A stretch of DNA of 64,000 nt, taken from NCBI GenBank assembly GCA_024280775.1, contig JAJRPM010000002.1, forward strand, positions 1 through 64,000. The letters are read 5' to 3'. The notes beneath the pieces are model-generated. The model was given only the letters and a program-made list of their open reading frames with translations. It did not search any database and was not told where the DNA came from. The stretch is from Candidatus Zixiibacteriota bacterium (GTDB lineage Bacteria > Zixibacteria > MSB-5A5 > GN15 > JACZUZ01). The position numbers and the translations under genes were made by a program. The stretch's first letter is position 1; every line of letters starts with the position of its first letter. This document shows positions 1-64,000 of the stretch, in pieces.

Positions 1-249
1 GATACCGTCCGGCTTTTGGCGCTCGTTGTAATGGGCTGGGAGAACTAATCTACGTTTCAGGCTCAAAGGCCTCAGGTCGAAAACAGCCTCTCCCAGTCCC
101 TTACTATATAACTCCAATTCCAAGATACAAGGTCGGGAGCCATGCGCTCCCGACGTCTTGTTGTCAAGCGGTAGTTATGATTTATAGGTTCGGTATTTCA
201 CCCAACATGTCAGGAGCACATGGCTCCTGACCTACCGACCGTTCTTGTT
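1..249. other. Left-edge non-coding stretch
   Basis: No convincing gene is visible. An 8-bp inverted repeat (CTGGGAGA at 36-43, TCTCCCAG at 89-96) could be the end of an RNA or transcript that starts left of the window. From about 130 the stretch is occupied by a composite palindromic repeat, listed separately. Confidence 0.4.
130..237. repeat. Composite palindromic repeat (REPIN-like), copy 1
   Basis: Two different 23-bp palindromes lie about 55 bp apart. The left one (132-154) has arms GTCGGGAGC/GCTCCCGAC. The right one (209-231) has arms GTCAGGAGC/GCTCCTGAC and is followed by CTACCG. The ends of the better-kept copies read CGGTAGGTC inward from both sides, so the whole unit is itself an inverted repeat. 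That is the architecture of REPINs, which are mobilised by RAYT transposases. This copy sits directly downstream of the RAYT gene. Confidence 0.8.
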
Positions 250-759
250 TCATTCTCCGAAATCTGCATTTGCAAAAGTGTTGGGTTCTTTGGTTCCCCA
301 ATCGTTGGGGTACATTTGAATGAATTGCTTCCAATGAATTGATGAATATTCCCAGTTGTGGGGTGAGTCCACCAACCCATGTTTTACTGGATTGTAATGT
401 ATGTAATCAATATGTCGATTCAAATCATTTTCGTCTCGGATAATGTGATCCCAATAGCGGTTTTGCCAGACTCTTCCTGATCGGCGCCCGATTCGTATTC
501 GATACTTTACTCCGAAGCTCATCTTAATCCGTTGTAACAACGAACTAACGCCAACTTCGCCTTCAGGCCTGATAATGCAATGCCAGTGGTCGGGGAGAAT
601 AACTTGAGCGATTAATTCAAAATTATTGGCGTTTTGAATAGACTCAATTGAAGAAATGAGCAAATCCGCATTTTGTACGAGGATAGGCTCACGTCCATAA
701 GTAACCGATGTCACAAATACCGTTTCCCCCTCACTGTAGAATCTTCGTAGATTTGACAT
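250..759 (-). CDS. REP-associated tyrosine transposase (RAYT, Y1/IS200-like)
   Basis: A 169-residue Y1-type HUH transposase. It shows the His-x-His metal site HWH at residues 58-60 and the C-terminal DYIHYNPVKHGL block with the likely nucleophilic Tyr at about 119. The YIHxNPVKHGLV signature is typical of RAYTs, which act as single-copy genes on dispersed REP palindromes rather than as ordinary insertion sequences. Length is normal for the family and the gene looks intact. It is flanked on both sides by palindromic repeats carrying GGTCGGGAGC and TCAGGAGC arms, which are its probable substrates. Function is known for the family; the substrate pairing is inferred from adjacency. Confidence 0.92.
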   Translation of the reverse strand: MSNLRRFYSEGETVFVTSVTYGREPILVQNADLLISSIESIQNANNFELIAQVILPDHWHCIIRPEGEVGVSSLLQRIKMSFGVKYRIRIGRRSGRVWQNRYWDHIIRDENDLNRHIDYIHYNPVKHGLVDSPHNWEYSSIHWKQFIQMYPNDWGTKEPNTFANADFGE

Positions 760-784
760 TAGTTACCCCAAAAGCAACATCTCC

Positions 785-873
785 GGTAGGTCGGGAGCCA
801 TGCGCTCCCGACGATTTGTTATCAAGCAGAATGCTTGAATTGTAGGGCTTATCTCTTTGAAAACACTACCGGA
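785..873. repeat. Composite palindromic repeat, copy 2 (right arm lost)
   Basis: It begins with CGGTAGGTCGGGAGCC and contains the full left palindrome at 790-812. The 45-bp spacer matches copy 3 (ATTTGTT.TCAAGCAGAA.GC and onward). It then jumps straight to ACTACCGG at 866-873, so the right-hand palindrome has been deleted cleanly while the outer end remains. It lies just upstream of the RAYT gene start. Confidence 0.75.
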
Positions 874-887
874 TTGCCCTACTCCAT

Positions 888-1457
888 TCAATAGGTATTC
901 GCTACTTCAAGGAACTTATTGAATACTTCCAAGATTTCCTCTTGCAACCCGAAAACTTCTATTGATTTATGGGACCTAGCAAAGAACATCATTACTCCCA
1001 TAGCATCTATTTGTGACAGAAACGCTTGCTCTACATAGCCGTCCAAGGATGAATCGCAGAGTTTTCTAATTGAATTCGTGGAGAGTCGATCTTCAACTGA
1101 GAAAAAGAATAGCATACTCTCGGAATCAATTCTTGCCAAAACGAATCGGCATTCTTCTTCCGTCTTGCAATTAATTATGAGCGCCTTGGATTTGCTCCTT
1201 GTATCCCAAATCGTGCTGTCAAACCAATGGGCAACGCCCTCGCTTTCAAGAATTTTGTCATAATGCGCTGGTGAACTGTACCAGACTATGGGAATTGCAA
1301 ATAGCTCATACCCCTGTCGTGTGTAGGAGAGTAGAAGCCTGGCAATGTCATCTGCAACTCCATTGCTTCGTGCGATTAGCCTTGAAAAACGTGAGTCAAT
1401 TTTTCTTTCTTTCGCTTCGATCGGGTTTATCGGAACATCTAACTGTATTTGATACAT
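888..1457 (-). CDS. Hypothetical protein, 189 aa
   Basis: I do not recognise this protein. It is soluble, with alternating charged and hydrophobic segments and no signal peptide, membrane helix or familiar motif. I place the start at the internal Met (MYQIQLDVPINP), because GGTAGGGG lies just upstream at ribosome-binding distance; the longer reading to 1505 adds 16 unlikely residues. It sits between two copies of the RAYT-linked repeat, so it is in accessory DNA. Frame length and amino-acid composition favour a real gene over a chance frame, but function is unknown. Confidence 0.5.
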   Translation of the reverse strand: MYQIQLDVPINPIEAKERKIDSRFSRLIARSNGVADDIARLLLSYTRQGYELFAIPIVWYSSPAHYDKILESEGVAHWFDSTIWDTRSKSKALIINCKTEEECRFVLARIDSESMLFFFSVEDRLSTNSIRKLCDSSLDGYVEQAFLSQIDAMGVMMFFARSHKSIEVFGLQEEILEVFNKFLEVANTY

Positions 1458-1524
1458 AATGATTACCCCTACCTTCGAACGCAATTGCGAATACCAATGA
1501 TCCATTCACCATCCGAGCAACATC

Positions 1525-1639
1525 CCGGTAGGTCGGGAGCCATGCGCTCCCGACGATTTGTTTTCAAGCAGAAAGCTTGAATTGTAGCGCTCATCTCTTT
1601 GCAAACAAATCAGGAGCGCATGGCTCCTGACCTACCGGA
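1525..1639. repeat. Composite palindromic repeat, copy 3 (complete)
   Basis: This is the best-preserved unit, running from CCCGGTAGGTCGGG to CTCCTGACCTACCGG. The left palindrome is at 1532-1554, the right palindrome at about 1609-1631, and a spacer of about 55 bp shared with copy 2 lies between them. The outer ends are perfect inverted repeats of CGGTAGGTC. Confidence 0.8.
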
Positions 1640-1820
1640 CTTTGCGAGCTCTGAGTTCAAACAAATCTTCGGCAGTTGATACTTGGGGCGCGAAGGATAT
1701 TACTGAAACGGCAAGTAATGCGGCCGATCCCATTCCCTTAACTTTCACAGTCTTATTCCTCGATACCCTGTCCAGGAGTCCGGTAGCAGGAGTAGGTTGG
1801 GAGTTGTGCGCTTCCGACAT
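1632..1820 (-). pseudogene. Signal-peptide remnant between two palindromic repeats
   Basis: The frame reads MSEAHNSQ, then a basic stretch, then a hydrophobic core (GMGSAALLAVSVISFAPQ) and VSTAEDLFELR, which looks like a Sec signal peptide with the first mature residues. It stops almost at once, inside copy 3 of the repeat; its first codons lie in copy 4. The simplest reading is the 5' end of a secreted-protein gene broken by repeat insertion. It could be chance, because only about 150 bp are unique sequence. Confidence 0.3.
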
Positions 1821-1914
1821 TGTGTTGTCATGTAGTATGGTTGAATCATAATTTCTGCCAATTGGCAAACATGGCAGGAGCACAGGGCTCCTGACCTACC
1901 GAACTGACCTACCG
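1792..1914. repeat. Composite palindromic repeat, copy 4 (diverged)
   Basis: The left arm is degenerate (GTAGGTTGGGAG...CTTCCGAC). The right arm is better kept (CAGGAGCACAGGGCTCCTGACCTACCG), and the outer end GACCTACCGG is duplicated at 1905-1914. It ends three bases before the stop codon of the next minus-strand gene. Confidence 0.65.
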
Positions 1915-1916
1915 GA

Positions 1917-2393
1917 CTACCAATTTGACTCCCCTTGAATAGGGCTTGAATGAAAACTCTTTATGTGATACGCTTGATTACAACTGGGGCAGGTGAAGTA
2001 GCCAGTTGAGTTGTTATTGTCTTGAAGTATTTGTCTTAGCTTATTGGCGAAACAACTTGGACATATGTAGTGTCTGTGAGGTGTGTCAGATACGTACACA
2101 TCGGCACCTCCATCTGTATGCACAAGCTTGTAATCTTCAATCTCTTCTTCCCAATCTTCGAGCTTGTCAATTGTATTTTGAAGAGTTCTGATTTCGTTTT
2201 CGAGGTTATGAATTGATTCCATAGCCTTAAACATAAGGTCTGGATCGGCTACAAATTGTTGGATGGGTTCAAGCAGCCCTGCTAACTCGCTAGGATCAAT
2301 CTTTTGATCTTTCTCTTTTGCCAGAAGTTCTTTCACATTTTTCGCAACAGAAGTAATTCCAATAGCCAGTTTCGTGAAATATTCTAATTCCAT
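1917..2393 (-). CDS. Coiled-coil protein with C-terminal zinc ribbon
   Basis: A 158-residue protein. Residues about 55-90 are Glu/Lys/Leu-rich and look like a coiled coil (IHNLENEIRTLQNTIDKLED). Residues 111-138 form a zinc ribbon with two knuckles, CPSC at 111-114 and CPSC at 135-138. This layout is common in uncharacterised nucleic-acid or protein-binding adaptors, and I cannot name a family. A good ribosome-binding site (AAAAGGAGTATATC) precedes the ATG. It lies 35 bp downstream of the archaemetzincin-like gene on the same strand, so the two may be co-transcribed. Confidence 0.7.
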   Translation of the reverse strand: MELEYFTKLAIGITSVAKNVKELLAKEKDQKIDPSELAGLLEPIQQFVADPDLMFKAMESIHNLENEIRTLQNTIDKLEDWEEEIEDYKLVHTDGGADVYVSDTPHRHYICPSCFANKLRQILQDNNNSTGYFTCPSCNQAYHIKSFHSSPIQGESNW

Positions 2394-2428
2394 GATATAC
2401 TCCTTTTAGATTTCTTGCCCAAACTCCC

Positions 2429-2971
2429 TCAAGCCTTCCCAGTCAACTGCCGCGAACATATATCACACAACTTCCGAGCCTTCTGATCTATTTCCATCAT
2501 GTTACTCGTGTCATAATGCACACAACGGGAGTTTCGGCAGGAGTTGACTTTGAAGACGTAGCCTAGTTGGTGAATTACCTCTTTATAGAGTCGGTCATAG
2601 ACTTTGCTCTCATCCTCGGGGAGACCGTAGAACTCCTGACGGATTTGAAAGAGCGAGACCACCGCGACTCCCGGCAAATGGTCGCCGTAGCCGATGACGT
2701 AGTTCTCGTCAGGAAGGTAGAGGTCGTCTTCGCACACCGCTATCACTTTTTCGCGTTGATTAGCTTTGGCGCGTTCGAGTTTGGAGAGGACGACTCGGGC
2801 GTAGTATTGCCCGCGGATGACATTAAAGGATTCCTCGGGCATTTTCATGCCCTTGAGAATATCCACCGAGCGGTCGAAAACCGGCCCGACTTCGGTAGCC
2901 AGACGGTTGACTATGGTGAAATCCACCTCGCCAAGAGGGACAACCACGATTTTCGCTTTCAATAAGGCCAT
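2429..2971 (-). CDS. Archaemetzincin-like protein lacking catalytic residues
   Basis: About 180 residues, resembling archaemetzincins (peptidase family M54). The usual signature is HExxHxxGxxHC followed by CX4C and a distal CxxC. Here the core reads HQLGYVFKVNSC at about residues 134-145. The catalytic Glu is Gln, the second zinc His is Tyr, the Gly is Lys and the third His is Ser. The structural-zinc cysteines are all kept (about C145, C150, C169, C172). So the fold is retained and the protease centre is gone. I place the start at the second of two adjacent Mets (MALLKAKIVVVPLG), where family similarity begins; the frame extends 13 codons further. There is no frameshift or internal stop. Confidence 0.8.
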   Translation of the reverse strand: MALLKAKIVVVPLGEVDFTIVNRLATEVGPVFDRSVDILKGMKMPEESFNVIRGQYYARVVLSKLERAKANQREKVIAVCEDDLYLPDENYVIGYGDHLPGVAVVSLFQIRQEFYGLPEDESKVYDRLYKEVIHQLGYVFKVNSCRNSRCVHYDTSNMMEIDQKARKLCDICSRQLTGKA

Positions 2972-3063
2972 CATACAACCTATATAAGCGCCTTTCTGTC
3001 TGCCGCACAAGCGCTTTGGGCGTTAGAGACCACGAAAGTGAGATGGAATCAAGGGAAGAACCA

Positions 3064-3180
3064 GTCATTGCGAGCGAAGCGCGGCAATCCCGCGAATTCA
3101 AAGAGTGACTTTCAGCGATGAGATTCAGCAATGAGATTGCCACGTCGCCCGGCGCTTTGCGCCTGACTCTTCGCAATGAC
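3064..3180. repeat. ATTGCGAGC-family repeat, copy A
   Basis: Starts GTCATTGCGAGCGAAGCG and ends CTTCGCAATGAC, so the outer ends are inverted repeats. An inner GGCAATC/GATTGCC pair adds a second inverted arm. This copy has a short internal duplication (GATGAGATTCAGCAATGAGATT). Similar short palindromic elements with these ends are widespread in bacterial genomes and are non-coding. Confidence 0.85.
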
Positions 3181-3210
3181 GAATTGATTGGCCGATTCTT
3201 GGTTCTGGAT

Positions 3211-3315
3211 GTCATTGCGAGCGAAGCGCGGCAATCTCGCAGATTCATAGAGCGGTTTACTGGCGACGAGATTGCCGCGTCGTTGGGCGCTTTGCGTCCT
3301 ACTCCTCGCAATGAC
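3211..3315. repeat. ATTGCGAGC-family repeat, copy B
   Basis: Same architecture as copy A: GTCATTGCGAGCGAAGCG at the left, CTCCTCGCAATGAC at the right, with inner GGCAATC/GATTGCC arms. It lies about 145 bp upstream of the pepA start. The minus-strand and plus-strand open frames across 3.1-3.4 kb are artefacts of these repeats. Confidence 0.85.
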
Positions 3316-3401
3316 TGGTTGGAGTGGGGGGACGGTCAAAACTTGCGTTTGGGGGCTCTTATCTCTTTCTTGGCTTTGGCCGTTATTTCCGGGCTGGCTG
3401 T

Positions 3402-3430
3402 TTGAAATATTTTTGTGGAATTCTTATGGA
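3402..3430 (+). promoter_or_regulatory. Possible pepA promoter
   Basis: TTGAAA at 3402-3407 and TATGGA at 3425-3430 are separated by 17 bp. The -35 is good and the -10 is weak. It would give a leader of about 25 nt before the pepA ATG. Confidence 0.35.
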
Positions 3431-3460
3431 TTATCGCCCGGACAAATCAAGGAGAGACGT

Positions 3461-4972
3461 ATGGCTTCATTCAAATCTAAGATTTTTCATACTGTAGTTG
3501 GTTCAGCGAGGGATATTGACGCTGATACTTTGGTGTTCTTTTGCTATGACGGAGATGCGCCGTCGGGTTCATTTCTCAAAGAGTTAGACAAAGACACCGA
3601 TGGCGCTGTCTCTGAGGTCTACAAAAGCGGTGAATTCAGCGGCAAGGTGAATTCTACCGCGCTGTTTCGAGCTCCGGCTGACTGGGGCGCTGGGAATGTG
3701 CTACTTGCCGGAGTCGGCAAACGCGCCGGAGTGAAACAAGATAATTTCCGTCAGGCGGCCGGAACCGTCTCACGTCACGTATCGCTGAGCAAAGCGCAGG
3801 AAATCATTTTTGACTGCCACAGTGAATTAGATGCAAATCGCGCTCAGGCTTTGGTCGAGGGATTCCGTCTCGGTAGTTGGAAGATGTTGGATTACAAAAG
3901 CGATCCTGAAGTCAAGAAAGAAAACCAGCAGACTATCAGCATCGTTTGCGCGAATCGCAAAAGCGAAAAGAAAATCGAAAAAGGCGTTGAGCGCGGCGCA
4001 ATAATCGGCGCGGCGGTGAGCCAATGCCGCCGACTGTCGTTTCATCCTTCGAACTATCTAACTCCAGAAAAACTCGCAGAGGAAGCCAAGGCGCTTGGTA
4101 AACGTGACGGTTTTTCGGTGAAGGTTCTCAATGTTGCGCAAATTGAAAAAGAGCGCATGGGGGCATTGCTGGCGGTTAACAAAGGCTCCTCTGAAAATCA
4201 GGCGCGGTTTATCATTATGCAATACGACGGTGGTCGCAAGGGTCAAAAGCCGGTGGTTCTAGTCGGCAAAGGTGTCACATTCGACACTGGCGGCATCTCG
4301 CTAAAGCCCGGCATGAATATGCACGAGATGAAAGGCGATATGACCGGCTCGGCGGTTGTGATTTCTACTATGTCAGCATTGGCTCGTCTAGGTGTGAAGT
4401 TGAATGTTGTCGGGTTAGTTCCAACCACGGAGAATATGCCGTCAGGTGACGCACTGAAGCCCGGTGATATTGTCACTGCGCGTAATGGAAAAACTATTGA
4501 GATAATAAACACCGACGCAGAAGGCCGATTGATTCTCGCTGATGCATTAGATTACGCGAATGAATTCAATCCGCAGGCGGTGATTGATATTGCTACGCTG
4601 ACCGGAGCCACTCTGTTTTCTCTCGGTTATGCCGGCGCTCCGATTCTTGGCGCTAGTAAGCAAGTGTTAGATAGGATTCGCGCCGGTTCAAAGGCTACGG
4701 CCGAAAAAGTTTGGGAGTTGCCGCTTTGGCCGGAGTTTACCGAGCAAATGAAATCTGCGATTGCAGATTTGGTGAATAGTGGAGGACGTCCGGCCGGCAC
4801 AGCAACCGCCGCGGCGTTCTTGCAGGAGTTCATTGGTGATTATCCCTGGGCGCACATAGATATTGCCTATGTAGATTTGGAGCCAAAAGGACAGCCATAC
4901 ATTCCGCGAGGCCCCTCTGGTTTCGGAGTGCGGTTGTTGGTTGAGACATTGTCAAATTGGAAACAGATGTAA
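3461..4972 (+). CDS. pepA: Leucyl aminopeptidase, M17 (PepA)
   Basis: A cytosolic two-zinc aminopeptidase that removes N-terminal residues from peptides. It carries the M17 signature NTDAEGRL near residue 350, and the metal/lysine block VGKGVTFDTGGISLKPG near 267, which holds the catalytic Lys and a zinc Asp. At 503 residues it has the normal length, with an N-terminal regulatory domain and a C-terminal catalytic domain. I chose ATG 3461 because AAGGAGAG lies just upstream; the frame stays open further 5' only through repeat copy B. It stands alone, bracketed by two repeat copies upstream and three downstream. Confidence 0.95.
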   Translation: MASFKSKIFHTVVGSARDIDADTLVFFCYDGDAPSGSFLKELDKDTDGAVSEVYKSGEFSGKVNSTALFRAPADWGAGNVLLAGVGKRAGVKQDNFRQAAGTVSRHVSLSKAQEIIFDCHSELDANRAQALVEGFRLGSWKMLDYKSDPEVKKENQQTISIVCANRKSEKKIEKGVERGAIIGAAVSQCRRLSFHPSNYLTPEKLAEEAKALGKRDGFSVKVLNVAQIEKERMGALLAVNKGSSENQARFIIMQYDGGRKGQKPVVLVGKGVTFDTGGISLKPGMNMHEMKGDMTGSAVVISTMSALARLGVKLNVVGLVPTTENMPSGDALKPGDIVTARNGKTIEIINTDAEGRLILADALDYANEFNPQAVIDIATLTGATLFSLGYAGAPILGASKQVLDRIRAGSKATAEKVWELPLWPEFTEQMKSAIADLVNSGGRPAGTATAAAFLQEFIGDYPWAHIDIAYVDLEPKGQPYIPRGPSGFGVRLLVETLSNWKQM

Positions 4973-4983
4973 GGCGCCCAATC

Positions 4984-5087
4984 GTCATTGCGAGCGAAGC
5001 GCGGCAATCCCAAGGATTCAAAGAACGCATTGGGCCAATGAGATTGCCACGTCGTCACGCGCTTTGCGCCTGACTCCTCGCAATGAC
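4984..5087. repeat. ATTGCGAGC-family repeat, copy C
   Basis: First of three near-tandem units between pepA and prfB. Outer ends are GTCATTGCGAGCGAAGCG and CTCCTCGCAATGAC. It begins 12 bp after the pepA stop, so a pepA transcript would end in this palindrome. Confidence 0.85.
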
Positions 5088-5119
5088 AGGTTTTGCCGGG
5101 TCGCATTTAGGACCAGGCA

Positions 5120-5224
5120 GTCATTGCGAGCGAAGCGCGGCAATCCCGCGGATTCGAAGAGCGGTTTTCTGCCGATGAGATTGCCACGTCGTCATGCGCT
5201 CTGCGCCTGACTCCTCGCAATGAC
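5120..5224. repeat. ATTGCGAGC-family repeat, copy D
   Basis: Second unit. It is separated from copy C by a 32-bp spacer (AGGTTTTGCCGGGTCGCAT...CCAGGCA) that recurs almost unchanged before copy E, so repeat and spacer were duplicated together as a unit of about 137 bp. Confidence 0.85.
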
Positions 5225-5256
5225 AGGTTTTGCCGGGTCGCATTTGGGGCCAGGCA

Positions 5257-5360
5257 GTCATTGCGAGCGCAGCGCGGCAATCCCGTGGATTCAAAGTGCG
5301 GTTTTCTGCCGACGAGATTGCCGCGTCGTCATGCGCTCTGCGCCTGACTCCTCGCAATGA
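5257..5360. repeat. ATTGCGAGC-family repeat, copy E
   Basis: Third unit. One base in the left end differs (GAGCGCAGCG), and the right end reads GCAATGAA, so the terminal C is lost. It ends 54 bp before the prfB start codon. Confidence 0.85.
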
Positions 5361-5413
5361 ACAGGTTGAACAGAGATACAACAAAGAGAACCTAGAAAGA
5401 GTTAGTAATCATC

Positions 5414-6539
5414 ATGACACTATCAGAAATAAAAGATACACTGAAACAACTGACTATCCGCTTAGACAAACTGCGGAGGTTCCTTTGACATCGACAAACG
5501 TCGTGAGCGTATTGTCGAGTTAGAGAAGAAAACATCCGCTGAAGGTTTTTGGAATGACAATCAGGCGGCGCAAGTTGTTCTGAAGGAAGTCAATGCCAAT
5601 AAGAATTGGGTGAATCGCTATCAGAAGTTTGTCGATGAAGTAACCGAGTTGTCGGAGTTGATAGAACTCAGTGAGGGCGAGGCCAGCGAAAGTGACATCG
5701 CGGAGCTCTCTACTTCGACTGTTGGCTTGTTGAAATCAGTCGATGAGTTCGAATTTACCACTCAGCTGTCAGGGCCGGATGACTCGCGGGACGCATTTGT
5801 CACTATTCACCCGGGAGCAGGAGGCACCGAATCGCAGGATTGGGCCGAGATGTTGTTCCGTATGTACAACCGCTGGGCGGAGCGCCGGGGTTTTACTGTC
5901 AAACTTATTGATTATCAGCCCGGTGATGAGGCAGGTTTGAAATCCGCGACTATGGAGATGCATGGCGATTTTGGTTATGGGTATTTGAAGGCCGAATCAG
6001 GTGTGCATCGTTTAGTGCGAATCTCGCCATTTGATGCAAACAGTCGTCGTCACACAAGTTTCTGCTCTGTCCATGTCTTTCCGATTGTCGAAGACAATAT
6101 CGAAATAGAAATCAAAGATGAAGATCTAAGAGTTGATACCTATCGCGCCTCGGGCGCAGGAGGTCAGCATGTCAACAAGACATCATCGGCGGTTCGCATC
6201 ACACACTTGCCGACTAACACCGTAGTGCAATGTCAGTCTGAGCGCTCGCAATTAAAAAACCGCGCGACGGCGATGAAGGCTCTAAAGTCGCGGCTCTATC
6301 AATTGGCGCGTGAGGAAGAGGACGCTAAGATGTCGAAGTTCTCCGATTCCAAAAAGAAAATCGAATGGGGCAGTCAGATTCGTAGCTATGTCTTTCACCC
6401 ATACAATATGGTCAAAGATCATCGCACTTCATGTGAGACCTCGAATGTGCAGGCAGTGATGGATGGTGACATTGACGAATTTATCCGCGCCTATTTGAGT
6501 GACCCGCAATTCAAAGAGAGCGCTGTCAGCGCCAGCTAG
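5414..6539 (+). CDS. prfB: Peptide chain release factor 2, programmed +1 frameshift
   Basis: RF2 reads UGA/UAA stops and triggers peptidyl-tRNA hydrolysis. The coding sequence is split. ATG 5414 opens a 24-codon zero frame ([12 protein letters not shown]...) ending in CTT TGA at 5483-5488. A +1 slip at CTT places GAC (5487) in frame and continues [13 protein letters not shown]... to TAG 6539, giving about 374 residues. The frameshift site has all classical parts: an internal Shine-Dalgarno GGAGG at 5475-5479, the slippery CTT and TGAC. The SPF stop-codon motif lies near residue 202 and GGQ near 249, both as in RF2. The slip lets RF2 level control its own synthesis. Confidence 0.95.
5474..5489 (+). 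promoter_or_regulatory. prfB: prfB recoding site
   Basis: CGGAGGTTCCTTTGAC: Shine-Dalgarno-like GGAGG, three bases, then CTT TGA C. This matches the canonical autoregulatory RF2 frameshift signal in which a poor UGA stop is bypassed when RF2 is scarce. Confidence 0.95.
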
Positions 6540-6550
6540 GCCTGTTTACT

Positions 6551-7549
6551 ATGGGTGCGCTTGATGATATCCGTAACAGGGCCAAGAAGCTTGGCAAGAC
6601 GATAGTTCTTCCTGAGGGGCTGGAACCTCGTACGCTCCAGGCCGCAAATGAAATCGCATCTGCTGGAATTGCGACTCCAATTCTCCTCGGAGATAGAGCT
6701 GAGGTTAGTGTCGCCGCAGAAGCGGAGGGACTTTCACTATCTGGAATCCTTTGTGAGAATCCGTCGGTTTCGGAGTTTAGGGAGTTGGCGCTCGAAACGA
6801 TTATCGCCGCGCGTAGACACAAGGGGATTACTGACACTCAAGCCAAAGACTTAATCAGCGATCCGCTCTATTTTGGGGCGGCTCTGGTCAAGGCGGGAAT
6901 TGCCGACGGTTCAGTGGCCGGGGCGATAAACACTACTGGCGCGGTGTTACGCGCCGGGATTCAGATAATCGGCATGGCCCCCGGAATCAAAACGGTTTCG
7001 GGGAGTTTTATGATATCGCTTCCGGAGAGTAGTCCACTTGGAGCCAGGACTTTGTTTTTTGCAGATAGCGCTGTGGTTCCAGACCCCGACGCAGAGGAGC
7101 TGGCTTCAATTGCGATTAGTACCGCGCAGGTCTGCCAGGCCCTAATTGGAGAGACTCCGCGAGTTGCTTTGCTTTCATTCTCTACCAAAGGCTCTGCCGA
7201 GCATTCTAAGGTCAACAAAGTTCGTGAGGCGTTGGAGTTGATACAGGCGCAAGCGCCGGAATTGTGTGTGGATGGTGAATTGCAACTTGACGCCGCCTTA
7301 GTTCCGAATGTCGCCGCCAGCAAGGCCCCGGGTTCAACAGTTGCAGGATATGCGAATGTTTTGATATTCCCAGACCTTGACTCAGGTAACATTGGCTATA
7401 AATTAGCTCAACGACTCGGAGGAGCAACAGCTACCGGGCCGATTGTGCAAGGGCTGGCCAAGCCGGCCAATGATTTGTCGCGCGGGTGCGACGTTGAAGA
7501 TATAGTAAATGCAGTTGCGATTACAGCGTTAATGGCGGAGCAGGGATGA
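6551..7549 (+). CDS. pta: Phosphate acetyltransferase
   Basis: A 332-residue single-domain Pta, which interconverts acetyl-CoA and acetyl phosphate. Diagnostic blocks include the N-terminal [17 protein letters not shown], the central [19 protein letters not shown], and the C-terminal [14 protein letters not shown] and [23 protein letters not shown]. No acetate kinase gene is adjacent. It begins 11 bp after prfB and overlaps the next start codon by 4 bp (ATGA), so pta and the aminotransferase are translationally coupled. The related phosphate butyryltransferase is less likely given the C-terminal block. Confidence 0.9.
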
Positions 7550-8808
7550 TTGCGGAGAGTGTAACTTTGGAAACTCAAACAAAAAGTAACGACAGATATG
7601 AAATTCGGGGAGAAGTCTCCGAGTTGGCGAAAACTATTTCGCCGTCGAAGACTATGCAGATTAGCGCTTTGGCAACTTCCTTGCGCGCTGAAGGGAAAGA
7701 CATAATCGCCCTTTCCGCCGGTGAGCTGGCTTGTGACACACCCGATTCGGCAAAGAAGGCCGGAATCAACGCTATTGAGAATAACCAGACACGTTACACT
7801 CTGAACCCTGGTACGATTGAACTGCGCGAAGCGATTTGCGCAAAATACAAACGTGAGCATAAGCGGGACTTTTCCCCCAAGCAGGTATTAGTCAGCGCTG
7901 GAGCAAAACAGTCGCTGTTTAACATCCTACTGGCTCTTTGCGGGACCGGCGACGAAGTGATTACTTTCAGTCCTTATTGGGTAAGTTACCCGGAGCAAAT
8001 CATCGCTAGTGGCGCTAAGATGGTGGTTGTCGAAACGACAATCGAGAATGGCTTTCAGTTGGAGATTGAACAATTCAAGGCCGCGATTACTCCCGCCACG
8101 AAAGTTGTAATCCTAAATACTCCCAGCAATCCCACCGGGGCTGTATATCCGAAAGACACTGTTGATGAAATCTGCAGAATATGCGCCTCAGAGGGTATTT
8201 GGATTTTGACAGATGAAATCTATGAGCGAATAGTATATCCGCCGAATACACACTACAGCCCTTTGGATTCTCCCGAGGTGGACTTGTCACGTTTGATTGT
8301 GGTCAATGGTTTTTCAAAGACCTATGCCATGACCGGTTGGCGTGTCGGCTATGCCCTCGGTCCGGTTTCGGTTATCAGCGGCGCGGCGCGATTACAGAGC
8401 CATTCCACCTCGAATGCCTCATCTATTTCGCAAGCGGCGGCATTGGGCGCGTTGCTGGGTGACGCCAAGGGAGAAAACGACTCATTTTTTGCGGCGCTAA
8501 TACCTGACCTGTTGGAGAAACGTTCGATTGTCTCTAAAATACTCGGCTCGACTCCGCCTTTGAAAATTGCAGAGCCGGGCGGGGCCTACTATATGATGAT
8601 TGATGTATCCGGCTTGTTCGGCAAAACTCTAGCCGGGAAGTCCATGGAAAACGCGACTGATGTCTGTATGTATTTTATCGAAGAACTTGGAGTGGCCACT
8701 ACTCCCGGTGAAGCTTTTGGCGCTGGTAACTACTTGCGTCTCTCATTTTCTACCGACAAAGCCCTGGTAGAAAAAGGGTGTTTGAGAATTCAAAAGGGCC
8801 TGACTTAA
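7546..8808 (+). CDS. Class I aminotransferase (aspartate aminotransferase-like)
   Basis: A 420-residue fold-type I PLP enzyme. The Schiff-base Lys lies in the [13 protein letters not shown] block near residue 256, with the usual [11 protein letters not shown] and DEIYERIVY blocks before it. These blocks are typical of prokaryotic aspartate/prephenate aminotransferases (AspB/AAT Ib type). It extends about 25 residues at the N terminus beyond the usual family start, and an internal start is possible. ATG 7546 overlaps the pta stop, which supports the long form. Substrate specificity cannot be read from sequence alone. Confidence 0.88.
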
Positions 8809-8833
8809 TTGTAACCTTTCAAGAGAATCTATT

Positions 8834-9268
8834 ATGCCTACTTATCAATACAAATGTCCAGAATGTTCGCACGAATTCGAAGAATTCCAGCCGATAACCG
8901 ATAACGCAATAGAAGTTTGTCCGGCTTGTGGTGGAAAAACAAGGCGCCTAATCACCGGTGGAGCGGGGCTGATTTTCAAGGGTAGCGGTTTCTATATCAC
9001 TGATTATCGTTCTGACAGCTACAACAAATCAGCAAAAGCCGATAGCGCAGACTCTTCCTCGAAATCTTCAGATTCCTCCAAGAGTAGTTCGGCTGCAGGC
9101 GACGGCAAGAAATCAGGCGGCGCTACGTCATCAACATCAAGTTCCTCCGGTTCAACTAAATCAGATTCAGGCTCTTCCAAATCCTCCGGCGCCTCCGGTG
9201 CGACCGGTGCGACTGGTGCGACCGGTGCGACTGGTGCGACCGGTTCGTCCGGCAAAAGCAAGTCCTAG
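8834..9268 (+). CDS. FmdB-family zinc ribbon with Ser-rich, collagen-like tail
   Basis: Residues 1-55 are a standard FmdB-type regulatory zinc ribbon: MPTYQYKCPECSHEFEEFQ, then CPACGG, then the conserved LIFKGSGFYITDY. The remaining roughly 90 residues are low-complexity Ser/Lys/Gly/Asp, ending in five Gly-Ala-Thr triplets encoded by a 9-bp tandem repeat. FmdB proteins are commonly 70-110 residues, so this tail (144 in total) is long. The family's role is still loosely defined. The tail is probably disordered, or weakly collagen-like. Confidence 0.85.
   Translation: MPTYQYKCPECSHEFEEFQPITDNAIEVCPACGGKTRRLITGGAGLIFKGSGFYITDYRSDSYNKSAKADSADSSSKSSDSSKSSSAAGDGKKSGGATSSTSSSSGSTKSDSGSSKSSGASGATGATGATGATGATGSSGKSKS
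9197..9241 (+). repeat. Five-copy 9-bp coding tandem repeat
   Basis: GGTGCGACC alternates with GGTGCGACT for five copies, encoding Gly-Ala-Thr five times at the FmdB C terminus. Such tracts change length by slippage in whole codons, so copy number may vary between strains without breaking the frame. Confidence 0.9.
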
Positions 9269-9276
9269 CGCCACAT

Positions 9277-9300
9277 TTGCCCTCGTTGGGCAATAAATTG
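9277..9300 (+). terminator. Weak hairpin after the FmdB gene
   Basis: Stem TTGCCC/GGGCAA with a five-base loop (9277-9293), followed by TAAATTG. There is no strong T-run, so termination may be partial. Confidence 0.35.
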
Positions 9301-9341
9301 AGCATTCAGTCAATTAAGATACGCTATTCCATCGGGATGTC

Positions 9342-9370
9342 TTGACAGCAATTTTGGGGCGCGGTATATA
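9342..9370 (+). promoter_or_regulatory. gltA: Strong sigma70-type promoter for citrate synthase
   Basis: TTGACA at 9342-9347, exactly 17 bp, then TATATA at 9365-9370. This is close to consensus. The predicted start near 9377 leaves a leader of about 175 nt before the gltA ATG at 9551. Confidence 0.75.
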
Positions 9371-9550
9371 ACCTATGGTGAAAGAGGCCAAATCGGTGTC
9401 TTTCAGAAGGTTTACGTGTACTTCTAGATGTTGGAGAAAGTTGGTGGGACCGGCATTTTTCAGCGCTCATAAGTATCAAGGGGCTGTCGATATAATGAAC
9501 AAAGCGGCAGCTAATGCTGTTTTGATTCATCGAGAAGGAGTGATGCTACA

Positions 9551-10840
9551 ATGTCAAAACTAATAGATAAATTTTCCGCCCAAGTCCCGGGTTTGCGCCA
9601 GAAAGCCAAGGATATTGTGGCGAAGCACGGCTCGGAAAAAATTTCAGATGTGACGGTCGCGCAAGTATTTGGCGGCATGCGCGGAATCAAGGGACTAATC
9701 TGTGACACCTCGTTCGTGTCTCCCGAGAAGGGCTTGATTGTTCGCGGCTTGCCGATACTTGAGCTCACTGAGCGCACACCCGAGGAGATTTTCTGGTTGT
9801 TGCTCACTGGTGATTTGCCGAGCGAAGGCGAGAGTCATGACCTCGACAAGGAGCTTGCGAGTCGCTCGGAGGTTCCTGCCTACGTTTTTGAAATCCTGAA
9901 CGCGCTTCCGGCTGAATGCCATCCGATGGCTATGCTCAATACCTGTATACTGGCGCTGGAGAACGAATCAGTTTTTCGCATTCGCTATTTCGAGGGAATG
10001 AAGAAGCAGGATTATTGGGAGGCGGCGCTTGAGGACGGTTTGAATCTCATCGCAAAGATTCCGACAATTGCCGCCGCAGTATATCGGATTCGCTACGACA
10101 AGGGCGCTCCATTGGCTTCAAAGCCTGAGCTTGGCTGGGGCGGTAATTTTGCCCACATGCTGGGAATGGATGTCGACCAGGACGAATTCGCTAAGTTCAT
10201 CAATCTGTACTTGAATCTTCACGCTGACCACGAAGGCGGCAATGTCTCGGCCTTCAGTTGCGCGACTGTCGCCTCGGCCTTATCAGACCCATATTATTCT
10301 GTTTCGGCTGGTCTAAACGGACTTGCCGGTCCGTTGCATGGACTGGCGAATCAGGAGTGTCTGCGCTTTGTACTGGGCATTCGTGAGCGTTATGACGGAA
10401 TACCTACTGACGAACAATTAGTTGAGTATGCCTGGGAGGTGCTAAATTCCGGTCAGGTAATCCCAGGTTACGGACACGCAGTGTTGCGTTGTCCGGATCC
10501 GCGCTTTGTCGGTTTCCATAATTTTGCCGAAAAGTATTTGGTTGATGAGCCGCTGGTTACAATCGTTGATAAGATTTACCGCTTAGTTCCTGATATACTG
10601 CGTGAGCATGGCAAAGCCAAAAGCCCGTTCCCGAATGTGGATGCGATTACCGGCTCAATGCTATATCACTACGGCCTGAAGGAGTATCGCTATTACACCG
10701 TCATGTTCGCGGTTTCTCGCACACTTGGTCTGATTTCTCAATTAGTTCTCAGCCGCGCGATGGGCATGCCTATCATTCGTCCCAAGTCTGTGACAAGTGA
10801 CTGGCTGGTGTCTCAGTTTGAGGAGCCGGTGAAAGTCTGA
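9551..10840 (+). CDS. gltA: Citrate synthase (eukaryote-like type)
   Basis: A 429-residue enzyme that condenses oxaloacetate and acetyl-CoA to start the TCA cycle. Catalytic histidines lie in LHADHEGGNVSAF and GYGHAVLRCPDPRF, with the GLAGPLHGLANQE block between. The sequence resembles the mitochondrial/eukaryote-like citrate synthases found in some bacterial phyla rather than the hexameric E. coli enzyme. AGAAGGAGTGATGC precedes the ATG. A consensus promoter lies upstream and a strong terminator downstream, so this is a single-gene transcript. Confidence 0.93.
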   Translation: MSKLIDKFSAQVPGLRQKAKDIVAKHGSEKISDVTVAQVFGGMRGIKGLICDTSFVSPEKGLIVRGLPILELTERTPEEIFWLLLTGDLPSEGESHDLDKELASRSEVPAYVFEILNALPAECHPMAMLNTCILALENESVFRIRYFEGMKKQDYWEAALEDGLNLIAKIPTIAAAVYRIRYDKGAPLASKPELGWGGNFAHMLGMDVDQDEFAKFINLYLNLHADHEGGNVSAFSCATVASALSDPYYSVSAGLNGLAGPLHGLANQECLRFVLGIRERYDGIPTDEQLVEYAWEVLNSGQVIPGYGHAVLRCPDPRFVGFHNFAEKYLVDEPLVTIVDKIYRLVPDILREHGKAKSPFPNVDAITGSMLYHYGLKEYRYYTVMFAVSRTLGLISQLVLSRAMGMPIIRPKSVTSDWLVSQFEEPVKV

Positions 10841-10891
10841 GTCGATACAAGTGACCAGTTTTGTAGCTGGCAAAGTTTGATAATTCTGTAG

Positions 10892-10922
10892 GGCAGAACC
10901 CAAAGTGGTTCTGCCTTTTTTT
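10892..10922 (+). terminator. Intrinsic terminator of gltA
   Basis: A perfect 9-bp stem GGCAGAACC/GGTTCTGCC with a six-base loop CAAAGT, followed by seven T. It lies 51 bp after the gltA stop. Confidence 0.92.
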
Positions 10923-11004
10923 GTGGCAGACTCTCTTGCAGGGATAGCACAACTTCAACAGGAGCCACCCTGGGCTTCCTGCGCATCAAGTTATTGGAAG
11001 GCTC

Positions 11005-13116
11005 TTATGCGCTCGGTAAAGTGATAATGAAGCGTGCGCCCTTTGTGTAGCTCTTGTCGTATTCGAGAGAGCCGCCCATATCGCTCACCAGACGAAACGA
11101 AATTGAGAGACCAAGACCCGAGCCGTCGGACTTGGTTGTGAAATAGGGGTTGAACAGCTTTTCAACGATCTCCGGGGGGATGCCGGGGCCATTGTCACTG
11201 ATTAGCGCCTGCACGCTCTCTTCTGATTCCTTGAGAACGATATTGATATTCAAAGACGAGGCTTTATCGTTATTTGCGGAGCCATTGAAGGCCTCTATCG
11301 AGTTTCGGTAGAGATTGCCTAACGTCTGCCTGAGCTTGTCTTTGTCCATGCGAGCCGATACGTCAGGGGCAATCTCGGTAGTCAGTGACACATTATCACG
11401 TTCGAATTCCGGTTGCATGAACCTTATCCATTCGGTGAACAGGTCACTAATCAAATCCAGAGGCGGTTTTGATTTCGGCTCTCGGGTCAGTCCCAGCAGG
11501 CGACTGACGATTGCATCAAGGCGGGTTGTCTCCTTTCTGATTTGCGAGGTGAAGAAAGAAAACTCCTTGCGCTCTGTGGTAATCTGTTCGGCGAATTCTG
11601 CGTCAAGTCTCTGAGCGGCCAGCGAAATAGCATTCAGTGGATTCCGGATTTCATGCGCGACTCCAGCGGCCAGGTCTCCCAGTTCGACAAGACGTTCACG
11701 TCTGGCGTTTACCTCTTCAAGCTCTCGCTGGTGAGTGTAATCATAGATTACCAGGGCTTTGCCTGAATCCGCAGAATCCTGTGAGCCAATTGACGCGACA
11801 GTATATAAGAAGTGTTTCCGAGCTCCAGCGACCACAGCCTCAAATTCCTGAGATGTGTCATCAAAGGAGCTTCTCGATAGTGTGTCATTTGTGTCGAAAT
11901 CAAAAATATCTGCCGGAAGGTATTCAGCAAGTACGCTGGTTCGCCAGTCTTTTGCGCCTTGAAGATCGGCGTTGATGTCACTGCTCAGTGAAAACAGTTC
12001 ACCGAGGCGCTTATTCGCTAGTTCAATAGAGTTGTCTGCGTTTATGGCAATGACACCTGAGTGCATGCTCTCCAGCACCGTATCAGAAAGAGACTTTGTC
12101 CGGGCCAAAGAAATGCCCAGCGCTGTGCGTTCGCTACGTAATCCCAAATAGAGCGGTATCAACGCCGCGACAAGAAACAGGACAATCGCCAAAGCTATCA
12201 TCTGACGGTTAAACTCGGTCCTGGCGGCATTGAAAGCCTCCAGTGAAATCCCTAACCTAAAGAGACCGTCAGGATATAGAGTTGAGGTAAAAGGCTCAGC
12301 AAATTCCAATACCTCTTGCCCTTGAAAAAACACGGTTCGCGACGCCAAGGTGTCACCATTGAATGTCTCTCTTAGAAATGGATCAGATTCTATTGTTAGG
12401 GCTGAGTCTATTGGCGTAGAGGAGAATATCAGACCTTCGGGGTCCTGATAGAATATGTACACAACATTTGGCGCTTCGCCGAGACGTTGAATTAGCGGGC
12501 CAATTCCGATTTCGTTTTCGACCTCCCACAATTCCGGGAAGTCCAACTCCATGCACACTCCTTTGGTGCGTGTAGAATCTATCTCCAGAAACAATGCAGT
12601 GGCGGATTCATGAAGTGTATCAGGCAAGAAGATCAGTGATTGGAAGGCCGATGAATCGGCAAGGAGCTCGCTGGCAGCGTCGAAAAAGTCTTCCAGGATT
12701 CCTTCATGGGGTTCAAGGTCGGTGTTTACCGCCGAGGAAATCAGCGCCAGGCGATCGTCAAATTGGTATACCGCCAATGTTGTGACTTCCGGAGCGTTTA
12801 CATTGAGCCAGGCCAAAGCTTCTTCGGCGTTGTAGTTTTCAAATGTAAGTTGTGCGACAGGTGTAATTCGTGAGATAAACGAATCCCAGAAATATCCATT
12901 GGCCCGGATAGCGTTGTCAGTAGCCTCGGTAAGGATAGTTAGTAGCGTCTTGCCTTGAGTGTGGAGAATCTCCAAACTGCCTTGTGTTCGCTTACGGATT
13001 CCTGAGTAAGTGAAAAGTAACACTGTTCCGGCAATAACAAATGTCAAGAGCAAGAGCGCTCGGCGCCCTAACGGTAGATTGTTGGCGGAAGTGTCACTTT
13101 TGAAGTTATTGTGCAT
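11005..13116 (-). CDS. Membrane sensor histidine kinase
   Basis: 703 residues. A transmembrane helix at about 19-40 and a second at about 307-327 enclose a periplasmic sensor region of about 265 residues. A PAS-like domain follows (about 345-450). The HisKA dimerisation helix has the phospho-acceptor His in GVAHEIRNPLNA near 488. The HATPase domain has N-box NLYRNSIEAF, G1 box DNGPGIPPE and G2 box GSGLGLSI. All catalytic boxes are intact. The architecture resembles NtrB/AtoS-type kinases. No response regulator is adjacent, so its partner is elsewhere. Confidence 0.92.
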   Translation of the reverse strand: MHNNFKSDTSANNLPLGRRALLLLTFVIAGTVLLFTYSGIRKRTQGSLEILHTQGKTLLTILTEATDNAIRANGYFWDSFISRITPVAQLTFENYNAEEALAWLNVNAPEVTTLAVYQFDDRLALISSAVNTDLEPHEGILEDFFDAASELLADSSAFQSLIFLPDTLHESATALFLEIDSTRTKGVCMELDFPELWEVENEIGIGPLIQRLGEAPNVVYIFYQDPEGLIFSSTPIDSALTIESDPFLRETFNGDTLASRTVFFQGQEVLEFAEPFTSTLYPDGLFRLGISLEAFNAARTEFNRQMIALAIVLFLVAALIPLYLGLRSERTALGISLARTKSLSDTVLESMHSGVIAINADNSIELANKRLGELFSLSSDINADLQGAKDWRTSVLAEYLPADIFDFDTNDTLSRSSFDDTSQEFEAVVAGARKHFLYTVASIGSQDSADSGKALVIYDYTHQRELEEVNARRERLVELGDLAAGVAHEIRNPLNAISLAAQRLDAEFAEQITTERKEFSFFTSQIRKETTRLDAIVSRLLGLTREPKSKPPLDLISDLFTEWIRFMQPEFERDNVSLTTEIAPDVSARMDKDKLRQTLGNLYRNSIEAFNGSANNDKASSLNINIVLKESEESVQALISDNGPGIPPEIVEKLFNPYFTTKSDGSGLGLSISFRLVSDMGGSLEYDKSYTKGARFIITLPSA

Positions 13117-13530
13117 GTGGCCAACTTATGTGTGTGGAGAGAGTCGGTCAAGCGTAAAGGAGTATAGCAGATTATACAATGCAATGGCTTAGCTCTTGAG
13201 ATTATTACAAGGTCGCATAGATTTGCGGAATTATAGCGTTTACACTGTTAGCCCCATTCAAATAGGGCTTTAGTGAGGCCCTCAGACTCCGAAAACGTCG
13301 GATCGAATTTGGCCGGTAAATTGCATGGCTTTGTTCGGATTGACTGACGCTTCTTTCGAATTAGCGCAAGAGCATAGCAATATGGTGGCAATAAAGGGTT
13401 TGATTGTATCGGTAAGTCTTTTCACATGTAGGTATATAGACCGGATTTACCCTTGACATTTCACTATTTTCACTTAACTTAGAGCTTGTACGGTCGTTGG
13501 CGTACTATCCCCGTCTCGTTTGAGGTACTT
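13117..13530. other. Divergent intergenic region
   Basis: It separates the minus-strand kinase from the plus-strand exoprotein. It holds a candidate promoter for the exoprotein, listed separately, and a small TCCGA/TCGGA inverted repeat near 13288. I see no gene or structured RNA. Confidence 0.4.
13453..13475 (+). promoter_or_regulatory. Possible promoter of the dockerin exoprotein
   Basis: A perfect TTGACA at 13453-13458. A plausible but weak -10 (TAACTT) follows at 16 bp. The leader to ATG 13531 would be about 45 nt. Confidence 0.45.
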
Positions 13531-15843
13531 ATGAAGGCACAAGACGGAGGGACTCGTTCCCTCATTTTTGCCTCTGTCTTGTTGACATTGCAACTTGTAA
13601 TTTCGCCTGCTACTTTTGTAAGCGCGCGAGATTCCAAAGGAAACAAGGCTTCGGCTTCTCAGCCGGAAGTGTTGTTATCGTCAACACAAACTCAGCCATT
13701 ATCTGCATCTCCCATCGGTGTATTCGTAGAATCCAATTCAAAAGTTGCATCATCCAAAGTTTCAGGATCTTCAGAGTCTGTGGTCTTCAGTCAAGCTGAC
13801 TATGGACTAGGCCAAAGCGCATTGTGCGCCAAGACCATATTGGGCGATTTATCAAACGCCCGCTGGGGAACCCAAACTCTCTCCTGCGATCTCAACAATG
13901 ATGGTATTGATGACTTTATCATGTCCGCTCCATATTACAGCCTGTTGCAACTCGATAGCGTTGGCGCGGTGGCGGTATTTTATGGCTCCAGTAATTTTGT
14001 CGGTGATACAGTCGACTTGGACAATCAATTCCCCGATGTGTTCATTCATGGCGGCGCCTCAGATGAATTCGTTGGTGAGGCCCTGGCCTGCGGTGATGTA
14101 AACGGTGATGGTATAGTCGATTTGGTGATTGGCGCCCCCGGCGGTAAGGGGCAGTCCGGGGCGAATAAGAATGTCGGAAAGACATATATTGTTTTTGGAG
14201 CAAGCGTCTTACAGCAGGACATAAATCTTCCTATTGAGGCCGATGCGGTAATCTTCGGCGAGGAAGTTGGATTGGGTAGTGTGCCTGATCACTCGGGTAC
14301 ATCTTTAGCAGTCGGTCATATCAATGCCGATGGGTTCGCTGATATTATTATCGGTGTTCCAGGAGCAGACGGTCCGGGAAATTCTCGTCTTGACGCTGGA
14401 GAGTATCACATCCTCTATGGTCGCGGATTGACCTGGCCTTCGCCAATTACCTTGGGAGTCGGTTCCGATGTGATAATCTACAATCCCGAGGCTGGTGATG
14501 GTGTCTATGATGTCGGCGGCGGTTCGGTTCGCGCTTTGAATACCTGCGCTATTGGTGATATCGATGGTAATGGAGCAGGCGATGTTGTTGTGTCTTTGCC
14601 GGGCGGTGACGGCAGTGGGAATGGTCTACCGGGTAGCGGTTCGGTGAGAGTGATTCTTAACGAACAAATCCTCGATACATTAGATCTACTTAGTAGGCCG
14701 CATCAGATTTACTATGGCGCAGAGTCTCAGGATGTGCTCTCAACAGTGATTGTAGAAAACCTCGATGGTGACGCTTACGACGATATACTCATGATTCCAT
14801 TGAACGCAGACGGACTGTTCAACGGCCGCGATTTTTCAAATGAACTTTATATCCACTATGGATCCGCTACTTTGGCTCTGGTGAATAACGCCCACTTTGA
14901 CGCCGATGCGGTTTTTTACCCCAACACAGGTTTTGAAATTTTGTCTTTTGCCGCAGTTGGTGATTTTGATAATTCCGGCTCAATGGATTTGGCGATCTCG
15001 ATGACCGGCGGTGATGGTCCTGGCAATTCTTTAAGTGGCGCAGGTGATGTTTGGGTGTTCTTTGATCCGGGTCATATCACAGGGTTTATTGACTTACAGA
15101 ATGTGACTCCTGATGCTTTTGTCTATGGCTCGAAAACCAGCGACAGGATAGGAGCTAGTCTCTCTTCAGGTGATATCAATGCCGATGGCTATGACGACCT
15201 GTTAATCGGAGCTCCACAGGCTTCTTATGCTACAGGCGTGAAGATTGGGTCCGGGAAGGGCTTTTTGGCATCAGGCGAGATGATGGCCATTGGTGACAAT
15301 GACGGCGACGGCGTTTTCGGGTGTTTGGATAACTGCCCGCTGACTGCAAATCCTGACCAATTGGATACTGACTTTGACGGCCTTGGAGACGCCTGTGACA
15401 ATTGTCCCACCACAGCAAATCCGGATCAGGTTGATTTTGACAATGACCAGGTTGGTGATGTTTGTGACAATTGCCCGACGTCAGCTAACCCTGATCAGGC
15501 AGATGCTGACGCCGATGGATTTGGGGATTTGTGTGATATTTGCAAGTATGTATTTAATCCGAGTCAGATAGATACCGACAATGATGGATTCGGTGATGAT
15601 TGCGATCCTTGTCCTACTGACCCGGCAAATGCTTGTTGCAACATGGCTGGTGACGTTGACAACTCCGGCTCGGTGAATATCGCTGATGTAACCCACATGA
15701 TTTCAACGATTTTCATGGGTGGGCCTGGTCCGGTCAATCCCGGGACCGATGATGTTAACTGTTCCGGAGGATTCAACGTAAGTGATGTCACTTACCTGAT
15801 TGAATTCATCTTCGCAAACGGACCGCTACCCTGCTGTATGTAA
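13531..15843 (+). CDS. Secreted FG-GAP/TSP3-repeat protein with C-terminal dockerin
   Basis: 770 residues, exported by a signal peptide (SLIFASVLLTLQLVISPATFVSA). Residues about 100-600 are integrin-alpha-like FG-GAP blades with calcium loops of the form DxNxDGxxD (for example DVNGDGIVDLVIGAP and DINADGYDDLLIGAP), probably a seven-bladed propeller. Then come calcium-binding thrombospondin type 3 repeats (DNCPTTANPDQVDFDNDQVG and relatives). The final roughly 65 residues are a type I dockerin with two duplicated calcium loops (GDVDNSGSVNIADVTHMI). ATG 13531 with GAGGT upstream is preferred over a TTG 45 bp earlier. It is likely surface-attached through cohesin-dockerin or another calcium-dependent interaction. 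Confidence 0.9.
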   Translation: MKAQDGGTRSLIFASVLLTLQLVISPATFVSARDSKGNKASASQPEVLLSSTQTQPLSASPIGVFVESNSKVASSKVSGSSESVVFSQADYGLGQSALCAKTILGDLSNARWGTQTLSCDLNNDGIDDFIMSAPYYSLLQLDSVGAVAVFYGSSNFVGDTVDLDNQFPDVFIHGGASDEFVGEALACGDVNGDGIVDLVIGAPGGKGQSGANKNVGKTYIVFGASVLQQDINLPIEADAVIFGEEVGLGSVPDHSGTSLAVGHINADGFADIIIGVPGADGPGNSRLDAGEYHILYGRGLTWPSPITLGVGSDVIIYNPEAGDGVYDVGGGSVRALNTCAIGDIDGNGAGDVVVSLPGGDGSGNGLPGSGSVRVILNEQILDTLDLLSRPHQIYYGAESQDVLSTVIVENLDGDAYDDILMIPLNADGLFNGRDFSNELYIHYGSATLALVNNAHFDADAVFYPNTGFEILSFAAVGDFDNSGSMDLAISMTGGDGPGNSLSGAGDVWVFFDPGHITGFIDLQNVTPDAFVYGSKTSDRIGASLSSGDINADGYDDLLIGAPQASYATGVKIGSGKGFLASGEMMAIGDNDGDGVFGCLDNCPLTANPDQLDTDFDGLGDACDNCPTTANPDQVDFDNDQVGDVCDNCPTSANPDQADADADGFGDLCDICKYVFNPSQIDTDNDGFGDDCDPCPTDPANACCNMAGDVDNSGSVNIADVTHMISTIFMGGPGPVNPGTDDVNCSGGFNVSDVTYLIEFIFANGPLPCCM

Positions 15844-15906
15844 AGATAACTTCTACCGCTACATACTGCAGGGCAATCACATTAACGTTTTCAATCTTCC
15901 GATAAA

Positions 15907-16860
15907 CTAGGCATTCACGCGCATTTTGTCCTCAATGGACTCCATGTGACGCTCGGCGGCAACCGCGGCAGTGGTTCCATCACCAACAGCATTGGTGATT
16001 TGTCGCACCAGCTGACTGCGAACATCTCCGCAGGCAAAAATGCCTGGAGTTGATGTTTGCATGTGGTCATCAGTGATAATATATCCGGCGCTGTCTTTCT
16101 TTAGCTCTACGCGGGTCACATTTGAATTGGGAGTGAAGCCTATAAAGGGGAAGACACCTCCAACCGGTACATCTTTAACGTCGCCGGTTTTGACATTCTT
16201 CACAGTTACAGACTCAACCCGATTCTCACCATTGATGCTTTCGACAACTGAGTCGTAGATGATTTCCAGTTTCGGATTTGCTTTGGCGCGTTCTTGTACA
16301 ATCTTTGCGGCGCGGAACGCATCGCGGCGATGAATCAAAAAGACTTTGGTGGCATACTTGGTTAAGAATCCGCCTTCCTCAAGCGCCGCATCACCGCCCC
16401 CGACAACAGCCAGAACCTGGCCTTTGAAGAAAGCTCCGTCGCAAATAGCGCAATAGGAAACACCTTTGCCATACAGGCGCTCCTCGCCCTCGACACCAAG
16501 TTTGTTCGGTGTGCCGCCGGTTGAAAGTATCACCGCTTTGACCTGATAGAGTTTCCCGCTGGCAGTTGAAACCATCTTGAGAGCGCCGTCATCCCAAATA
16601 TCAGTCACTTCATCAGCAACTGTTTCAACCCCGAAAGACTTGGCGTGTGCGCTCATTTTGTCCGCTAATTCACGCCCATCAATCGACTCAAAACCGGGGT
16701 AGTCCTCTACCAAATCGGTGTTGGCGATCTGACCGCCGATAATGTATTTTTCAAAGACAATTGTCTTGCGCATTCCGCGCGCGCAATAGAGTCCCGCTGT
16801 CAGGCCGCCGGGGCCGCCTCCAACGATTGCTACTTCGTAGTCTGTGATTATCTCACTCAT
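15907..16860 (-). CDS. trxB: Thioredoxin-disulfide reductase
   Basis: A 317-residue low-molecular-weight flavoenzyme that transfers electrons from NADPH to thioredoxin. It shows the FAD-binding GGGPGG near residues 14-19, the redox pair in YCAICDGAFF (CAIC rather than the commoner CATC; both Cys present), the NADPH-binding GGGDAALEE, and HRRDAFRA, whose Arg residues favour NADPH. The C-terminal GIFACGDVRSQLVRQITNAVGDGTTAA block is typical. A ribosome-binding site (AGGAAGGAATAATT) precedes the ATG. No thioredoxin gene is adjacent. Confidence 0.95.
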   Translation of the reverse strand: MSEIITDYEVAIVGGGPGGLTAGLYCARGMRKTIVFEKYIIGGQIANTDLVEDYPGFESIDGRELADKMSAHAKSFGVETVADEVTDIWDDGALKMVSTASGKLYQVKAVILSTGGTPNKLGVEGEERLYGKGVSYCAICDGAFFKGQVLAVVGGGDAALEEGGFLTKYATKVFLIHRRDAFRAAKIVQERAKANPKLEIIYDSVVESINGENRVESVTVKNVKTGDVKDVPVGGVFPFIGFTPNSNVTRVELKKDSAGYIITDDHMQTSTPGIFACGDVRSQLVRQITNAVGDGTTAAVAAERHMESIEDKMRVNA

Positions 16861-17040
16861 AATTATTCCTTCCTAACACCCTAATATACTTAAACCCAAT
16901 TCAAATTCTTAATGTCTATTCTCTAATACGTTGGCGAATACATTGTCATTTATCAAATAAGAACACAGCAAACGAGAACGCTCTGCGCCACTCAGCTACA
17001 AATGGGTTAACATTTCAACTCATCAATGGTTCCGTTTGGC

Positions 17041-17622
17041 TCAAAAATCTATACCCTTCTTAGCTAGAATGCCTTTCTGATAGGGGTGTTTGATTTCTCG
17101 CATTTCAGTTACTAAATCGGCTCTATCAATAAGAGTCTTATCGGCGCTACGGCCAGTGATTACAATGTTCATTTTTGCTGGCTTGTTATCCAGCATTTCC
17201 ATCAACTGCTCAATCTCAAGTAGTTTTAGGTCAATCGCCACATTCAGCTCATCGAGAATCACTAGCTGATGTTCACCTTTGGACACTATCTCCAGTGTCA
17301 GTCTAAATGCCTCGCCGGCGGCCTTTTTGTGCTCTTCGAGTGGCAATTTGTCATCGACGATTCCGACAAAACCAGAACCGGCCACATGAAGCTCAACCTC
17401 TGGGGCCAACCGTTTCAAGCTCTCCAGCTCGCCATATTTCCAGCTACCCTTGATGAATTGTACTATGGCAATTCTCCAGTGGTATCCAGCCGCGCGCAAG
17501 GCCATGCCCAACGCCGCGGTTGTCTTACCTTTGCCGTCGCCGGTGTATACAATTAGCAGTCCGTCATTGGATTTTTTGTTGGGCTGGCTACCGGAAGCAG
17601 GAGGATTTGTTTTGTCGTTCAT
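17041..17622 (-). CDS. cobO: Cob(I)yrinic acid a,c-diamide adenosyltransferase
   Basis: A 193-residue CobO/BtuR-type corrinoid adenosyltransferase, which makes the Co-C bond of adenosylcobalamin from ATP. It has the P-loop GDGKGKTTAALGMALRAAG at about residues 29-47, the VQFIKGSWKYGE block, LVILDELNVAI (Walker-B-like) and the C-terminal ITGRSADKTLIDRADLVTEM. No other cobalamin gene or B12 riboswitch is visible nearby, so it may serve salvage. Confidence 0.93.
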   Translation of the reverse strand: MNDKTNPPASGSQPNKKSNDGLLIVYTGDGKGKTTAALGMALRAAGYHWRIAIVQFIKGSWKYGELESLKRLAPEVELHVAGSGFVGIVDDKLPLEEHKKAAGEAFRLTLEIVSKGEHQLVILDELNVAIDLKLLEIEQLMEMLDNKPAKMNIVITGRSADKTLIDRADLVTEMREIKHPYQKGILAKKGIDF

Positions 17623-17941
17623 TATATTGCACTGAGGGTTATAGCATTATTGCTTGGCGCTAGCGAGTGTACCGTTTCTTTGGCTGACTCTTTTCGCTGA
17701 ACTAGTTTACATCACTGCCAATCGAGAAGCAACAGTATGGCGGGTGCGAACCACGCGCAAGGTCACGGATGTCATCTTGAATTTGTCCATTCAATAGTTT
17801 CTATGTATACTTGCGGCGCCCTTATAAGTTGTATGTTCGCGCCAATAGCGCAGAACTGGAAATCCTAAGGGCGGTCGTTCTAGCATACAGAAGATATAGC
17901 AGACATAACCTGAAATGAATTAGCCGCGTTGGAGATTACAA
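17623..17941. other. Divergent intergenic region cobO/dcd
   Basis: No gene is seen. It contains a candidate dcd promoter at 17783-17811. The roughly 125-nt dcd leader shows no riboswitch that I recognise. Confidence 0.4.
17783..17811 (+). promoter_or_regulatory. dcd: Candidate dcd promoter
   Basis: TTGTCC, 17 bp, TATACT. The -10 is strong (five of six consensus bases) and the -35 moderate. Confidence 0.45.
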
Positions 17942-18499
17942 ATGTCAATTAAGCCGGACCGCTGGATTCGAGAGAAGGCCCGCAAACACGATATGATTCG
18001 ACCGTTTTCCGCCAAGCAGGTCAATAAGGGGGTTAGCTATGGGCTTTCTTCCTATGGATACGACATTCGTGTAGCAGATGAATTTAAGATTTTCACGAAT
18101 GTTACTTCTTCGGTAGTAGACCCCAAGAATTTTGATGACAAATCATTTGTGGACGTCAAGGCCAAACATATTCTGGTGCCGCCGAACTCATTTGCTCTGG
18201 CCCGGACAGTCGAGTATTTCAAGATTCCACGGAATGTCTTGACAATCTGCCTTGGCAAATCCACTTACGCGCGTTGTGGGATAATTGTAAATGTCACGCC
18301 ATTCGAACCGGAATGGGAAGGCCATGCGACACTTGAGATATCCAACACAACCCCATTACCAGCAAAGATTTATGCCAATGAAGGTATCGCTCAGCTCTTG
18401 TTTTTTGAATCTGATGAGGAATGTGAGGTTTCTTACAAAGACAAAAAGGGCAAGTATCAGGGCCAGACCAGAATAACTCTGCCGAGAGTAATCAAGTAA
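17942..18499 (+). CDS. dcd: dCTP deaminase
   Basis: A 185-residue trimeric dUTPase-fold enzyme that deaminates dCTP in dTTP supply. Blocks seen: [12 protein letters not shown], the phosphate/nucleotide block [25 protein letters not shown], and [29 protein letters not shown], which carries the catalytic Glu. Length is normal. Whether it is mono-functional (to dUTP) or bifunctional (to dUMP) cannot be decided by eye. A strong terminator follows. Confidence 0.94.
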
Positions 18500-18548
18500 C
18501 GTGAAGTAGCAGTCCCGGCCCAAAATCCGGTAAGAGTGTTGTGTTATG

Positions 18549-18580
18549 GCGACTCGCAAATCTGCGGGTCGCTTTTTTTT
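18549..18580 (+). terminator. Intrinsic terminator of dcd
   Basis: Stem GCGACTCGCA/TGCGGGTCGC (one G-T pair), loop AATC, then eight T. Confidence 0.92.
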
Positions 18581-18681
18581 GATAGTGGTTTCAATTTGAA
18601 AATTTCAGCCTGTTAAGTCCTGCCTGCAAAGCTCCGATATAACTGAGAAACGGACAAATCTCAGCATGGGAGAAAATCTAT

Positions 18682-19620
18682 ATGAATTACCAACAAAAAC
18701 AGGTTTCCGACAACATATTCGTTGGCCTTAGGTCAATTGGCGCATGTGTGGCTATGGGACTCTTGCTGGCTATCAGCGTTCCGTTCACAGCGAACGCCGA
18801 AACAGGACGCCCGTCGATTGAGACCACACCAGAAGAAGCCGCGGTTAAGGCAAAATTCCTGAAGGAATCCGAAGAGAAACACACCCGCCACGTGTCATTC
18901 CTGGCTTTGCGGGTCGGAGGTGGTCTGCTTGATGGCGGAGACTACGATAAGTTCGCGGCGTTCAACAATTCGAATATCACGCGCACCGATGGTGGCTCCG
19001 AGGTTTTGAGTGAGCTTTCCAATAGTCTTGAGGTTGGCCTTGAGATGGGAGTGATGCTGGGCTCAAAATCGTCGGTTTCACTGAATCTGGATTATTGGCT
19101 GAAAAATGGCTCAAACAATGTGGGTGATTTTACACTCGGTGTGGCGCCTCTTGGCTCACAAACCGGCTTTGCCTTACAGTCGGAGATAACAGTCTTTGGC
19201 GCCGCTGGCAATTTCGGATATTTCCTGCTGAACCCGCCGTCGAAGACCGGTGTTAGCAAGGGGCTATCAATCGAGGCAATTGGCACAGCTGGATTCTATT
19301 TCTCGAAATGGGACGTATGGCAGGGAAGCGGCAACATCAATCTTTCCACCGGCCTATTCGAGCAGGTCGGCGGCTCTATGACTGACCAGTCACCGGGATT
19401 CGGCGCTGGTATGCGGTTCTCTCTGCCGACCGGAGTATTCGGAACTTCTTTGGCGCTCGAGGGCAGTTACTTACAATTGAAATTCAGTAATCCCAGTTGG
19501 AAGAACGCTTCCAATGAGGAGATTTTTGCAACTTTTTCGGCCAATTCGAATGATCAAGTGGAGCTGGATTTCTCCGGCCTACGCAGTAAGTTTGAAATCC
19601 GAAAGTTCATGAGCTGGTAG
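18682..19620 (+). CDS. Outer-membrane beta-barrel-like protein, unknown role
   Basis: 312 residues. The N terminus has a long basic region, then a hydrophobic core (ACVAMGLLLAISVPFTANA) with an AxA cleavage site. A charged stretch follows (about 45-70). Then come Gly-rich alternating strands (VSFLALRVGGGLLDGG, FGYFLLNPPSK) ending with a C-terminal aromatic residue two from the end. This fits a small outer-membrane barrel of about ten strands, but I cannot assign a family. It is monocistronic, with a hairpin terminator downstream. Confidence 0.6.
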   Translation: MNYQQKQVSDNIFVGLRSIGACVAMGLLLAISVPFTANAETGRPSIETTPEEAAVKAKFLKESEEKHTRHVSFLALRVGGGLLDGGDYDKFAAFNNSNITRTDGGSEVLSELSNSLEVGLEMGVMLGSKSSVSLNLDYWLKNGSNNVGDFTLGVAPLGSQTGFALQSEITVFGAAGNFGYFLLNPPSKTGVSKGLSIEAIGTAGFYFSKWDVWQGSGNINLSTGLFEQVGGSMTDQSPGFGAGMRFSLPTGVFGTSLALEGSYLQLKFSNPSWKNASNEEIFATFSANSNDQVELDFSGLRSKFEIRKFMSW

Positions 19621-19660
19621 ACAATCGGTATTGCAGGACTTAAGTTACCCGAAGAAATCT

Positions 19661-19704
19661 GGCCTCTGAGAATCCATTAAGGCGTTCACAGAGGCCTTTT
19701 CTTT
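19661..19704 (+). terminator. Terminator after the barrel gene
   Basis: Stem GGCCTCTG/CAGAGGCC (19661-19668 and 19689-19696) with a 20-base loop, followed by TTTTCTTT. Confidence 0.75.
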
Positions 19705-19992
19705 GAGATTCATTGACCAAGTGATACGATCATATTTGATTGCATAACGATAGAACTGTTTGCCTCTCACTGTGTATAATGACCAATGTGTTCCGATAGG
19801 GTAGATTTCAGATTCGGTAGTTGCCAGAGGGTACGCAACTGCATACATTCTGACGGTCCTGAAGGACAATAACAATTCAAAGCAACTCAACGCTATTCAA
19901 AGCGACATAACACTAGATAACTCTTGATGCACATAACCTGAAACGCAAACTCCCACTACCACCTCAAAGCATAAAAGACTAGATAAGAGCAG
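19705..19992. other. Intergenic region before the TolB-like gene
   Basis: A minus-strand frame of 81 codons crosses this stretch but runs into the upstream terminator and has no recognisable motif or good ribosome-binding site, so I do not call it. No clear promoter was found. Confidence 0.35.
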
Positions 19993-21027
19993 ATGAAAAC
20001 CATGAGAATGACAAGAATACAAAGAACCGCCCCTGTGGTCTTATTGGCTCTGGCCTTTAGCTTAGTTGGATATGGAGCCGCCAATAGTCAGGTTTCCGGC
20101 ATAATACCAATGCCCGCCGAACTCGCAGGTTCAATACCGGCGCCTACTGGCAAAATCGCTTTCTTACGTGACGGCAATGTCTATGTAATGAATGTCGACG
20201 GCAGTGACGAAACTCTCGCCTGCAACGCAACCAATGCCTTTGGCAGACTTAGCTGGGCGCCAGACAACAAAGAGATTGCCTTCTCGCGTCGCGGTCAAGT
20301 AGAAATTAAGGGTCCAAATCTACTCGGTGGCAAACACCGGGTCTATGACCTCTTCAAGGTCATAGTGGACAGTATCGGAATTAACTCCGATTGGTGGGAG
20401 AGAATCACAACCAGCATGGGAGGACGTTATCCCGAGTGGTCAGCTGATGGTGAGTCTATTCTCTATACAAATGATTACAACGCCAATTTCGTGGACGCTG
20501 AGTTTCCTAACTATCAGATTTCACTGGTCGGACCCTTTGGTGGCAACCCCCATCCGGTTCGTAAAGATTATCAGCAAACCGAGTATTTCAGCATCAATCC
20601 GACAGCCGGGCCTGACGGGCGCTATGCGTTTATCGCGCTCTTTGAGCAAAAACCACAGGGGTTGATAATTACCGATGCCGGTGACCCTATGCCTTCATAT
20701 GATGAGGTTCGTAAGCAGGCCAAGGATTTGGTGCAGGCAATTGCTCCTAGCTGGTCGCCCGATGGTAAGTGGATTGCCTATGTATACAACGATATCAATA
20801 AACCGGGGATATATTTGGTGAGTCCTGACAAGAAGCAAAAATATGTTCTCTACACTCCCAAAGGCGGCCCAACGCCTTCGACGAATTCCCCCGGTTGGTC
20901 GCCTGATAGTAAGTGGCTGACTTTTGCAACCGGCGACGGTTCAATTTGGATTTGTGACATTACCGGCAGTCAACTCAAGAGAATCACTCCTGCCGCTGGT
21001 AACTTAGCTCCCGCTTGGAGCAAGTAG
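19993..21027 (+). CDS. Exported TolB-like beta-propeller protein
   Basis: 344 residues with a signal peptide (VVLLALAFSLVGYGAANSQ). The mature part has WD40-like PD40 repeats: IAFLRDGNVYVMNVDGSDE, LSWAPDNKEIAFSR, PEWSADGESILYTND, PSWSPDGKWIAYV and PGWSPDSKWLTFATGDGSIW. They resemble the TolB propeller. It lacks the TolB N-terminal domain and there are no tol/pal genes nearby, so it is a generic periplasmic propeller and not TolB itself. It ends 7 bp before the MBL-fold gene, probably one transcript. Confidence 0.8.
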   Translation: MKTMRMTRIQRTAPVVLLALAFSLVGYGAANSQVSGIIPMPAELAGSIPAPTGKIAFLRDGNVYVMNVDGSDETLACNATNAFGRLSWAPDNKEIAFSRRGQVEIKGPNLLGGKHRVYDLFKVIVDSIGINSDWWERITTSMGGRYPEWSADGESILYTNDYNANFVDAEFPNYQISLVGPFGGNPHPVRKDYQQTEYFSINPTAGPDGRYAFIALFEQKPQGLIITDAGDPMPSYDEVRKQAKDLVQAIAPSWSPDGKWIAYVYNDINKPGIYLVSPDKKQKYVLYTPKGGPTPSTNSPGWSPDSKWLTFATGDGSIWICDITGSQLKRITPAAGNLAPAWSK

Positions 21028-21034
21028 CTTAACT

Positions 21035-21688
21035 ATGTCAAAGGAAATGCAGGTTGAACCGGTTGTAGTCTCGGACTATCAGGAAAACACTTTCCTGGTT
21101 TGGGACGCAGAGACTATGCGAGGTGTGGTTGTTGACCCCGGAGCTGAGGGGCCGCGGTTGTTGAGTCGAATTGAGAAAATAGGTTTTACGCCCGAAGCAA
21201 TTCTACTGACTCATGGACATTCCGATCACATTGGCGCTGTACGAGATATCAAAGCGGCTTTTGATATTCCGATATATATCGGCGAAGGAGAAGAGGAGCT
21301 TCTAATTGACCCTGCAAAAAATCTCTCGGCGGCGTTTGGCTTGAATATCACCTCACCTCCCGCAGACCATCTGCTAAAAGAAGGTGACACAATAGAAGTC
21401 GCTGGATTTACTTTTGGCATACTAGCAACGCCCGGACACTCTCCGGCGTCGATTTGTTATTTGCATGAAAAGATAATGTTTTGCGGCGATGTAGTTTTTA
21501 TGGGCTCTATCGGTCGCACTGATTTGCCCGGTTGTGATCACAATCTTCTGATGCAATCTCTTTCGGAGAAAATCCTCCCGCTTGATGATGCAGTTTTCCT
21601 TTACCCCGGTCATGGCCCGGCGACAACAGTTGGCCGTGAGCGCATGACAAATCCGTTCTTGTTGCAGTTGCAATCTGTTAATAAGTAA
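21035..21688 (+). CDS. MBL-fold hydrolase (glyoxalase II-like)
   Basis: 217 residues. The metal site HxHxDH is in THGHSDHIGAV at about residues 58-68. Further ligands lie in ATPGHSPASIC, FCGDVVF and LYPGHGPATTVGRER. This pattern matches the short hydroxyacylglutathione-hydrolase-like (YcbL) group of zinc or iron hydrolases, which split thioesters. The substrate is not evident. It sits tightly behind the propeller gene and faces the DUF5916 gene. Confidence 0.88.
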   Translation: MSKEMQVEPVVVSDYQENTFLVWDAETMRGVVVDPGAEGPRLLSRIEKIGFTPEAILLTHGHSDHIGAVRDIKAAFDIPIYIGEGEEELLIDPAKNLSAAFGLNITSPPADHLLKEGDTIEVAGFTFGILATPGHSPASICYLHEKIMFCGDVVFMGSIGRTDLPGCDHNLLMQSLSEKILPLDDAVFLYPGHGPATTVGRERMTNPFLLQLQSVNK

Positions 21689-21698
21689 CAGACTGCAA

Positions 21699-24443
21699 TC
21701 ACGAGGCCGAAATCCAATAGCTAATCTTCAGAGCAAAAAAGTCATTGCCCGCGCCGTTGAAGGTATCAAAGATATCACCAACTCTAGCGCGTTCGCCAGG
21801 ACGGTTGCCATTATCGGAGATGTTTCTTTGCCAAACTGCGAAGAAAGTACTGCCCGGAATAAATTCCCAACGTAAGACTACATTGCTGCGGAAAGACAAA
21901 CGGCTAAAATTGCTGACATCGGTTCTGTTAACCGTCACTGTATTGTCCGCAGATGTAATTGTGTATGTGCCGTCTTCGTTGGATGTGATAACTGTACCGT
22001 CCGGCGCAATTGTCTCCAAGCCCAGCCTACCGGGGCCGCTTAGTTGGCCGTGTTGATAATATCGTCCGTTAGCGATAAATGGTTCGGCATAAATCTCAAG
22101 ACTCAAATCCGGAGTAAAGAAGTAATTGGCGCGGATTTGCATCGATAGTTGGTCACGTTCAATTCGCGAGAAAACATAACGTGAACCAAACGTATTTACT
22201 CCAGCCGCCGAGTGGTCAATGGCGCCGGCAGATGTTGTTTCTGAGCCGGTCAAAGTTGCGACATACTGCCGGGGCTGATTTTCACGCCTGTATCTGGGCC
22301 TAACGCTCAACTCAAGTTTCGGGCCAACTCGAGTAGATAGGTTTCCATTGATGGAGTACATAAAACCCCCGAGTTCGTCGACTGAGTAATTGCCATTGAG
22401 TCCATAGCGAGTCGAGGCCGAGAAGTTATTCGAGAATCCCCACCAGGCATTCCAACCCGATTCAAAGCCCATCAGAGGCCCACCTCTGGTTCGGCTGTCG
22501 CTTTTGAATCTGATACTTGGCTCAAATCCTATCCATGAATTCCAAAAGTTATTCCAGGTTACATTGGCGTTCACGTTGATATTGGACGATTGTCTTTGAT
22601 AATTCGTATTCCAGCTTTGATTCACGTTGAAGAAAACCGAATAGCTTCTGAAAATCCTGCCCGGGTTGGTTTCGCGATAACCAATCCAATTCCAAGCGTC
22701 AATATCGTCTGCCGAATTCAGGATTCCTGCGTCATTCAGCTCGAAATTCTTAGACTCCAATCCAAAACCGCCGCCCCAAAGCCAATGTTTGCCACTGCGC
22801 TTGCCGCCACGCAGACCAAATTTGTAGCCGGTAAGCGATGTCTTAGTCGGGTCAACGCTGACATAGCCTTGGTCCGGGCGCTGGAAATATCGTGCGCTGG
22901 ATTCCTGTGTTGCTTTGATTACCGTTGAGTCACCTACGACATGACTGAATCCAACATTTGCGGAAATGTCATATTTGCCACCGGCGAAACGCAGTTTCGT
23001 GTCTGCGGAGCCGCTGTAGGCTTGTGAACGCAAGGATGATCGAAGCGGGCTGAACTTGTCCATATCGCGTTGCACTGTGGTGAAAATAATACCGGCTGTT
23101 GAGCCATCTTTACCGAATTCTTGTTGCAGTCGAGTCACGCCATAGAACCCCGGCGGTTCAATTTCAGCTTTGAAATTCTTTGCCGTATCTGTGCCGTTAG
23201 GCGGAGTAAAACCGAATGCGACCTCACGCCCTGTGACAGCCGCTAGAACTCCAACAGAAAGACCCGACTGGAGCCTGCCGGTGAGTTTTCCGGCTCCTAG
23301 TATTGAGGTATTGGACGGAAAATCCTTGAAGTCACCTTCCACCGAACCTCTAGGTGATGCGCCGATTCGTCGTGAGTAAAAATACCTGCCTCCTTCAGCA
23401 TCAAACAACTGACTGCCCTCAGTAAAAAAATCACGCCTCTCAGGGAAGAAAGTCTCAAAAGCGCTGAGATTCACTTCCGCTGGATCGGCCTCGACTTGTC
23501 CGAAATCCGGACTCGCGGTGGCTTCGAAAGTTAGATTCGGCCCGAGGCCCATTTTCAAACTGCCGCCAATTCGTGAATTGATTTGACTGCCGTCGTTGAA
23601 AGGATCTTTTTCGTCATTTAGGTCATTGACGCTACCATCACTTGCCGCATAGGGCATCAACTCTATTCGCCTTGAAGGCCTGATGTCCTTAAGACCGTGC
23701 AAGTCGCCAAAATAGGAAGAATAGCCGGTTTCCTGCCGTGGTGTGAATACCCAAAACACATCTTCATTTAGCGAGGGAATCCAACGGTTGAAATTGACGC
23801 CCCATACTTGCTCATCTTTCGATGTAAAACGCAGTTGCGAAAAAGGAATTTTCATCTCCACCGTCCAGCCGTTAGGTCCAGCCTTGGTCTTTGCCTCCCA
23901 AACCGGATTGAACGAAAAGTCTCTGTTGAATGGGCTATCTGAGCCGTGATACCTGTCGAAGCGCACACCAGCGGCGTTGACACCGAATACATAGGCGGTG
24001 CGGCGGTCCAGATATGTATCGAGTGAGATTATTAACTGTTCGGTGGGGCCTTGGGTGTCTCTGCGGCCTAGAAAGAGTGGCAGGTCACGGCCTTGTGTTT
24101 CCAACTCGGCGCCGATGTAAATCGCCGCGTCGTCATAGGTGACAGCTATCCGCATTTTGTCGGTTGGCGCCTCGCCCTCGTTGGGCTCTTTTTGGAGAAA
24201 GTCAGTTACAAAAATAGCGTCTTTCCAAAAAGCTTCGTTGAGCATACCATCAAGGCGTACTACGCCATTCTGGATTCTGGTTACAGAAGTTTGTTTTCTG
24301 TCCAAATTCCTGCCTGTTTGCGCCTGCGTGACAGAAAAGTTGAAACCGAGAATTGTTGCTGATAGTAATACCAAAGCTGTTGTTCGTGTAAGAAAGCCGC
24401 GGGAAACCTCCCGTTGCCGGCAAGACATTAGCTGTTGCTTCAT
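21699..24443 (-). CDS. DUF5916-type outer-membrane protein with CBM9-like domain
   Basis: 914 residues. A signal peptide is followed by a carbohydrate-binding-module-9-like domain (about 50-240: VVRLDGMLNEAFWKDAIFV, VTYDDAAIYIGA, WTVEMKIPFSQLRF). A long C-terminal region of amphipathic strands follows, with aromatic ends and a terminal KISYWISAS, which is an outer-membrane beta barrel. Similar proteins, common in Bacteroidota and related phyla, are annotated DUF5916 and have no proven function; a role in uptake or export of glycans is often guessed. No TonB box or plug domain was seen. Confidence 0.82.
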   Translation of the reverse strand: MKQQLMSCRQREVSRGFLTRTTALVLLSATILGFNFSVTQAQTGRNLDRKQTSVTRIQNGVVRLDGMLNEAFWKDAIFVTDFLQKEPNEGEAPTDKMRIAVTYDDAAIYIGAELETQGRDLPLFLGRRDTQGPTEQLIISLDTYLDRRTAYVFGVNAAGVRFDRYHGSDSPFNRDFSFNPVWEAKTKAGPNGWTVEMKIPFSQLRFTSKDEQVWGVNFNRWIPSLNEDVFWVFTPRQETGYSSYFGDLHGLKDIRPSRRIELMPYAASDGSVNDLNDEKDPFNDGSQINSRIGGSLKMGLGPNLTFEATASPDFGQVEADPAEVNLSAFETFFPERRDFFTEGSQLFDAEGGRYFYSRRIGASPRGSVEGDFKDFPSNTSILGAGKLTGRLQSGLSVGVLAAVTGREVAFGFTPPNGTDTAKNFKAEIEPPGFYGVTRLQQEFGKDGSTAGIIFTTVQRDMDKFSPLRSSLRSQAYSGSADTKLRFAGGKYDISANVGFSHVVGDSTVIKATQESSARYFQRPDQGYVSVDPTKTSLTGYKFGLRGGKRSGKHWLWGGGFGLESKNFELNDAGILNSADDIDAWNWIGYRETNPGRIFRSYSVFFNVNQSWNTNYQRQSSNINVNANVTWNNFWNSWIGFEPSIRFKSDSRTRGGPLMGFESGWNAWWGFSNNFSASTRYGLNGNYSVDELGGFMYSINGNLSTRVGPKLELSVRPRYRRENQPRQYVATLTGSETTSAGAIDHSAAGVNTFGSRYVFSRIERDQLSMQIRANYFFTPDLSLEIYAEPFIANGRYYQHGQLSGPGRLGLETIAPDGTVITSNEDGTYTITSADNTVTVNRTDVSNFSRLSFRSNVVLRWEFIPGSTFFAVWQRNISDNGNRPGERARVGDIFDTFNGAGNDFFALKISYWISAS

Positions 24444-24739
24444 TGATTCGTATCTCTCCCTGTAGTCACTTGACCTTTGCTGGCTATTTTGCTTTGCATA
24501 GTCCGCTTGGAAAGGCAGGTGATGAATTCAGGTACTTGTTTATTGGATTGAACAAGGAGCTCTCACAGAATCCTTTTCAGATTTCCCTCGAAATAGCTTT
24601 AGGCTACGGCTCCTCAAGCGTCATTCGTTTAACGGCTCCTTTCGCTCAGGGGTTGCAATAAAACTTCATTGACAAGCGGCCGCTCCGGCTTAGCGGGACC
24701 GTATTTGACAGAGTCCTGTAAGGCTCTTAGCTTAAAGTC
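24444..24739. other. Divergent intergenic region
   Basis: No gene is seen. A second TTGACA at 24668 has no matching -10. The candidate promoter for the glycosylase gene is listed separately. Confidence 0.35.
24705..24733 (+). promoter_or_regulatory. Promoter placed for a leaderless glycosylase mRNA
   Basis: Perfect TTGACA at 24705-24710, 17 bp, then TAGCTT at 24728-24733. The expected start falls at about 24740, the A of the ATG. No Shine-Dalgarno sequence is present in the preceding 15 bases. Confidence 0.45.
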
Positions 24740-25378
24740 ATGTTACTCAAGAGATTCCCCAGAGAGTTCTATTCGAGGCCAACGCTCGAAGTTGCTCGCG
24801 GACTAATCGGGGCTGTGTTGGTTGACACACGCGGAGCTAAGCCTCGCTTCCTACGGATTGTCGAAGTGGAGGCCTATATTGGTGAGGACGACCCCGCCTG
24901 TCATGCCGCCTGCGGTAGAACCGAGCGGAATGCCATAATGTATGGCCCTCCCGGGGTCGCCTATGTGTACCTGATTTACGGCATGTATCACTGTTTGAAT
25001 GTTGTAACCGAGCCGGAAGGCTTTCCGGCGGCGGTTCTGATTAGAGCCGCCGAGCCATTATCTATCGATGATATTTCGCCCGGCCAATCCTGCAAATTAA
25101 AAGCTGGAGAGCTGGAGATTAACCCAAAGACAGGGAAGGCCTATGTTCCGAATGGCCCCGGAAAACTGACTTTGGCTTTAGGTGTGAATCTCCGTGAAAA
25201 CGGTGTTGATTTGACTGACGGAGGACTGTATGTTGCCGACCGCATTGACTCGGGAGCAGGGAGCTACCGAGCCGGGCGAATACAGACCAGTCCCCGAATC
25301 GGTATTTCCAAGGGACAGAATAAGCATTGGCGTCTCTTTGATGCGGAGTCGAATTTCGTTTCAGGGAAGCGTTCTTAG
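24740..25378 (+). CDS. DNA-3-methyladenine glycosylase (AAG/MPG type)
   Basis: A 212-residue base-excision repair glycosylase that removes alkylated and deaminated purines. Its VEVEAYIGEDDPACHA block carries the catalytic Glu (compare the VETEAYLGPEDEA of human AAG). The block GPPGVAYVYLIYGMYHCLNVV holds the helix-intercalating Tyr region, and VLIRAAEP and NGPGKLTLALG complete the fold. Length is normal for the bacterial family. The start has no ribosome-binding site and may be leaderless. Confidence 0.92.
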   Translation: MLLKRFPREFYSRPTLEVARGLIGAVLVDTRGAKPRFLRIVEVEAYIGEDDPACHAACGRTERNAIMYGPPGVAYVYLIYGMYHCLNVVTEPEGFPAAVLIRAAEPLSIDDISPGQSCKLKAGELEINPKTGKAYVPNGPGKLTLALGVNLRENGVDLTDGGLYVADRIDSGAGSYRAGRIQTSPRIGISKGQNKHWRLFDAESNFVSGKRS

Positions 25379-25718
25379 GGATCAGTTTTCAGGATAGTTA
25401 AGAACAAAAAATAAAGCCTGAATCAACGGCAAAAGAAGTAGCGCAATCCTAAGCGTGAAACTAACCAACCCCCCATAAACATAAGAGTAAAACTATCGAC
25501 AGCTTTGAACAGAATCAACTATGAGCAAAATCAACTTTGAGCAGAATCAACTTTGAGCAGAATCAATTCTGTGCAGTACTAATTTGAAAAGTGACTGTGT
25601 TGAGAGGAATTCACTTTTGAATAGTCACTACTTTGGAAGATACGGCTTAGACGGTTTTGAATTCCGGACTCTGACTGTATTAAACTCTAATCATTGTGAA
25701 TCACACTAACGGTTAATC
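25379..25718. other. Intergenic region before gdh
   Basis: AT-rich and gene-free. It contains a 16-bp tandem array, listed separately. A possible promoter (TTGAAT at 25657, TTAAAC about 17 bp on) is weak. The unit TTTGA recurs through the region. Confidence 0.4.
25507..25585. repeat. 16-bp tandem repeat, four copies plus a degenerate fifth
   Basis: The unit is GAGCAGAATCAACTTT: variants at 25507, 25523, 25539 and 25555, and a decayed copy at 25571. It lies 130-210 bp upstream of the glutamate dehydrogenase start. Period 16 is not a helical turn multiple, so cooperative operator use is not obvious. Confidence 0.8.
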
Positions 25719-26987
25719 ATGGCACACGTTAAATCAAAGACAATTCCGATTTCAGTTTTTGGAAATGTACTGAAACTATTGGATAGCGCCGCATCGAAAA
25801 TGAAAGTCGATCCGGCGCTGATGGAGTACATCAAACAGCCCAGACGTTCGACAATTGTGAAGTTGCCGGTTCTTATGGACAATGGCGATTTCAAAATGTT
25901 CACCGGGTATCGTGTCCAGCATTCTATTGTGCGTGGTCCCGCCAAAGGCGGTATTCGTTTTCATCCGAATGTGTCACTCGATGAAGTGCAGGCGCTTGCA
26001 TCGTGGATGACCTGGAAATGCTCAGTAGCTAAGATTCCATTCGGTGGCGGTAAGGGCGGAATTATTTGCGACCCGCGCAAATTGTCCAAAAAAGAATTGG
26101 AACGACTCACCCGGCGTTATACCGCTGATTTGATTGATGTATTCGGTCCGGCGGTGGATATCCCGGCCCCGGACGTTGGCACAAATGCCCAGACTATGGC
26201 CTGGATTATGGACACATATTCTATGCATAAAGGCCACACCGCTTCATCGGTAGTAACTGGCAAACCACTCGAAATTGGCGGCTCGCTCGGCAGAGTGGAA
26301 GCTACCGGTCGTGGAGTGATGTTTACCATACGTGAGTGTTGTCAGAATATTGGCATGGATCTCAATGGGGCCAGCGTCGCTGTGCAGGGATTCGGTAATG
26401 TGGGTAGCGTGGCGGCGATGTTACTTGCCGAAGAGGGCGCGGTAATCACTTATGTTTCAGACCAATATGGCGCTATTCACAATCCCGATGGAATAGATAT
26501 TCCAAAACTGATGAAGCACATTGAGAAGCGCAAGAAGGTTGTTGGTTTTCGAGGCGCCAAGAAATGCAAGCAAGAGGAAGTGCTGTTCTCGAAGGTGGAC
26601 ATCCTAGTGCCTGCGGCGTTGGAGAATCAGATTACCAAAGCAAATGTCCGCAAGGTGCGGGCCAAGGTTATTGGCGAGGGAGCCAATGGACCGATAACGC
26701 CCGAGGCTGATGCGATATTGCACAAAAAGGGTGTGACGGTCATTCCTGATATCCTGTGCAATGCTGGCGGTGTGATTGTTTCGTATTTCGAATGGGTGCA
26801 GGACAATATGGGCTACTTTTGGGAAGAGGCCGAGGTCAACCGCCGTTTGGAAATTAAGATGGTTGAAGCGTATAAGGATGTGCAGGAGATGTCGCACAGC
26901 GAAGATGTCTCTTTGCGTCTGGCAGCCTATATGATAGCTATCAAGCGGGTAGTAGCCATTTTGGAGTTGCGTGGCATTTACGCTTGA
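25719..26987 (+). CDS. gdhA: Glutamate dehydrogenase (Glu/Leu/Phe/Val family)
   Basis: 422 residues. It reversibly aminates 2-oxoglutarate to glutamate. The substrate domain has GPAKGGIRFHPNVS and WKCSVAKIPFGGGKGG, which contain the glutamate-binding and catalytic Lys, and the PAPDVGT loop. The Rossmann domain has VAVQGFGNVGSVAA. The C-terminal GEGANGPITPEAD and CNAGGVIVSYFEW complete the family pattern. Length fits the small hexameric GDHs of archaea and many bacteria. It is monocistronic with a strong terminator. Confidence 0.93.
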   Translation: MAHVKSKTIPISVFGNVLKLLDSAASKMKVDPALMEYIKQPRRSTIVKLPVLMDNGDFKMFTGYRVQHSIVRGPAKGGIRFHPNVSLDEVQALASWMTWKCSVAKIPFGGGKGGIICDPRKLSKKELERLTRRYTADLIDVFGPAVDIPAPDVGTNAQTMAWIMDTYSMHKGHTASSVVTGKPLEIGGSLGRVEATGRGVMFTIRECCQNIGMDLNGASVAVQGFGNVGSVAAMLLAEEGAVITYVSDQYGAIHNPDGIDIPKLMKHIEKRKKVVGFRGAKKCKQEEVLFSKVDILVPAALENQITKANVRKVRAKVIGEGANGPITPEADAILHKKGVTVIPDILCNAGGVIVSYFEWVQDNMGYFWEEAEVNRRLEIKMVEAYKDVQEMSHSEDVSLRLAAYMIAIKRVVAILELRGIYA

Positions 26988-27048
26988 TATAACCTGTTTC
27001 GACTTGACATGGCCGATAATTTGGCCCTGATTTACTTATAAGAGGTAG

Positions 27049-27089
27049 ACGCTCCGGTTAGCCATTTTGGTTGCTGACCGGGGCGTTTT
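27049..27089 (+). terminator. Terminator of gdhA
   Basis: A 14-bp stem (ACGCTCCGGTTAGC / GCTGACCGGGGCGT, with G-T pairs), a ten-base loop and a short TTTT tail. Confidence 0.8.
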
Positions 27090-27152
27090 CCGAATTGAGC
27101 GGAAATCATTGAGTTGGAATCAAAGCAAAGAATCTAACGAAGGAATATACTT

Positions 27153-27779
27153 TTGTTTGATAGCGATTTTTTACAACGAGCCATTATTGCCGGGCCGATG
27201 ATTGTGTTTTCCTTATCGGTGCATGAGTTCTCCCACGCCTGGTCGGCGCTGAAATTCGGCGATGACACCGCCACTCGTATGGGGCGCCTGACTCTGAATC
27301 CTTTGGTTCACATGGATATGATGGGCTCGATTGTCATGGTCTTAAGTCAATTCTCGTTTGGCTGGGCGAAACCTGTGCCGGTTAATCTTATGAATGTGCG
27401 CAATTACCGTGTCGCAGATTTCTGGATTTCATTCGCCGGGCCGATTTCCAATATCATCTTGGCTCTGCTGATGTCACTGTTGTTCCATTCGCTGAATCTT
27501 ACGCCACAATCTTATTTTTACCTACTTCTGAAGTTCGGTGTGCAAATCAATGTTGTCCTGGCGCTTTTCAATATGATTCCACTATTCCCGCTCGATGGCT
27601 CACATATGCTTCGCTCGGTCTTACCTCGTGAACTAGAAGAGAAGGTGCACAACTTTGAGCGCATAGCTCCGATGATATTGCTGGCGTTAATCGTTCTCCC
27701 AAGTTTTCTGCCGGGATTCCCGGGCATATTCACTATTCTGGGCCCAATTATTCAGCCGATTTTCAGAGTGTTGTTGTAA
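27153..27779 (+). CDS. Site-2 protease family protein (M50)
   Basis: A 208-residue membrane metalloprotease of the short SpoIVFB/YwhC-like group. Zinc motif HEFSH is at residues 24-28 inside the first helix, and the third ligand is in FNMIPLFPLDGSHML near residue 148. About five to six hydrophobic helices are visible and there is no PDZ or CBS domain. The likely start is TTG, with AAGGA nine bases upstream; the first ATG in frame would remove the helix before HEFSH. Substrates are unknown. Confidence 0.85.
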   Translation: MFDSDFLQRAIIAGPMIVFSLSVHEFSHAWSALKFGDDTATRMGRLTLNPLVHMDMMGSIVMVLSQFSFGWAKPVPVNLMNVRNYRVADFWISFAGPISNIILALLMSLLFHSLNLTPQSYFYLLLKFGVQINVVLALFNMIPLFPLDGSHMLRSVLPRELEEKVHNFERIAPMILLALIVLPSFLPGFPGIFTILGPIIQPIFRVLL

Positions 27780-27807
27780 TCGCTTAGTTGCAGGGAGTCA
27801 CTTGCTG

Positions 27808-28530
27808 ATGTTTGTTCAGGGCAGAGAAATCCTAAGTAAGGCGGCGCTTATTCTTGCGCTGTCATTAGCGCTCCAAGGTTGCATTTTCGGTGGTGGTAGA
27901 AGCGCATCGGGACTAGTTAGGGAGGAGCTGATACACTTTGAGGGTAAAGTTAAAGTAGACGCCTACCTTTTTGATGTAAAACTCAAGCAAAACGGAAAAC
28001 AGCGTTCGGTGCGGCTCGATATCTATTTTGCAGACACACTCGCGCTCTTTACCGCTCGCGCATATCTTGGCAAAGGAGTAGCCAAAGGAATCTGGCAGGA
28101 GGATTCGTCACTGTTCTATTTTCCAACTGAGAACGAATTCTATGCCGGGCCTTTGGATGAATTGGTACGGGCAGGTTGCGCAAGCGGGGGAGAGTTGCAA
28201 AGAGTTGTTCCAGCCTTGTTATCGGGCAATCTTATGAAATTCATTGGTGATAGCGCGGTTCACATTAGTGAGGATACTGGAGGCAATAGCAAGAATATTG
28301 AGGCCACAGTTAGGCTCGGCTCATGTGAGACCCTAGTGACCTTGCTGTTCGATGCTCATACTGACTCAATGGATCAGAGGCTATATTACTTGAAAGAGTT
28401 TAGCTACGATCCCCAGGATGGCAAGAGTAAAGTTGTAGGGAAACGGAGAGTGTTGAAACGCGGCAAGGGGTTATCAGCAAGCAAGTTTAGCCTGAACATT
28501 CCGATCGACGCATCTCCAGTGCAGTGGTGA
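27808..28530 (+). CDS. Lipoprotein, possible LolB/DUF4292-like
   Basis: About 240 residues. The signal peptide ends in the lipobox LALQGC (Cys near 25). The mature part is rich in beta strands (HFEGKVKVDAYLFDVKLK, SVRLDIYFADTLALFTARAY, SLFYFPTENEFYAGPLDELV). This resembles the open barrels of outer-membrane lipoprotein carriers (LolB/DUF4292), but the match is by eye and weak. It sits 10 bp before msbA and 22 bp after the protease gene, which suggests an envelope-assembly role. Confidence 0.6.
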   Translation: MFVQGREILSKAALILALSLALQGCIFGGGRSASGLVREELIHFEGKVKVDAYLFDVKLKQNGKQRSVRLDIYFADTLALFTARAYLGKGVAKGIWQEDSSLFYFPTENEFYAGPLDELVRAGCASGGELQRVVPALLSGNLMKFIGDSAVHISEDTGGNSKNIEATVRLGSCETLVTLLFDAHTDSMDQRLYYLKEFSYDPQDGKSKVVGKRRVLKRGKGLSASKFSLNIPIDASPVQW

Positions 28531-28540
28531 TACACATACT

Positions 28541-30457
28541 ATGAATATATACTGGCGGACATTTGCATTCCTCAAACCCTATCGCGGTAGGTTGCTAACA
28601 GCATCACTATCAGCGGCGTTGTATTCAGCCTCTTCGGCTCTAATGATCTGGATGATAGGTCCTCTGTTGATGACAGTGTTCAGCATGGCCGGAGTTGATG
28701 TTTCATCCAACGGGGCCGGCTCTGATGTGGCCAAGCCACAGATTGAGATTAGCCAATCCGCTACCGGCGAAAAGCTAGCCCAGGCCGAAGACGCTATCGG
28801 TAGTTTCAAAGACAGAGCCAAGGAAGCAATACAATCACTAGTAAGAGCCGAGACACCTACCGCTACACTTTTCAATTTTTGTGTCTTGGTTCTCATCATT
28901 ATTGTATGCAAGAACGGTTTCAACTATCTGCAGGGCTTTCTAATGGTTTTTGTTCAGCAGTCTATGATGCGAGATTTACGCAATAAGCTCTTTGATAAAT
29001 ACCAAGAACTATCATTTGACCATTTTCACATGAAGCGCACCGGCGCATTGATGAGCCGCGTGACAAACGACGTGACTGTTCTCAATTCAACTCTGGATTT
29101 AGGGTTCAATCATTTGGTTGCAGATATTTCATTGCTATTCTTGCTAAGCAGTTTTCTGATTATCCTAAGCTGGAAACTAACATTGTTGGCCGCGCTAGTT
29201 CTGCCAGTGTTATTTCTGTTTGTCTATTTTCTAGGTGGAAAGATTCGCAAATACTCAACTCGCTCTCAGGAGCGCATGGCCGATGTCACCTCGGCGCTCG
29301 AAGAGAACATCTCCAATTTCCGAATTGTGAAAGCCTTCGGATCCGAAGAAAAAGAACGACAAAAATTCCACAAGACTACCAAGGACTATTTCTCTTCATT
29401 GCTGAGAATGGTGCGCATACAACACCTGAACTCTCCTACCAATGACACACTGGCGTCAATAGCCGGGATTGTGATGCTTTACTACGCAGGTTCAAATATC
29501 ATGGGCAACACTGGAGATATGGACGCCTCCGATTTCATGGTATTTATTGTTGCGATGTTTTCACTTATCAAGCCAGCCAAATCATTGACTACCACACACA
29601 CGCGCTTGCAGGAGGGCATGGCCGCCGCTGAACGTATCTTTGAAACACTGGATACTGAACCGAAGGTGAAGGAGCGAGACAATGCGATTGAGCTTAGCGC
29701 ATTTCGCAATGCATTGGAGTATCGTGATGTGTCATTCCGCTATCCGGGAGGTGACCAGGCGCTTAGTGGTGTCAGTTTCACAGTGAAGCGCGGCGAAGTT
29801 GTGGCGATTGTCGGGCCATCCGGAGGAGGTAAGTCAACACTCGTTGATTTACTGCCGAGATTCTATGACCCCCAGGAGGGACAGGTGCTCATCGACGGAA
29901 CAGATATTCGTGATGTGACTATGAATTCACTTCGTTCATTACTGGGTGTTGTGACACAAGAAACATATTTGTTCAATGACACGATTGCCGCCAATATCGC
30001 TTATGGGGTTGAGTCTTACACCCAAACTGAATTGATAGCCGCCGCTACAGCGGCCAACGCCCATGAATTCATCAGCGAATTCCCCGAAGGCTACGAAACT
30101 CAAATCGGTAATCGCGGCAACAGACTATCAGGCGGACAGCGGCAACGCATCGCGATTGCGCGAGCGCTGCTACGTAATCCGGAGATTCTGATTTTTGATG
30201 AGGCGACTTCCGCGCTCGACACTGAATCAGAGCATCTGGTGCAGAAAGCGATTGACAACCTGATGCGCAATCGCACTGCGTTAGTTGTGGCCCATCGACT
30301 CTCTACCATTCGACACGCAGACAGGATTTTGGTTATTGAAGATGCGCGTTTGGTGGAGTCCGGGTCGCATGAGGAATTGCTAGCCAGTGATAATCTATAT
30401 CGCAGGCTTTTCGATATGCAACATCGAACACAGACGACTGTTGCGCCCGAAAAGTGA
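28541..30457 (+). CDS. msbA: ABC transporter, MsbA-like lipid flippase
   Basis: 638 residues: an N-terminal six-helix ABC exporter domain and a C-terminal ATPase. The ATPase has Walker A GPSGGGKSTLVD, Q-loop VTQETYLFNDT, signature LSGGQRQRIAIARALL, Walker B ILIFDEATSALD and the His switch VVAHRLST. Placement next to heptosyltransferase-type genes supports lipid A/LPS-core export. Between the first and second helices there is an extra stretch of about 60 polar residues (about 50-110), longer than in E. coli MsbA and probably periplasmic. Fully intact. Confidence 0.88.
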   Translation: MNIYWRTFAFLKPYRGRLLTASLSAALYSASSALMIWMIGPLLMTVFSMAGVDVSSNGAGSDVAKPQIEISQSATGEKLAQAEDAIGSFKDRAKEAIQSLVRAETPTATLFNFCVLVLIIIVCKNGFNYLQGFLMVFVQQSMMRDLRNKLFDKYQELSFDHFHMKRTGALMSRVTNDVTVLNSTLDLGFNHLVADISLLFLLSSFLIILSWKLTLLAALVLPVLFLFVYFLGGKIRKYSTRSQERMADVTSALEENISNFRIVKAFGSEEKERQKFHKTTKDYFSSLLRMVRIQHLNSPTNDTLASIAGIVMLYYAGSNIMGNTGDMDASDFMVFIVAMFSLIKPAKSLTTTHTRLQEGMAAAERIFETLDTEPKVKERDNAIELSAFRNALEYRDVSFRYPGGDQALSGVSFTVKRGEVVAIVGPSGGGKSTLVDLLPRFYDPQEGQVLIDGTDIRDVTMNSLRSLLGVVTQETYLFNDTIAANIAYGVESYTQTELIAAATAANAHEFISEFPEGYETQIGNRGNRLSGGQRQRIAIARALLRNPEILIFDEATSALDTESEHLVQKAIDNLMRNRTALVVAHRLSTIRHADRILVIEDARLVESGSHEELLASDNLYRRLFDMQHRTQTTVAPEK

Positions 30458-30507
30458 TGCTGTCTAAGACACCTAACAAGAAATACACAGCATAGATACA
30501 AGTAAGT

Positions 30508-31671
30508 ATGGCTCTAAGAATTGGACATTGGCTCAAATGGGGACTCAAGAGACTGGAGTTTGTCTTCAAAAGGTCTGTGATTGGCCTTATTCAGATTTTC
30601 TTTGTCACCGGACCACGTGACGATAAGGAACGGCAAAGAAAGCCCAGCGAATACAAACGCATTCTTTTCCTTCGTTTCGATAAACTAGGAGATATGGTAA
30701 TATCTCTTTCGGTCTTTGAGACACTTGCCCGAGTGACGCCAGAAATCGAAGTTGAAGCTCTAGTGTCACCGTCAAATCGACCAATCATAGAAGCTGACCC
30801 GCGTGTGTCGAAAATCTGGACTTATTGCAAACGTCCCTGGACAGACTGGAAGATGCTCCGCCAGCTCCGCAAGAGAAACTACGACGCCATAGTCGATATG
30901 ATTTGCCTCGATAGTGTCACGAGCCTATTTATATCACAGTATCTCGGGCGTAAAGTCCAGCGCATTGGCATGGGTAAGAATCGTTATGCGAAGTTCTATA
31001 CACAGCATGTGCCCCTAAACAGCGCGGATTATGAGCACATCGCCGAGACAACCTTACGAATGCTCGGTCATATTGGAATCCCACCGGAGAACTTTGTGCA
31101 TCAGGCCGGACTGAGGTACACAGAGAAAGCAAACCTCTCCGCCGAAACATTTGTCTCATCGTTGCGGCAGAACTCTCCGGAGGCGCCAGTTGTGTGTGTC
31201 AATATATCAGCCGGAAGCGAAAGCCGTACGTGGCCCCAAAGCAAACAGGTGGAATTGGTCGACTTGCTTTTGGATGCTGAACCGAAACCCGCACTAGCAA
31301 TTCTATGCGCCCCAAATGACAGGCCGAAGGCGCAGGCGATAGTGGCAAAGGTCAAAGCGCCAGTGGAATTGATTCCAGCAGGTCAGAGTTTCATGCAAGC
31401 CTCGGCCATAATCTCAAGAAGCGATATTCTAATCTCTCCCGATACTTCGTTGATTCATGTAGCGCGGCAACATGATGTTCCGGTGGTCGGGCTGTATCCA
31501 ACAGACATCAGAAACACAGCGTTGTGGCGGCCGCACTTGCAACCGGACGGAATAGTGCAGGAAGGTCGCGAGTGTCACATACACGATATCACACCGCAAC
31601 AGGCGCTTAACGAATACAATCGTGTGATGAAAAGAGTTCAAGCCTCAGCCATGCGAGGTCAAACAGGATGA
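30508..31671 (+). CDS. Glycosyltransferase family 9 (heptosyltransferase-like) 1
   Basis: 387 residues. The GT9 pattern is visible: ILFLRFDKLGDMVISLSVFETL near residue 50, VNISAGSESRTWPQSKQ in the middle and LISPDTSLIHVARQHDVPVVGLYP near the C terminus. These enzymes add heptose or related sugars to LPS core from ADP-sugars. An N-terminal amphipathic stretch of about 45 residues precedes the catalytic fold. It overlaps the next gene by 4 bp (ATGA), so the two are translationally coupled. Confidence 0.88.
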   Translation: MALRIGHWLKWGLKRLEFVFKRSVIGLIQIFFVTGPRDDKERQRKPSEYKRILFLRFDKLGDMVISLSVFETLARVTPEIEVEALVSPSNRPIIEADPRVSKIWTYCKRPWTDWKMLRQLRKRNYDAIVDMICLDSVTSLFISQYLGRKVQRIGMGKNRYAKFYTQHVPLNSADYEHIAETTLRMLGHIGIPPENFVHQAGLRYTEKANLSAETFVSSLRQNSPEAPVVCVNISAGSESRTWPQSKQVELVDLLLDAEPKPALAILCAPNDRPKAQAIVAKVKAPVELIPAGQSFMQASAIISRSDILISPDTSLIHVARQHDVPVVGLYPTDIRNTALWRPHLQPDGIVQEGRECHIHDITPQQALNEYNRVMKRVQASAMRGQTG

Positions 31672-32474
31672 ACTCAGATGGTAAGAGAAACAATATAGGA
31701 ACCACAGTTTCGGCGATAATTATTACCAAGAACGAAGCGATTAATATTGTGGAGTGTATCAAGTCTGTTCATTGGGCTGATGAAGTAATTGTGGCGGACA
31801 GTGGTTCTACCGATGATACTGTACAGCTTGCAAATGATGCGGGCGCTTCGACGCATGCCATCAAATGGCAAGGCTATGGACACGCCAAACAGACCGCGCT
31901 AGGTTATGCGACCTGCGATTGGGTAATCTCTCTGGACGCTGATGAAAGAGTGACTCCCGACTTGGCATCTGAAATACAGAAGGCGCTACTGGATTCAAAT
32001 TGTGACGGCTATGAAATCCCGATCTTAACCAATTTTGTGGGCCGCTGGATTCATCATTCGGGATGGCGCCCCAAGTTTGCGCTGAGACTATTTCGCAGGG
32101 AACAGGGCAAGTTCACCGAGGCGCTTGTCCATGAGACCGTCATCGTTTCAGGTAGAGTTGAACGCATGCGACATGATCTGTTGCACTTTTCATATCGTTC
32201 ACTAGAAAGCTATCTGGAAAAACTGAATCGTTACACTTCACTGGCCGCCGCAGAAATGCACGCGAAGGGCAAACGCTTCAAACTTTGGCAGCCGTTGCTA
32301 AAACCTCCTGCAATATTCATCAAACGTTATTTGTTGAGACTCGGTGTATTGGATGGCTGGACGGGTTTTCAAATCGCTTTTCTCTCTGCTGTTTATGTAT
32401 TTGTGAAATACGCCAAGCTTTGGAGTCTCGAGCAACGCGATCAGACAGCTAGCAATAGTGAGCCGTACTCATGA
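31668..32474 (+). CDS. Glycosyltransferase family 2 (LPS-core type)
   Basis: 268 residues with a GT-A fold: SAIIITKNEAINIVECIKSV at the N terminus, VIVADSGSTDDTVQLA (nucleotide-binding Asp) and SLDADERVTPDL (DxD-like). The C-terminal half matches the WaaE/KdtX-type core beta-glucosyltransferases (GRWIHHSGWRPKFALRLFRR). It overlaps both neighbours by four bases, so the three glycosyltransferases form one coupled unit. Confidence 0.88.
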   Translation: MNSDGKRNNIGTTVSAIIITKNEAINIVECIKSVHWADEVIVADSGSTDDTVQLANDAGASTHAIKWQGYGHAKQTALGYATCDWVISLDADERVTPDLASEIQKALLDSNCDGYEIPILTNFVGRWIHHSGWRPKFALRLFRREQGKFTEALVHETVIVSGRVERMRHDLLHFSYRSLESYLEKLNRYTSLAAAEMHAKGKRFKLWQPLLKPPAIFIKRYLLRLGVLDGWTGFQIAFLSAVYVFVKYAKLWSLEQRDQTASNSEPYS

Positions 32475-33478
32475 CCATCTCTCTGCCGAAAAAAGCCCGA
32501 ATCCTTGTAACCCGCACTGATGCGATGGGTGATGTCATTCTGACAACACCGGTGTATCGCGCCCTCAAGCAAGAGTTTCCTGAAAGCCATCTCGCTGTTC
32601 TCTCTCGTGAATATACAGAACCGATTCTGCGAGGCAATAAACATATTGATGAGATTATCACTATAGAGAGTGAAACTTCAGAAGAACAACTACGTGTGAC
32701 AGGCATCATAGAGAAGTTGAATTACGATGTCGCCATAGCGCTATTCCCATCACGATTCGCCGCAACTGTAATCAGAGATGCAAAAATACCGATTCGCATA
32801 GGAAGCGCCAGACGTTTTCATTCCTGGAAGTTCACTCACAGGTTAAATCAGTCTCGGAAAAAGAACGAAAAGAGCGAAGCGCAATACAATCTCGACCTTT
32901 TGAAACCTCTAGGAATTAGTTCTACCGCTGTCAAACCGGAGGTAGAGATTTGCAAGGCCGAGCACGACAGCGCAAAAGCCTTGTTGAAGTCACATGAAGC
33001 GCCCGACAGTTTCATCGTGTTACATCCCGGATCAGGTGGGTCGGCTATTGATTGGCAGCTAGAGAAGTTTGTCAATTTAGCCGACAAATTGAGCAGTCTG
33101 GGTGTCACGTCTCTTTTTACAGGAAGTGACGTCGAGCGCGGGCCAATTCATCATGCGCTAAAGTCTGCGCCTGCGAATTGCTCAAAGAAGATACTTTCTC
33201 TGGCGGGGAAGACCAATGTGCGCGAGCTGGCTGCAATCCTTGCGCTCGCTGATGTAGTCGTGGCCAACTCAACCGGGCCGCTTCACTTGGCGGCGGCTGT
33301 TGGAACCAGAACTGTAGGTCTTTTCCCGAAAAGCGCCTCTATGTCTCCGGTGCGGTGGGCTCCACCGGTGGAAAACACGCGCATATTGCAACCAACTGAC
33401 GAGTGTGTTACACTTGATATCTCTGTCGAGACTGTTGCCGATGCGGTTACGTCTGCCGGCGAGACATTGGAGCGATAG
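32471..33478 (+). CDS. Glycosyltransferase family 9 (heptosyltransferase-like) 2
   Basis: 335 residues with RILVTRTDAMGDVILTTPVYRALK at the N terminus, VLHPGSGGSAIDWQLEKFVNLA in the middle, and VVANSTGPLHLAAAVGTRTVGLFP. These are the GT9 donor-binding features. It is close to WaaF/WaaC-like enzymes. Being a second GT9 in one operon suggests successive sugar additions on the same core. Confidence 0.88.
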   Translation: MTISLPKKARILVTRTDAMGDVILTTPVYRALKQEFPESHLAVLSREYTEPILRGNKHIDEIITIESETSEEQLRVTGIIEKLNYDVAIALFPSRFAATVIRDAKIPIRIGSARRFHSWKFTHRLNQSRKKNEKSEAQYNLDLLKPLGISSTAVKPEVEICKAEHDSAKALLKSHEAPDSFIVLHPGSGGSAIDWQLEKFVNLADKLSSLGVTSLFTGSDVERGPIHHALKSAPANCSKKILSLAGKTNVRELAAILALADVVVANSTGPLHLAAAVGTRTVGLFPKSASMSPVRWAPPVENTRILQPTDECVTLDISVETVADAVTSAGETLER

Positions 33479-33481
33479 CCG

Positions 33482-35653
33482 ATGAGTCAAGAAGAAATCG
33501 AAAAACAATATGCGCGCGATAAAAATCTGGCGGAATTTATTATTCTGCTGGAGTCACAAAACGCGAACATAAATATCCCGCTAGTGCGAAAGGCGTATGA
33601 GCTAACCGAAGAGGCGCATGCAGGTCAATTGCGTCAATCGGGAGTTCCATACATTGATCATTGCCGTGAAGTGGCGACGATTCTTGGCGAGTGGCATCTC
33701 GATTCAGCTACTATCGCCGCCGGTTTGTTGCATGATGTTGTCGAGGATACCGGTGTGACCATACAGACTATCAAGAAAGAATTCGGCGATGAAATCGCTC
33801 ATCTAGTCGATGGTGTCACAAAGCTTGGCGCAATAAAATATAAATCACACGAAGAACAACAGGCGGAATATTTTCGCAAAATGTTGCTCTCAATGGCTCG
33901 TGATATCCGCGTAATCCTAATCAAGTTGGCGGACCGCTTGCACAACATGATGACTCTGGAGCATGTCAAGCCCGAAAAGCGAATCAGAGTAGCGCAGGAA
34001 ACACGTGATATTTATGCGCCCATGGCCAATCGGTTTGGAATCGCCAAGGCCAAAGTAGCATTGGAAGATTTGTGCTTCAAATACCTGGAGCCGGAGTTCT
34101 ATCGTGATCTGGCAAATCGACTTGATGAAACGCGCGAGGACCGTGAACGATATATCGCCGAGCTAACCGGACCGATTCGTGAGGCTCTGAAAGCCGCGAA
34201 GGTCAAGTGCGAAGTGAGTGGACGCGCTAAACATCTATACTCTATCAGTCGCAAGATTAAGGTTCGAGGTGTGCCATTTGAGGATATCCTCGATCTGTCG
34301 GCAATTCGGATAATCGTGGGCAGTGTTCATGATTGTTATCACGTCCTCGGGGTGATTCACGCAATGTGGAAACCTGTGCCGGATAGATTTGACGACTACA
34401 TCGCCAGCCCCAAGCCCAACGGGTATCAGTCACTACACACAACAGTGGTGGGGATTCACGGCAGAATGGTAGAGATTCAAATCCGTACCAGTGAAATGCA
34501 CTATATCGCCGAAAACGGAATCGCGGCGCATTGGCTTTACAAAGAAGGAAAGAAGAGTTTCGACAAGGGTGACCAACAGATGATTTGGTTGCGTGACGTT
34601 TTGGATTGGCAAAACGACATGGTTAATCCTGCCGAGTTCATGGAATACCTCAAGATTGATCTCTTCCCGCACGACATCTATGTCTTCACTCCAATCGGCA
34701 AGATTATACATCTTCCAGCCGGCGCCACGCCCTTGGATTTTGCATTCGCTGTACACACCGAAGTAGGAATGAAATGCGCCGGAGCGAGAATCAATGACCG
34801 TATCGCCCCCTTGTCCACCAAGCTCAAAACCGGCGATATAGTGGAGGTGATAACGCATCCACAGCGAACTCCCTCACGAGACTGGTTGCAACTCGTCGTA
34901 ACTTCAAATGCTCGTTCCAGAATTCGTCGCTGGCTCAAGAAAATCGGCCATGATGAACTCACGGCTATTGGCAAGGACCTGCTCGAACGCGAACTGCGCA
35001 AAGCTAAAATCGATTATCCTCAGGACAAAGAGTTGATGGAAATCGCTCGTGAGCTCTCGTTCCATTCGGTGGACTCCCTGTTGGCAGGCATTGGTAATGG
35101 CGATATGACAGTCGGGCACATTGTTTCGAAGCTCGCACCTGAGGATGTTAGGCACAAAAAGCCTGTGCAGGAAGCCAAAGACTCCGAAAGTAAGGTCGAG
35201 GTTCGGGGAGTAAAGATTCAGGGACTAGATGATATGTTTTTCCGTCTGGCGAGTTGTTGTCAGCCGATTCCCGGTGACGAAGTAATTGGCTACATAACTC
35301 GCGGACGGGGTGTGACAGTACACCGTGCTGATTGCCCAAACCTGTCGGTGTTGAATACCAATCCTGAACGTCAGGTCGAAGTCAACTGGGATGTGCGCTC
35401 AGGACAGATGTTCCGAGTGCGCATTGAGATCCGGGTAGTGGATCGCAAGGATATGTTACGCGATATCACGCAGACTATTTCAGATTCCGAAGCGAATCTT
35501 CGCGGAGCGGAAATGCACGCTTCCGGCTCTACCGCCAAAGGGTATTTTTCGATGGATGTGCGCTCGCTTGAACACCTTCAGTCGCTATTTTTGCGACTCA
35601 AAAAAGTACCCGGTGTATTGGATATCCAACGCTGTAGCTCCTCGGCCAAATAA
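33482..35653 (+). CDS. rel: Bifunctional (p)ppGpp synthetase/hydrolase (Rel/SpoT)
   Basis: 723 residues with the full long-RSH layout. The HD hydrolase domain has its His/Asp motif intact (LLHDVVEDTGV near 85). The synthetase domain has RFDDYIASPKPNGYQSLHTTV. A TGS domain follows (DIYVFTPIGKIIHLPAGAT), then a helical/zinc-finger region (RLASCCQPIPGDEVIGYITRGRGVTVHR) and a C-terminal ACT domain (RVVDRKDMLRDITQTISD). Both active sites look functional. It follows the glycosyltransferases by 3 bp, so stringent control and envelope genes share a transcript. Confidence 0.93.
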   Translation: MSQEEIEKQYARDKNLAEFIILLESQNANINIPLVRKAYELTEEAHAGQLRQSGVPYIDHCREVATILGEWHLDSATIAAGLLHDVVEDTGVTIQTIKKEFGDEIAHLVDGVTKLGAIKYKSHEEQQAEYFRKMLLSMARDIRVILIKLADRLHNMMTLEHVKPEKRIRVAQETRDIYAPMANRFGIAKAKVALEDLCFKYLEPEFYRDLANRLDETREDRERYIAELTGPIREALKAAKVKCEVSGRAKHLYSISRKIKVRGVPFEDILDLSAIRIIVGSVHDCYHVLGVIHAMWKPVPDRFDDYIASPKPNGYQSLHTTVVGIHGRMVEIQIRTSEMHYIAENGIAAHWLYKEGKKSFDKGDQQMIWLRDVLDWQNDMVNPAEFMEYLKIDLFPHDIYVFTPIGKIIHLPAGATPLDFAFAVHTEVGMKCAGARINDRIAPLSTKLKTGDIVEVITHPQRTPSRDWLQLVVTSNARSRIRRWLKKIGHDELTAIGKDLLERELRKAKIDYPQDKELMEIARELSFHSVDSLLAGIGNGDMTVGHIVSKLAPEDVRHKKPVQEAKDSESKVEVRGVKIQGLDDMFFRLASCCQPIPGDEVIGYITRGRGVTVHRADCPNLSVLNTNPERQVEVNWDVRSGQMFRVRIEIRVVDRKDMLRDITQTISDSEANLRGAEMHASGSTAKGYFSMDVRSLEHLQSLFLRLKKVPGVLDIQRCSSSAK

Positions 35654-35695
35654 TTCATATTGCCGTTTGCCCCTGCACAGAATATCTTGATTGCG

Positions 35696-36469
35696 ATGTG
35701 CGCTCTCAAGAGAAATCTCAACCAATCGCCAAATTCTCAGGCTTCCGCCGTCAAGGCGCTCTGGGATTTCGCCTCGGCTATTAGCGAGTTGCTCTATCCC
35801 GCGCTTTGCATAGTTTGCGAAAGGCGCTATGCCTCAGGTCAGTATTCAATATGTCCTTTCTGTTGGAAACTGACTCTCAGGAACCGCAGTTCTTCAAAGG
35901 ATACCTCAGATTCAGCAGAGGATTCCGACCTTAGCCGTCAGATTCCCGCAATTTCCTTGGGGGCCTATGAGTCGCCTTTGGCTGATATTCTACAGAAATT
36001 CAAATATGAAGGATTCATAGCCCTCGGAGAACGTCTCTCTCTGGCTATGGTTCATTTGCGCAAAGAGAGGATTCTCTCTCTGAAGGCCGACGCGATTCTG
36101 CCGATTCCACTGCATATTTCAGGATTAAAGTCTCGCGGGTTCAATCAGGCCCGGGTAATCTCCGATATAGTAAGTATGGCGACTGGACTACCGGTTGCCG
36201 GGAATGTGGTTGAGAAAGTAGTCAAAACCAGGAATCAGGCAAAACTGAGCGCCCCACAAAGACAGCATAATCTCGCAGGCGCATTTGTGGCCACCGAATC
36301 AGAATGGACTGGCAAGCGGGTTATCGTAATCGACGATGTGATAACCACCGGAGCCACAATCGCCGAAGTAGGCAAGACCGCTGAGGAGGCCGGAGTTGAA
36401 GTTGTCGGAGCGGTGGCTCTCTCTTCTGCAATCGAGTTCTGCTCAATTCCAGTTTCGGCAGAGTTTTAG
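35696..36469 (+). CDS. ComF-family phosphoribosyltransferase-like protein
   Basis: About 257 residues. A four-Cys zinc knuckle near the N terminus (CIVC...CPFC) is followed by SPLADILQKFKYEG, IPLHISGLKSRGFNQA and the PRPP-type loop VIVIDDVITTGATIAEVG. This is the ComF/GntX pattern, linked to DNA uptake in competent bacteria and of unsettled enzymology. I use ATG 35696; a TTG at 35660 would add 12 residues, and neither has a good ribosome-binding site. Confidence 0.85.
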   Translation: MCALKRNLNQSPNSQASAVKALWDFASAISELLYPALCIVCERRYASGQYSICPFCWKLTLRNRSSSKDTSDSAEDSDLSRQIPAISLGAYESPLADILQKFKYEGFIALGERLSLAMVHLRKERILSLKADAILPIPLHISGLKSRGFNQARVISDIVSMATGLPVAGNVVEKVVKTRNQAKLSAPQRQHNLAGAFVATESEWTGKRVIVIDDVITTGATIAEVGKTAEEAGVEVVGAVALSSAIEFCSIPVSAEF

Positions 36470-36508
36470 ATAATAGTTTATCAGCATAGCTACATCATTA
36501 AATATCTC

Positions 36509-37441
36509 ATGAAATACGAAGCTGAAAAAAGCGAATCAAAGACACAGGCAGTTGCCAAAGTCGCGGCTGTAGAGGAATACCTGTCCTTCCTGGACCTCGA
36601 ACGCGGTCTTTCAGCGAACACTCTGGCGGCCTATCGTCGCGATCTGCAAGACTTCATCGGTTCATGTCGAGGCTCAGTCACCAAGTCGGACGCCAGAGAT
36701 GTGAACAAGTTTCTTTCGGCTTTGGACAAACGAGGCGCTCGCCCGGCAACAGTTGCGCGAAAAATCTCAGCGGTCAGAAGTTTTGCCGCATACATGAAAG
36801 AGCGCTCTCTGGGAGGTCAGGAATTGCCGCAGGAGATTCGCACCCCGTCACTAGTAAAGTACCATCCCGGCGCGCTTTCAGTTGAGCAAATCACCCGCAT
36901 TCTGGATTTGCCTGATACTAAGACTCCTTTAGGTCAACGTGACAGCGCCTTGCTCGAAACTCTCTACGGCGCAGGACTACGAGTTTCAGAGGCTGTCAAT
37001 CTGACAGTTTCGAATTTCATGCCCGAAGCAGGTTTCATTGTAGTGCGGGGTAAAGGCAACAAAGAGAGAATAGCCCCGGTGGGTAATCGCATGCGTGAGG
37101 CGCTTGAACTGTATATTAGTGACGGCCGCGAGAAGCTCATTAAGAACCAGACTCAGGGGGCGCTATTTGTAAATGCCCGCGCAGGCGCCCTGAGCAGGAT
37201 TAGCGCTTTTCGCTTAGTAAAAAGATATGCGGCAGAAGCCGGAATTAGCTCGAATATATCACCGCATAGTTTCAGGCACAGCTTTGCCACACATCTTCTT
37301 GATGGTGGCGCTGACTTGCGGGTTGTGCAGGAACTATTGGGACACTCATCAATTACCACTACACAAATATACACCCATCCCGACAAAGAATTCCTGCGCT
37401 CTACAGTCAGAGCCTTTCATCCTCTTGAACAAAAAGATTGA
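36509..37441 (+). CDS. Tyrosine recombinase XerC/XerD type
   Basis: 310 residues. The N-terminal SAM-like core-binding domain (about 25-110: EYLSFLDLERGLSANTLAAYRRDL) is followed by a catalytic domain with Arg in GAGLRVSEAVNL, HSFRHSFATHLLDGGADLRVVQELLGHSSITTTQIYTH (His-x-x-Arg, His and the nucleophile Tyr), and Lys in VRGKGNKERIAPV. The close fit to XerC/D suggests chromosome-dimer resolution rather than a phage integrase. No integron or att site was seen beside it. Confidence 0.9.
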   Translation: MKYEAEKSESKTQAVAKVAAVEEYLSFLDLERGLSANTLAAYRRDLQDFIGSCRGSVTKSDARDVNKFLSALDKRGARPATVARKISAVRSFAAYMKERSLGGQELPQEIRTPSLVKYHPGALSVEQITRILDLPDTKTPLGQRDSALLETLYGAGLRVSEAVNLTVSNFMPEAGFIVVRGKGNKERIAPVGNRMREALELYISDGREKLIKNQTQGALFVNARAGALSRISAFRLVKRYAAEAGISSNISPHSFRHSFATHLLDGGADLRVVQELLGHSSITTTQIYTHPDKEFLRSTVRAFHPLEQKD

Positions 37442-37468
37442 ACGAACAGGTTAGGTGAACTGATAAGT

Positions 37469-38395
37469 ATGTTTCATTGTGCGCTAAGACAGGAAAAGCT
37501 GGATGTTGTCTATCATTTGGAAAACTATTTTCCAGACGGTGAGATATCGTTTCACTATTTCCGCACATTCGATGAGCTACTACGTATTTCACAAAGGTTC
37601 AACCTGGATTTGGCTTTGATAGCCGGACAGTCCAAGTTCACAGCAGAGCTAGAGTTGGTGAGACGTATCAAAGAGAATGTGTTTACTTCTATTATTCCTT
37701 TGGCGTTATATCATCCTTCTCCTGATGACTCAACAGTTATTGCCGCTTACGAAAGCGGGTGTGATGATTTCATGACAGGCCCCTGGAAAGAGCGCCTCAA
37801 CGAGGTTCGCTTAAGAATGTTGTCACAGCGTAGTGTCAGAGACATTTCTATTAACCCCTCCTCAATGCTTCCGGGGCCCTCGATGATTGAACGCGAGATA
37901 GAGAGACAGTTGGCGCTTAAACAGGAATTCGCAGTGTGCTATTGCGATCTAGACAACTTCAAGGCCTACAATGACTCCTACGGTTACTATTTCGGTGATA
38001 AGATGATACGTTTGACTTCGCGGATTATTCGCGATGCCGTCTTTGATTTATGTCCCGGAGGTTTCGTCGGGCACATCGGAGGAGATGATTTTATCTACAT
38101 CATCCCGTCACAGCAAGCGTCAAAGATTTGCGAATCAGTTTTGAAAGTCTTTGATACGTTGGCGCCGCTTCGCTATCACAAACGCGACAGGGAACGAGGA
38201 AGTATACTTACTACCAATCGTCGCGGAGAGATGGAACGTTTCGCCTTGCTGTCGATTTCGATTGCTGTGGTAATCAATCGCAATCAAATGTTTTCGCATG
38301 CAGGGGAGATGTCACGAATGTTGGCGGATTTGAAGAAGTACGCTAAGTCACTGCCGGGTTCCAACTACGTCATAGAGCGGCGTTCAAAATACTAA
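37469..38395 (+). CDS. Degenerate receiver plus GGDEF-like protein
   Basis: 308 residues. Residues about 1-125 have a receiver-like alternation (LDLALIAGQSKF, VRRIKENVFTSIIPLALYH, AAYESGCDDFMTGPW), but the usual phospho-acceptor Asp is replaced (IAGQ). Residues about 140-300 are a GGDEF domain with CYCDLDNFKAYNDSYGYYFGD and the active-site loop GHIGGDDFIYII, that is GGDDF instead of GGDEF/GGEEF. It may be a weak cyclase, a GTP/c-di-GMP sensor or an inactive scaffold. AGGTGA sits upstream of the ATG. Confidence 0.8.
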   Translation: MFHCALRQEKLDVVYHLENYFPDGEISFHYFRTFDELLRISQRFNLDLALIAGQSKFTAELELVRRIKENVFTSIIPLALYHPSPDDSTVIAAYESGCDDFMTGPWKERLNEVRLRMLSQRSVRDISINPSSMLPGPSMIEREIERQLALKQEFAVCYCDLDNFKAYNDSYGYYFGDKMIRLTSRIIRDAVFDLCPGGFVGHIGGDDFIYIIPSQQASKICESVLKVFDTLAPLRYHKRDRERGSILTTNRRGEMERFALLSISIAVVINRNQMFSHAGEMSRMLADLKKYAKSLPGSNYVIERRSKY

Positions 38396-38411
38396 CTGCC
38401 CTTGGAATCTA

Positions 38412-40619
38412 CTAAAACTGCCGACCGTTGATTAGTGTCATAATCTGCTTGGCCTGATCCATATTCGGGTCAATTTCCAAAGCAATCTGCATATACTTCC
38501 GCACCGAATCAACCGGAGCCTTCATTTTGAAATATGCAACACCAATTCCATACCAGGCTTGCTTCATGCGAGGCGCCTGTTTCAACGCCTCTCTATACTT
38601 CGGAATGGCTTCTTCGTTCAGATCGCTCTCTAGGGTCAGGTTGCCCCAATTGAGATATGCAACCGCCGATGGCTTTCCATAGTATGCGCCACGCTGAAAT
38701 TCCTGGTCGGCGGAGAAAAACTTCTTGTTACGCGCAAACAGCTCACCGAGTTTGAAATACACTTCCTTTTCTTCCGGCGCCAGAAGTTTGGCATGACGGT
38801 AATACTTCTCGGCATTTTCATAATCACCCTGGCGCAAATACACATCGCCGATATTGATAGCCGGCCTGAAGTCGTTGGGAGCTACCTCCTGTGCCTGCTC
38901 AAAGCGCTCAATCGCTTTGTCAAAAACAGTTAGGTGTGAGAGCATCTGTCCATAGTTTAATAGCGGCTCAATATACTGAGGATTCAATTCAAATGATTTG
39001 TCATAGCAATACGCGGCTTGGTCAATGCTATCCATACTCATCAAGGCATAACCCAATTCATTCCAGTTCACATAAGACTCCGGATCAACTTCAACCGCCT
39101 TCGAATACGCCGCCGCCGCCTGAGGCCAGGCCGCCTGACGAGTGTATGCGATTCCCTGATTCTGATAAATCTGTGCGGGGTTAGAGAATCCAATGTCAAA
39201 ATACACACTGTTCAGGACGACAATCGCTCCGACGGTAGCGGCCCCAGGTACAATCACGCGCTTCATTACGCCCTGTTTAACGAGGTCATAGAGATAGAAG
39301 AAACCAGCGCCGCTGAATAGTGTCACGAAAGGAACCAGCAGAAGCCTGTGGCGCGCAGTTACTAAAAAGAGGAAGATAGTAGGTAAGTATCCAAAGAAAA
39401 TCAGATACATCGGCGCCAAGGTTCGGCGCTTAGACCAACTGACAACCATTCCGAGAAGAGCCAACGGGAAGAGCAACCCCCACGGATATTTTATCGCAAA
39501 GTCACGTCCCGAAAGTAACGCCGTCATCAAAAGAGACTGGCGACGTTTGAAATAAATATCACCATTGTCCGAATTCTCAAACCCCAGTCCGAGATAAGCG
39601 ATTTTCTTAAGAGTCAATTTGAGAAAATCCATCGGGTGAGAGCTAATATAATCAACCGTTTTGTCAGTCCAGAACGCAGATTGTTCGGCAGGTGTTAGCG
39701 CATGACCAGCTTCTTTCTCGGCTATACGTTTGGTCTCGGGAATAAACTTGGACCATGAAACATTGTTGAGGTCGAGCTCCGGGATTTGCATTGTCAAACC
39801 CTCAGCGGCGAGGTTGTTTCCGATGTAGAAATTCACTCCACCCTGAGTTGCAATTAGTGTCGCCTCACCTGTGACAAGCTTGTTGCGCAACGTCACTGAA
39901 AACACCGGAATACACACTGCAAGCGTAAGAACAGCCACATTCTTGAGACGCGACGCCATAGTAGACATAGTAGAGTCTACCTGGCTCTTCACAAGAAACA
40001 CATAGGCCGCCAGCAAAGGCATCACCAGCAGGATATTCGGACGAGCAATACCAGCCAGGCCAAATAGCAGGCCGGAGTAAACTAAAGTTCGCATTTCCTG
40101 ATTCTTCGCCCATCGCACAAACTGTAGAGTCGCCGCAATAGTAAGGAACAAAAACAATACTGGAATCAAGAGCATGGTCTCGTAGAAAATCAACGTTCCA
40201 TAGAGTCCGTAGGCCAAGCCGGCGAATTTTCCGACACGTTCGGAGATTGTCTCTTTTCCTAAGCGGTAAACCAGCAAGGCGCTGACACCAGCTAGCGCCG
40301 CTTGGAATGTGCGAATAACAAACAACTGTGCAGTTGGCTCGCCTCCAGCCGGAGTAAGGAACTCTGTGATTGATTTCAGTCCCGCGAGGAAATACGCATA
40401 GAGCGGCGCCCGAAAAAGCGCATCATCGCCAAAGAAACTGACAGTCCGAATCTCCTCAGCCCAGCGCCAATTCCACAGCTCATCAACCGCCGGATGCGCA
40501 AAGGCCGGGTCATTGAATACTTTCTCGATGATATAAATCAAGCGAGCCAAAAAGGCCACTGCAAAGATTGCATAGGGCCAGGGATTCTTGCGGACGTTAT
40601 CTAGGAACGATGTGCTCAT
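38412..40619 (-). CDS. Membrane glycosyltransferase (GT39-like) with TPR tail
   Basis: About 735 residues. The N-terminal roughly 480 residues are a multi-helix membrane domain of the ArnT/PMT superfamily (WNWRWAEEIR, APLYAYFLAGL, GLAYGLYGTLIFYETMLL), which moves sugars from polyprenyl carriers. The C-terminal roughly 230 residues are about six TPR units (AAAYSKAVEVDPESYVNWNE, AIERFEQAQEVAPNDFRPAI and so on). ATG 40619 is used; a TTG five codons upstream directly follows the OPT stop. It is co-directional and adjacent to the OPT gene. Substrate unknown. Confidence 0.8.
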   Translation of the reverse strand: MSTSFLDNVRKNPWPYAIFAVAFLARLIYIIEKVFNDPAFAHPAVDELWNWRWAEEIRTVSFFGDDALFRAPLYAYFLAGLKSITEFLTPAGGEPTAQLFVIRTFQAALAGVSALLVYRLGKETISERVGKFAGLAYGLYGTLIFYETMLLIPVLFLFLTIAATLQFVRWAKNQEMRTLVYSGLLFGLAGIARPNILLVMPLLAAYVFLVKSQVDSTMSTMASRLKNVAVLTLAVCIPVFSVTLRNKLVTGEATLIATQGGVNFYIGNNLAAEGLTMQIPELDLNNVSWSKFIPETKRIAEKEAGHALTPAEQSAFWTDKTVDYISSHPMDFLKLTLKKIAYLGLGFENSDNGDIYFKRRQSLLMTALLSGRDFAIKYPWGLLFPLALLGMVVSWSKRRTLAPMYLIFFGYLPTIFLFLVTARHRLLLVPFVTLFSGAGFFYLYDLVKQGVMKRVIVPGAATVGAIVVLNSVYFDIGFSNPAQIYQNQGIAYTRQAAWPQAAAAYSKAVEVDPESYVNWNELGYALMSMDSIDQAAYCYDKSFELNPQYIEPLLNYGQMLSHLTVFDKAIERFEQAQEVAPNDFRPAINIGDVYLRQGDYENAEKYYRHAKLLAPEEKEVYFKLGELFARNKKFFSADQEFQRGAYYGKPSAVAYLNWGNLTLESDLNEEAIPKYREALKQAPRMKQAWYGIGVAYFKMKAPVDSVRKYMQIALEIDPNMDQAKQIMTLINGRQF

Positions 40620-40634
40620 TCTGTCTTTTACCAA

Positions 40635-42680
40635 CTATTGGCTCTTGCGTTTCAATTTGAAGTAACGATATGAATACAATCCCAGCGTGGTGAATATCGC
40701 CAGCGAAATCGCCGGGCCATACGAGCCAAGCAGGCTGGTAGTCATCCCGGCGTGGGCTTCAAAATAGCTTTGATAGGATTCGTTGCCCGCCACCAATGCC
40801 GCTACCATCACTCCAACTAGCGCATCTCCGGCAACGATTCCCGAACTGAACAGAATCCCACGTTGATGCCAGGCTTTGGTCGTTTTCTCTTCGGTTTTAG
40901 AGCGATGAATCATCCAATGCAGAATACCGCCTGCAAAAATAGGTGTCGATAGTGACAGCGGCAAATACATACCGATAGCAAATGGCAGGGAACGAATTCC
41001 AAGTAGCTCAATCGCCAGCGCCATCATGCCACCTGCAAGTATCGGCGCCCATGGAAGTCCGCCGCCGAATGCCGCCTGAACAATTGTCGCCATCGCATTG
41101 GCCTGCGGGGCCTGCAATGGATTCGGATGTTCAGGAGAGACCACAAAGCCGAATGCGTCATTGAGAATATAGATTGTCATACCCATCGCCGCGGCAGGGA
41201 ATAGCAGGCCTATGAATTCAGTCAGCTGTTGTTTGCGAGGTGTGGCGCCGAGTAGGTATCCGGTCTTGAGATCTTGCGCAATATCGCCGGACATGCAAAC
41301 TGCGATACAAACCACAGTGCCGACTGTCAATGTCGCGACCATTCCATAGACCCCGCTTGCTCCGGTGGACATCAGAATGAATGCTGTCACCAGCAAAGTG
41401 GCGATCGTCATTCCGCTTACCGGTGAATTAGTCGAGCCAATCTCTCCGACAATTCGCGCCGCGACCACCACAAATAAGAATCCGAAGACTGTCGCGGCGA
41501 CACCGGCCATGAATTTTATGTCAATTCCCGGCAGGAAGAACATCACTATCACCACTACCAATACTCCACCTAACACCCAGGTAAATGGTAAATCCCTGTC
41601 AGTGCGGGTGACTGACTCGTCGCTGGCGCCTTTTGAGCCGGGCATGAATCTGGAGAAAATCTGTCCGAAAGCTTCTTTGAAAGAATGAGCGATAGTTGGC
41701 GCGGCGCGAAGTAGAGCTATGAAACCACCGACTGATACGCCACCGATTCCGAGGTAACGGATATAAAACTCGCGAAGTTCATCAGAGCTCATTTGCCCTA
41801 AAGGTGTATCTCCGGGACCTGCTGGGGGAATGAATGTGCCATCAGCGAGGAATCCGCCGATGAATGACAGCAGGGGAGCGATTCCCAAATAACCCAGCAC
41901 TGCGCCGGAGAGCATATAGCCTGCGACTCTGGGGCCGAGAATGTAGCCCACACCAAAAAGAGCCGGAGTGGCTTCAATTGAAATCACTCCGCCTTTAAGA
42001 AATTTGTTCAGGTGCATTTCAAGTGATTCCGGCCAAACGCGCACACCGTTCATCAGGAACTTGTAAACCGCTCCGATACCCATGCCGAGAAACACATTCT
42101 TAGCCTTCGAGCCGCCTTCTTCGCCGGCGACAATAATTTCTGCGCAGGCTGTGCCCTCGGGGAAAGCCAGAACACCGTGTTCTTTCTGTACCAAATAGCG
42201 ACGCAGAGGAATCATAAATAGAATACCCAGCGTTCCGCCGAGCATTGAGAGCAGGAAAATCAGCCATGCCGAAGGAACCTGGCTGGGACCGAAAATCTCC
42301 TGTAGCTCGCGCATCGCGGCGAATTTTGGTTCGGCGGCCCAAATAAAGAACGCCGGAATCGTAAAAGTTATACCAGCGGCCAATGATTCACCGGCGGAGC
42401 CAATTGTCTGCACTATATTGTTTTCGAGGACTGTGACATTCTTGAAAAGCGCTCGCAAGATCGCCATCGACATCACCGCCGCCGGAATCGAGGCCGAGAC
42501 CGTCATGCCGTATTTCAACGCCAGATATGCATTAGCGATACCAAAAACCACTGAGAGAATAGCCCCCAAAACCAAAGCCTTCATTGTGACTTCGGCAATG
42601 TTTGAGCCAGCCGGAACATAGGGCTGGAAATTATTGCCGTCGATGGGCGCGGGTTTGGGGCTTTGCTGTGGCTCTGCCAT
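40635..42680 (-). CDS. OPT-family oligopeptide/metal-chelate transporter
   Basis: 681 residues with about 14-16 hydrophobic helices. It shows OPT blocks such as LKYGMTVSASIPAAVMSMAILR, NNIVQTIGSAGESLAAGITFTIPAFF, GVLAFPEGTACAEIIVAGE and SGDIAQDLKTGYLLGATPRKQQ, as in the bacterial OPT group. These carry peptides or metal chelates across the inner membrane. GAGGT lies upstream of the ATG. It precedes the glycosyltransferase gene on the same strand. Confidence 0.9.
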   Translation of the reverse strand: MAEPQQSPKPAPIDGNNFQPYVPAGSNIAEVTMKALVLGAILSVVFGIANAYLALKYGMTVSASIPAAVMSMAILRALFKNVTVLENNIVQTIGSAGESLAAGITFTIPAFFIWAAEPKFAAMRELQEIFGPSQVPSAWLIFLLSMLGGTLGILFMIPLRRYLVQKEHGVLAFPEGTACAEIIVAGEEGGSKAKNVFLGMGIGAVYKFLMNGVRVWPESLEMHLNKFLKGGVISIEATPALFGVGYILGPRVAGYMLSGAVLGYLGIAPLLSFIGGFLADGTFIPPAGPGDTPLGQMSSDELREFYIRYLGIGGVSVGGFIALLRAAPTIAHSFKEAFGQIFSRFMPGSKGASDESVTRTDRDLPFTWVLGGVLVVVIVMFFLPGIDIKFMAGVAATVFGFLFVVVAARIVGEIGSTNSPVSGMTIATLLVTAFILMSTGASGVYGMVATLTVGTVVCIAVCMSGDIAQDLKTGYLLGATPRKQQLTEFIGLLFPAAAMGMTIYILNDAFGFVVSPEHPNPLQAPQANAMATIVQAAFGGGLPWAPILAGGMMALAIELLGIRSLPFAIGMYLPLSLSTPIFAGGILHWMIHRSKTEEKTTKAWHQRGILFSSGIVAGDALVGVMVAALVAGNESYQSYFEAHAGMTTSLLGSYGPAISLAIFTTLGLYSYRYFKLKRKSQ

Positions 42681-43140
42681 AGCGGCGTTTACCTCTTTAG
42701 TAGTTCGGAATCTGTCGACAAGCGCAACCCAAGGAGCAGAAGCGCCCCAAGTCCGCCGAAATAACAGTCGGGCTAATGTACCAAATGAGGTAAGTCCCTG
42801 TCAAGGTTAGGGTTTTGGGGGAGCGCCAAGTGGTCTGCAGCGCGCTCACAATGGGTCAGCGGCGACATCGTCTATTAGATGCTTCAATAATCAGTAAACT
42901 CAACACACTTGAAAGCGATTACCACATTGTGACTGTAGCTCTTATGTGGAGATTCGACGCGTGCCCCACTTACTCCTGTTGGCAAATCTATAATGCAACA
43001 ATTTGGGCTCTAGACACGAAAACGAAAGGTCGTGTAGGGAGTCTGGCCTTCTAGGGATAGATGCGTGGCCCGCGCGGCGCGTTTTCAAACGCCTAGTGTT
43101 CTTATGCAAACTGTTGGTAACAAACCGAAGGAATCCACAA
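42681..43140. other. Divergent intergenic region before the AT-rich island
   Basis: No gene is seen. A perfect TATAAT at 42989-42994 lacks a good -35. The composition shifts toward AT at about 43140. Confidence 0.35.
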
Positions 43141-44034
43141 GTGAAAAAGACGTTGCTAATCGTATTGTTACCCCTGAGCGCCACCTTCTGTAACGCGCAA
43201 ACTGACAGAAATTTCTTCACGGCCAAGAACTTTGATACCGAATTCCTAAGCTACCAGCCCCTCCAGAAGGCTGGAGTATCAGACAAAGACTTTAAGTGGG
43301 CTTTATTCGTTCTCTCTGAGACAAAGAAAGAGCTAAAAAACAATATCGAAAACTATAATGTAGCGGATTACTGGAATATTCTTTCAGCATTTAACGTACT
43401 GCAAGAAGACAAGGAAATCATCGAGATGATATTCGTGAAAATGGCCAATTCAGATGGCGCATGTGAATACATAACCTCATTGAAGGATAAAGTCTCATTT
43501 GATGATGAAATCCCCGACCTATACAATCAATACTATGATTCCTGCTCCGGGGAACAAGAAAACGAGGAAGAGTTTGACATCGACAAGTATGTCTCAAGCA
43601 ATAACCTAAGCAATTCGTTAGTCCTCCTCATCAGGGATATCGATCTAAAAGACCAGAAACATAGAGGAACAACCAAAGAAACATTTAGGACTAAACAACC
43701 AAAATTGGACCAGCAAAACCAGATTCTCATCGACTCCTTATACCGTGCGCACAATAAATATATTGGCAGATCGCTAGTAGGAGAAAAATATGAGTTTGTT
43801 ATGTGGTCTGTGATTCAACATTCCAATCCGGAAATGATGGAAAGATACTTGCCCGTTGTTCATAGCGCGGTAAGAACCGGTAATCTAGATGTGACACCTT
43901 TCAAAATGTTGTTGGACAGACTTTACGGGCTAAAATACGGTTACCAAATCTTCGGTTCTCAAATTGGATTTGGTTTCGAGATGGCAGATGAGAAAACTCG
44001 TAGTGACATAATCAATAAATATGGAATCGAATAG
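43141..44034 (+). CDS. Exported DUF6624-like protein
   Basis: 297 residues from a GTG start with GAAGGA upstream. The signal peptide is VKKTLLIVLLPLSATFCNA, cleaved before QTDRNF. The C-terminal third has a DUF6624-like pattern: LKDQKHRG, LIDSLYRAHNKYIGRSLVGEK, a QHSNPEMMERYLPVV block, LLDRLYGLKYGYQIFGSQ. The domain occurs mostly in Bacteroidota-type proteins of unknown function. Codon use is clearly AT-richer than neighbours. It precedes a second gene with the same domain, and the pair looks transferred together. Confidence 0.65.
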   Translation: MKKTLLIVLLPLSATFCNAQTDRNFFTAKNFDTEFLSYQPLQKAGVSDKDFKWALFVLSETKKELKNNIENYNVADYWNILSAFNVLQEDKEIIEMIFVKMANSDGACEYITSLKDKVSFDDEIPDLYNQYYDSCSGEQENEEEFDIDKYVSSNNLSNSLVLLIRDIDLKDQKHRGTTKETFRTKQPKLDQQNQILIDSLYRAHNKYIGRSLVGEKYEFVMWSVIQHSNPEMMERYLPVVHSAVRTGNLDVTPFKMLLDRLYGLKYGYQIFGSQIGFGFEMADEKTRSDIINKYGIE

Positions 44035-44085
44035 AAGCCAGAATTGCCACATAAATCATTAACTACATTTCGAGCTTAACCCTGA

Positions 44086-45855
44086 ATGAAAAACATAATC
44101 TTAGTACTTCTCACTCTATCCTTCTTGAATCTCTATACGCAGAGCAATCCAATTGACAAAGCGGAAATCAAAGAAGATCTGCTGAAAATCATAAATGACA
44201 TATCACAAAGCTATGCCTATCTCGAAGAAAAAAACGTTGATGTAAATTGCATAAGAGAATATTACCAAGAGCAAGTTGAGAACCTAAGAACAGAGGAAGA
44301 AACCACCCTCCTTTTCGAGTATCTCTTAGATGAATTCTATGACAGCCATTTGATCCTAAATACAAACACCAGCTCATCATTTCGTCTATTTGCGCCGGTG
44401 TATGTGACTCTGCAAAATGGCAGGCCAATCATTACAAATGTATGGCAAACGCAAATAGAAGACTTAACGCACAACATAATTGGTGCGGAGATCAAGAAAT
44501 TCAACGGGATTAACTTCAACACAAGCATCAGTGAATTCCCAACACACTGTAATGATAAGAACTCACTAATCGTCAGGGAATGGATTTCAAACAAAATACT
44601 AGCGGGTCGCTACAACCAACCAAGAATCTTGACATTAAAATTAGCGAATAAACATGTCATTGAATTTGACATGGATAAAGTAGAATACAAAAACACCAAA
44701 GAGCTTCTAACAAGTACAGTAGAAAACGGAATAGGAATCATAAGAATCAATAACTCGCTCGGGAATAACAATCTCATCCCGGAATTTGATAAATCACTCA
44801 ATGGTTTATTGGACACTAAGGGTTTGATAATCGATTTGAGAAACACCGTTGATGGGGGAAACTCATATGTAGCCCGTGGAATAATGGGAAGATTCATTAG
44901 TGAGAAACAACCGTATCAAATACATTCAACAACCGAACAATACGATAACAATCCAATAGTCGAGAGAAGTTGGATGGAATATGTAAGTCCAAGAGGGAAG
45001 CAATACGAAAACCCGCTGGTAGTCCTAGTTGGCAGGTGGACAGGAAGCATGGGAGAAGGACTTGCAATTGGTTTTGAGGGAATGGGAAGGGCTCAAATCG
45101 TTGGAACCGAAATGGAAAGGCTAGCCGGAGAAATCAGCGGGTTTTCATTCAAACACCAGAATTATGGCTATAGACTTTCAACGGCAAAACTACATCACGT
45201 AAATGGAACACCACGCGAAAAATACGTTCCGGCAAATTACGTCAAACAAACAACTCTTGAAAAAGACGAAACGCAGGATAAGGGGATTCTCTTACTAACA
45301 AGCTTGCAGAATCACACAGATAGTTTCCTGGAGAAAGAGTTAGAACTCATTGGTACAGAAGACCAAACCCTACGTCTTTTGCTTCCGCAGGCGACAGAGA
45401 AGTTTGGCCGCGAGTCAAATGAATACAAATACATTTGGACACTCATTCACCGGCAAGACTCTATTTCTTTAGACAAACTCGTCAAGATATTAGATACGCA
45501 CGGTTGGGTTGGAAAAAGTAGAGTTGGTTACGATGCAAATAAAGCCATTTGGCTAATAATACAGCATTCGGAACTCGAGATACAAGAGAAATACCTTCCG
45601 TTGTTGGAAGAGTCCGTAGTAAAAGGTGAGTCAGAGGGATGGCATCTCGCATTTCTTGAAGACCGCATACTAATGCGGAATGAACGAAAGCAACTCTACG
45701 GAACCCAAACCGTTTGGGACAAAACATTGAAACAAAACAGAATATACCCAATTGAGGATTTGAAAAACCTTAACCTAAGGCGAAAGAAGATGGGCCTCGA
45801 AACAATTGAGGAATACGTCAAGTCTAACGGGTATGTTTTGGACCAGGAAAATTAG
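44086..45855 (+). CDS. S41-family peptidase fused to a DUF6624-like domain
   Basis: 589 residues. A signal peptide (MKNIILVLLTLSFLNLYTQS) is followed by a tail-specific-protease-like region (about 25-390): GLIIDLRNTVDGGNSYVARG, then LVVLVGRWTGSMGEGLAIGFEG near 320, where Ser is the expected nucleophile and Glu follows three residues on. Residues about 430-585 are DUF6624-like (DTHGWVGKSRVGYDANKAIWLIIQHSELEIQEKYLPLL, LEDRILMRNERKQLYGTQ, YPIEDLKNLNLRRKKMGL). AT-rich like its partner. An extracytoplasmic protease is plausible; the role of the second domain is unknown. Confidence 0.75.
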   Translation: MKNIILVLLTLSFLNLYTQSNPIDKAEIKEDLLKIINDISQSYAYLEEKNVDVNCIREYYQEQVENLRTEEETTLLFEYLLDEFYDSHLILNTNTSSSFRLFAPVYVTLQNGRPIITNVWQTQIEDLTHNIIGAEIKKFNGINFNTSISEFPTHCNDKNSLIVREWISNKILAGRYNQPRILTLKLANKHVIEFDMDKVEYKNTKELLTSTVENGIGIIRINNSLGNNNLIPEFDKSLNGLLDTKGLIIDLRNTVDGGNSYVARGIMGRFISEKQPYQIHSTTEQYDNNPIVERSWMEYVSPRGKQYENPLVVLVGRWTGSMGEGLAIGFEGMGRAQIVGTEMERLAGEISGFSFKHQNYGYRLSTAKLHHVNGTPREKYVPANYVKQTTLEKDETQDKGILLLTSLQNHTDSFLEKELELIGTEDQTLRLLLPQATEKFGRESNEYKYIWTLIHRQDSISLDKLVKILDTHGWVGKSRVGYDANKAIWLIIQHSELEIQEKYLPLLEESVVKGESEGWHLAFLEDRILMRNERKQLYGTQTVWDKTLKQNRIYPIEDLKNLNLRRKKMGLETIEEYVKSNGYVLDQEN

Positions 45856-46018
45856 AATCCTGACTGTCAGCGTGGGTGATAACGAATACTTGGTCGCGGT
45901 TTCAATGTTCATCCACACCCCACCCAAGCATATTCTCTTGACATAGACACCACAGTACACTTCATTAAACCGAGTGCAGTCAAACGAAGTAAAACCTTGA
46001 ACGGTTAGGACATATTCC

Positions 46019-46129
46019 ATGGGCGACAAAGGCGGAAAAAAAGACAAGAGCAAAAGCGATAAGCAGAAGAAAAGCAAAGACTCTCAAAAGCAAAAAAAGA
46101 AGCAAGACAAGCAACAGAAAAAGCCTTAA
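46019..46129 (+). CDS. Lysine-rich small protein, 36 aa
   Basis: A short frame, MGDKGGKKDKSKSDKQKK..., ending QQKKP. Nearly half the residues are Lys and there is no hydrophobic core. TTAGGA lies eight bases upstream of the ATG and a terminator hairpin sits 46 bp after the stop, so it has the layout of a true monocistronic small gene. I believe short MGDKG-type Lys-rich proteins occur in other phyla, but this is from memory and unverified. RNA, DNA or ribosome binding would suit the charge. Confidence 0.6.
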   Translation: MGDKGGKKDKSKSDKQKKSKDSQKQKKKQDKQQKKP

Positions 46130-46174
46130 TGAGAGCAGTCTTTTACTATATTTCATCAAAGACAAGTCGACAAG

Positions 46175-46204
46175 GTCGAAACCCTCACGGTTTCGACTCT
46201 TTGG
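46175..46204 (+). terminator. Terminator after the Lys-rich ORF
   Basis: A perfect 9-bp stem GTCGAAACC/GGTTTCGAC, loop CTCAC, followed by TCTTT. Confidence 0.7.
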
Positions 46205-46329
46205 CTTGAAGACAACATTTACAAAATCTTCATTCCCACAAATCACGTTTTAACCTCAAAACTACCCAATCTAGCGCCACTCCTGCCGCGATTCGTCTGT
46301 CACAAAGCGAGCTTTATGGCAATTAATAC

Positions 46330-46358
46330 TTGACAACAGTTAGATGATTAGCTAAATA
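46330..46358 (+). promoter_or_regulatory. Promoter for ArsR/SdpI pair, apparently leaderless
   Basis: TTGACA at 46330-46335, 17 bp, TAAATA at 46353-46358. Transcription should begin at about 46365, at the ATG itself (46366). The spacer and -10 hold the palindrome TTAGCTAA, a plausible repressor operator. No Shine-Dalgarno sequence precedes the ATG. Confidence 0.6.
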
Positions 46359-46365
46359 TCAATCT

Positions 46366-46659
46366 ATGAGCAGGGTATTCAAAGCATTGGCGGATCCTAC
46401 TAGAAGGCGAGTACTGGAAATACTCCGCAAGGGGCCAAAAACCGCAGGGGAGCTATCGGCGGAATTTGAGGTGTCCAAGCCCACGATGTCGGCCCATTTC
46501 TCGACTTTGCTGGAGGCCAATTTGGTGGATGCGACCAAGAGCGGACGGACAATTACCTATCGCCTGAAAATGTCGGTGCTGGAGGATGCGCTACTGGGTT
46601 TCGCTCAAGTATTCGGGATGGAACTCAAAACAGACTCAGAAACATCAGACACCGCATAA
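46366..46659 (+). CDS. ArsR-family regulator (SdpR-like autorepressor)
   Basis: A 97-residue winged helix: MSRVFKALADPTRRRVLEILRKGPKTAGELSAEF, recognition helix SKPTMSAHFSTLLEANLV, wing KSGRTITYRL. It lacks the metal-binding cysteines of ArsR/SmtB. It matches the SdpR autorepressor group, which is commonly paired with SdpI-type membrane proteins, as here. The palindrome overlapping its promoter suggests self-repression. Confidence 0.85.
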   Translation: MSRVFKALADPTRRRVLEILRKGPKTAGELSAEFEVSKPTMSAHFSTLLEANLVDATKSGRTITYRLKMSVLEDALLGFAQVFGMELKTDSETSDTA

Positions 46660-46712
46660 AGAGCATGAAACAGAAAAACGACAAGAATCACATAGACAAA
46701 GGAACCGGAAAT

Positions 46713-47123
46713 ATGAAAAAGTACCCGATAATCATGGCTCTGCTAGGAGCCGCGGCGCTAATCGCATTGGCGCAATTTGTCACATACCTCTCTGCCAACG
46801 GAACCATCAATCCCGAGCAGGCAAGACGAGCAATGGGGGCGGTCTTTGGATTCATATTCATCGTAATGGGCAACTCACTACCCAAGAAGCTCAGTCCGCT
46901 ATCAGATAAGCGCTGTGGCTCGGCAAATGGGCAATCGCGTCGTCGTTTTGCCGGTTGGACGTTCGTAATTGCAGGAATAATATATTCTCTGTCTTGGCTA
47001 GTGGCGCCGATGGAATTCGCGAGAACAATCGCAATGTCGGCAGGCATTGTAGCAGTGGCGCTGGTAATGGGGTCTTGTTTTCTCTCAAAGAGTACCGGAA
47101 ATCACTCTCAGCCTACATCATAA
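46713..47123 (+). CDS. SdpI-like membrane protein
   Basis: 136 residues from ATG 46713, preceded by AAAGGAACCGGA. Four hydrophobic helices are visible (IIMALLGAAALIALAQFV, MGAVFGFIFIVMGNSLPK, GWTFVIAGIIYSLSWLVAP, TIAMSAGIVAVALVMGSCFL). The MGNSLPK and RRFAGWTFVIAG blocks resemble SdpI, an immunity/signal protein against the SdpC toxin in Bacillus. No SdpC-like toxin is nearby, so the immunity role is inference only. Confidence 0.65.
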   Translation: MKKYPIIMALLGAAALIALAQFVTYLSANGTINPEQARRAMGAVFGFIFIVMGNSLPKKLSPLSDKRCGSANGQSRRRFAGWTFVIAGIIYSLSWLVAPMEFARTIAMSAGIVAVALVMGSCFLSKSTGNHSQPTS

Positions 47124-47136
47124 TGTTCTGAAGCAA

Positions 47137-47158
47137 AGTAGGAGCCATGTGTTCCTGC
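47137..47158. repeat. Solitary relic of the REP palindrome
   Basis: AGTAGGAGCCATGTGTTCCTGC matches the right palindrome of the RAYT-linked repeats with a few changes. It lies 14 bp after the SdpI-like stop and about 45 kb from the transposase gene. Confidence 0.55.
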
Positions 47159-47210
47159 CATCTCCACTTGCATTTCGTTTCTAGTGTAACAAGTTTTCCG
47201 CGCGAGAGTC

Positions 47211-47240
47211 TTGTCAAAACGGCTATATCTTGGGTATATT
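47211..47240 (+). promoter_or_regulatory. Promoter of the YciI lipoprotein
   Basis: TTGTCA, 18 bp, TATATT. Both boxes match five of six consensus bases. The leader would be about 110 nt. Confidence 0.5.
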
Positions 47241-47355
47241 CAAAATGAAGACCAATCGGGACTCTGTATTGGGCTATAAGTCGATTTCAACTCGGCGAAT
47301 GGCACAGCTATAATGTAATTGGAACAAACATTGGAATAGTCAAAAGGGGGATGGA

Positions 47356-47847
47356 ATGCGAGCAATTATCTTGATGGCGCTACTCTTTGTATCGGCATGC
47401 GCAGGAAAATCGGAGGACACAAGTATCACAACAAAGACATCAGAAAAGACCACAGAGAATCCTTCAGGAGCATACGACGCCGAGCTTGCTGAAAAGTTGG
47501 GAGCCGATGACTACGGGATGCGCCAATATGTAATGGCTTTTCTCAAAGCCGGACCCAATCGTAACCAGGACGAAGCCGAAGCGACGGCTATCCAGAAGGC
47601 GCATAGAGCCAACATTAGTCGCCTTGCAGACGAGGGAAAATTAGTTCTTGCCGGGCCGTTTTTTGATGAGGGTGATTTCGTAGGGATATTTATCTTCAAT
47701 GTTACCACAGTCGAAGAAGCCCGCACTTTGACTGAAAGCGACCCTGCCATACAAGCGGGACGTCTAGTCATGGAGCTACACCCTTGGTACGGTTCGGCGG
47801 CTTTGATGCAAGTAAATGAGACACATAAGAAACTCTCCAAAGGCTAG
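47356..47847 (+). CDS. YciI-like domain lipoprotein
   Basis: 163 residues. Signal peptide with lipobox LFVSAC (Cys15), then a Ser/Thr/Glu linker, then a YciI/YCII-like domain: YVMAFLKAGPNRNQDEAEATAIQKAHRANISRLADEGKLVLAGPF, FVGIFIFNVTTVEEARTL, DPAIQAGRLVMELHPWYG. The conserved His of the domain is present. YciI proteins are dimeric and usually cytosolic, so a lipid-anchored form is somewhat unusual. AAGGGGGATG precedes the ATG. Function unknown. Confidence 0.8.
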   Translation: MRAIILMALLFVSACAGKSEDTSITTKTSEKTTENPSGAYDAELAEKLGADDYGMRQYVMAFLKAGPNRNQDEAEATAIQKAHRANISRLADEGKLVLAGPFFDEGDFVGIFIFNVTTVEEARTLTESDPAIQAGRLVMELHPWYGSAALMQVNETHKKLSKG

Positions 47848-48645
47848 CCCCCTCTGCCGGGAAATTATTATTGGAACCTTTTCAGCCTCGCTGAAATATA
47901 ATAGTTGGAAGTGGAGAGCTTGGAATATGTGTTCTTGGGATTTAGCCCTATATAGTGCCTGGGAAATCCGGGTGATTCAATCGAATCAGTCTAAATCATC
48001 AGAAGCAGAGAATTCTAGAGAATGGAAACAATTTCCACAAAAGTTGTGTTTTATTGCATAATGAAGCGGGTAGATAAAGAGCTGAAATCGACGCAAAATG
48101 CTCGGAGAATTAGGTAAACTCAGAAAAACACCAGGCAAAGAATTTACTTGACAGTTCTCAACCCGCTTGGTATATTTCCTGTGCCTGAAGTTACCTCACG
48201 TCAGCCAAAAACGCACTAAATTAGGTGTAAGTCGTTTTTGGAGAACGCTTTCCGATTGCAAGAGCGCTGACGAGGCAGACATGGCAAAGCCGTGTTTTCG
48301 TCACCCACCGTCAAATAATGGCCTAAAAGATGGCGCTGATACGAATTGCGTTAATCTGTTAGGCAGGGCGCTTGGCGCCATAGATTCAAGTCAGCTTACA
48401 AAGAGGCGCTTGATTTGCATAGACTCGAAGAGGTATCTATTCTTTGGGTACGCTCGGGAGCGCAATGGCGCGAATCCGAGATTTGAGAGTAAAGTTTACA
48501 AAAGGTAAACAGGTCTAAGAGAATTGTCGTAGCTAAGAGAAAAATGAATTTTCGATTTGCGGAACTTGATAGAGACCCGAAACGACGGCAGGATGCCAAT
48601 TTGGGTCAGCAGGAAAACATTCAATCCCGAATAGGAGGGGAAAGC
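47848..48645. other. Long non-coding stretch containing promoter and leader
   Basis: 798 bp without a credible gene. A near-consensus promoter at 48148-48176 faces the cohesin-like gene, leaving a leader of about 460 nt. The leader includes a tight GGCGC/GCGCC hairpin near 48367-48380. I compared it by eye with c-di-GMP (GEMM) and cobalamin riboswitches and saw no convincing match. Confidence 0.5.
48148..48176 (+). promoter_or_regulatory. Strong promoter of the cohesin-like gene
   Basis: TTGACA, 17 bp, TATATT; eleven of twelve consensus bases. Confidence 0.7.
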
Positions 48646-49491
48646 ATGAAACGTTTTTGCTCATTAGCGGTGATAGGAACACTGCTGTTGGCAGGTTCTT
48701 CCATGGCCGCCAAAAAGAGCGCATTCAGTATCTCCGCGAAAGCGGCCCCGAATGCGTTATCTACCAGTATCAATGAAGTGGTAGTTCCAATTACTATCGC
48801 CTATGATGCGGATTTGACCGCCTTGGACATTCCGTTGAAGTATTCTGAGGGCGTCACACTTACAGAAGTGACATTTGGAGATATGCTCAGCGGATATGAC
48901 TTCAAGAACGCAAATATCAACACAGAGAATAACACGGTTATCATTGGCGCCATCAATATGGTTTTTGGGGCCAAAAGTGATCTTCCCGCTGGTAAAGGTG
49001 TTGTCGCTAACTTGCATTTCAGAGTCGACGATCCTGAGGTCTCAACAGTGCGTATTGAGACTATCGAGTTGAAAGATCCGGACCATGCGTTATATTTCGT
49101 CTATAATGAATATGACGAAGCTAATGTGCCGCATGTGGTTTTGGAAACTCCGACATTTGAGCCGGTTGAAGTTCTTCTCTCAGGTGGAACTGATGCAGTT
49201 CTTCCGACAGAGTTTGCCTTAAAGCAGAACTTCCCGAACCCATTTAACCCGTCAACCAAGATTCCGTACGACCTGAAGATTTCTTCGCATGTTTCTGTTG
49301 AAGTATTCAATGTTCTCGGTCAGCGTGTCCGCACTCTGATCAATGAAGAGCAGCAGGCCGGACCTCAGGTTGTCGAGTGGGATGGTCGTGACGCCAATGG
49401 TACTACAGTTTCTTCCGGTATGTATTTCTACAAGATTAACGCCGGTGACGGACTGTTTGTTGAGACTCGTAAGATGGTGCTCTTGAAGTAA
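48646..49491 (+). CDS. Secreted cohesin-like protein with FlgD/T9SS-type C-terminal module
   Basis: 281 residues from ATG 48646, with GGAGGGG eight bases upstream. Signal peptide FCSLAVIGTLLLAGSSMA. Residues about 35-170 form a beta-sandwich-like region (VVVPITIAYDADLTALDIPLKY, GAINMVFGAKSDLPAGKGVVANLHFRV) that resembles cohesin-type folds. The C-terminal roughly 85 residues are a FlgD-Ig-like/secretion module (LKQNFPNPFNPSTKIPYDL ... SSGMYFYKINAGD ... KMVLLK), as used for type IX sorting in FCB bacteria. A clean terminator follows. The cohesin reading is tentative. Confidence 0.7.
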   Translation: MKRFCSLAVIGTLLLAGSSMAAKKSAFSISAKAAPNALSTSINEVVVPITIAYDADLTALDIPLKYSEGVTLTEVTFGDMLSGYDFKNANINTENNTVIIGAINMVFGAKSDLPAGKGVVANLHFRVDDPEVSTVRIETIELKDPDHALYFVYNEYDEANVPHVVLETPTFEPVEVLLSGGTDAVLPTEFALKQNFPNPFNPSTKIPYDLKISSHVSVEVFNVLGQRVRTLINEEQQAGPQVVEWDGRDANGTTVSSGMYFYKINAGDGLFVETRKMVLLK

Positions 49492-49527
49492 GATTTTAGT
49501 ACGTACAAAATAGGTTAGTTGGTTTTT

Positions 49528-49556
49528 AGAGGCCCCAATTAGGGGCCTCTTTTTTT
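49528..49556 (+). terminator. Terminator of the cohesin-like gene
   Basis: Stem AGAGGCCCC/GGGGCCTCT with a five-base loop, followed by a T-run of seven. Confidence 0.92.
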
Positions 49557-49570
49557 GCCCAAATCCTTGT

Positions 49571-49581
49571 CCCCCCCCCCC
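49571..49581. repeat. Homopolymer of 11 C
   Basis: An uninterrupted C tract in intergenic DNA between a terminator and the fold-back element. Such tracts are prone to slippage. Confidence 0.85.
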
Positions 49582-49653
49582 AAATCTCTCCGCAACCAGT
49601 CATTCCCAAACAAACAAGCGACCCACTGCACAACCCCCATCAATTAACCGTCT

Positions 49654-49859
49654 TTCCCGCGAAGGCGCTTGTTGATTAACCCGAATTCTGTTGTGTAGGG
49701 CCTTGCGACGGCGTTTTTTGCCGTCGTGTCGCTGACACCCAGTGGGTGTGACCCTACGCTTTCTCTATGTAAAAAGTGTGTGGTCACAATTTTCGCAGAA
49801 GCGAAAATCAAGACCCCACACAACAAATTAAACTTTATCAACGAGCCCTAAGGCGGGAA
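49654..49859. mobile_element. Fold-back MITE-like element, 206 bp
   Basis: Ends TTCCCGC and GCGGGAA. Imperfect inverted arms of about 45-50 bp follow (left TTGTTGATTAA..AATT..GTTGTGTAGGG, right CCCCACACAAC..AATT..TTTATCAACGA). Inside are perfect hairpins: CGACGGC/GCCGTCG near 49706-49727, ACACCC/GGGTGT near 49735-49749, enclosed by GTAGGG/CCCTAC (49695-49757), and ATTTTCGC/GCGAAAAT (49789-49808). It carries no gene. No clear target-site duplication was found. Confidence 0.7.
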
Positions 49860-50257
49860 TCCAGTCAACCCCAGAACCCTCCAGCCCGCCAACCTCACGT
49901 AAGAAACTACGATTAAGGAGTAGATCAGTACGTCCCCAATATCATTATACTTAAGTTAATGCGCCTGATTGCATTACGGCAAATGATGACACTAAACCGT
50001 CAACCACAGAACGCAGGATATGCGATTGGGACGGAGATCAAAACGAGGCAGTTTTTCGTCTTGGGAGCTAATGGCTTGCAGTTCAAAGCCTTACAGGCGG
50101 CAAGCCAGGTTGGCGCCTTCTTTGTTAAGACATATATCAGTCGACGTACTGCGCTAGGGTGCGCAGGCGACATTCTATCAGAGGTGAAGGAATGGCGCCC
50201 GACGATTATTTCCAGGCGGTTAGGGTCGTCTTGAGTGCGTTGATGGGGAGAGAGGGG
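49860..50257. other. Non-coding or unassigned stretch before a terminator
   Basis: A plus-strand frame of 91 codons (49959-50234) crosses it without a ribosome-binding site or recognisable motif. A TATACT at 49946-49951 could be a -10, but the -35 is poor. Because a good terminator follows, an untranslated RNA or small gene here is possible but unproven. Confidence 0.3.
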
Positions 50258-50292
50258 GGCTCCGTTCGCAAGAGCGGAGCCTCTTATTTTTT
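50258..50292 (+). terminator. Intrinsic terminator with no clear upstream gene
   Basis: Stem GGCTCCG/CGGAGCC with a ten-base loop, then TCTTATTTTTT. It is oriented for plus-strand transcripts. Confidence 0.75.
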
Positions 50293-50319
50293 GGGGATGA
50301 ATCCTGGCAAAGCAGTCAA

Positions 50320-51429
50320 CTAGAGCCTGATTTCCTTGAGAAAGGATTCCTCAGCGGGGGAGACAGTCAATACTCTGTCCTGCCCTCGATATGACACCGT
50401 GATGTTCACTTCGGAGTTGTCCCTTTGGTCGCAATAGCGAGCTACAGCGCTGGCGGCGATGCGCAGATGCTCCTCGGTTGGGGAGCCATACATCAGGCCG
50501 AAAGGAGAGCCGGTTTCCCGGGCTTCAAGAGTATAGACTTCCTTGTTACTGTATTGCATCAATGCCTTGTTGTCGTTTTCGTCGCGTCCCATCAGCAATT
50601 TACACTCCGGAGCAATCCGAAACTGACGTCCAAGTCGCAACAGGTTCAAATCAGTAAAATTAATTTCGGCAGTGTACTTCAGCAGGTCCCGCAATCTCCG
50701 GCTATAATTAGCATCAGTCAGAAGACAGCCTGAGGCAGGCGATGGATACTCATCAAGACCAAACTCCTTGGCCAACTCCATTTGGCGCTTACGACTGCGT
50801 CCGGAGATTCCCTCTAGCTGATTACGGTCTATCAGGCCCAACTTCTCAGGAAGAGTCTCTGGCAAGAGCTTTGCAGAAAGGGGACGCACTAAACGTCCTC
50901 CCAAATCAGTCTCTTTGTCCACCAAAGCCATAACCGGTTTGCGTTGTGACATCGGTCTTTGGCCCATCACTTCGCCAGTGACAAGAAAATCCGCGTTCAT
51001 CATTTCCATACACCGCGCGCCCTCATTAATCATCAGCATTCGGCAATCAATGCACACGTTCATATTGGCGCCGCGCCCATGTTTGGGATCGACGACAATA
51101 TCAACAAACTTTTGTCCCAAATGCATCAGCTTAACATTGAACCCGAACTTGTCCGCCATCGGATAGGGGTTTGAACCGCAGGAAGAACGGTCCGAGGTAG
51201 CGTCACACCCAAAGTGGGTCATAAAAGTCAGCGCTGTCACTTCAATATCCTGTTTAAGCAACAGCAATATTGCCAACGCCGAGTCCAAGCCGCCCGAGAA
51301 AAGCGCAATTGCATGAGGACGTTTCTTTTTTGCTCCGTTGGAGGAGTTTGTGGTAGATGCTTCTATGTCTTTGCTCATAATTATTCGATTCTTGCCAAAG
51401 CGCCCTTTGATTGACTTGAGAGCTTGCAT
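50320..51429 (-). CDS. PP-loop ATPase, tRNA thiolation-like
   Basis: 369 residues. The PP-loop ALFSGGLDSALAI near residue 43 binds ATP for adenylation. A CxxC pair (VCIDCR), TGEVMGQRPMSQRK and ASGCLLTDANYSRRL follow, the last carrying a third Cys, as in MnmA/ThiI-related tRNA sulfurtransferases with a RNA-binding C terminus. The likely job is sulfur insertion into a tRNA base, but which base is unclear. GAGGG before the ATG at 51429 favours the long start; a second ATG 17 codons in has none. Confidence 0.75.
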   Translation of the reverse strand: MQALKSIKGRFGKNRIIMSKDIEASTTNSSNGAKKKRPHAIALFSGGLDSALAILLLLKQDIEVTALTFMTHFGCDATSDRSSCGSNPYPMADKFGFNVKLMHLGQKFVDIVVDPKHGRGANMNVCIDCRMLMINEGARCMEMMNADFLVTGEVMGQRPMSQRKPVMALVDKETDLGGRLVRPLSAKLLPETLPEKLGLIDRNQLEGISGRSRKRQMELAKEFGLDEYPSPASGCLLTDANYSRRLRDLLKYTAEINFTDLNLLRLGRQFRIAPECKLLMGRDENDNKALMQYSNKEVYTLEARETGSPFGLMYGSPTEEHLRIAASAVARYCDQRDNSEVNITVSYRGQDRVLTVSPAEESFLKEIRL

Positions 51430-51541
51430 TGGCCCTCAATGTAGACCGCGCTAATCTCCGGTTACAAATGCAGATTGTCAATAGCGCAGGTTCGGGTAAG
51501 ACCAACTAAATCACCGACTTCATCAGCTCTAGAGTAATACC

Positions 51542-51570
51542 TTGACAGGGCCAACCTTGGGGCATAGTAT
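51542..51570 (+). promoter_or_regulatory. Promoter of the mla operon
   Basis: TTGACA, 17 bp, TAGTAT. Its -35 coincides with a TTG that would otherwise be read as the mlaE start. The leader to ATG 51668 is about 90 nt. Confidence 0.6.
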
Positions 51571-51667
51571 GCCACGCGAAAGGGTTGTAGCAAGCGAGCT
51601 CACCGCCTTTTACAAGATCATCGCAACAAACTTCAAACTATTTCTTCATTGGGTTGTTCTCACTTCT

Positions 51668-52450
51668 ATGGCAAAAGTCAAACTAGGTCCGCTGAAGAAT
51701 TTCTTCTTCCAAACAGAGCAATTGATATGCTTTTCGGGGAGAGTGGTGAAAGCCCTCTTCAGCCGTCCCTTCTATCTAACCGAAACACTGGAGCAGATGT
51801 ACCTCGGCGGTGTAGGCTCACTATGGTTAGTGGCTTTAACCGGACTTCTAGCCGGTCAGGCGATTGCCATCAATTTTGCCAATGAGCTGGCTGATTTCGG
51901 CGCCAAGAATTACCTGGGCCGCATAATGGTGCTGGCGATAATTCGAGAACTAGGCCCAACCCTTACAGGGATCATGGTAGCCGCCAGAGTCGCGAGTGGA
52001 ATCACCGCTGAAATAGGCTCCATGAAATCCTCAAATCAAATCGACGCACTAAGAGCGTATTCCATCGACCCGTTGAAGAAGCTGGCAGTGCCTCGCTTGG
52101 TGGCATTGTTGATAATGGTCCCAGCATTGACCATCATTTGCGATGTAGTCGGACTTACAGGGGGATACATTATCGCCGTATACATGGCGCATATTTCCGG
52201 CTCTCTGTATTGGACCCCGGTCATCGAGCATTTGAATTTCGGCAACATCACCATGGGACTAGCCAAGCCGGTGGCTTTTGCCTTTATCATCGCCTTTGTA
52301 TCGCTGTGGAAAGGCTTCGGCTCAGAGGGCGGGGCCAAGGGAGTCGGTATCGCTACTAATCAATCTGTGGTAATAACCTCAATCTCTATTCTGCTGGCTA
52401 ATTTTGTAATAACAACTGTGATTTTCAGAGCTATTAAAGGCTATTTCTAG
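51668..52450 (+). CDS. mlaE: MlaE-family lipid ABC transporter permease
   Basis: 260 residues with about five membrane helices. The family blocks AINFANELADFGAKNYLGRIMVLAIIRELGPTLTGIMVAARVASGITAEIGSMK and QIDALRAYSIDPLKKLAVPR are plain. It is the permease of the Mla system, which moves phospholipids between the inner and outer membranes. I start at ATG 51668 because the frame extends upstream only through the promoter, and 260 residues is the normal length. The operon continues with mlaF and mlaD. Confidence 0.9.
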   Translation: MAKVKLGPLKNFFFQTEQLICFSGRVVKALFSRPFYLTETLEQMYLGGVGSLWLVALTGLLAGQAIAINFANELADFGAKNYLGRIMVLAIIRELGPTLTGIMVAARVASGITAEIGSMKSSNQIDALRAYSIDPLKKLAVPRLVALLIMVPALTIICDVVGLTGGYIIAVYMAHISGSLYWTPVIEHLNFGNITMGLAKPVAFAFIIAFVSLWKGFGSEGGAKGVGIATNQSVVITSISILLANFVITTVIFRAIKGYF

Positions 52451-52481
52451 CTGATTTTCGGCCGGATTCTAGAAAGATAAT

Positions 52482-53270
52482 ATGGCGCAAGCTCAGGACA
52501 TGATTCGACTGCAAGATGTAACCTTCGCTTATGAATACGGTGATCCGGTGCTCGAAGGAGTGTCTTTTTGTATTCCCGAAGGAGAGTCCAGAGTCATTAT
52601 GGGGCAATCCGGCTCAGGGAAATCCACCATACTCAAACTCTTGCTGGGCCTGTACAAGCCTATCAGTGGAGAGGTTTATATCGATGATGAGCCAATAGGC
52701 CCGTGTAGCGAGCAACACCTCGGTGATGTAAGAAAAAAAATGGGTATGGTTTTTCAGGACGGAGCGCTTTTCGATTCGCTGACTGTCGGTGAAAATGTCG
52801 GGTTCTATCTGATAGAGCATGAAAACCTGACCATAGAAGAGGTAGAGGAACGTGTCAGGCAAGTCTTAAAAGTCGTACGCCTGGAAGAGTCACTTATTGA
52901 CAAAATGCCGGAGGAGCTTTCCGGAGGAATGCAAAGACGAGTGGCAATCGCGCGGGCGCTATTGGCTACTGCTCCGAAAATCATGCTTTATGACGAACCA
53001 ACGACCGGCCTGGACCCTGAGTCCGCTACACAAGTTTTGCGATTGATGCACCAATTGACACGTGAGAGAAACATCGCCACCATAGTTGTAACCCATCAGT
53101 TTCTTGATGCGCTGGCAATCGCAGATAAGTTTATTCTAATAGATAAGGGTGTGGTGGCTTTTGATGGAAGCTTGGCGGATTTGAAAGATTCTGAAGACAA
53201 AAGAGTAACCAGTTTCTTAGAGCCATTCCGCGCTTCACTAAGGTTAATGGAAGAAAGGCGCTTCGTCTAG
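52482..53270 (+). CDS. mlaF: MlaF-family lipid ABC transporter ATPase
   Basis: 262 residues: Walker A GQSGSGKSTILK near residue 40, Q-loop VFQDGALFDSLTVGENV, signature LSGGMQRRVAIARALL, Walker B IMLYDEPTTGLDPES and the His switch VVTHQFLDAL. VFQDGALFDSLTV is diagnostic of the MlaF/Mkl group. It energises the MlaE permease. It starts 31 bp after mlaE. Confidence 0.93.
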   Translation: MAQAQDMIRLQDVTFAYEYGDPVLEGVSFCIPEGESRVIMGQSGSGKSTILKLLLGLYKPISGEVYIDDEPIGPCSEQHLGDVRKKMGMVFQDGALFDSLTVGENVGFYLIEHENLTIEEVEERVRQVLKVVRLEESLIDKMPEELSGGMQRRVAIARALLATAPKIMLYDEPTTGLDPESATQVLRLMHQLTRERNIATIVVTHQFLDALAIADKFILIDKGVVAFDGSLADLKDSEDKRVTSFLEPFRASLRLMEERRFV

Positions 53271-53281
53271 AGGGCCCAAAG

Positions 53282-53337
53282 AGAACAATACAAGAAGAAC
53301 AGTACAAGAAGAACAGTACACGAAGAACAGTACACGA
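53282..53337. repeat. 14-bp tandem repeat, four copies
   Basis: The unit is AGAACAGTACACGA, with the first two copies slightly diverged. It fills most of the 85-bp gap between mlaF and mlaD and ends just before the mlaD ribosome-binding region. Confidence 0.85.
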
Positions 53338-53355
53338 AGAACTTAGAGAGATACA

Positions 53356-54282
53356 ATGCGTCGTTCCAATAGAGTCAAATGGTCTGAACTGAAGATCGCT
53401 ATAGTAGTCATTTTTGCCTTTGCCTTCATGCTCTACGCCTCATTCACCGGAGGTGGCACTTCGATATTCGAAGGTAAGAACTCTTTTGTGGTTTACTATA
53501 ATGATGTAAAGGGTCTAACTGCGGGTTCGCCAATTTGGGTGCGAGGTATAGAAGTCGGAAATGTTAAGTCAATCGAATTCGCCAGAGAAAGAAATCAAAT
53601 CAAAGTAGTAGGACGTGTCGCCAAAAACGTTTGGGATATGATCAAGGTTGACGCTAGCATAAAAGTGTCTTCTGTCGGGTTTATTGGGGACAAATACCTG
53701 GAACTCGATCCAGGAGATCCGTCACTTCCGACTTTGGAAAATCACGGCGAAGTGAAAGCCAACGAAGCTGACGCCGCGAAAATTATGGGAGAAGGCGTCA
53801 GCGCATTAGAGAATATCAATACACTATCAAAGCAGTTAAGTGAGACTCTGGAACTAATCAACAAGGGTGAAGGCACAATCGGAAAGCTCTTCACTGATGA
53901 CTCCATGTTCAAGAACTTGAATGAGGCGCTTGTCTCGATGCGAGAAACTATGGACGGTTTCAACAAGAATCAGGATAGAGCGTTTACCAGCTTGGAAGAT
54001 GGCGTTGCCTCGATGCAAAAGCTCACTGATGCGTGGACTGACTCCAATGGAACCGTTGGCCGCATGCTCTATGATTCAAGCCTCTACACCAACATGGCAA
54101 ACGTAACCGAGCGCTTCGGTTCAATCCTCGCGAAAGTAGATAGCGGGCAGGGCACAATAGGTGGATTTGTAAATGATGACAGTGTCTACGAAAATCTGCA
54201 CAACTTGATGGCGCGTCTGGAAAACCTCCTGCTGGATATGGAGAAGAACCCCAAGAAGTATTTCAAAGTCTCTGTCTTTTAA
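53356..54282 (+). CDS. mlaD: MlaD-family MCE-domain protein
   Basis: 308 residues. One N-terminal membrane helix (IAIVVIFAFAFMLYASF) anchors a periplasmic MCE domain (about 40-120: FVVYYNDVKGLTAGSPIWVRGIEVGNVKSIEF, VGFIGDKYLELDPGD). It is followed by a helical tail (about 135-300) with repeated GTIGKLF/GTVGRMLYD/GTIGGFV segments typical of longer MCE proteins. It is the substrate-binding hexamer of the Mla transporter. No MlaA, MlaB or MlaC gene is adjacent. Confidence 0.9.
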   Translation: MRRSNRVKWSELKIAIVVIFAFAFMLYASFTGGGTSIFEGKNSFVVYYNDVKGLTAGSPIWVRGIEVGNVKSIEFARERNQIKVVGRVAKNVWDMIKVDASIKVSSVGFIGDKYLELDPGDPSLPTLENHGEVKANEADAAKIMGEGVSALENINTLSKQLSETLELINKGEGTIGKLFTDDSMFKNLNEALVSMRETMDGFNKNQDRAFTSLEDGVASMQKLTDAWTDSNGTVGRMLYDSSLYTNMANVTERFGSILAKVDSGQGTIGGFVNDDSVYENLHNLMARLENLLLDMEKNPKKYFKVSVF

Positions 54283-54320
54283 GTAAAGGTATTGAATCGG
54301 CACATAACAGGATAAGCGCC

Positions 54321-54842
54321 ATGTCCAATGATTCATCAGCCCAAAAGTCGGCCACTAAAATAATAAATAGCGCATCTCCTGTGGCGGCGCTCTTTACTCT
54401 CAATGAGCGCCTAATAAAGAAAAGCCTCGCAGAGTTCCCCGAGGACCATATCCACTCTCGTCCGAATGACAACACCAACTCCTGCCACTGGATTTTCGGG
54501 CACATAACCACAGCAAGATATGAAGTAGCAAATTTCCTGGGCTCCAACTTAGAGCGCAGTTATGGCAAGCTATTCTCTATGTCCTCAGAGCTGAAGTCTC
54601 CGTCAGACTATCCTCCACTATCTGAGCTACTACAATCTTTCGAAGAAGCATGCGCCGCAACCAACGAGAGCTTTGCCGCTATCACCGAAGATGAGTTCAA
54701 CGCCCCGACAAAAAACGCATTCCCGAGTCAGGACAACACTGTGCGTGGCTGTGTAACTTTTTTGAATTTCCACGAAACCTACCACGTTGGCCAAATGGCG
54801 CTGGTGCAGCGATTCTTCGGCTGTGATCGTTTAGTCGGCTGA
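54321..54842 (+). CDS. DinB-family protein
   Basis: A 173-residue four-helix bundle of the DinB/YfiT superfamily, typically metal-binding. The His ligands are visible in CHWIFGHITTARYE and in FHETYHVGQMALVQRFFG near the C terminus. Many members are thiol-dependent S-transferases or of unknown function. AGGATAAG precedes the ATG. It lies between mlaD and rsmE. Confidence 0.85.
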   Translation: MSNDSSAQKSATKIINSASPVAALFTLNERLIKKSLAEFPEDHIHSRPNDNTNSCHWIFGHITTARYEVANFLGSNLERSYGKLFSMSSELKSPSDYPPLSELLQSFEEACAATNESFAAITEDEFNAPTKNAFPSQDNTVRGCVTFLNFHETYHVGQMALVQRFFGCDRLVG

Positions 54843-54874
54843 TTTCTCCAAGCCAGTCTGCGCGAGTTCTTCTC

Positions 54875-55627
54875 ATGCCATTTCACTTCGTCGAAATAAT
54901 GGATATTCGCGGTGACTCGCTCACGCTAAGCGGAGCCGAGCACAAGCATGTCACCAAAGTCATGCGTCGCAAAAAAGGCGACCGTCTATCATTAACCGAC
55001 GGAGCCGGATTAGTTTTCGATTGTGTAATCTCACGAGCAGGTGTCAAAGAAACGATTCTTGAGATTATCAACACCCGAAGAAACGTCGGTGAACCGGACA
55101 GGCAAGTCACCATGGCCATCGGCATCTCAACTGGCTCCAAGTTCGACCAGATTCTGCAAATGTGTGTCGAGGTCGGCGTAAGCGCATTCGTTCCGGTGAT
55201 GACCGCCAAGTGCAAAGTACAATTCGAGGAACCGCAGAAAATCCAACGCAAACTCAAACGCTGGCGAGAAGTTATCAAAGCGGCCTTGAAACAATGCGAG
55301 AGAAGTAGACTGCCGGAGATTGCGCCGCCTCAGGCTCTCGAAGCATTCTTAATGTCAACCAATCAAAGTTCTAACTCCAACACTATCCGCCTGATTGCCG
55401 AACCAAGCGCCGGCAGAGCCGAATCCCGGGAGGGCCTTCAAGGTCTGACCGACTCCAACGAAAACCTGATTGTTCTGGTTGGCCCCGAATCTGGTTTCGC
55501 TCCCGAAGAGGTAACTCTAGCCACAGATAACGGGTTCACAGCCTTTCGATTCGGCCAATCCATTCTACGAGCCGAAACCGCAGCAGTATCACTGGCATCG
55601 CTTGCACTGTTAAGAGATTCTCGGTAA
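54875..55627 (+). CDS. rsmE: 16S rRNA (uracil-1498-N3)-methyltransferase
   Basis: 250 residues. The N-terminal PUA-like part has LSGAEHKHVTKVMRRKKGDRLSLTDGAG. A SPOUT knot follows with GISTGSKFDQILQMCVEVGVSAFVPVMTAKC, then VLVGPESGFAPEEVTLATDNGFTAFRFGQSILRAETAAV, which forms the SAM-binding knot. This is the RsmE pattern; it methylates U1498 of 16S rRNA. Length normal. Confidence 0.93.
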   Translation: MPFHFVEIMDIRGDSLTLSGAEHKHVTKVMRRKKGDRLSLTDGAGLVFDCVISRAGVKETILEIINTRRNVGEPDRQVTMAIGISTGSKFDQILQMCVEVGVSAFVPVMTAKCKVQFEEPQKIQRKLKRWREVIKAALKQCERSRLPEIAPPQALEAFLMSTNQSSNSNTIRLIAEPSAGRAESREGLQGLTDSNENLIVLVGPESGFAPEEVTLATDNGFTAFRFGQSILRAETAAVSLASLALLRDSR

Positions 55628-55697
55628 AGACATCCTGAATTTAGTTTTCCTATAGTCAAACTTTAATTGTCGCGGCCACTTGCCGATATATTGAGAT

Positions 55698-56477
55698 ATG
55701 CAAACGCTTGAATTATCCATTGTAACTGTATTCGGATTAATGCTTGGCTCATTCGCCAATGCACTGATATACCGGCTTCCGCGCAAGATTCCATTCGGAC
55801 TAAGCCGCTCGGCCTGCCCGCAATGCGGAGCCACCATCAAAGCCTTCGACAATATCCCGATTATCAGCTATCTGATACTTCGCGGCAAGTGCCGAAGTTG
55901 CGCAATACGCATCCCCTGGCGCTATCCTGTCGTTGAGGCGCTGCATGCGGGAGTCTTTGTCTGGTTGTATTTCTCATTTGGTTTCAATTTGCAACTGGCC
56001 GCGATGGCTGCGCTAAGCTCGGCGCTTATCGTTATCATCTTTATCGACCTGGAGCACATGATTATCCCGGATAAGCTGACTTTGCCGGGGGCGATTGTCG
56101 GTTTGCTATACTCTCTTACGCCTTCGGGAATAGGCATTGCCTCTTCAGCGATTGGTTTACTGGTTGGCGGTGGCGCTCTGTATGGCATAGCTGTTCTAGG
56201 CGATTTTATTTTCAAAAAGGAAAGCATGGGTGGCGGTGACATCAAGATGGCCGCTATGCTGGGAGCCTTTCTGGGGTGGCAAAGAGTAATGCTGATTTTT
56301 GTGTCCTCGGCGGTCATAGGTTTGCTGGTTTCTATCGTAGTGATGGCCTTTTCGCCCTCATTTCGACGAAACCGCATGTTACCATTCGGCCCATTCCTGG
56401 CGCTGGCTGGATTTGTGGCGATGGTCTATGGCGACGATATCATTCGTTTGTATGTAGACCGCTTTCTCACTAATTAG
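55698..56477 (+). CDS. pilD: Prepilin peptidase (A24)
   Basis: 259 residues of a membrane aspartic protease that cleaves, and usually N-methylates, type IV prepilins or type II pseudopilins. A four-Cys zinc knuckle is present (CPQCG...CRSC). The two catalytic Asp are in FIDLEHMIIPDKLTLPG and GGGDIKMAAMLGAFLGW. About seven helices are seen. It carries the N-terminal methyltransferase-like part, as in PilD. No pilin genes are in the window. Confidence 0.92.
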   Translation: MQTLELSIVTVFGLMLGSFANALIYRLPRKIPFGLSRSACPQCGATIKAFDNIPIISYLILRGKCRSCAIRIPWRYPVVEALHAGVFVWLYFSFGFNLQLAAMAALSSALIVIIFIDLEHMIIPDKLTLPGAIVGLLYSLTPSGIGIASSAIGLLVGGGALYGIAVLGDFIFKKESMGGGDIKMAAMLGAFLGWQRVMLIFVSSAVIGLLVSIVVMAFSPSFRRNRMLPFGPFLALAGFVAMVYGDDIIRLYVDRFLTN

Positions 56478-56561
56478 TTTCTCCCTGGAAACCAACTAGC
56501 TGTTTGCTCGTGCGCTCTTTTGGGGTGTCAAACCGGCGGTGTATTTGTCGATAGACTGAGT

Positions 56562-58442
56562 ATGCCGAACCCACGCAAAAAAATCCTATTTCAAACCGAA
56601 GTAGCCATAGCGATTCTGGCGTTGGTGCTGGTGATGGTGATAATGAATTTCGCCGCCAACCGCTCTCTTTCACGTGTGACCTACGATTTACGTGAGGCCC
56701 ACCGAGACGGTTTGACAAGAACGGCATTGAAAATCAGTGGCGAGCTGGAGGTATACAGCGATTCGGCAGGGCTTGCTTCAGCCTTGAAACGCATAGTCAC
56801 TGAAGAGGATATAGACTATGTATTTGTCATGGACTCGTCCCTGAATGAACTAGCGCAGGCTCCCGATCAATTGCCTCAAGTGATTCGCGATCGCATACGT
56901 GCGATTACACTTTCCGAAGGTGAGAACGGATCATTCGCCAGCAATAAATATCAATTCACCTATCGTCGTGACTCTGAATCCAAATGGGAAATCTTCCACT
57001 ATCCGATTACTCAAGACGGCAAATGGTTGATTGTGACGCTCGCCAAGCGCACCGACGCCCTTGCGTCAATCGAGAGTGATATGCGCTATTTGCTGATAAG
57101 TGGGGTGATAGTTGTCACTCTCCTTAGTCTTGGTGTATTCGCTTTCTTCAGAGGAGTCACTTCGCCAATCAGAAACATCACCAAAAGCGTGGCGGCAGTA
57201 GGCGCCAGCGCAGATGACGCCGAAAGCGCTGTTGATGAACTGGTCGGGAAATACAAAGAGACAATTGCCACCTTGGAGAACAAGGAACGCCGTCTGCTCG
57301 AATTGAATGAGCGCTTAGAGGGACAGCTCGGTGATGTGGAGCGCTTCAATAACAGCCTGCTGGGAGCAATTACCACTGGCGTTGTAGTTATTGACAGCAA
57401 GGGGGCCCTGATAGGAATCAACGACAAAGCCCGGACTTACCTCGGGTCTGATGAAACCATATTACAGAGCGCAGATAAGGCAGAGGACTATGTCGGGCTC
57501 TTTGCGGAGTACCCGGAAATCAAGAGTCGAGTTGAGCAGGTCTTACTTAGCGCCAATTGCGACACTCCGGATTTCGAGTATGAACGCACCGCCGCCGATG
57601 GAGCGATTAACACTTTCCGTGTGTCATTGATGCCATTGCTTGAAAACAAAAGCTCGTTGCGTGAATTGATGTTGCTGATTTCAGATCAAACTGAAGTCGC
57701 ACGCGCACAAAAGCGTCTGGAGGATAGTCGCCAACTCGCAACTCTAGGCGAGATGTCCGCGGGTCTTGCTCACCAATTGCGTAATTCTATTTCCGCGGCC
57801 ATGGGTTTCTCGGCGCTGGTCAAACGCAAGACCGAGGACGCAGACCTGGAAGGCTCAGCTGAGTCGCTGGAGTCACTGCTTAAGGAGTTGCATGATGAAG
57901 CGGCCCTAGTTGACAGATTCCTTTCATTCTCAAAACCGTTGTCGTTGGATGCTGAGATGACACAAATCTCAGAGTTCCTGGCTGGAGCTTTGGCAGGTTA
58001 TAGCTCGGATCCGGAAACAGACGCCCGAGTGCACGTTGAAATCAAGTCCGATGGACAAGTTGAATTGGACGCATTGCTTCTAAAGCAGGCTCTGGGAAAT
58101 CTGATTGACAACGGTCTGAGAGCCTCACAGAAAAACAACTCTCCGGTGGATATTGTAGCGGAAGTGAGTTCAGATGAGGTATCGATAATTGTCAGCGACT
58201 ATGGCTGCGGGATCTCAGCCGATGAGCAGGAGAGGATATTCACGCCGTTCTACTCCAGCTCTCCGTCGGGGACAGGCCTTGGATTATCATTGGCCAGAAA
58301 GATTGTAGCATTGCATGGTGGAGTTCTGGATTTGGTCTCGCGTCCGAATTGCGGGTCGACTTTCACCATCCAATTCCCCCGATACCAGAATCAAGGTTTC
58401 AACCAAGGCAAAGATTGCCTCGACTCGGCCATCGTCTCCTAA
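56562..58442 (+). CDS. Sensor histidine kinase, NtrB-like
   Basis: 626 residues. A membrane helix at about 12-35 and another near 180-198 enclose a sensor region of about 140 residues. Then come a HAMP-like linker, a coiled coil (ETIATLENKERRLLELNERLEG), a PAS domain, HisKA (LGEMSAGLAHQLRNSISAAMGF) and HATPase (NLIDNGLRASQ, DYGCGISADEQERIF, SGTGLGLSLARKIV). All boxes are intact. ATG 56562 is preferred; the frame extends 14 codons upstream. No response regulator is adjacent. Confidence 0.9.
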   Translation: MPNPRKKILFQTEVAIAILALVLVMVIMNFAANRSLSRVTYDLREAHRDGLTRTALKISGELEVYSDSAGLASALKRIVTEEDIDYVFVMDSSLNELAQAPDQLPQVIRDRIRAITLSEGENGSFASNKYQFTYRRDSESKWEIFHYPITQDGKWLIVTLAKRTDALASIESDMRYLLISGVIVVTLLSLGVFAFFRGVTSPIRNITKSVAAVGASADDAESAVDELVGKYKETIATLENKERRLLELNERLEGQLGDVERFNNSLLGAITTGVVVIDSKGALIGINDKARTYLGSDETILQSADKAEDYVGLFAEYPEIKSRVEQVLLSANCDTPDFEYERTAADGAINTFRVSLMPLLENKSSLRELMLLISDQTEVARAQKRLEDSRQLATLGEMSAGLAHQLRNSISAAMGFSALVKRKTEDADLEGSAESLESLLKELHDEAALVDRFLSFSKPLSLDAEMTQISEFLAGALAGYSSDPETDARVHVEIKSDGQVELDALLLKQALGNLIDNGLRASQKNNSPVDIVAEVSSDEVSIIVSDYGCGISADEQERIFTPFYSSSPSGTGLGLSLARKIVALHGGVLDLVSRPNCGSTFTIQFPRYQNQGFNQGKDCLDSAIVS

Positions 58443-58603
58443 GGCTAGATGGCCTTAACACGAAAACCAGCGCACTTGGAGCCATTGCAATATTTGCAGG
58501 CGCCATTATATTGGCTCTCCGCAGGAGCCGTTTGTTTAGATTCAATCCAGGCCCTGCAATCGTGAATATGAGTAATGACAATTAGAAGGATATTGGAGGC
58601 AAA

Positions 58604-59167
58604 ATGATTTCGACAAAAGATTTTCGCAAAGGCCGCAGGATTTCAATTGATGGCGAGCCTTTGGTTATACTGGATTTTCAGCACCAAAAAGTAGCTCGCG
58701 GTGGAGCTACTGTAAAGACCAAGCTCCGCAATCTCAAGTCAGGTTCAATATTCGAAAAGACATTCAACGGCGGCGAGAATTTCAAAGAGCCGGATATCGC
58801 TGATCGCATGATGCAATTCCTATATGAAAACGGTGGCGAATACACCTTCATGGACTCTCAGGATTTTGAGCAATACATGCTTACCGCAGAAGCCCTCGGT
58901 GATGATCGCCTATACCTCAAAGAGAACGAAGAATACTCGCTCTTGATTTTTGAAGGCAATCCACTTTCGCTGGATTTACCAGCCTCAGTGGTACTGCAAG
59001 TCGTACAATCCGATCCGGCAGTCAAAGGTGACTCTGTCTCAAACATCACCAAACCCGCAAAACTTGAAACCGGCGCCGATGTCAAAGTGCCGCTGTTTAT
59101 CAAAGAAGGTGACTTTGTGAAAGTAGACACTCGCACCGGTGAATATCTAGAGCGCGTCCGCAAGTAA
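58604..59167 (+). CDS. efp: Elongation factor P with arginine at the modification site
   Basis: 187 residues with the three beta-barrel domains of EF-P, which frees ribosomes stalled at proline runs. Domain I has ISTKDFRKGRRISIDGEPLVILDFQHQKVARGGATVKTKLRNL. At the loop that reaches the peptidyl-transfer centre E. coli has KPGKG with the modified Lys34; here the loop is KVARGG, so Arg32 takes its place. Arg-type EF-P is rhamnosylated by EarP in some bacteria, but no earP, epmA or epmB gene is nearby. TTGGAGGC precedes the ATG. The C-terminal domain III is normal. Confidence 0.93.
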   Translation: MISTKDFRKGRRISIDGEPLVILDFQHQKVARGGATVKTKLRNLKSGSIFEKTFNGGENFKEPDIADRMMQFLYENGGEYTFMDSQDFEQYMLTAEALGDDRLYLKENEEYSLLIFEGNPLSLDLPASVVLQVVQSDPAVKGDSVSNITKPAKLETGADVKVPLFIKEGDFVKVDTRTGEYLERVRK

Positions 59168-59208
59168 CTCCGACGAATCAAAGCTCTTCAAAACGGTAAT
59201 ACCCAATA

Positions 59209-59241
59209 GGAAATCGGCCCGGTAAAGACCGGACCGATTCC
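59209..59241. terminator. Strong hairpin after efp, no T-run
   Basis: ATCGG and CCGGT pair with ACCGG and CCGAT around an AAAG loop, with one C-A mismatch. No T-run follows, so it may be an RNA-stability element or a Rho-assisted stop rather than an intrinsic terminator. Confidence 0.45.
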
Positions 59242-59371
59242 CATGGGACCAGAGGGGGAAGGGGAAAACCTCAGGTGAATTTGCTATCCGATAGCGAAAA
59301 CACTTTTGCCGCCTGCTCACACACCCGCGCTCTGGCTTTTGTTCAATAAGTCATCTGCTCTCGATGAGCCT

Positions 59372-60220
59372 TCACATTATCGATCCATTTGTCGCGCCGA
59401 CGCTCTTTCCAAACGGAACGTTCAACGCATATTTCACCAGTCCAACTCCCGGGCAATACCAGTAGCGATTCACCGTGTTATCGGAATTTGCATTCACCAC
59501 CAACAAGCAATCTGGGTAGACTTTACCATTGACTGTAACGTCTACGCTCAATGAGGCAACGTGGAATGTAGGCAGACCCTGAGTCGGATAAGAAGTTAGC
59601 AATGGGTTGGTTCCATCCTCAACACCATTACCCAAGCCCGCGCCATTAGAGCCGTCGTTCAAACCGTTGTCATTTCCCAAATCACCGCCGGTCTGGCCAG
59701 TCCCGGGATCGCCAACTGTGGTTCCACCATTGTTAGGCTCGCGCCAACGAGGCCAAACTGCCGTTGTGGTGAAGGGCAGACGCAGAACTCTTTCAACATT
59801 TCTCGAACTGTCCGCCGAGTGGAAAAGAATCGATCGGTCACTGTTCCAATGCATAACTCCACTACTTATGACACTGGAATCCGAAAGGTCGCGCTGCACC
59901 CAACGAACTCCGCGATGTCCACCAAAGAAAACTGCGCTGTCGGCAGAATAGGACTCGCGTCTCAACTCTGCGCCATTCGCATCGGTAACGACAAAGCTCG
60001 CCGAATAGCCTACCTGAATAGGGAAGTAGTTCATCGCCCCCAGATTTACATTCTTAGCGTTCGAACTAATCGAATCGCTACCTGAGCATCCCACAAATGA
60101 CACCGATGCGATAATAAGCGCCCCGGTGACCGCAAGAGATCCCCAAAAACCCTTCTTGCTGTATGAGATTACTCGCCCTTGCTTCCTACCTACTCTTGTG
60201 GACACAAATCTTGTGGACAT
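59372..60220 (-). CDS. Lipoprotein of unknown function
   Basis: 282 residues. A basic n-region of about 24 residues precedes the hydrophobic core and lipobox SFVGC (Cys45). The mature part has a strand-rich domain (YFPIQVGYSASFVVTDANGAELRRESY), a Gly/Asn/Thr-rich linker (about 165-205) and a second strand-rich part ending GVGLVKYALNVPF. I do not recognise a family. An excellent ribosome-binding site (AAGGAGGACTTT) supports the start. It is monocistronic on the minus strand. Confidence 0.65.
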   Translation of the reverse strand: MSTRFVSTRVGRKQGRVISYSKKGFWGSLAVTGALIIASVSFVGCSGSDSISSNAKNVNLGAMNYFPIQVGYSASFVVTDANGAELRRESYSADSAVFFGGHRGVRWVQRDLSDSSVISSGVMHWNSDRSILFHSADSSRNVERVLRLPFTTTAVWPRWREPNNGGTTVGDPGTGQTGGDLGNDNGLNDGSNGAGLGNGVEDGTNPLLTSYPTQGLPTFHVASLSVDVTVNGKVYPDCLLVVNANSDNTVNRYWYCPGVGLVKYALNVPFGKSVGATNGSIM

Positions 60221-60712
60221 AAAGTCCTCCTTCCGCCTTCATTCCTCTGTAGCTATTAGCGCCACAGGGTTTTCCCTAACTATTGCCCCACTGAAAAAAA
60301 CTGATTGCTGAGATGTCCATTTGAGACATCGCCAATCTAATCTGATGTTCATTGAAACAAACCGGGCGCCATTCGAGAATGGTAGTTGTAGTGGCAAGAG
60401 AGGGAATAAGTTAGGGCAACTGGATAGAGTTTCGCTTAAGATAAATCCGCGCTAAGTGTCGATTGATTCCTATATTCGCTGGCAAGTCGCCAACATCGAT
60501 GGAGCGCTCTTAAGATGAGCTGACAGTTAACCAGACAGATCCAATCTCCTCTTACTAGTCTACGACCGACCCTCTCTTCGCGCAGTCCCAAAATGAAACA
60601 CTTGCAAGGCCATTACCGGCTTAAGCCTATCTGTGGTAGGCCGATAACTGAACAAGGAGTAGAGAGCCAAGTTTGGCCGTCCCAATTTAGATAAAGATAC
60701 CGCGGAAATACT
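60221..60712. other. Divergent intergenic region
   Basis: 492 bp without a credible gene. A GCCTA/TAGGC inverted repeat lies near 60627-60643. No convincing promoter was found for either flank. Confidence 0.4.
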
Positions 60713-62281
60713 ATGTCAGAAACAGCCTTAAACTTCATTACCACGATTGTATTCCTCTGTTTGGGGTCATACGCAATTCACCTGCGCCACAAAGCGCCAC
60801 ACAAAGCAAGGAGTGGACTTAAGCGTGTAAGTTCAGGCTTTCTGCTTGCGAGTGTTGTTTCACTGGCGTGGATTGTACCGTTAGATGCGGGAATACCGAA
60901 TGTCCTTAGTGGCGCCATGGTCGCTTTGGGTTTACTCATCGCGCTGAACGGTTTGTCACTGTGGCGAAATGCCATGCTAAGACTTAATGCCAGTGGCGCA
61001 ACGCTACCGAGTGATGATTCGGATTCTGTTGAGACAGCGCCTGACTTGGTGAAGTTCGTGGATTCATGTCTGGGCTGGGCAAATCTCAATAGAGAGACAA
61101 TCTCCCCTAAAGCGCTAGCGCAATCATTCTTGGAACTGCTTGAACGAGAAATCGGTGTTGGGGTTTCGTTGATGACTTTGAATTCCCCGCGAGGCAAGAA
61201 CGGAGATATTACTCAGGCGAATTCTGCGTCCTCAGTAATCGCCTGCAGAGGTTTTGGTGAAAATTCGATAGATGATTTGGTTGACAGAATATCCAGCGCT
61301 TTTGCGCAACTCTCTGATAAAGATGAACCCCAAAGTCGATTCCTAATTGTAAGCGGCAAGAGATTTGTAGTTACCAAGCAAATTGTAGGCCCCGGAAAAG
61401 ATCAAACAATAACTCTTGCCTGCGAAAACGGCTCAGTCTCTTCAAGCGCAACCAAGACACTGGAAACCGCATTAAGTCTGTTTTGCTCAGCTTTGGAACG
61501 CCAGGCTGTTTCGAGAAAAGTAATACAGGCCGAAGAGTCCGCGAATCTAAAAGAACTAGTCACCAAGTCCCTGGAGCGAGTGTTGTGCTCCACGTCCGGA
61601 GAAGATTCTGGTTCAATGGAATTGAGAACTACCCGGATAGTTTTTGAAACCCTCGATGAGGCGCTCAATCGCCTTGATTCTAATTTGGCGCCAATCACGC
61701 TTCGGCGTGACTTCATGCTTGTAGAAACTTCAAAAAGCTCTAGCAAAATGACTGTTGCCTTGTCAAAGTCCGAGTCCAATGGCAAAGTCAGTATTGGATT
61801 CTTTCCCTATTCGCGCCGTGTTTGTTTTTCAGATACTTTGAACTCAAAGAATGCGCTTCGGGAGGTCGAAACGTCATTGATTGAAAAACTACCTGTCTAC
61901 GATTCCCGCATCGGAAGAAAGAGAATTGTAAGCGAGGGACTGCGCTCGGTGATTCATGGAACACTAGAAGCTTGCCCTACTGACAATTCCGCCATGAAAG
62001 TAGTTGTCGTTATCGGAATCCGAAATGCCAAAGGGTTTGAAGAATCACAGCGGAAAATTATGGCTCAAGTCCTACGCGAGATGCAAGACCTACTTGGATT
62101 CGTTGAAACTCCGCAAGTCACTTCCACGAGAGGCGAGAATTTTTCACCCCTTGGAGTTTCCAGTGAAATGGATATGTATTTCGCCAATCCTCAGCTAATA
62201 AGAAGAGGCGGAAAACCACGAGCTCACAACACGCCCCGGTCCGAAGAATCGGAACTCAAAACACCAACATTGACTATTTGA
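60713..62281 (+). CDS. Membrane protein of unknown function, GAF-like interior
   Basis: 522 residues. Three hydrophobic helices near the N terminus (FITTIVFLCLGSYAIHL, FLLASVVSLAWIVPL, VLSGAMVALGLLIALNGLSLW) precede a large soluble region. Parts of that region (about 130-250 and 310-480) have the alternating pattern of GAF-like sensor domains (LLEREIGVGVSLMTL, FLIVSGKRFVVTKQIV). I find no catalytic motif. It lies 13 bp before a histidine-kinase gene in the same direction, so it may supply sensing to that kinase. Confidence 0.6.
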   Translation: MSETALNFITTIVFLCLGSYAIHLRHKAPHKARSGLKRVSSGFLLASVVSLAWIVPLDAGIPNVLSGAMVALGLLIALNGLSLWRNAMLRLNASGATLPSDDSDSVETAPDLVKFVDSCLGWANLNRETISPKALAQSFLELLEREIGVGVSLMTLNSPRGKNGDITQANSASSVIACRGFGENSIDDLVDRISSAFAQLSDKDEPQSRFLIVSGKRFVVTKQIVGPGKDQTITLACENGSVSSSATKTLETALSLFCSALERQAVSRKVIQAEESANLKELVTKSLERVLCSTSGEDSGSMELRTTRIVFETLDEALNRLDSNLAPITLRRDFMLVETSKSSSKMTVALSKSESNGKVSIGFFPYSRRVCFSDTLNSKNALREVETSLIEKLPVYDSRIGRKRIVSEGLRSVIHGTLEACPTDNSAMKVVVVIGIRNAKGFEESQRKIMAQVLREMQDLLGFVETPQVTSTRGENFSPLGVSSEMDMYFANPQLIRRGGKPRAHNTPRSEESELKTPTLTI

Positions 62282-62294
62282 AAGTAGCTACGAC

Positions 62295-64000
62295 TTGTCC
62301 AATCAGGAAAATATTCTCCGTTCACTGACGAGCTCGACCAGTGTCACGTTCGACGGCGCTCTACAAATTCTCGATATCATCACCGAGATGGTGTCTGATA
62401 GAATCGGCGCTAGAATCTGCGTGACATTGTATCGTCGACAGAACGATGAGCATTATCGTCTTTTGGCAATTGAGGACACCGCTGGACTGGCAACCAACGA
62501 GTTGCCACAAATCGAAGAGTTTCTCAATGTCTTCGGCGAACGCCGGGAGCTCAGCGATAAATACCTTGATCTAGAGTCATTGATATCAGATAACGCCATC
62601 TTGCAGGGCATAGCCGAGCGCTTGAATCTTAAGCGAGTGTATGCCCATGTGTTCTCGCCGCAAAATGGGGATAGCGCTATGATTGTTTCCCTGATGGCCA
62701 ATGACGAGCGCACCGGCATTGTTTCGGCGCGCAAAGTTTGCCAATTGGCCGCCCAGCAGTTCAATGTAATTTTTCAATTCGTAGAGTTAGAATTGCGACA
62801 GCTTGTAGTCGGGGCTTTCATGCGCGTAATCCTACGTCTCTCAGCTATGAGTTTTGAGGGACTGGCTATAGCTGACACACTGGAGAGAATCCGTCGCATG
62901 GGATGTGAGCTCGCCGGTGTCACCAAGGTGCAAATAATTACCCGGGAATCTTCTGCAAATCTATATCACGAAGTTCTGGCGCAATTTGAGAGGCAAATCG
63001 AAACCTCCAAAGATCTAGGCTTGGCCATCAACGGAGAGGTGACCGAGGGCAAAGTTATCTCAAAGTCGGATGAAACTTTGGTTGAAGGCGATGCATCGAT
63101 AGGGTCAGTATTGTACCGGGATGGCTCCTATATGGTCGGTCTTGAAAAAGGCGCCGATCCGCAGTGGATATTACAATTTAGGCCGAATGACTATGCCTCT
63201 TTTAATGCGTATGAGACACATTTGCTTAAACTATTTGGTTCGTACTCGGTGGTGGCTCTTGCCAACCACACTCTTCTACGGATACAGAGACGAGCCAATG
63301 ACGATTTGCGGGCCGCACAAGACCGCTTAGTGGAAGCCGAATCCTTAGCGGCCTTGGGAGATATGGCAACCGGAGTGGCTCATGATTTCAATAACCTGCT
63401 GGGCGGTGTTATTGGTAGAATTGAACTCATGACCAATCAGTTCCAAGACCCGGAATTGTTAAAGCATCTAAAGAACATCGAAGCGCTAGCTACCGAAGGG
63501 GCCGAGCGAGTTAAGCGCTTGCAGGAATTCGCAATCGTAGCCAAGCCGTCCAAGTTAGAGCCATTTGACATCAAAAAGTTTCTTGATTCCTATGCCAATG
63601 ATTCTCATAGTTGGTCTGATGCCGCAAGGGAAAAGAACACCAGGGTTTCATTCGCACATCCAAAGCAAAGCTCAGTGATGATAGCCGCGAAGGGGCATGA
63701 CATTGAATTACTAATTGATAGTCTGATAAAAAACGCAGTCGAAGCAACTGCTAAAGCAGGGTCAGTTGAGGTGTCATTGTCAGTTGCAAATGATCGCGCC
63801 ACACTAAATGTGCGAGACACCGGTCAAGGTATCCCCAGCAATATCAAGAACAAAATCTTCAACCCATTCTTCAGCACCAAGTCACACAAAGGCGCAGGTT
63901 TGGGGTTGAGCGTTGCCCACGGCATAGCCGTTCGTCATGGCGGAGCCATTAAAGCTGAATCAGATAGCGCCGCTATTGGTTCTACTTTTACTACTAGCTT
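62295..64000 (+). CDS. Histidine kinase, C-terminally truncated by the window edge
   Basis: An open frame of at least 568 codons that reaches the window edge without a stop. The start is uncertain: TTG 62295 lies 13 bp after the upstream gene, and the first ATG is 62388. The N-terminal roughly 330 residues look like GAF-type sensor domains with no membrane helix. HisKA follows (AESLAALGDMATGVAHDFNNLLGG, His near 362), then HATPase (NAVEATAKAG, DTGQGIPSNIKNKIF, GAGLGLSVAHGIAVRHGG). The AHDFNNLLG box marks the NtrB-like group of hybrid-type kinases. Downstream domains, for example a receiver, cannot be seen. Confidence 0.88.
   Translation, partial: MSNQENILRSLTSSTSVTFDGALQILDIITEMVSDRIGARICVTLYRRQNDEHYRLLAIEDTAGLATNELPQIEEFLNVFGERRELSDKYLDLESLISDNAILQGIAERLNLKRVYAHVFSPQNGDSAMIVSLMANDERTGIVSARKVCQLAAQQFNVIFQFVELELRQLVVGAFMRVILRLSAMSFEGLAIADTLERIRRMGCELAGVTKVQIITRESSANLYHEVLAQFERQIETSKDLGLAINGEVTEGKVISKSDETLVEGDASIGSVLYRDGSYMVGLEKGADPQWILQFRPNDYASFNAYETHLLKLFGSYSVVALANHTLLRIQRRANDDLRAAQDRLVEAESLAALGDMATGVAHDFNNLLGGVIGRIELMTNQFQDPELLKHLKNIEALATEGAERVKRLQEFAIVAKPSKLEPFDIKKFLDSYANDSHSWSDAAREKNTRVSFAHPKQSSVMIAAKGHDIELLIDSLIKNAVEATAKAGSVEVSLSVANDRATLNVRDTGQGIPSNIKNKIFNPFFSTKSHKGAGLGLSVAHGIAVRHGGAIKAESDSAAIGSTFTTS

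Follow-up and report, generated by a model that had tools for sequence, protein, structure and literature searches.

The gene at positions 2429 to 2971 (minus strand) of the window, the 64,000-nucleotide stretch of Zixibacteria DNA analysed here, belongs to a lineage of archaemetzincin (M54) proteins that have lost catalytic residues and kept the predicted fold. The lineage is under strong purifying selection, has been inherited vertically throughout the phylum and lies in the gene order (deoB-deoC)-ZR-M54-helicase, where ZR is a small zinc-ribbon protein. Our best overall explanation, to which we assign a probability of about one half, is that this pseudo-archaemetzincin is kept as a binding protein, an adaptor that would act together with ZR and the helicase.

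Family membership and loss of the active site

The frame holds 180 codons without an internal stop and ends with the stop codon at 2429-2431, in agreement with the original prediction of an uninterrupted gene. The length of 180 residues is counted from the second Met; a further ATG lies one codon upstream, and the longest frame begins with a TTG at 3010. Residues 43-176 matched the Pfam family Peptidase_M54 (PF07998) with 58.5 bits (E 1.2e-15), above the curated cut-off of 24.4, while the NCBIfam model for the archaemetzincin peptidase (NF033823) gave 132.8, below its cut-off of 145. An AlphaFold model built from 91 aligned sequences had a mean pLDDT of 94.4 and a pTM of 0.90, and its top five Foldseek matches in the PDB were all archaemetzincins (3lmc, 2x7m, 3zvs and 4axq; TM 0.79-0.91). 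These structures are AmzA of Methanopyrus kandleri (2x7m) and the proteins of Archaeoglobus fulgidus (3zvs, 4axq) and Methanocorpusculum labreanum (3lmc). Judged from its sequence and this model, the window gene is a genuine archaemetzincin by descent and predicted fold, as had been proposed.

The active-site core, HExxHxxGxxHC in active archaemetzincin peptidases, lies at 2537-2572 (minus strand) and reads HQLGYVFKVNSC, both directly and in an alignment of 143 M54 proteins of Zixibacteria. The catalytic Glu is replaced by Gln, the second His by Tyr, the Gly by Lys and the third His by Ser. The claim that every catalytic residue is replaced was thus right in each of these changes and slightly too strong as a whole, since the first zinc His is retained and two of the three are lost. 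The Met of the Met-turn (CxM), expected in an active peptidase, is His152. The four structural zinc cysteines (C145, C150, C169 and C172, numbered from the second Met; 2456-2539, minus strand, together with His152) are all there, as foreseen, and no aligned homologue from the phylum departs from this Cys4 motif. Because only one zinc His is left, the catalytic zinc site presumably cannot form as it does in the family, given its known chemistry (PMC3427221), and on the same ground we rejected a still-active enzyme that uses other ligands. The window protein is very probably a pseudo-enzyme.

Distribution and stepwise loss in the phylum

M54 matches were found in 121 of 133 Zixibacteria genomes (77 of the 79 of good quality) and in 23 of 109 genomes from other phyla. 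An orthologue from the degenerate clade was present in 113 of the 133. When the tree of the 143 aligned proteins was computed without the 12 core columns, 112 rows formed one clade (SH-aLRT 99), with one copy per genome; the 113th orthologue, a short fragment (G001) outside these rows, was assigned by its core and context. The clade branches in line with the taxonomic families, a sign of vertical inheritance. Canonical HELGHTFGLxHC copies fall outside the clade and are patchily distributed in the phylum. In three genomes from two different families (G011, G039 and G114; L048, L074, L165 and L166) a pair of canonical genes lies about 9-11 kb apart, and these pairs look as if they had moved together horizontally.

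All 113 orthologues keep the four cysteines and 110 have a degenerate core, a pattern far beyond chance. The catalytic Glu is kept in 14, all three His in five, and both in three (G010, G100 and G103), the only members with the full HExxHxxGxxHC core. Between these extremes the losses form a series, from the intact core (G010, G103) through a change of Glu to Gln only (G110) and of the third His to Asn (families f15 and f17) to nearly complete loss (f1, f9 and f10). Glu alone is changed in the core HQLGHLLGLKHC of f14 and the third His alone in HEVGHMLGLKNC of f15; other families read HQLGHLWGFANC (f13), HQLAHLFDLTEC (f2), RVVGALFSIPYC (f5) and KIVARLMGMRAC (f9), so that the replacements vary by family. 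The orthologues with HExxHxxGxxN or a near form in f15 and f17 (L162-L164 and L173-L175), whose third zinc ligand is Asn, are natural intermediates. The HQxxY form, put forward as a possible conserved clade, turned out to be confined to near relatives within the genus and the family (f1), and what is conserved as a clade is the broader group with degenerate cores. A tree of 94 rows, with other phyla included, required a minimum of nine changes between Glu and non-Glu and seven between full and degenerate core; these numbers carry no direction, and some long branches are uncertain. The presence of intact cores within the clade implies that its ancestor was active and that catalysis was lost several times independently.

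Selection on the degenerate clade

Nei-Gojobori estimates for same-genus pairs gave a median dN/dS of 0.043 in the degenerate clade (37 usable pairs) and of 0.101 in the canonical copies of the phylum (nine pairs). Single values are rough, since many pairs are saturated at synonymous sites, among them the window protein and its nearest relative G075 (pS 0.81, pN 0.071); pairs with dS below 1.3 ranged from 0.01 to 0.11. Eight positions (K7, P45, E47, K64, E66, E74, D97 and N147, from the second Met) are at least 92% conserved in the clade and not in the canonical copies, and most of the newly conserved positions sit in the N-terminal half, while the core columns vary freely. At the level of sequence this pattern fits a new binding role and not decay. 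A decaying remnant without function would account for active-site residues that differ among lineages, as relaxed sites do, and is nevertheless extremely improbable in view of these new conserved positions, a dN/dS near 0.04, frames free of stops, near-universal retention across the phylum and the invariant structural cysteines. On the dN/dS results we rejected relaxed selection or a pseudogene, and the original reading as a pseudo-enzyme under selection is supported.

Conserved neighbours

The conserved row in the clade consists of deoB, deoC, ZR, M54 and a helicase. The ZR gene lies directly upstream of M54 in 89 of the 107 loci with enough flanking sequence, most often 4 bp away or overlapping, and the helicase gene no more than 600 bp downstream in 75 of 111; both flank M54 in 68 of 105 loci. 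Neither neighbour occurs at any of 30 canonical M54 loci. These counts come from related genomes and do not represent independent events, and in some families the helicase or ZR is not adjacent to M54.

ZR has about 60 residues, with the consensus RPFxGxxFKCCxVYSRIYLNKxGTAFVGWCPKCAAKxExxVSPxGSxxRFFxA. All Pfam families stayed below cut-off for it, and the searches for solved relatives and for similar folds returned nothing significant. It was found in 96 of the 133 Zixibacteria genomes (two of the matches weak, near E 1e-3) and in one of the 109 others, G186 (C148:3990-4175; L271/L281), where M54 lies on another contig; this match could be a transfer or contamination. The zinc triad is broken at every one of the 89 loci with ZR, and all triad-intact loci with enough upstream sequence are without ZR. 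A genome-wide search for ZR found none in G100, G103, G109 and G110; in G010 its sole match was not significant.

The helicase carries DEAD, Helicase_C, WHD_HRQ1 (PF22982, a winged helix) and MZB (PF09369, a zinc domain), the set that defines the MrfA/Hrq1 type; against TIGR03817, a named subgroup of such helicases, it scored 656, below the cut-off of 874. In G010 the helicase is already downstream of an M54 gene with an intact core, so the linkage between M54 and helicase probably predates the catalytic loss and ZR accompanies the degenerate state. The linkage of M54, helicase and ZR was not seen among the M54 loci fetched from outside the phylum. One genome of another phylum (G219) encodes another two degenerate M54 proteins, which seem to carry signal peptides (L207 4965-8054 and L206 764-1480); one of them has TPR repeats and adjoins a RecQ-type helicase gene, a single case.

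The row in the window's own genome

In the genome from which the window comes (G000) the row is broken, with the helicase at C1:562-2835, ZR at C14:43541-43729 directly behind deoC, and M54 on C5. All three genes are retained though apart, which is consistent with a partnership of their products. Because M54 and the helicase each sit close to the start of a contig, the contigs do not show how far apart the two are. Relatives retain the order, ZR-M54 in G075 (same genus) and ZR-M54-helicase in G073 and G074 (same family). Where relatives carry the ZR gene, upstream of M54, the window has repeats of about 105-260 bp (3062-3321). A unit of about 105 bp from this interval, between M54 and pepA, occurs again just downstream of the ZR gene on C14 (L278 7756-7870; 77-85% identity by blastn). 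Recombination at such repeats may explain the broken row. More repeats of about 105-260 bp, including 4984-5368, and a Y1 transposase gene (IS200-like, possibly REP-associated; 250-759) are also present in the window.

Downstream of M54, on the same strand, a coiled-coil, zinc-ribbon-like frame (1917-2393, minus strand) follows as described in the original prediction. Neither 39 related genomes nor the remaining fetched loci contained a match to it. As a feature of G000 alone among 40 genomes it is an incidental neighbour, and we rejected it as a conserved partner.

Proposed role and alternative explanations

We suggest that an active archaemetzincin ancestor lost its catalytic zinc site while the metzincin fold was kept as a zinc-stabilised binding protein. 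In most Zixibacteria M54 would then be a non-enzymatic adaptor subunit with ZR and an SF2 helicase of the MrfA/Hrq1 type, and M54 and ZR might recruit or regulate the helicase on damaged or blocked DNA. The partnership with the helicase, suggested by gene order, has in our estimate slightly less than an even chance. More tentative still, at roughly one chance in three, is an obligate complex of a phylum-wide non-proteolytic M54 with ZR and the helicase. Such a complex would be a new module for DNA processing, its protease fold having been converted repeatedly into a structural subunit. Synteny inside one phylum can persist without a complex.

The main rival, although improbable, is a transcription cofactor like CarG of Myxococcus, a non-DNA-binding pseudo-archaemetzincin that would, at ECF-sigma promoters, assist a protein that binds RNA polymerase. 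Experiments have established CarG as a non-proteolytic, archaemetzincin-like protein with a Glu to Gln change (PMC8156234, PMC3427221); it is monomeric, does not bind DNA, binds CarD and is described as restricted to myxobacteria (PMC8156234, PMC4374960). In families f2-f4, about 37-40 loci (L075 1798-2951 and equivalents) have genes for an ECF sigma factor and its zf-HC2-type anti-sigma factor 3.6-4.2 kb upstream of M54 and on its strand, but such genes are near in only part of one order, and the nearest neighbours are ZR and the helicase. A joint clade of Zixibacteria and CarG proteins gave a p-AU of 0.71, with neither joint nor separate grouping rejected; the HExxHxxGxxHC members inside the Zixibacteria clade make losses separate from CarG more likely. 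Membership of CarG itself was rejected. The window protein scored 77.5 against the CarG equivalog model (NF033824), far from the cut-off of 250, and it has lost the second and third His of the CarG motif, HQxxH with the zinc His kept. In addition, four Zixibacteria genomes (G000, G089, G010 and G045) had no stand-alone CarD/CdnL, with PF02559 matches only in Mfd-sized proteins. A CarG orthologue (332 bits against NF033824) was seen in G159 (L202, L224), a genome that also encodes another degenerate and highly diverged M54, HQLGHLWELHHC.

The original proposal of a peptide-binding or sensing role, here taken to use the former substrate cleft, is a little less probable than a CarG-like cofactor. 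In its favour, the clade retains the fold and, near residues 83-94, part of the strand (D83, Y85, P87), but F93, E95 and A96, which hardly vary among canonical copies, are relaxed in the clade, and the N-terminal bias of the newly conserved positions also speaks against the cleft. The neighbouring genes suggest ZR and the helicase as partners instead. They also include deoB and deoC, and M54 might belong functionally with nucleoside catabolism, for instance by regulating that operon. These genes are upstream in 67 loci of seven families, and in G000 deoC and ZR are still adjacent with M54 and the helicase elsewhere, an arrangement by which gene order alone cannot separate the helicase from deoB/deoC as the partner. 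We nevertheless rate this role as unlikely, at about the level of peptide binding or just below it, because the adjacency is narrower than that of ZR or the helicase (12 families each) and M54 lies away from deoC in G000. To our knowledge no pseudo-metzincin acts in the deoB/deoC pathway.

Relation to known systems

With the archaemetzincins of MEROPS family M54 (PF07998) the window protein shares fold, length, the Cys4 structural zinc motif and 24-30% sequence identity; it differs in having no catalytic Glu, one zinc His of three and no Met-turn Met. Human AMZ1 also has its third zinc His replaced (Asn/Ser/Thr; PMC3427221), like the HExxHxxGxxN forms of Zixibacteria families f15-f17, but is eukaryotic, keeps HExxH and is described as an aminopeptidase. 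The downstream helicase has the domain set of the MrfA/YprA and Hrq1 helicases. In Bacillus, MrfA takes part in the repair of mitomycin C damage (PMC12458937, PMC11194089). Its partner there is the exonuclease MrfB, as against the ZR and M54 partners suggested here by gene order; a search of a YprA-family survey (PMC12458937) turned up no peptidase-like or zinc-ribbon partner.

A limited search of the open-access archaemetzincin literature found no description of a phylum-wide main copy that is a pseudo-archaemetzincin, of a lost zinc triad, of the stepwise series or of the ZR/helicase operon, and nothing was found in open-access literature on Zixibacteria and pseudoproteases together. The usual description of pseudo-proteases is of scattered paralogues that accompany active enzymes, whereas here an entire bacterial phylum has a pseudo-archaemetzincin as its main copy. 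The series from intact to lost cores makes the change from enzyme to structural subunit directly testable, and a fold whose biological role is poorly known would be tied to a helicase of a DNA-repair type and to a zinc-ribbon protein that falls in no Pfam family.

The closest functional comparison is CarG of Myxococcus xanthus (NF033824), which likewise keeps the structural cysteines and has no protease activity, a loss that for the window protein is predicted from its residues. CarG has three His, a Glu to Gln change and CarD as its partner; in the Zixibacteria protein the zinc triad is gone and gene order suggests ZR and the helicase. As CarG is already known, a non-proteolytic archaemetzincin is not new in kind. 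By its sequence features, the Zixibacteria protein is a second, larger and more degenerate lineage of non-proteolytic archaemetzincins, with putative partners different from those of CarG.
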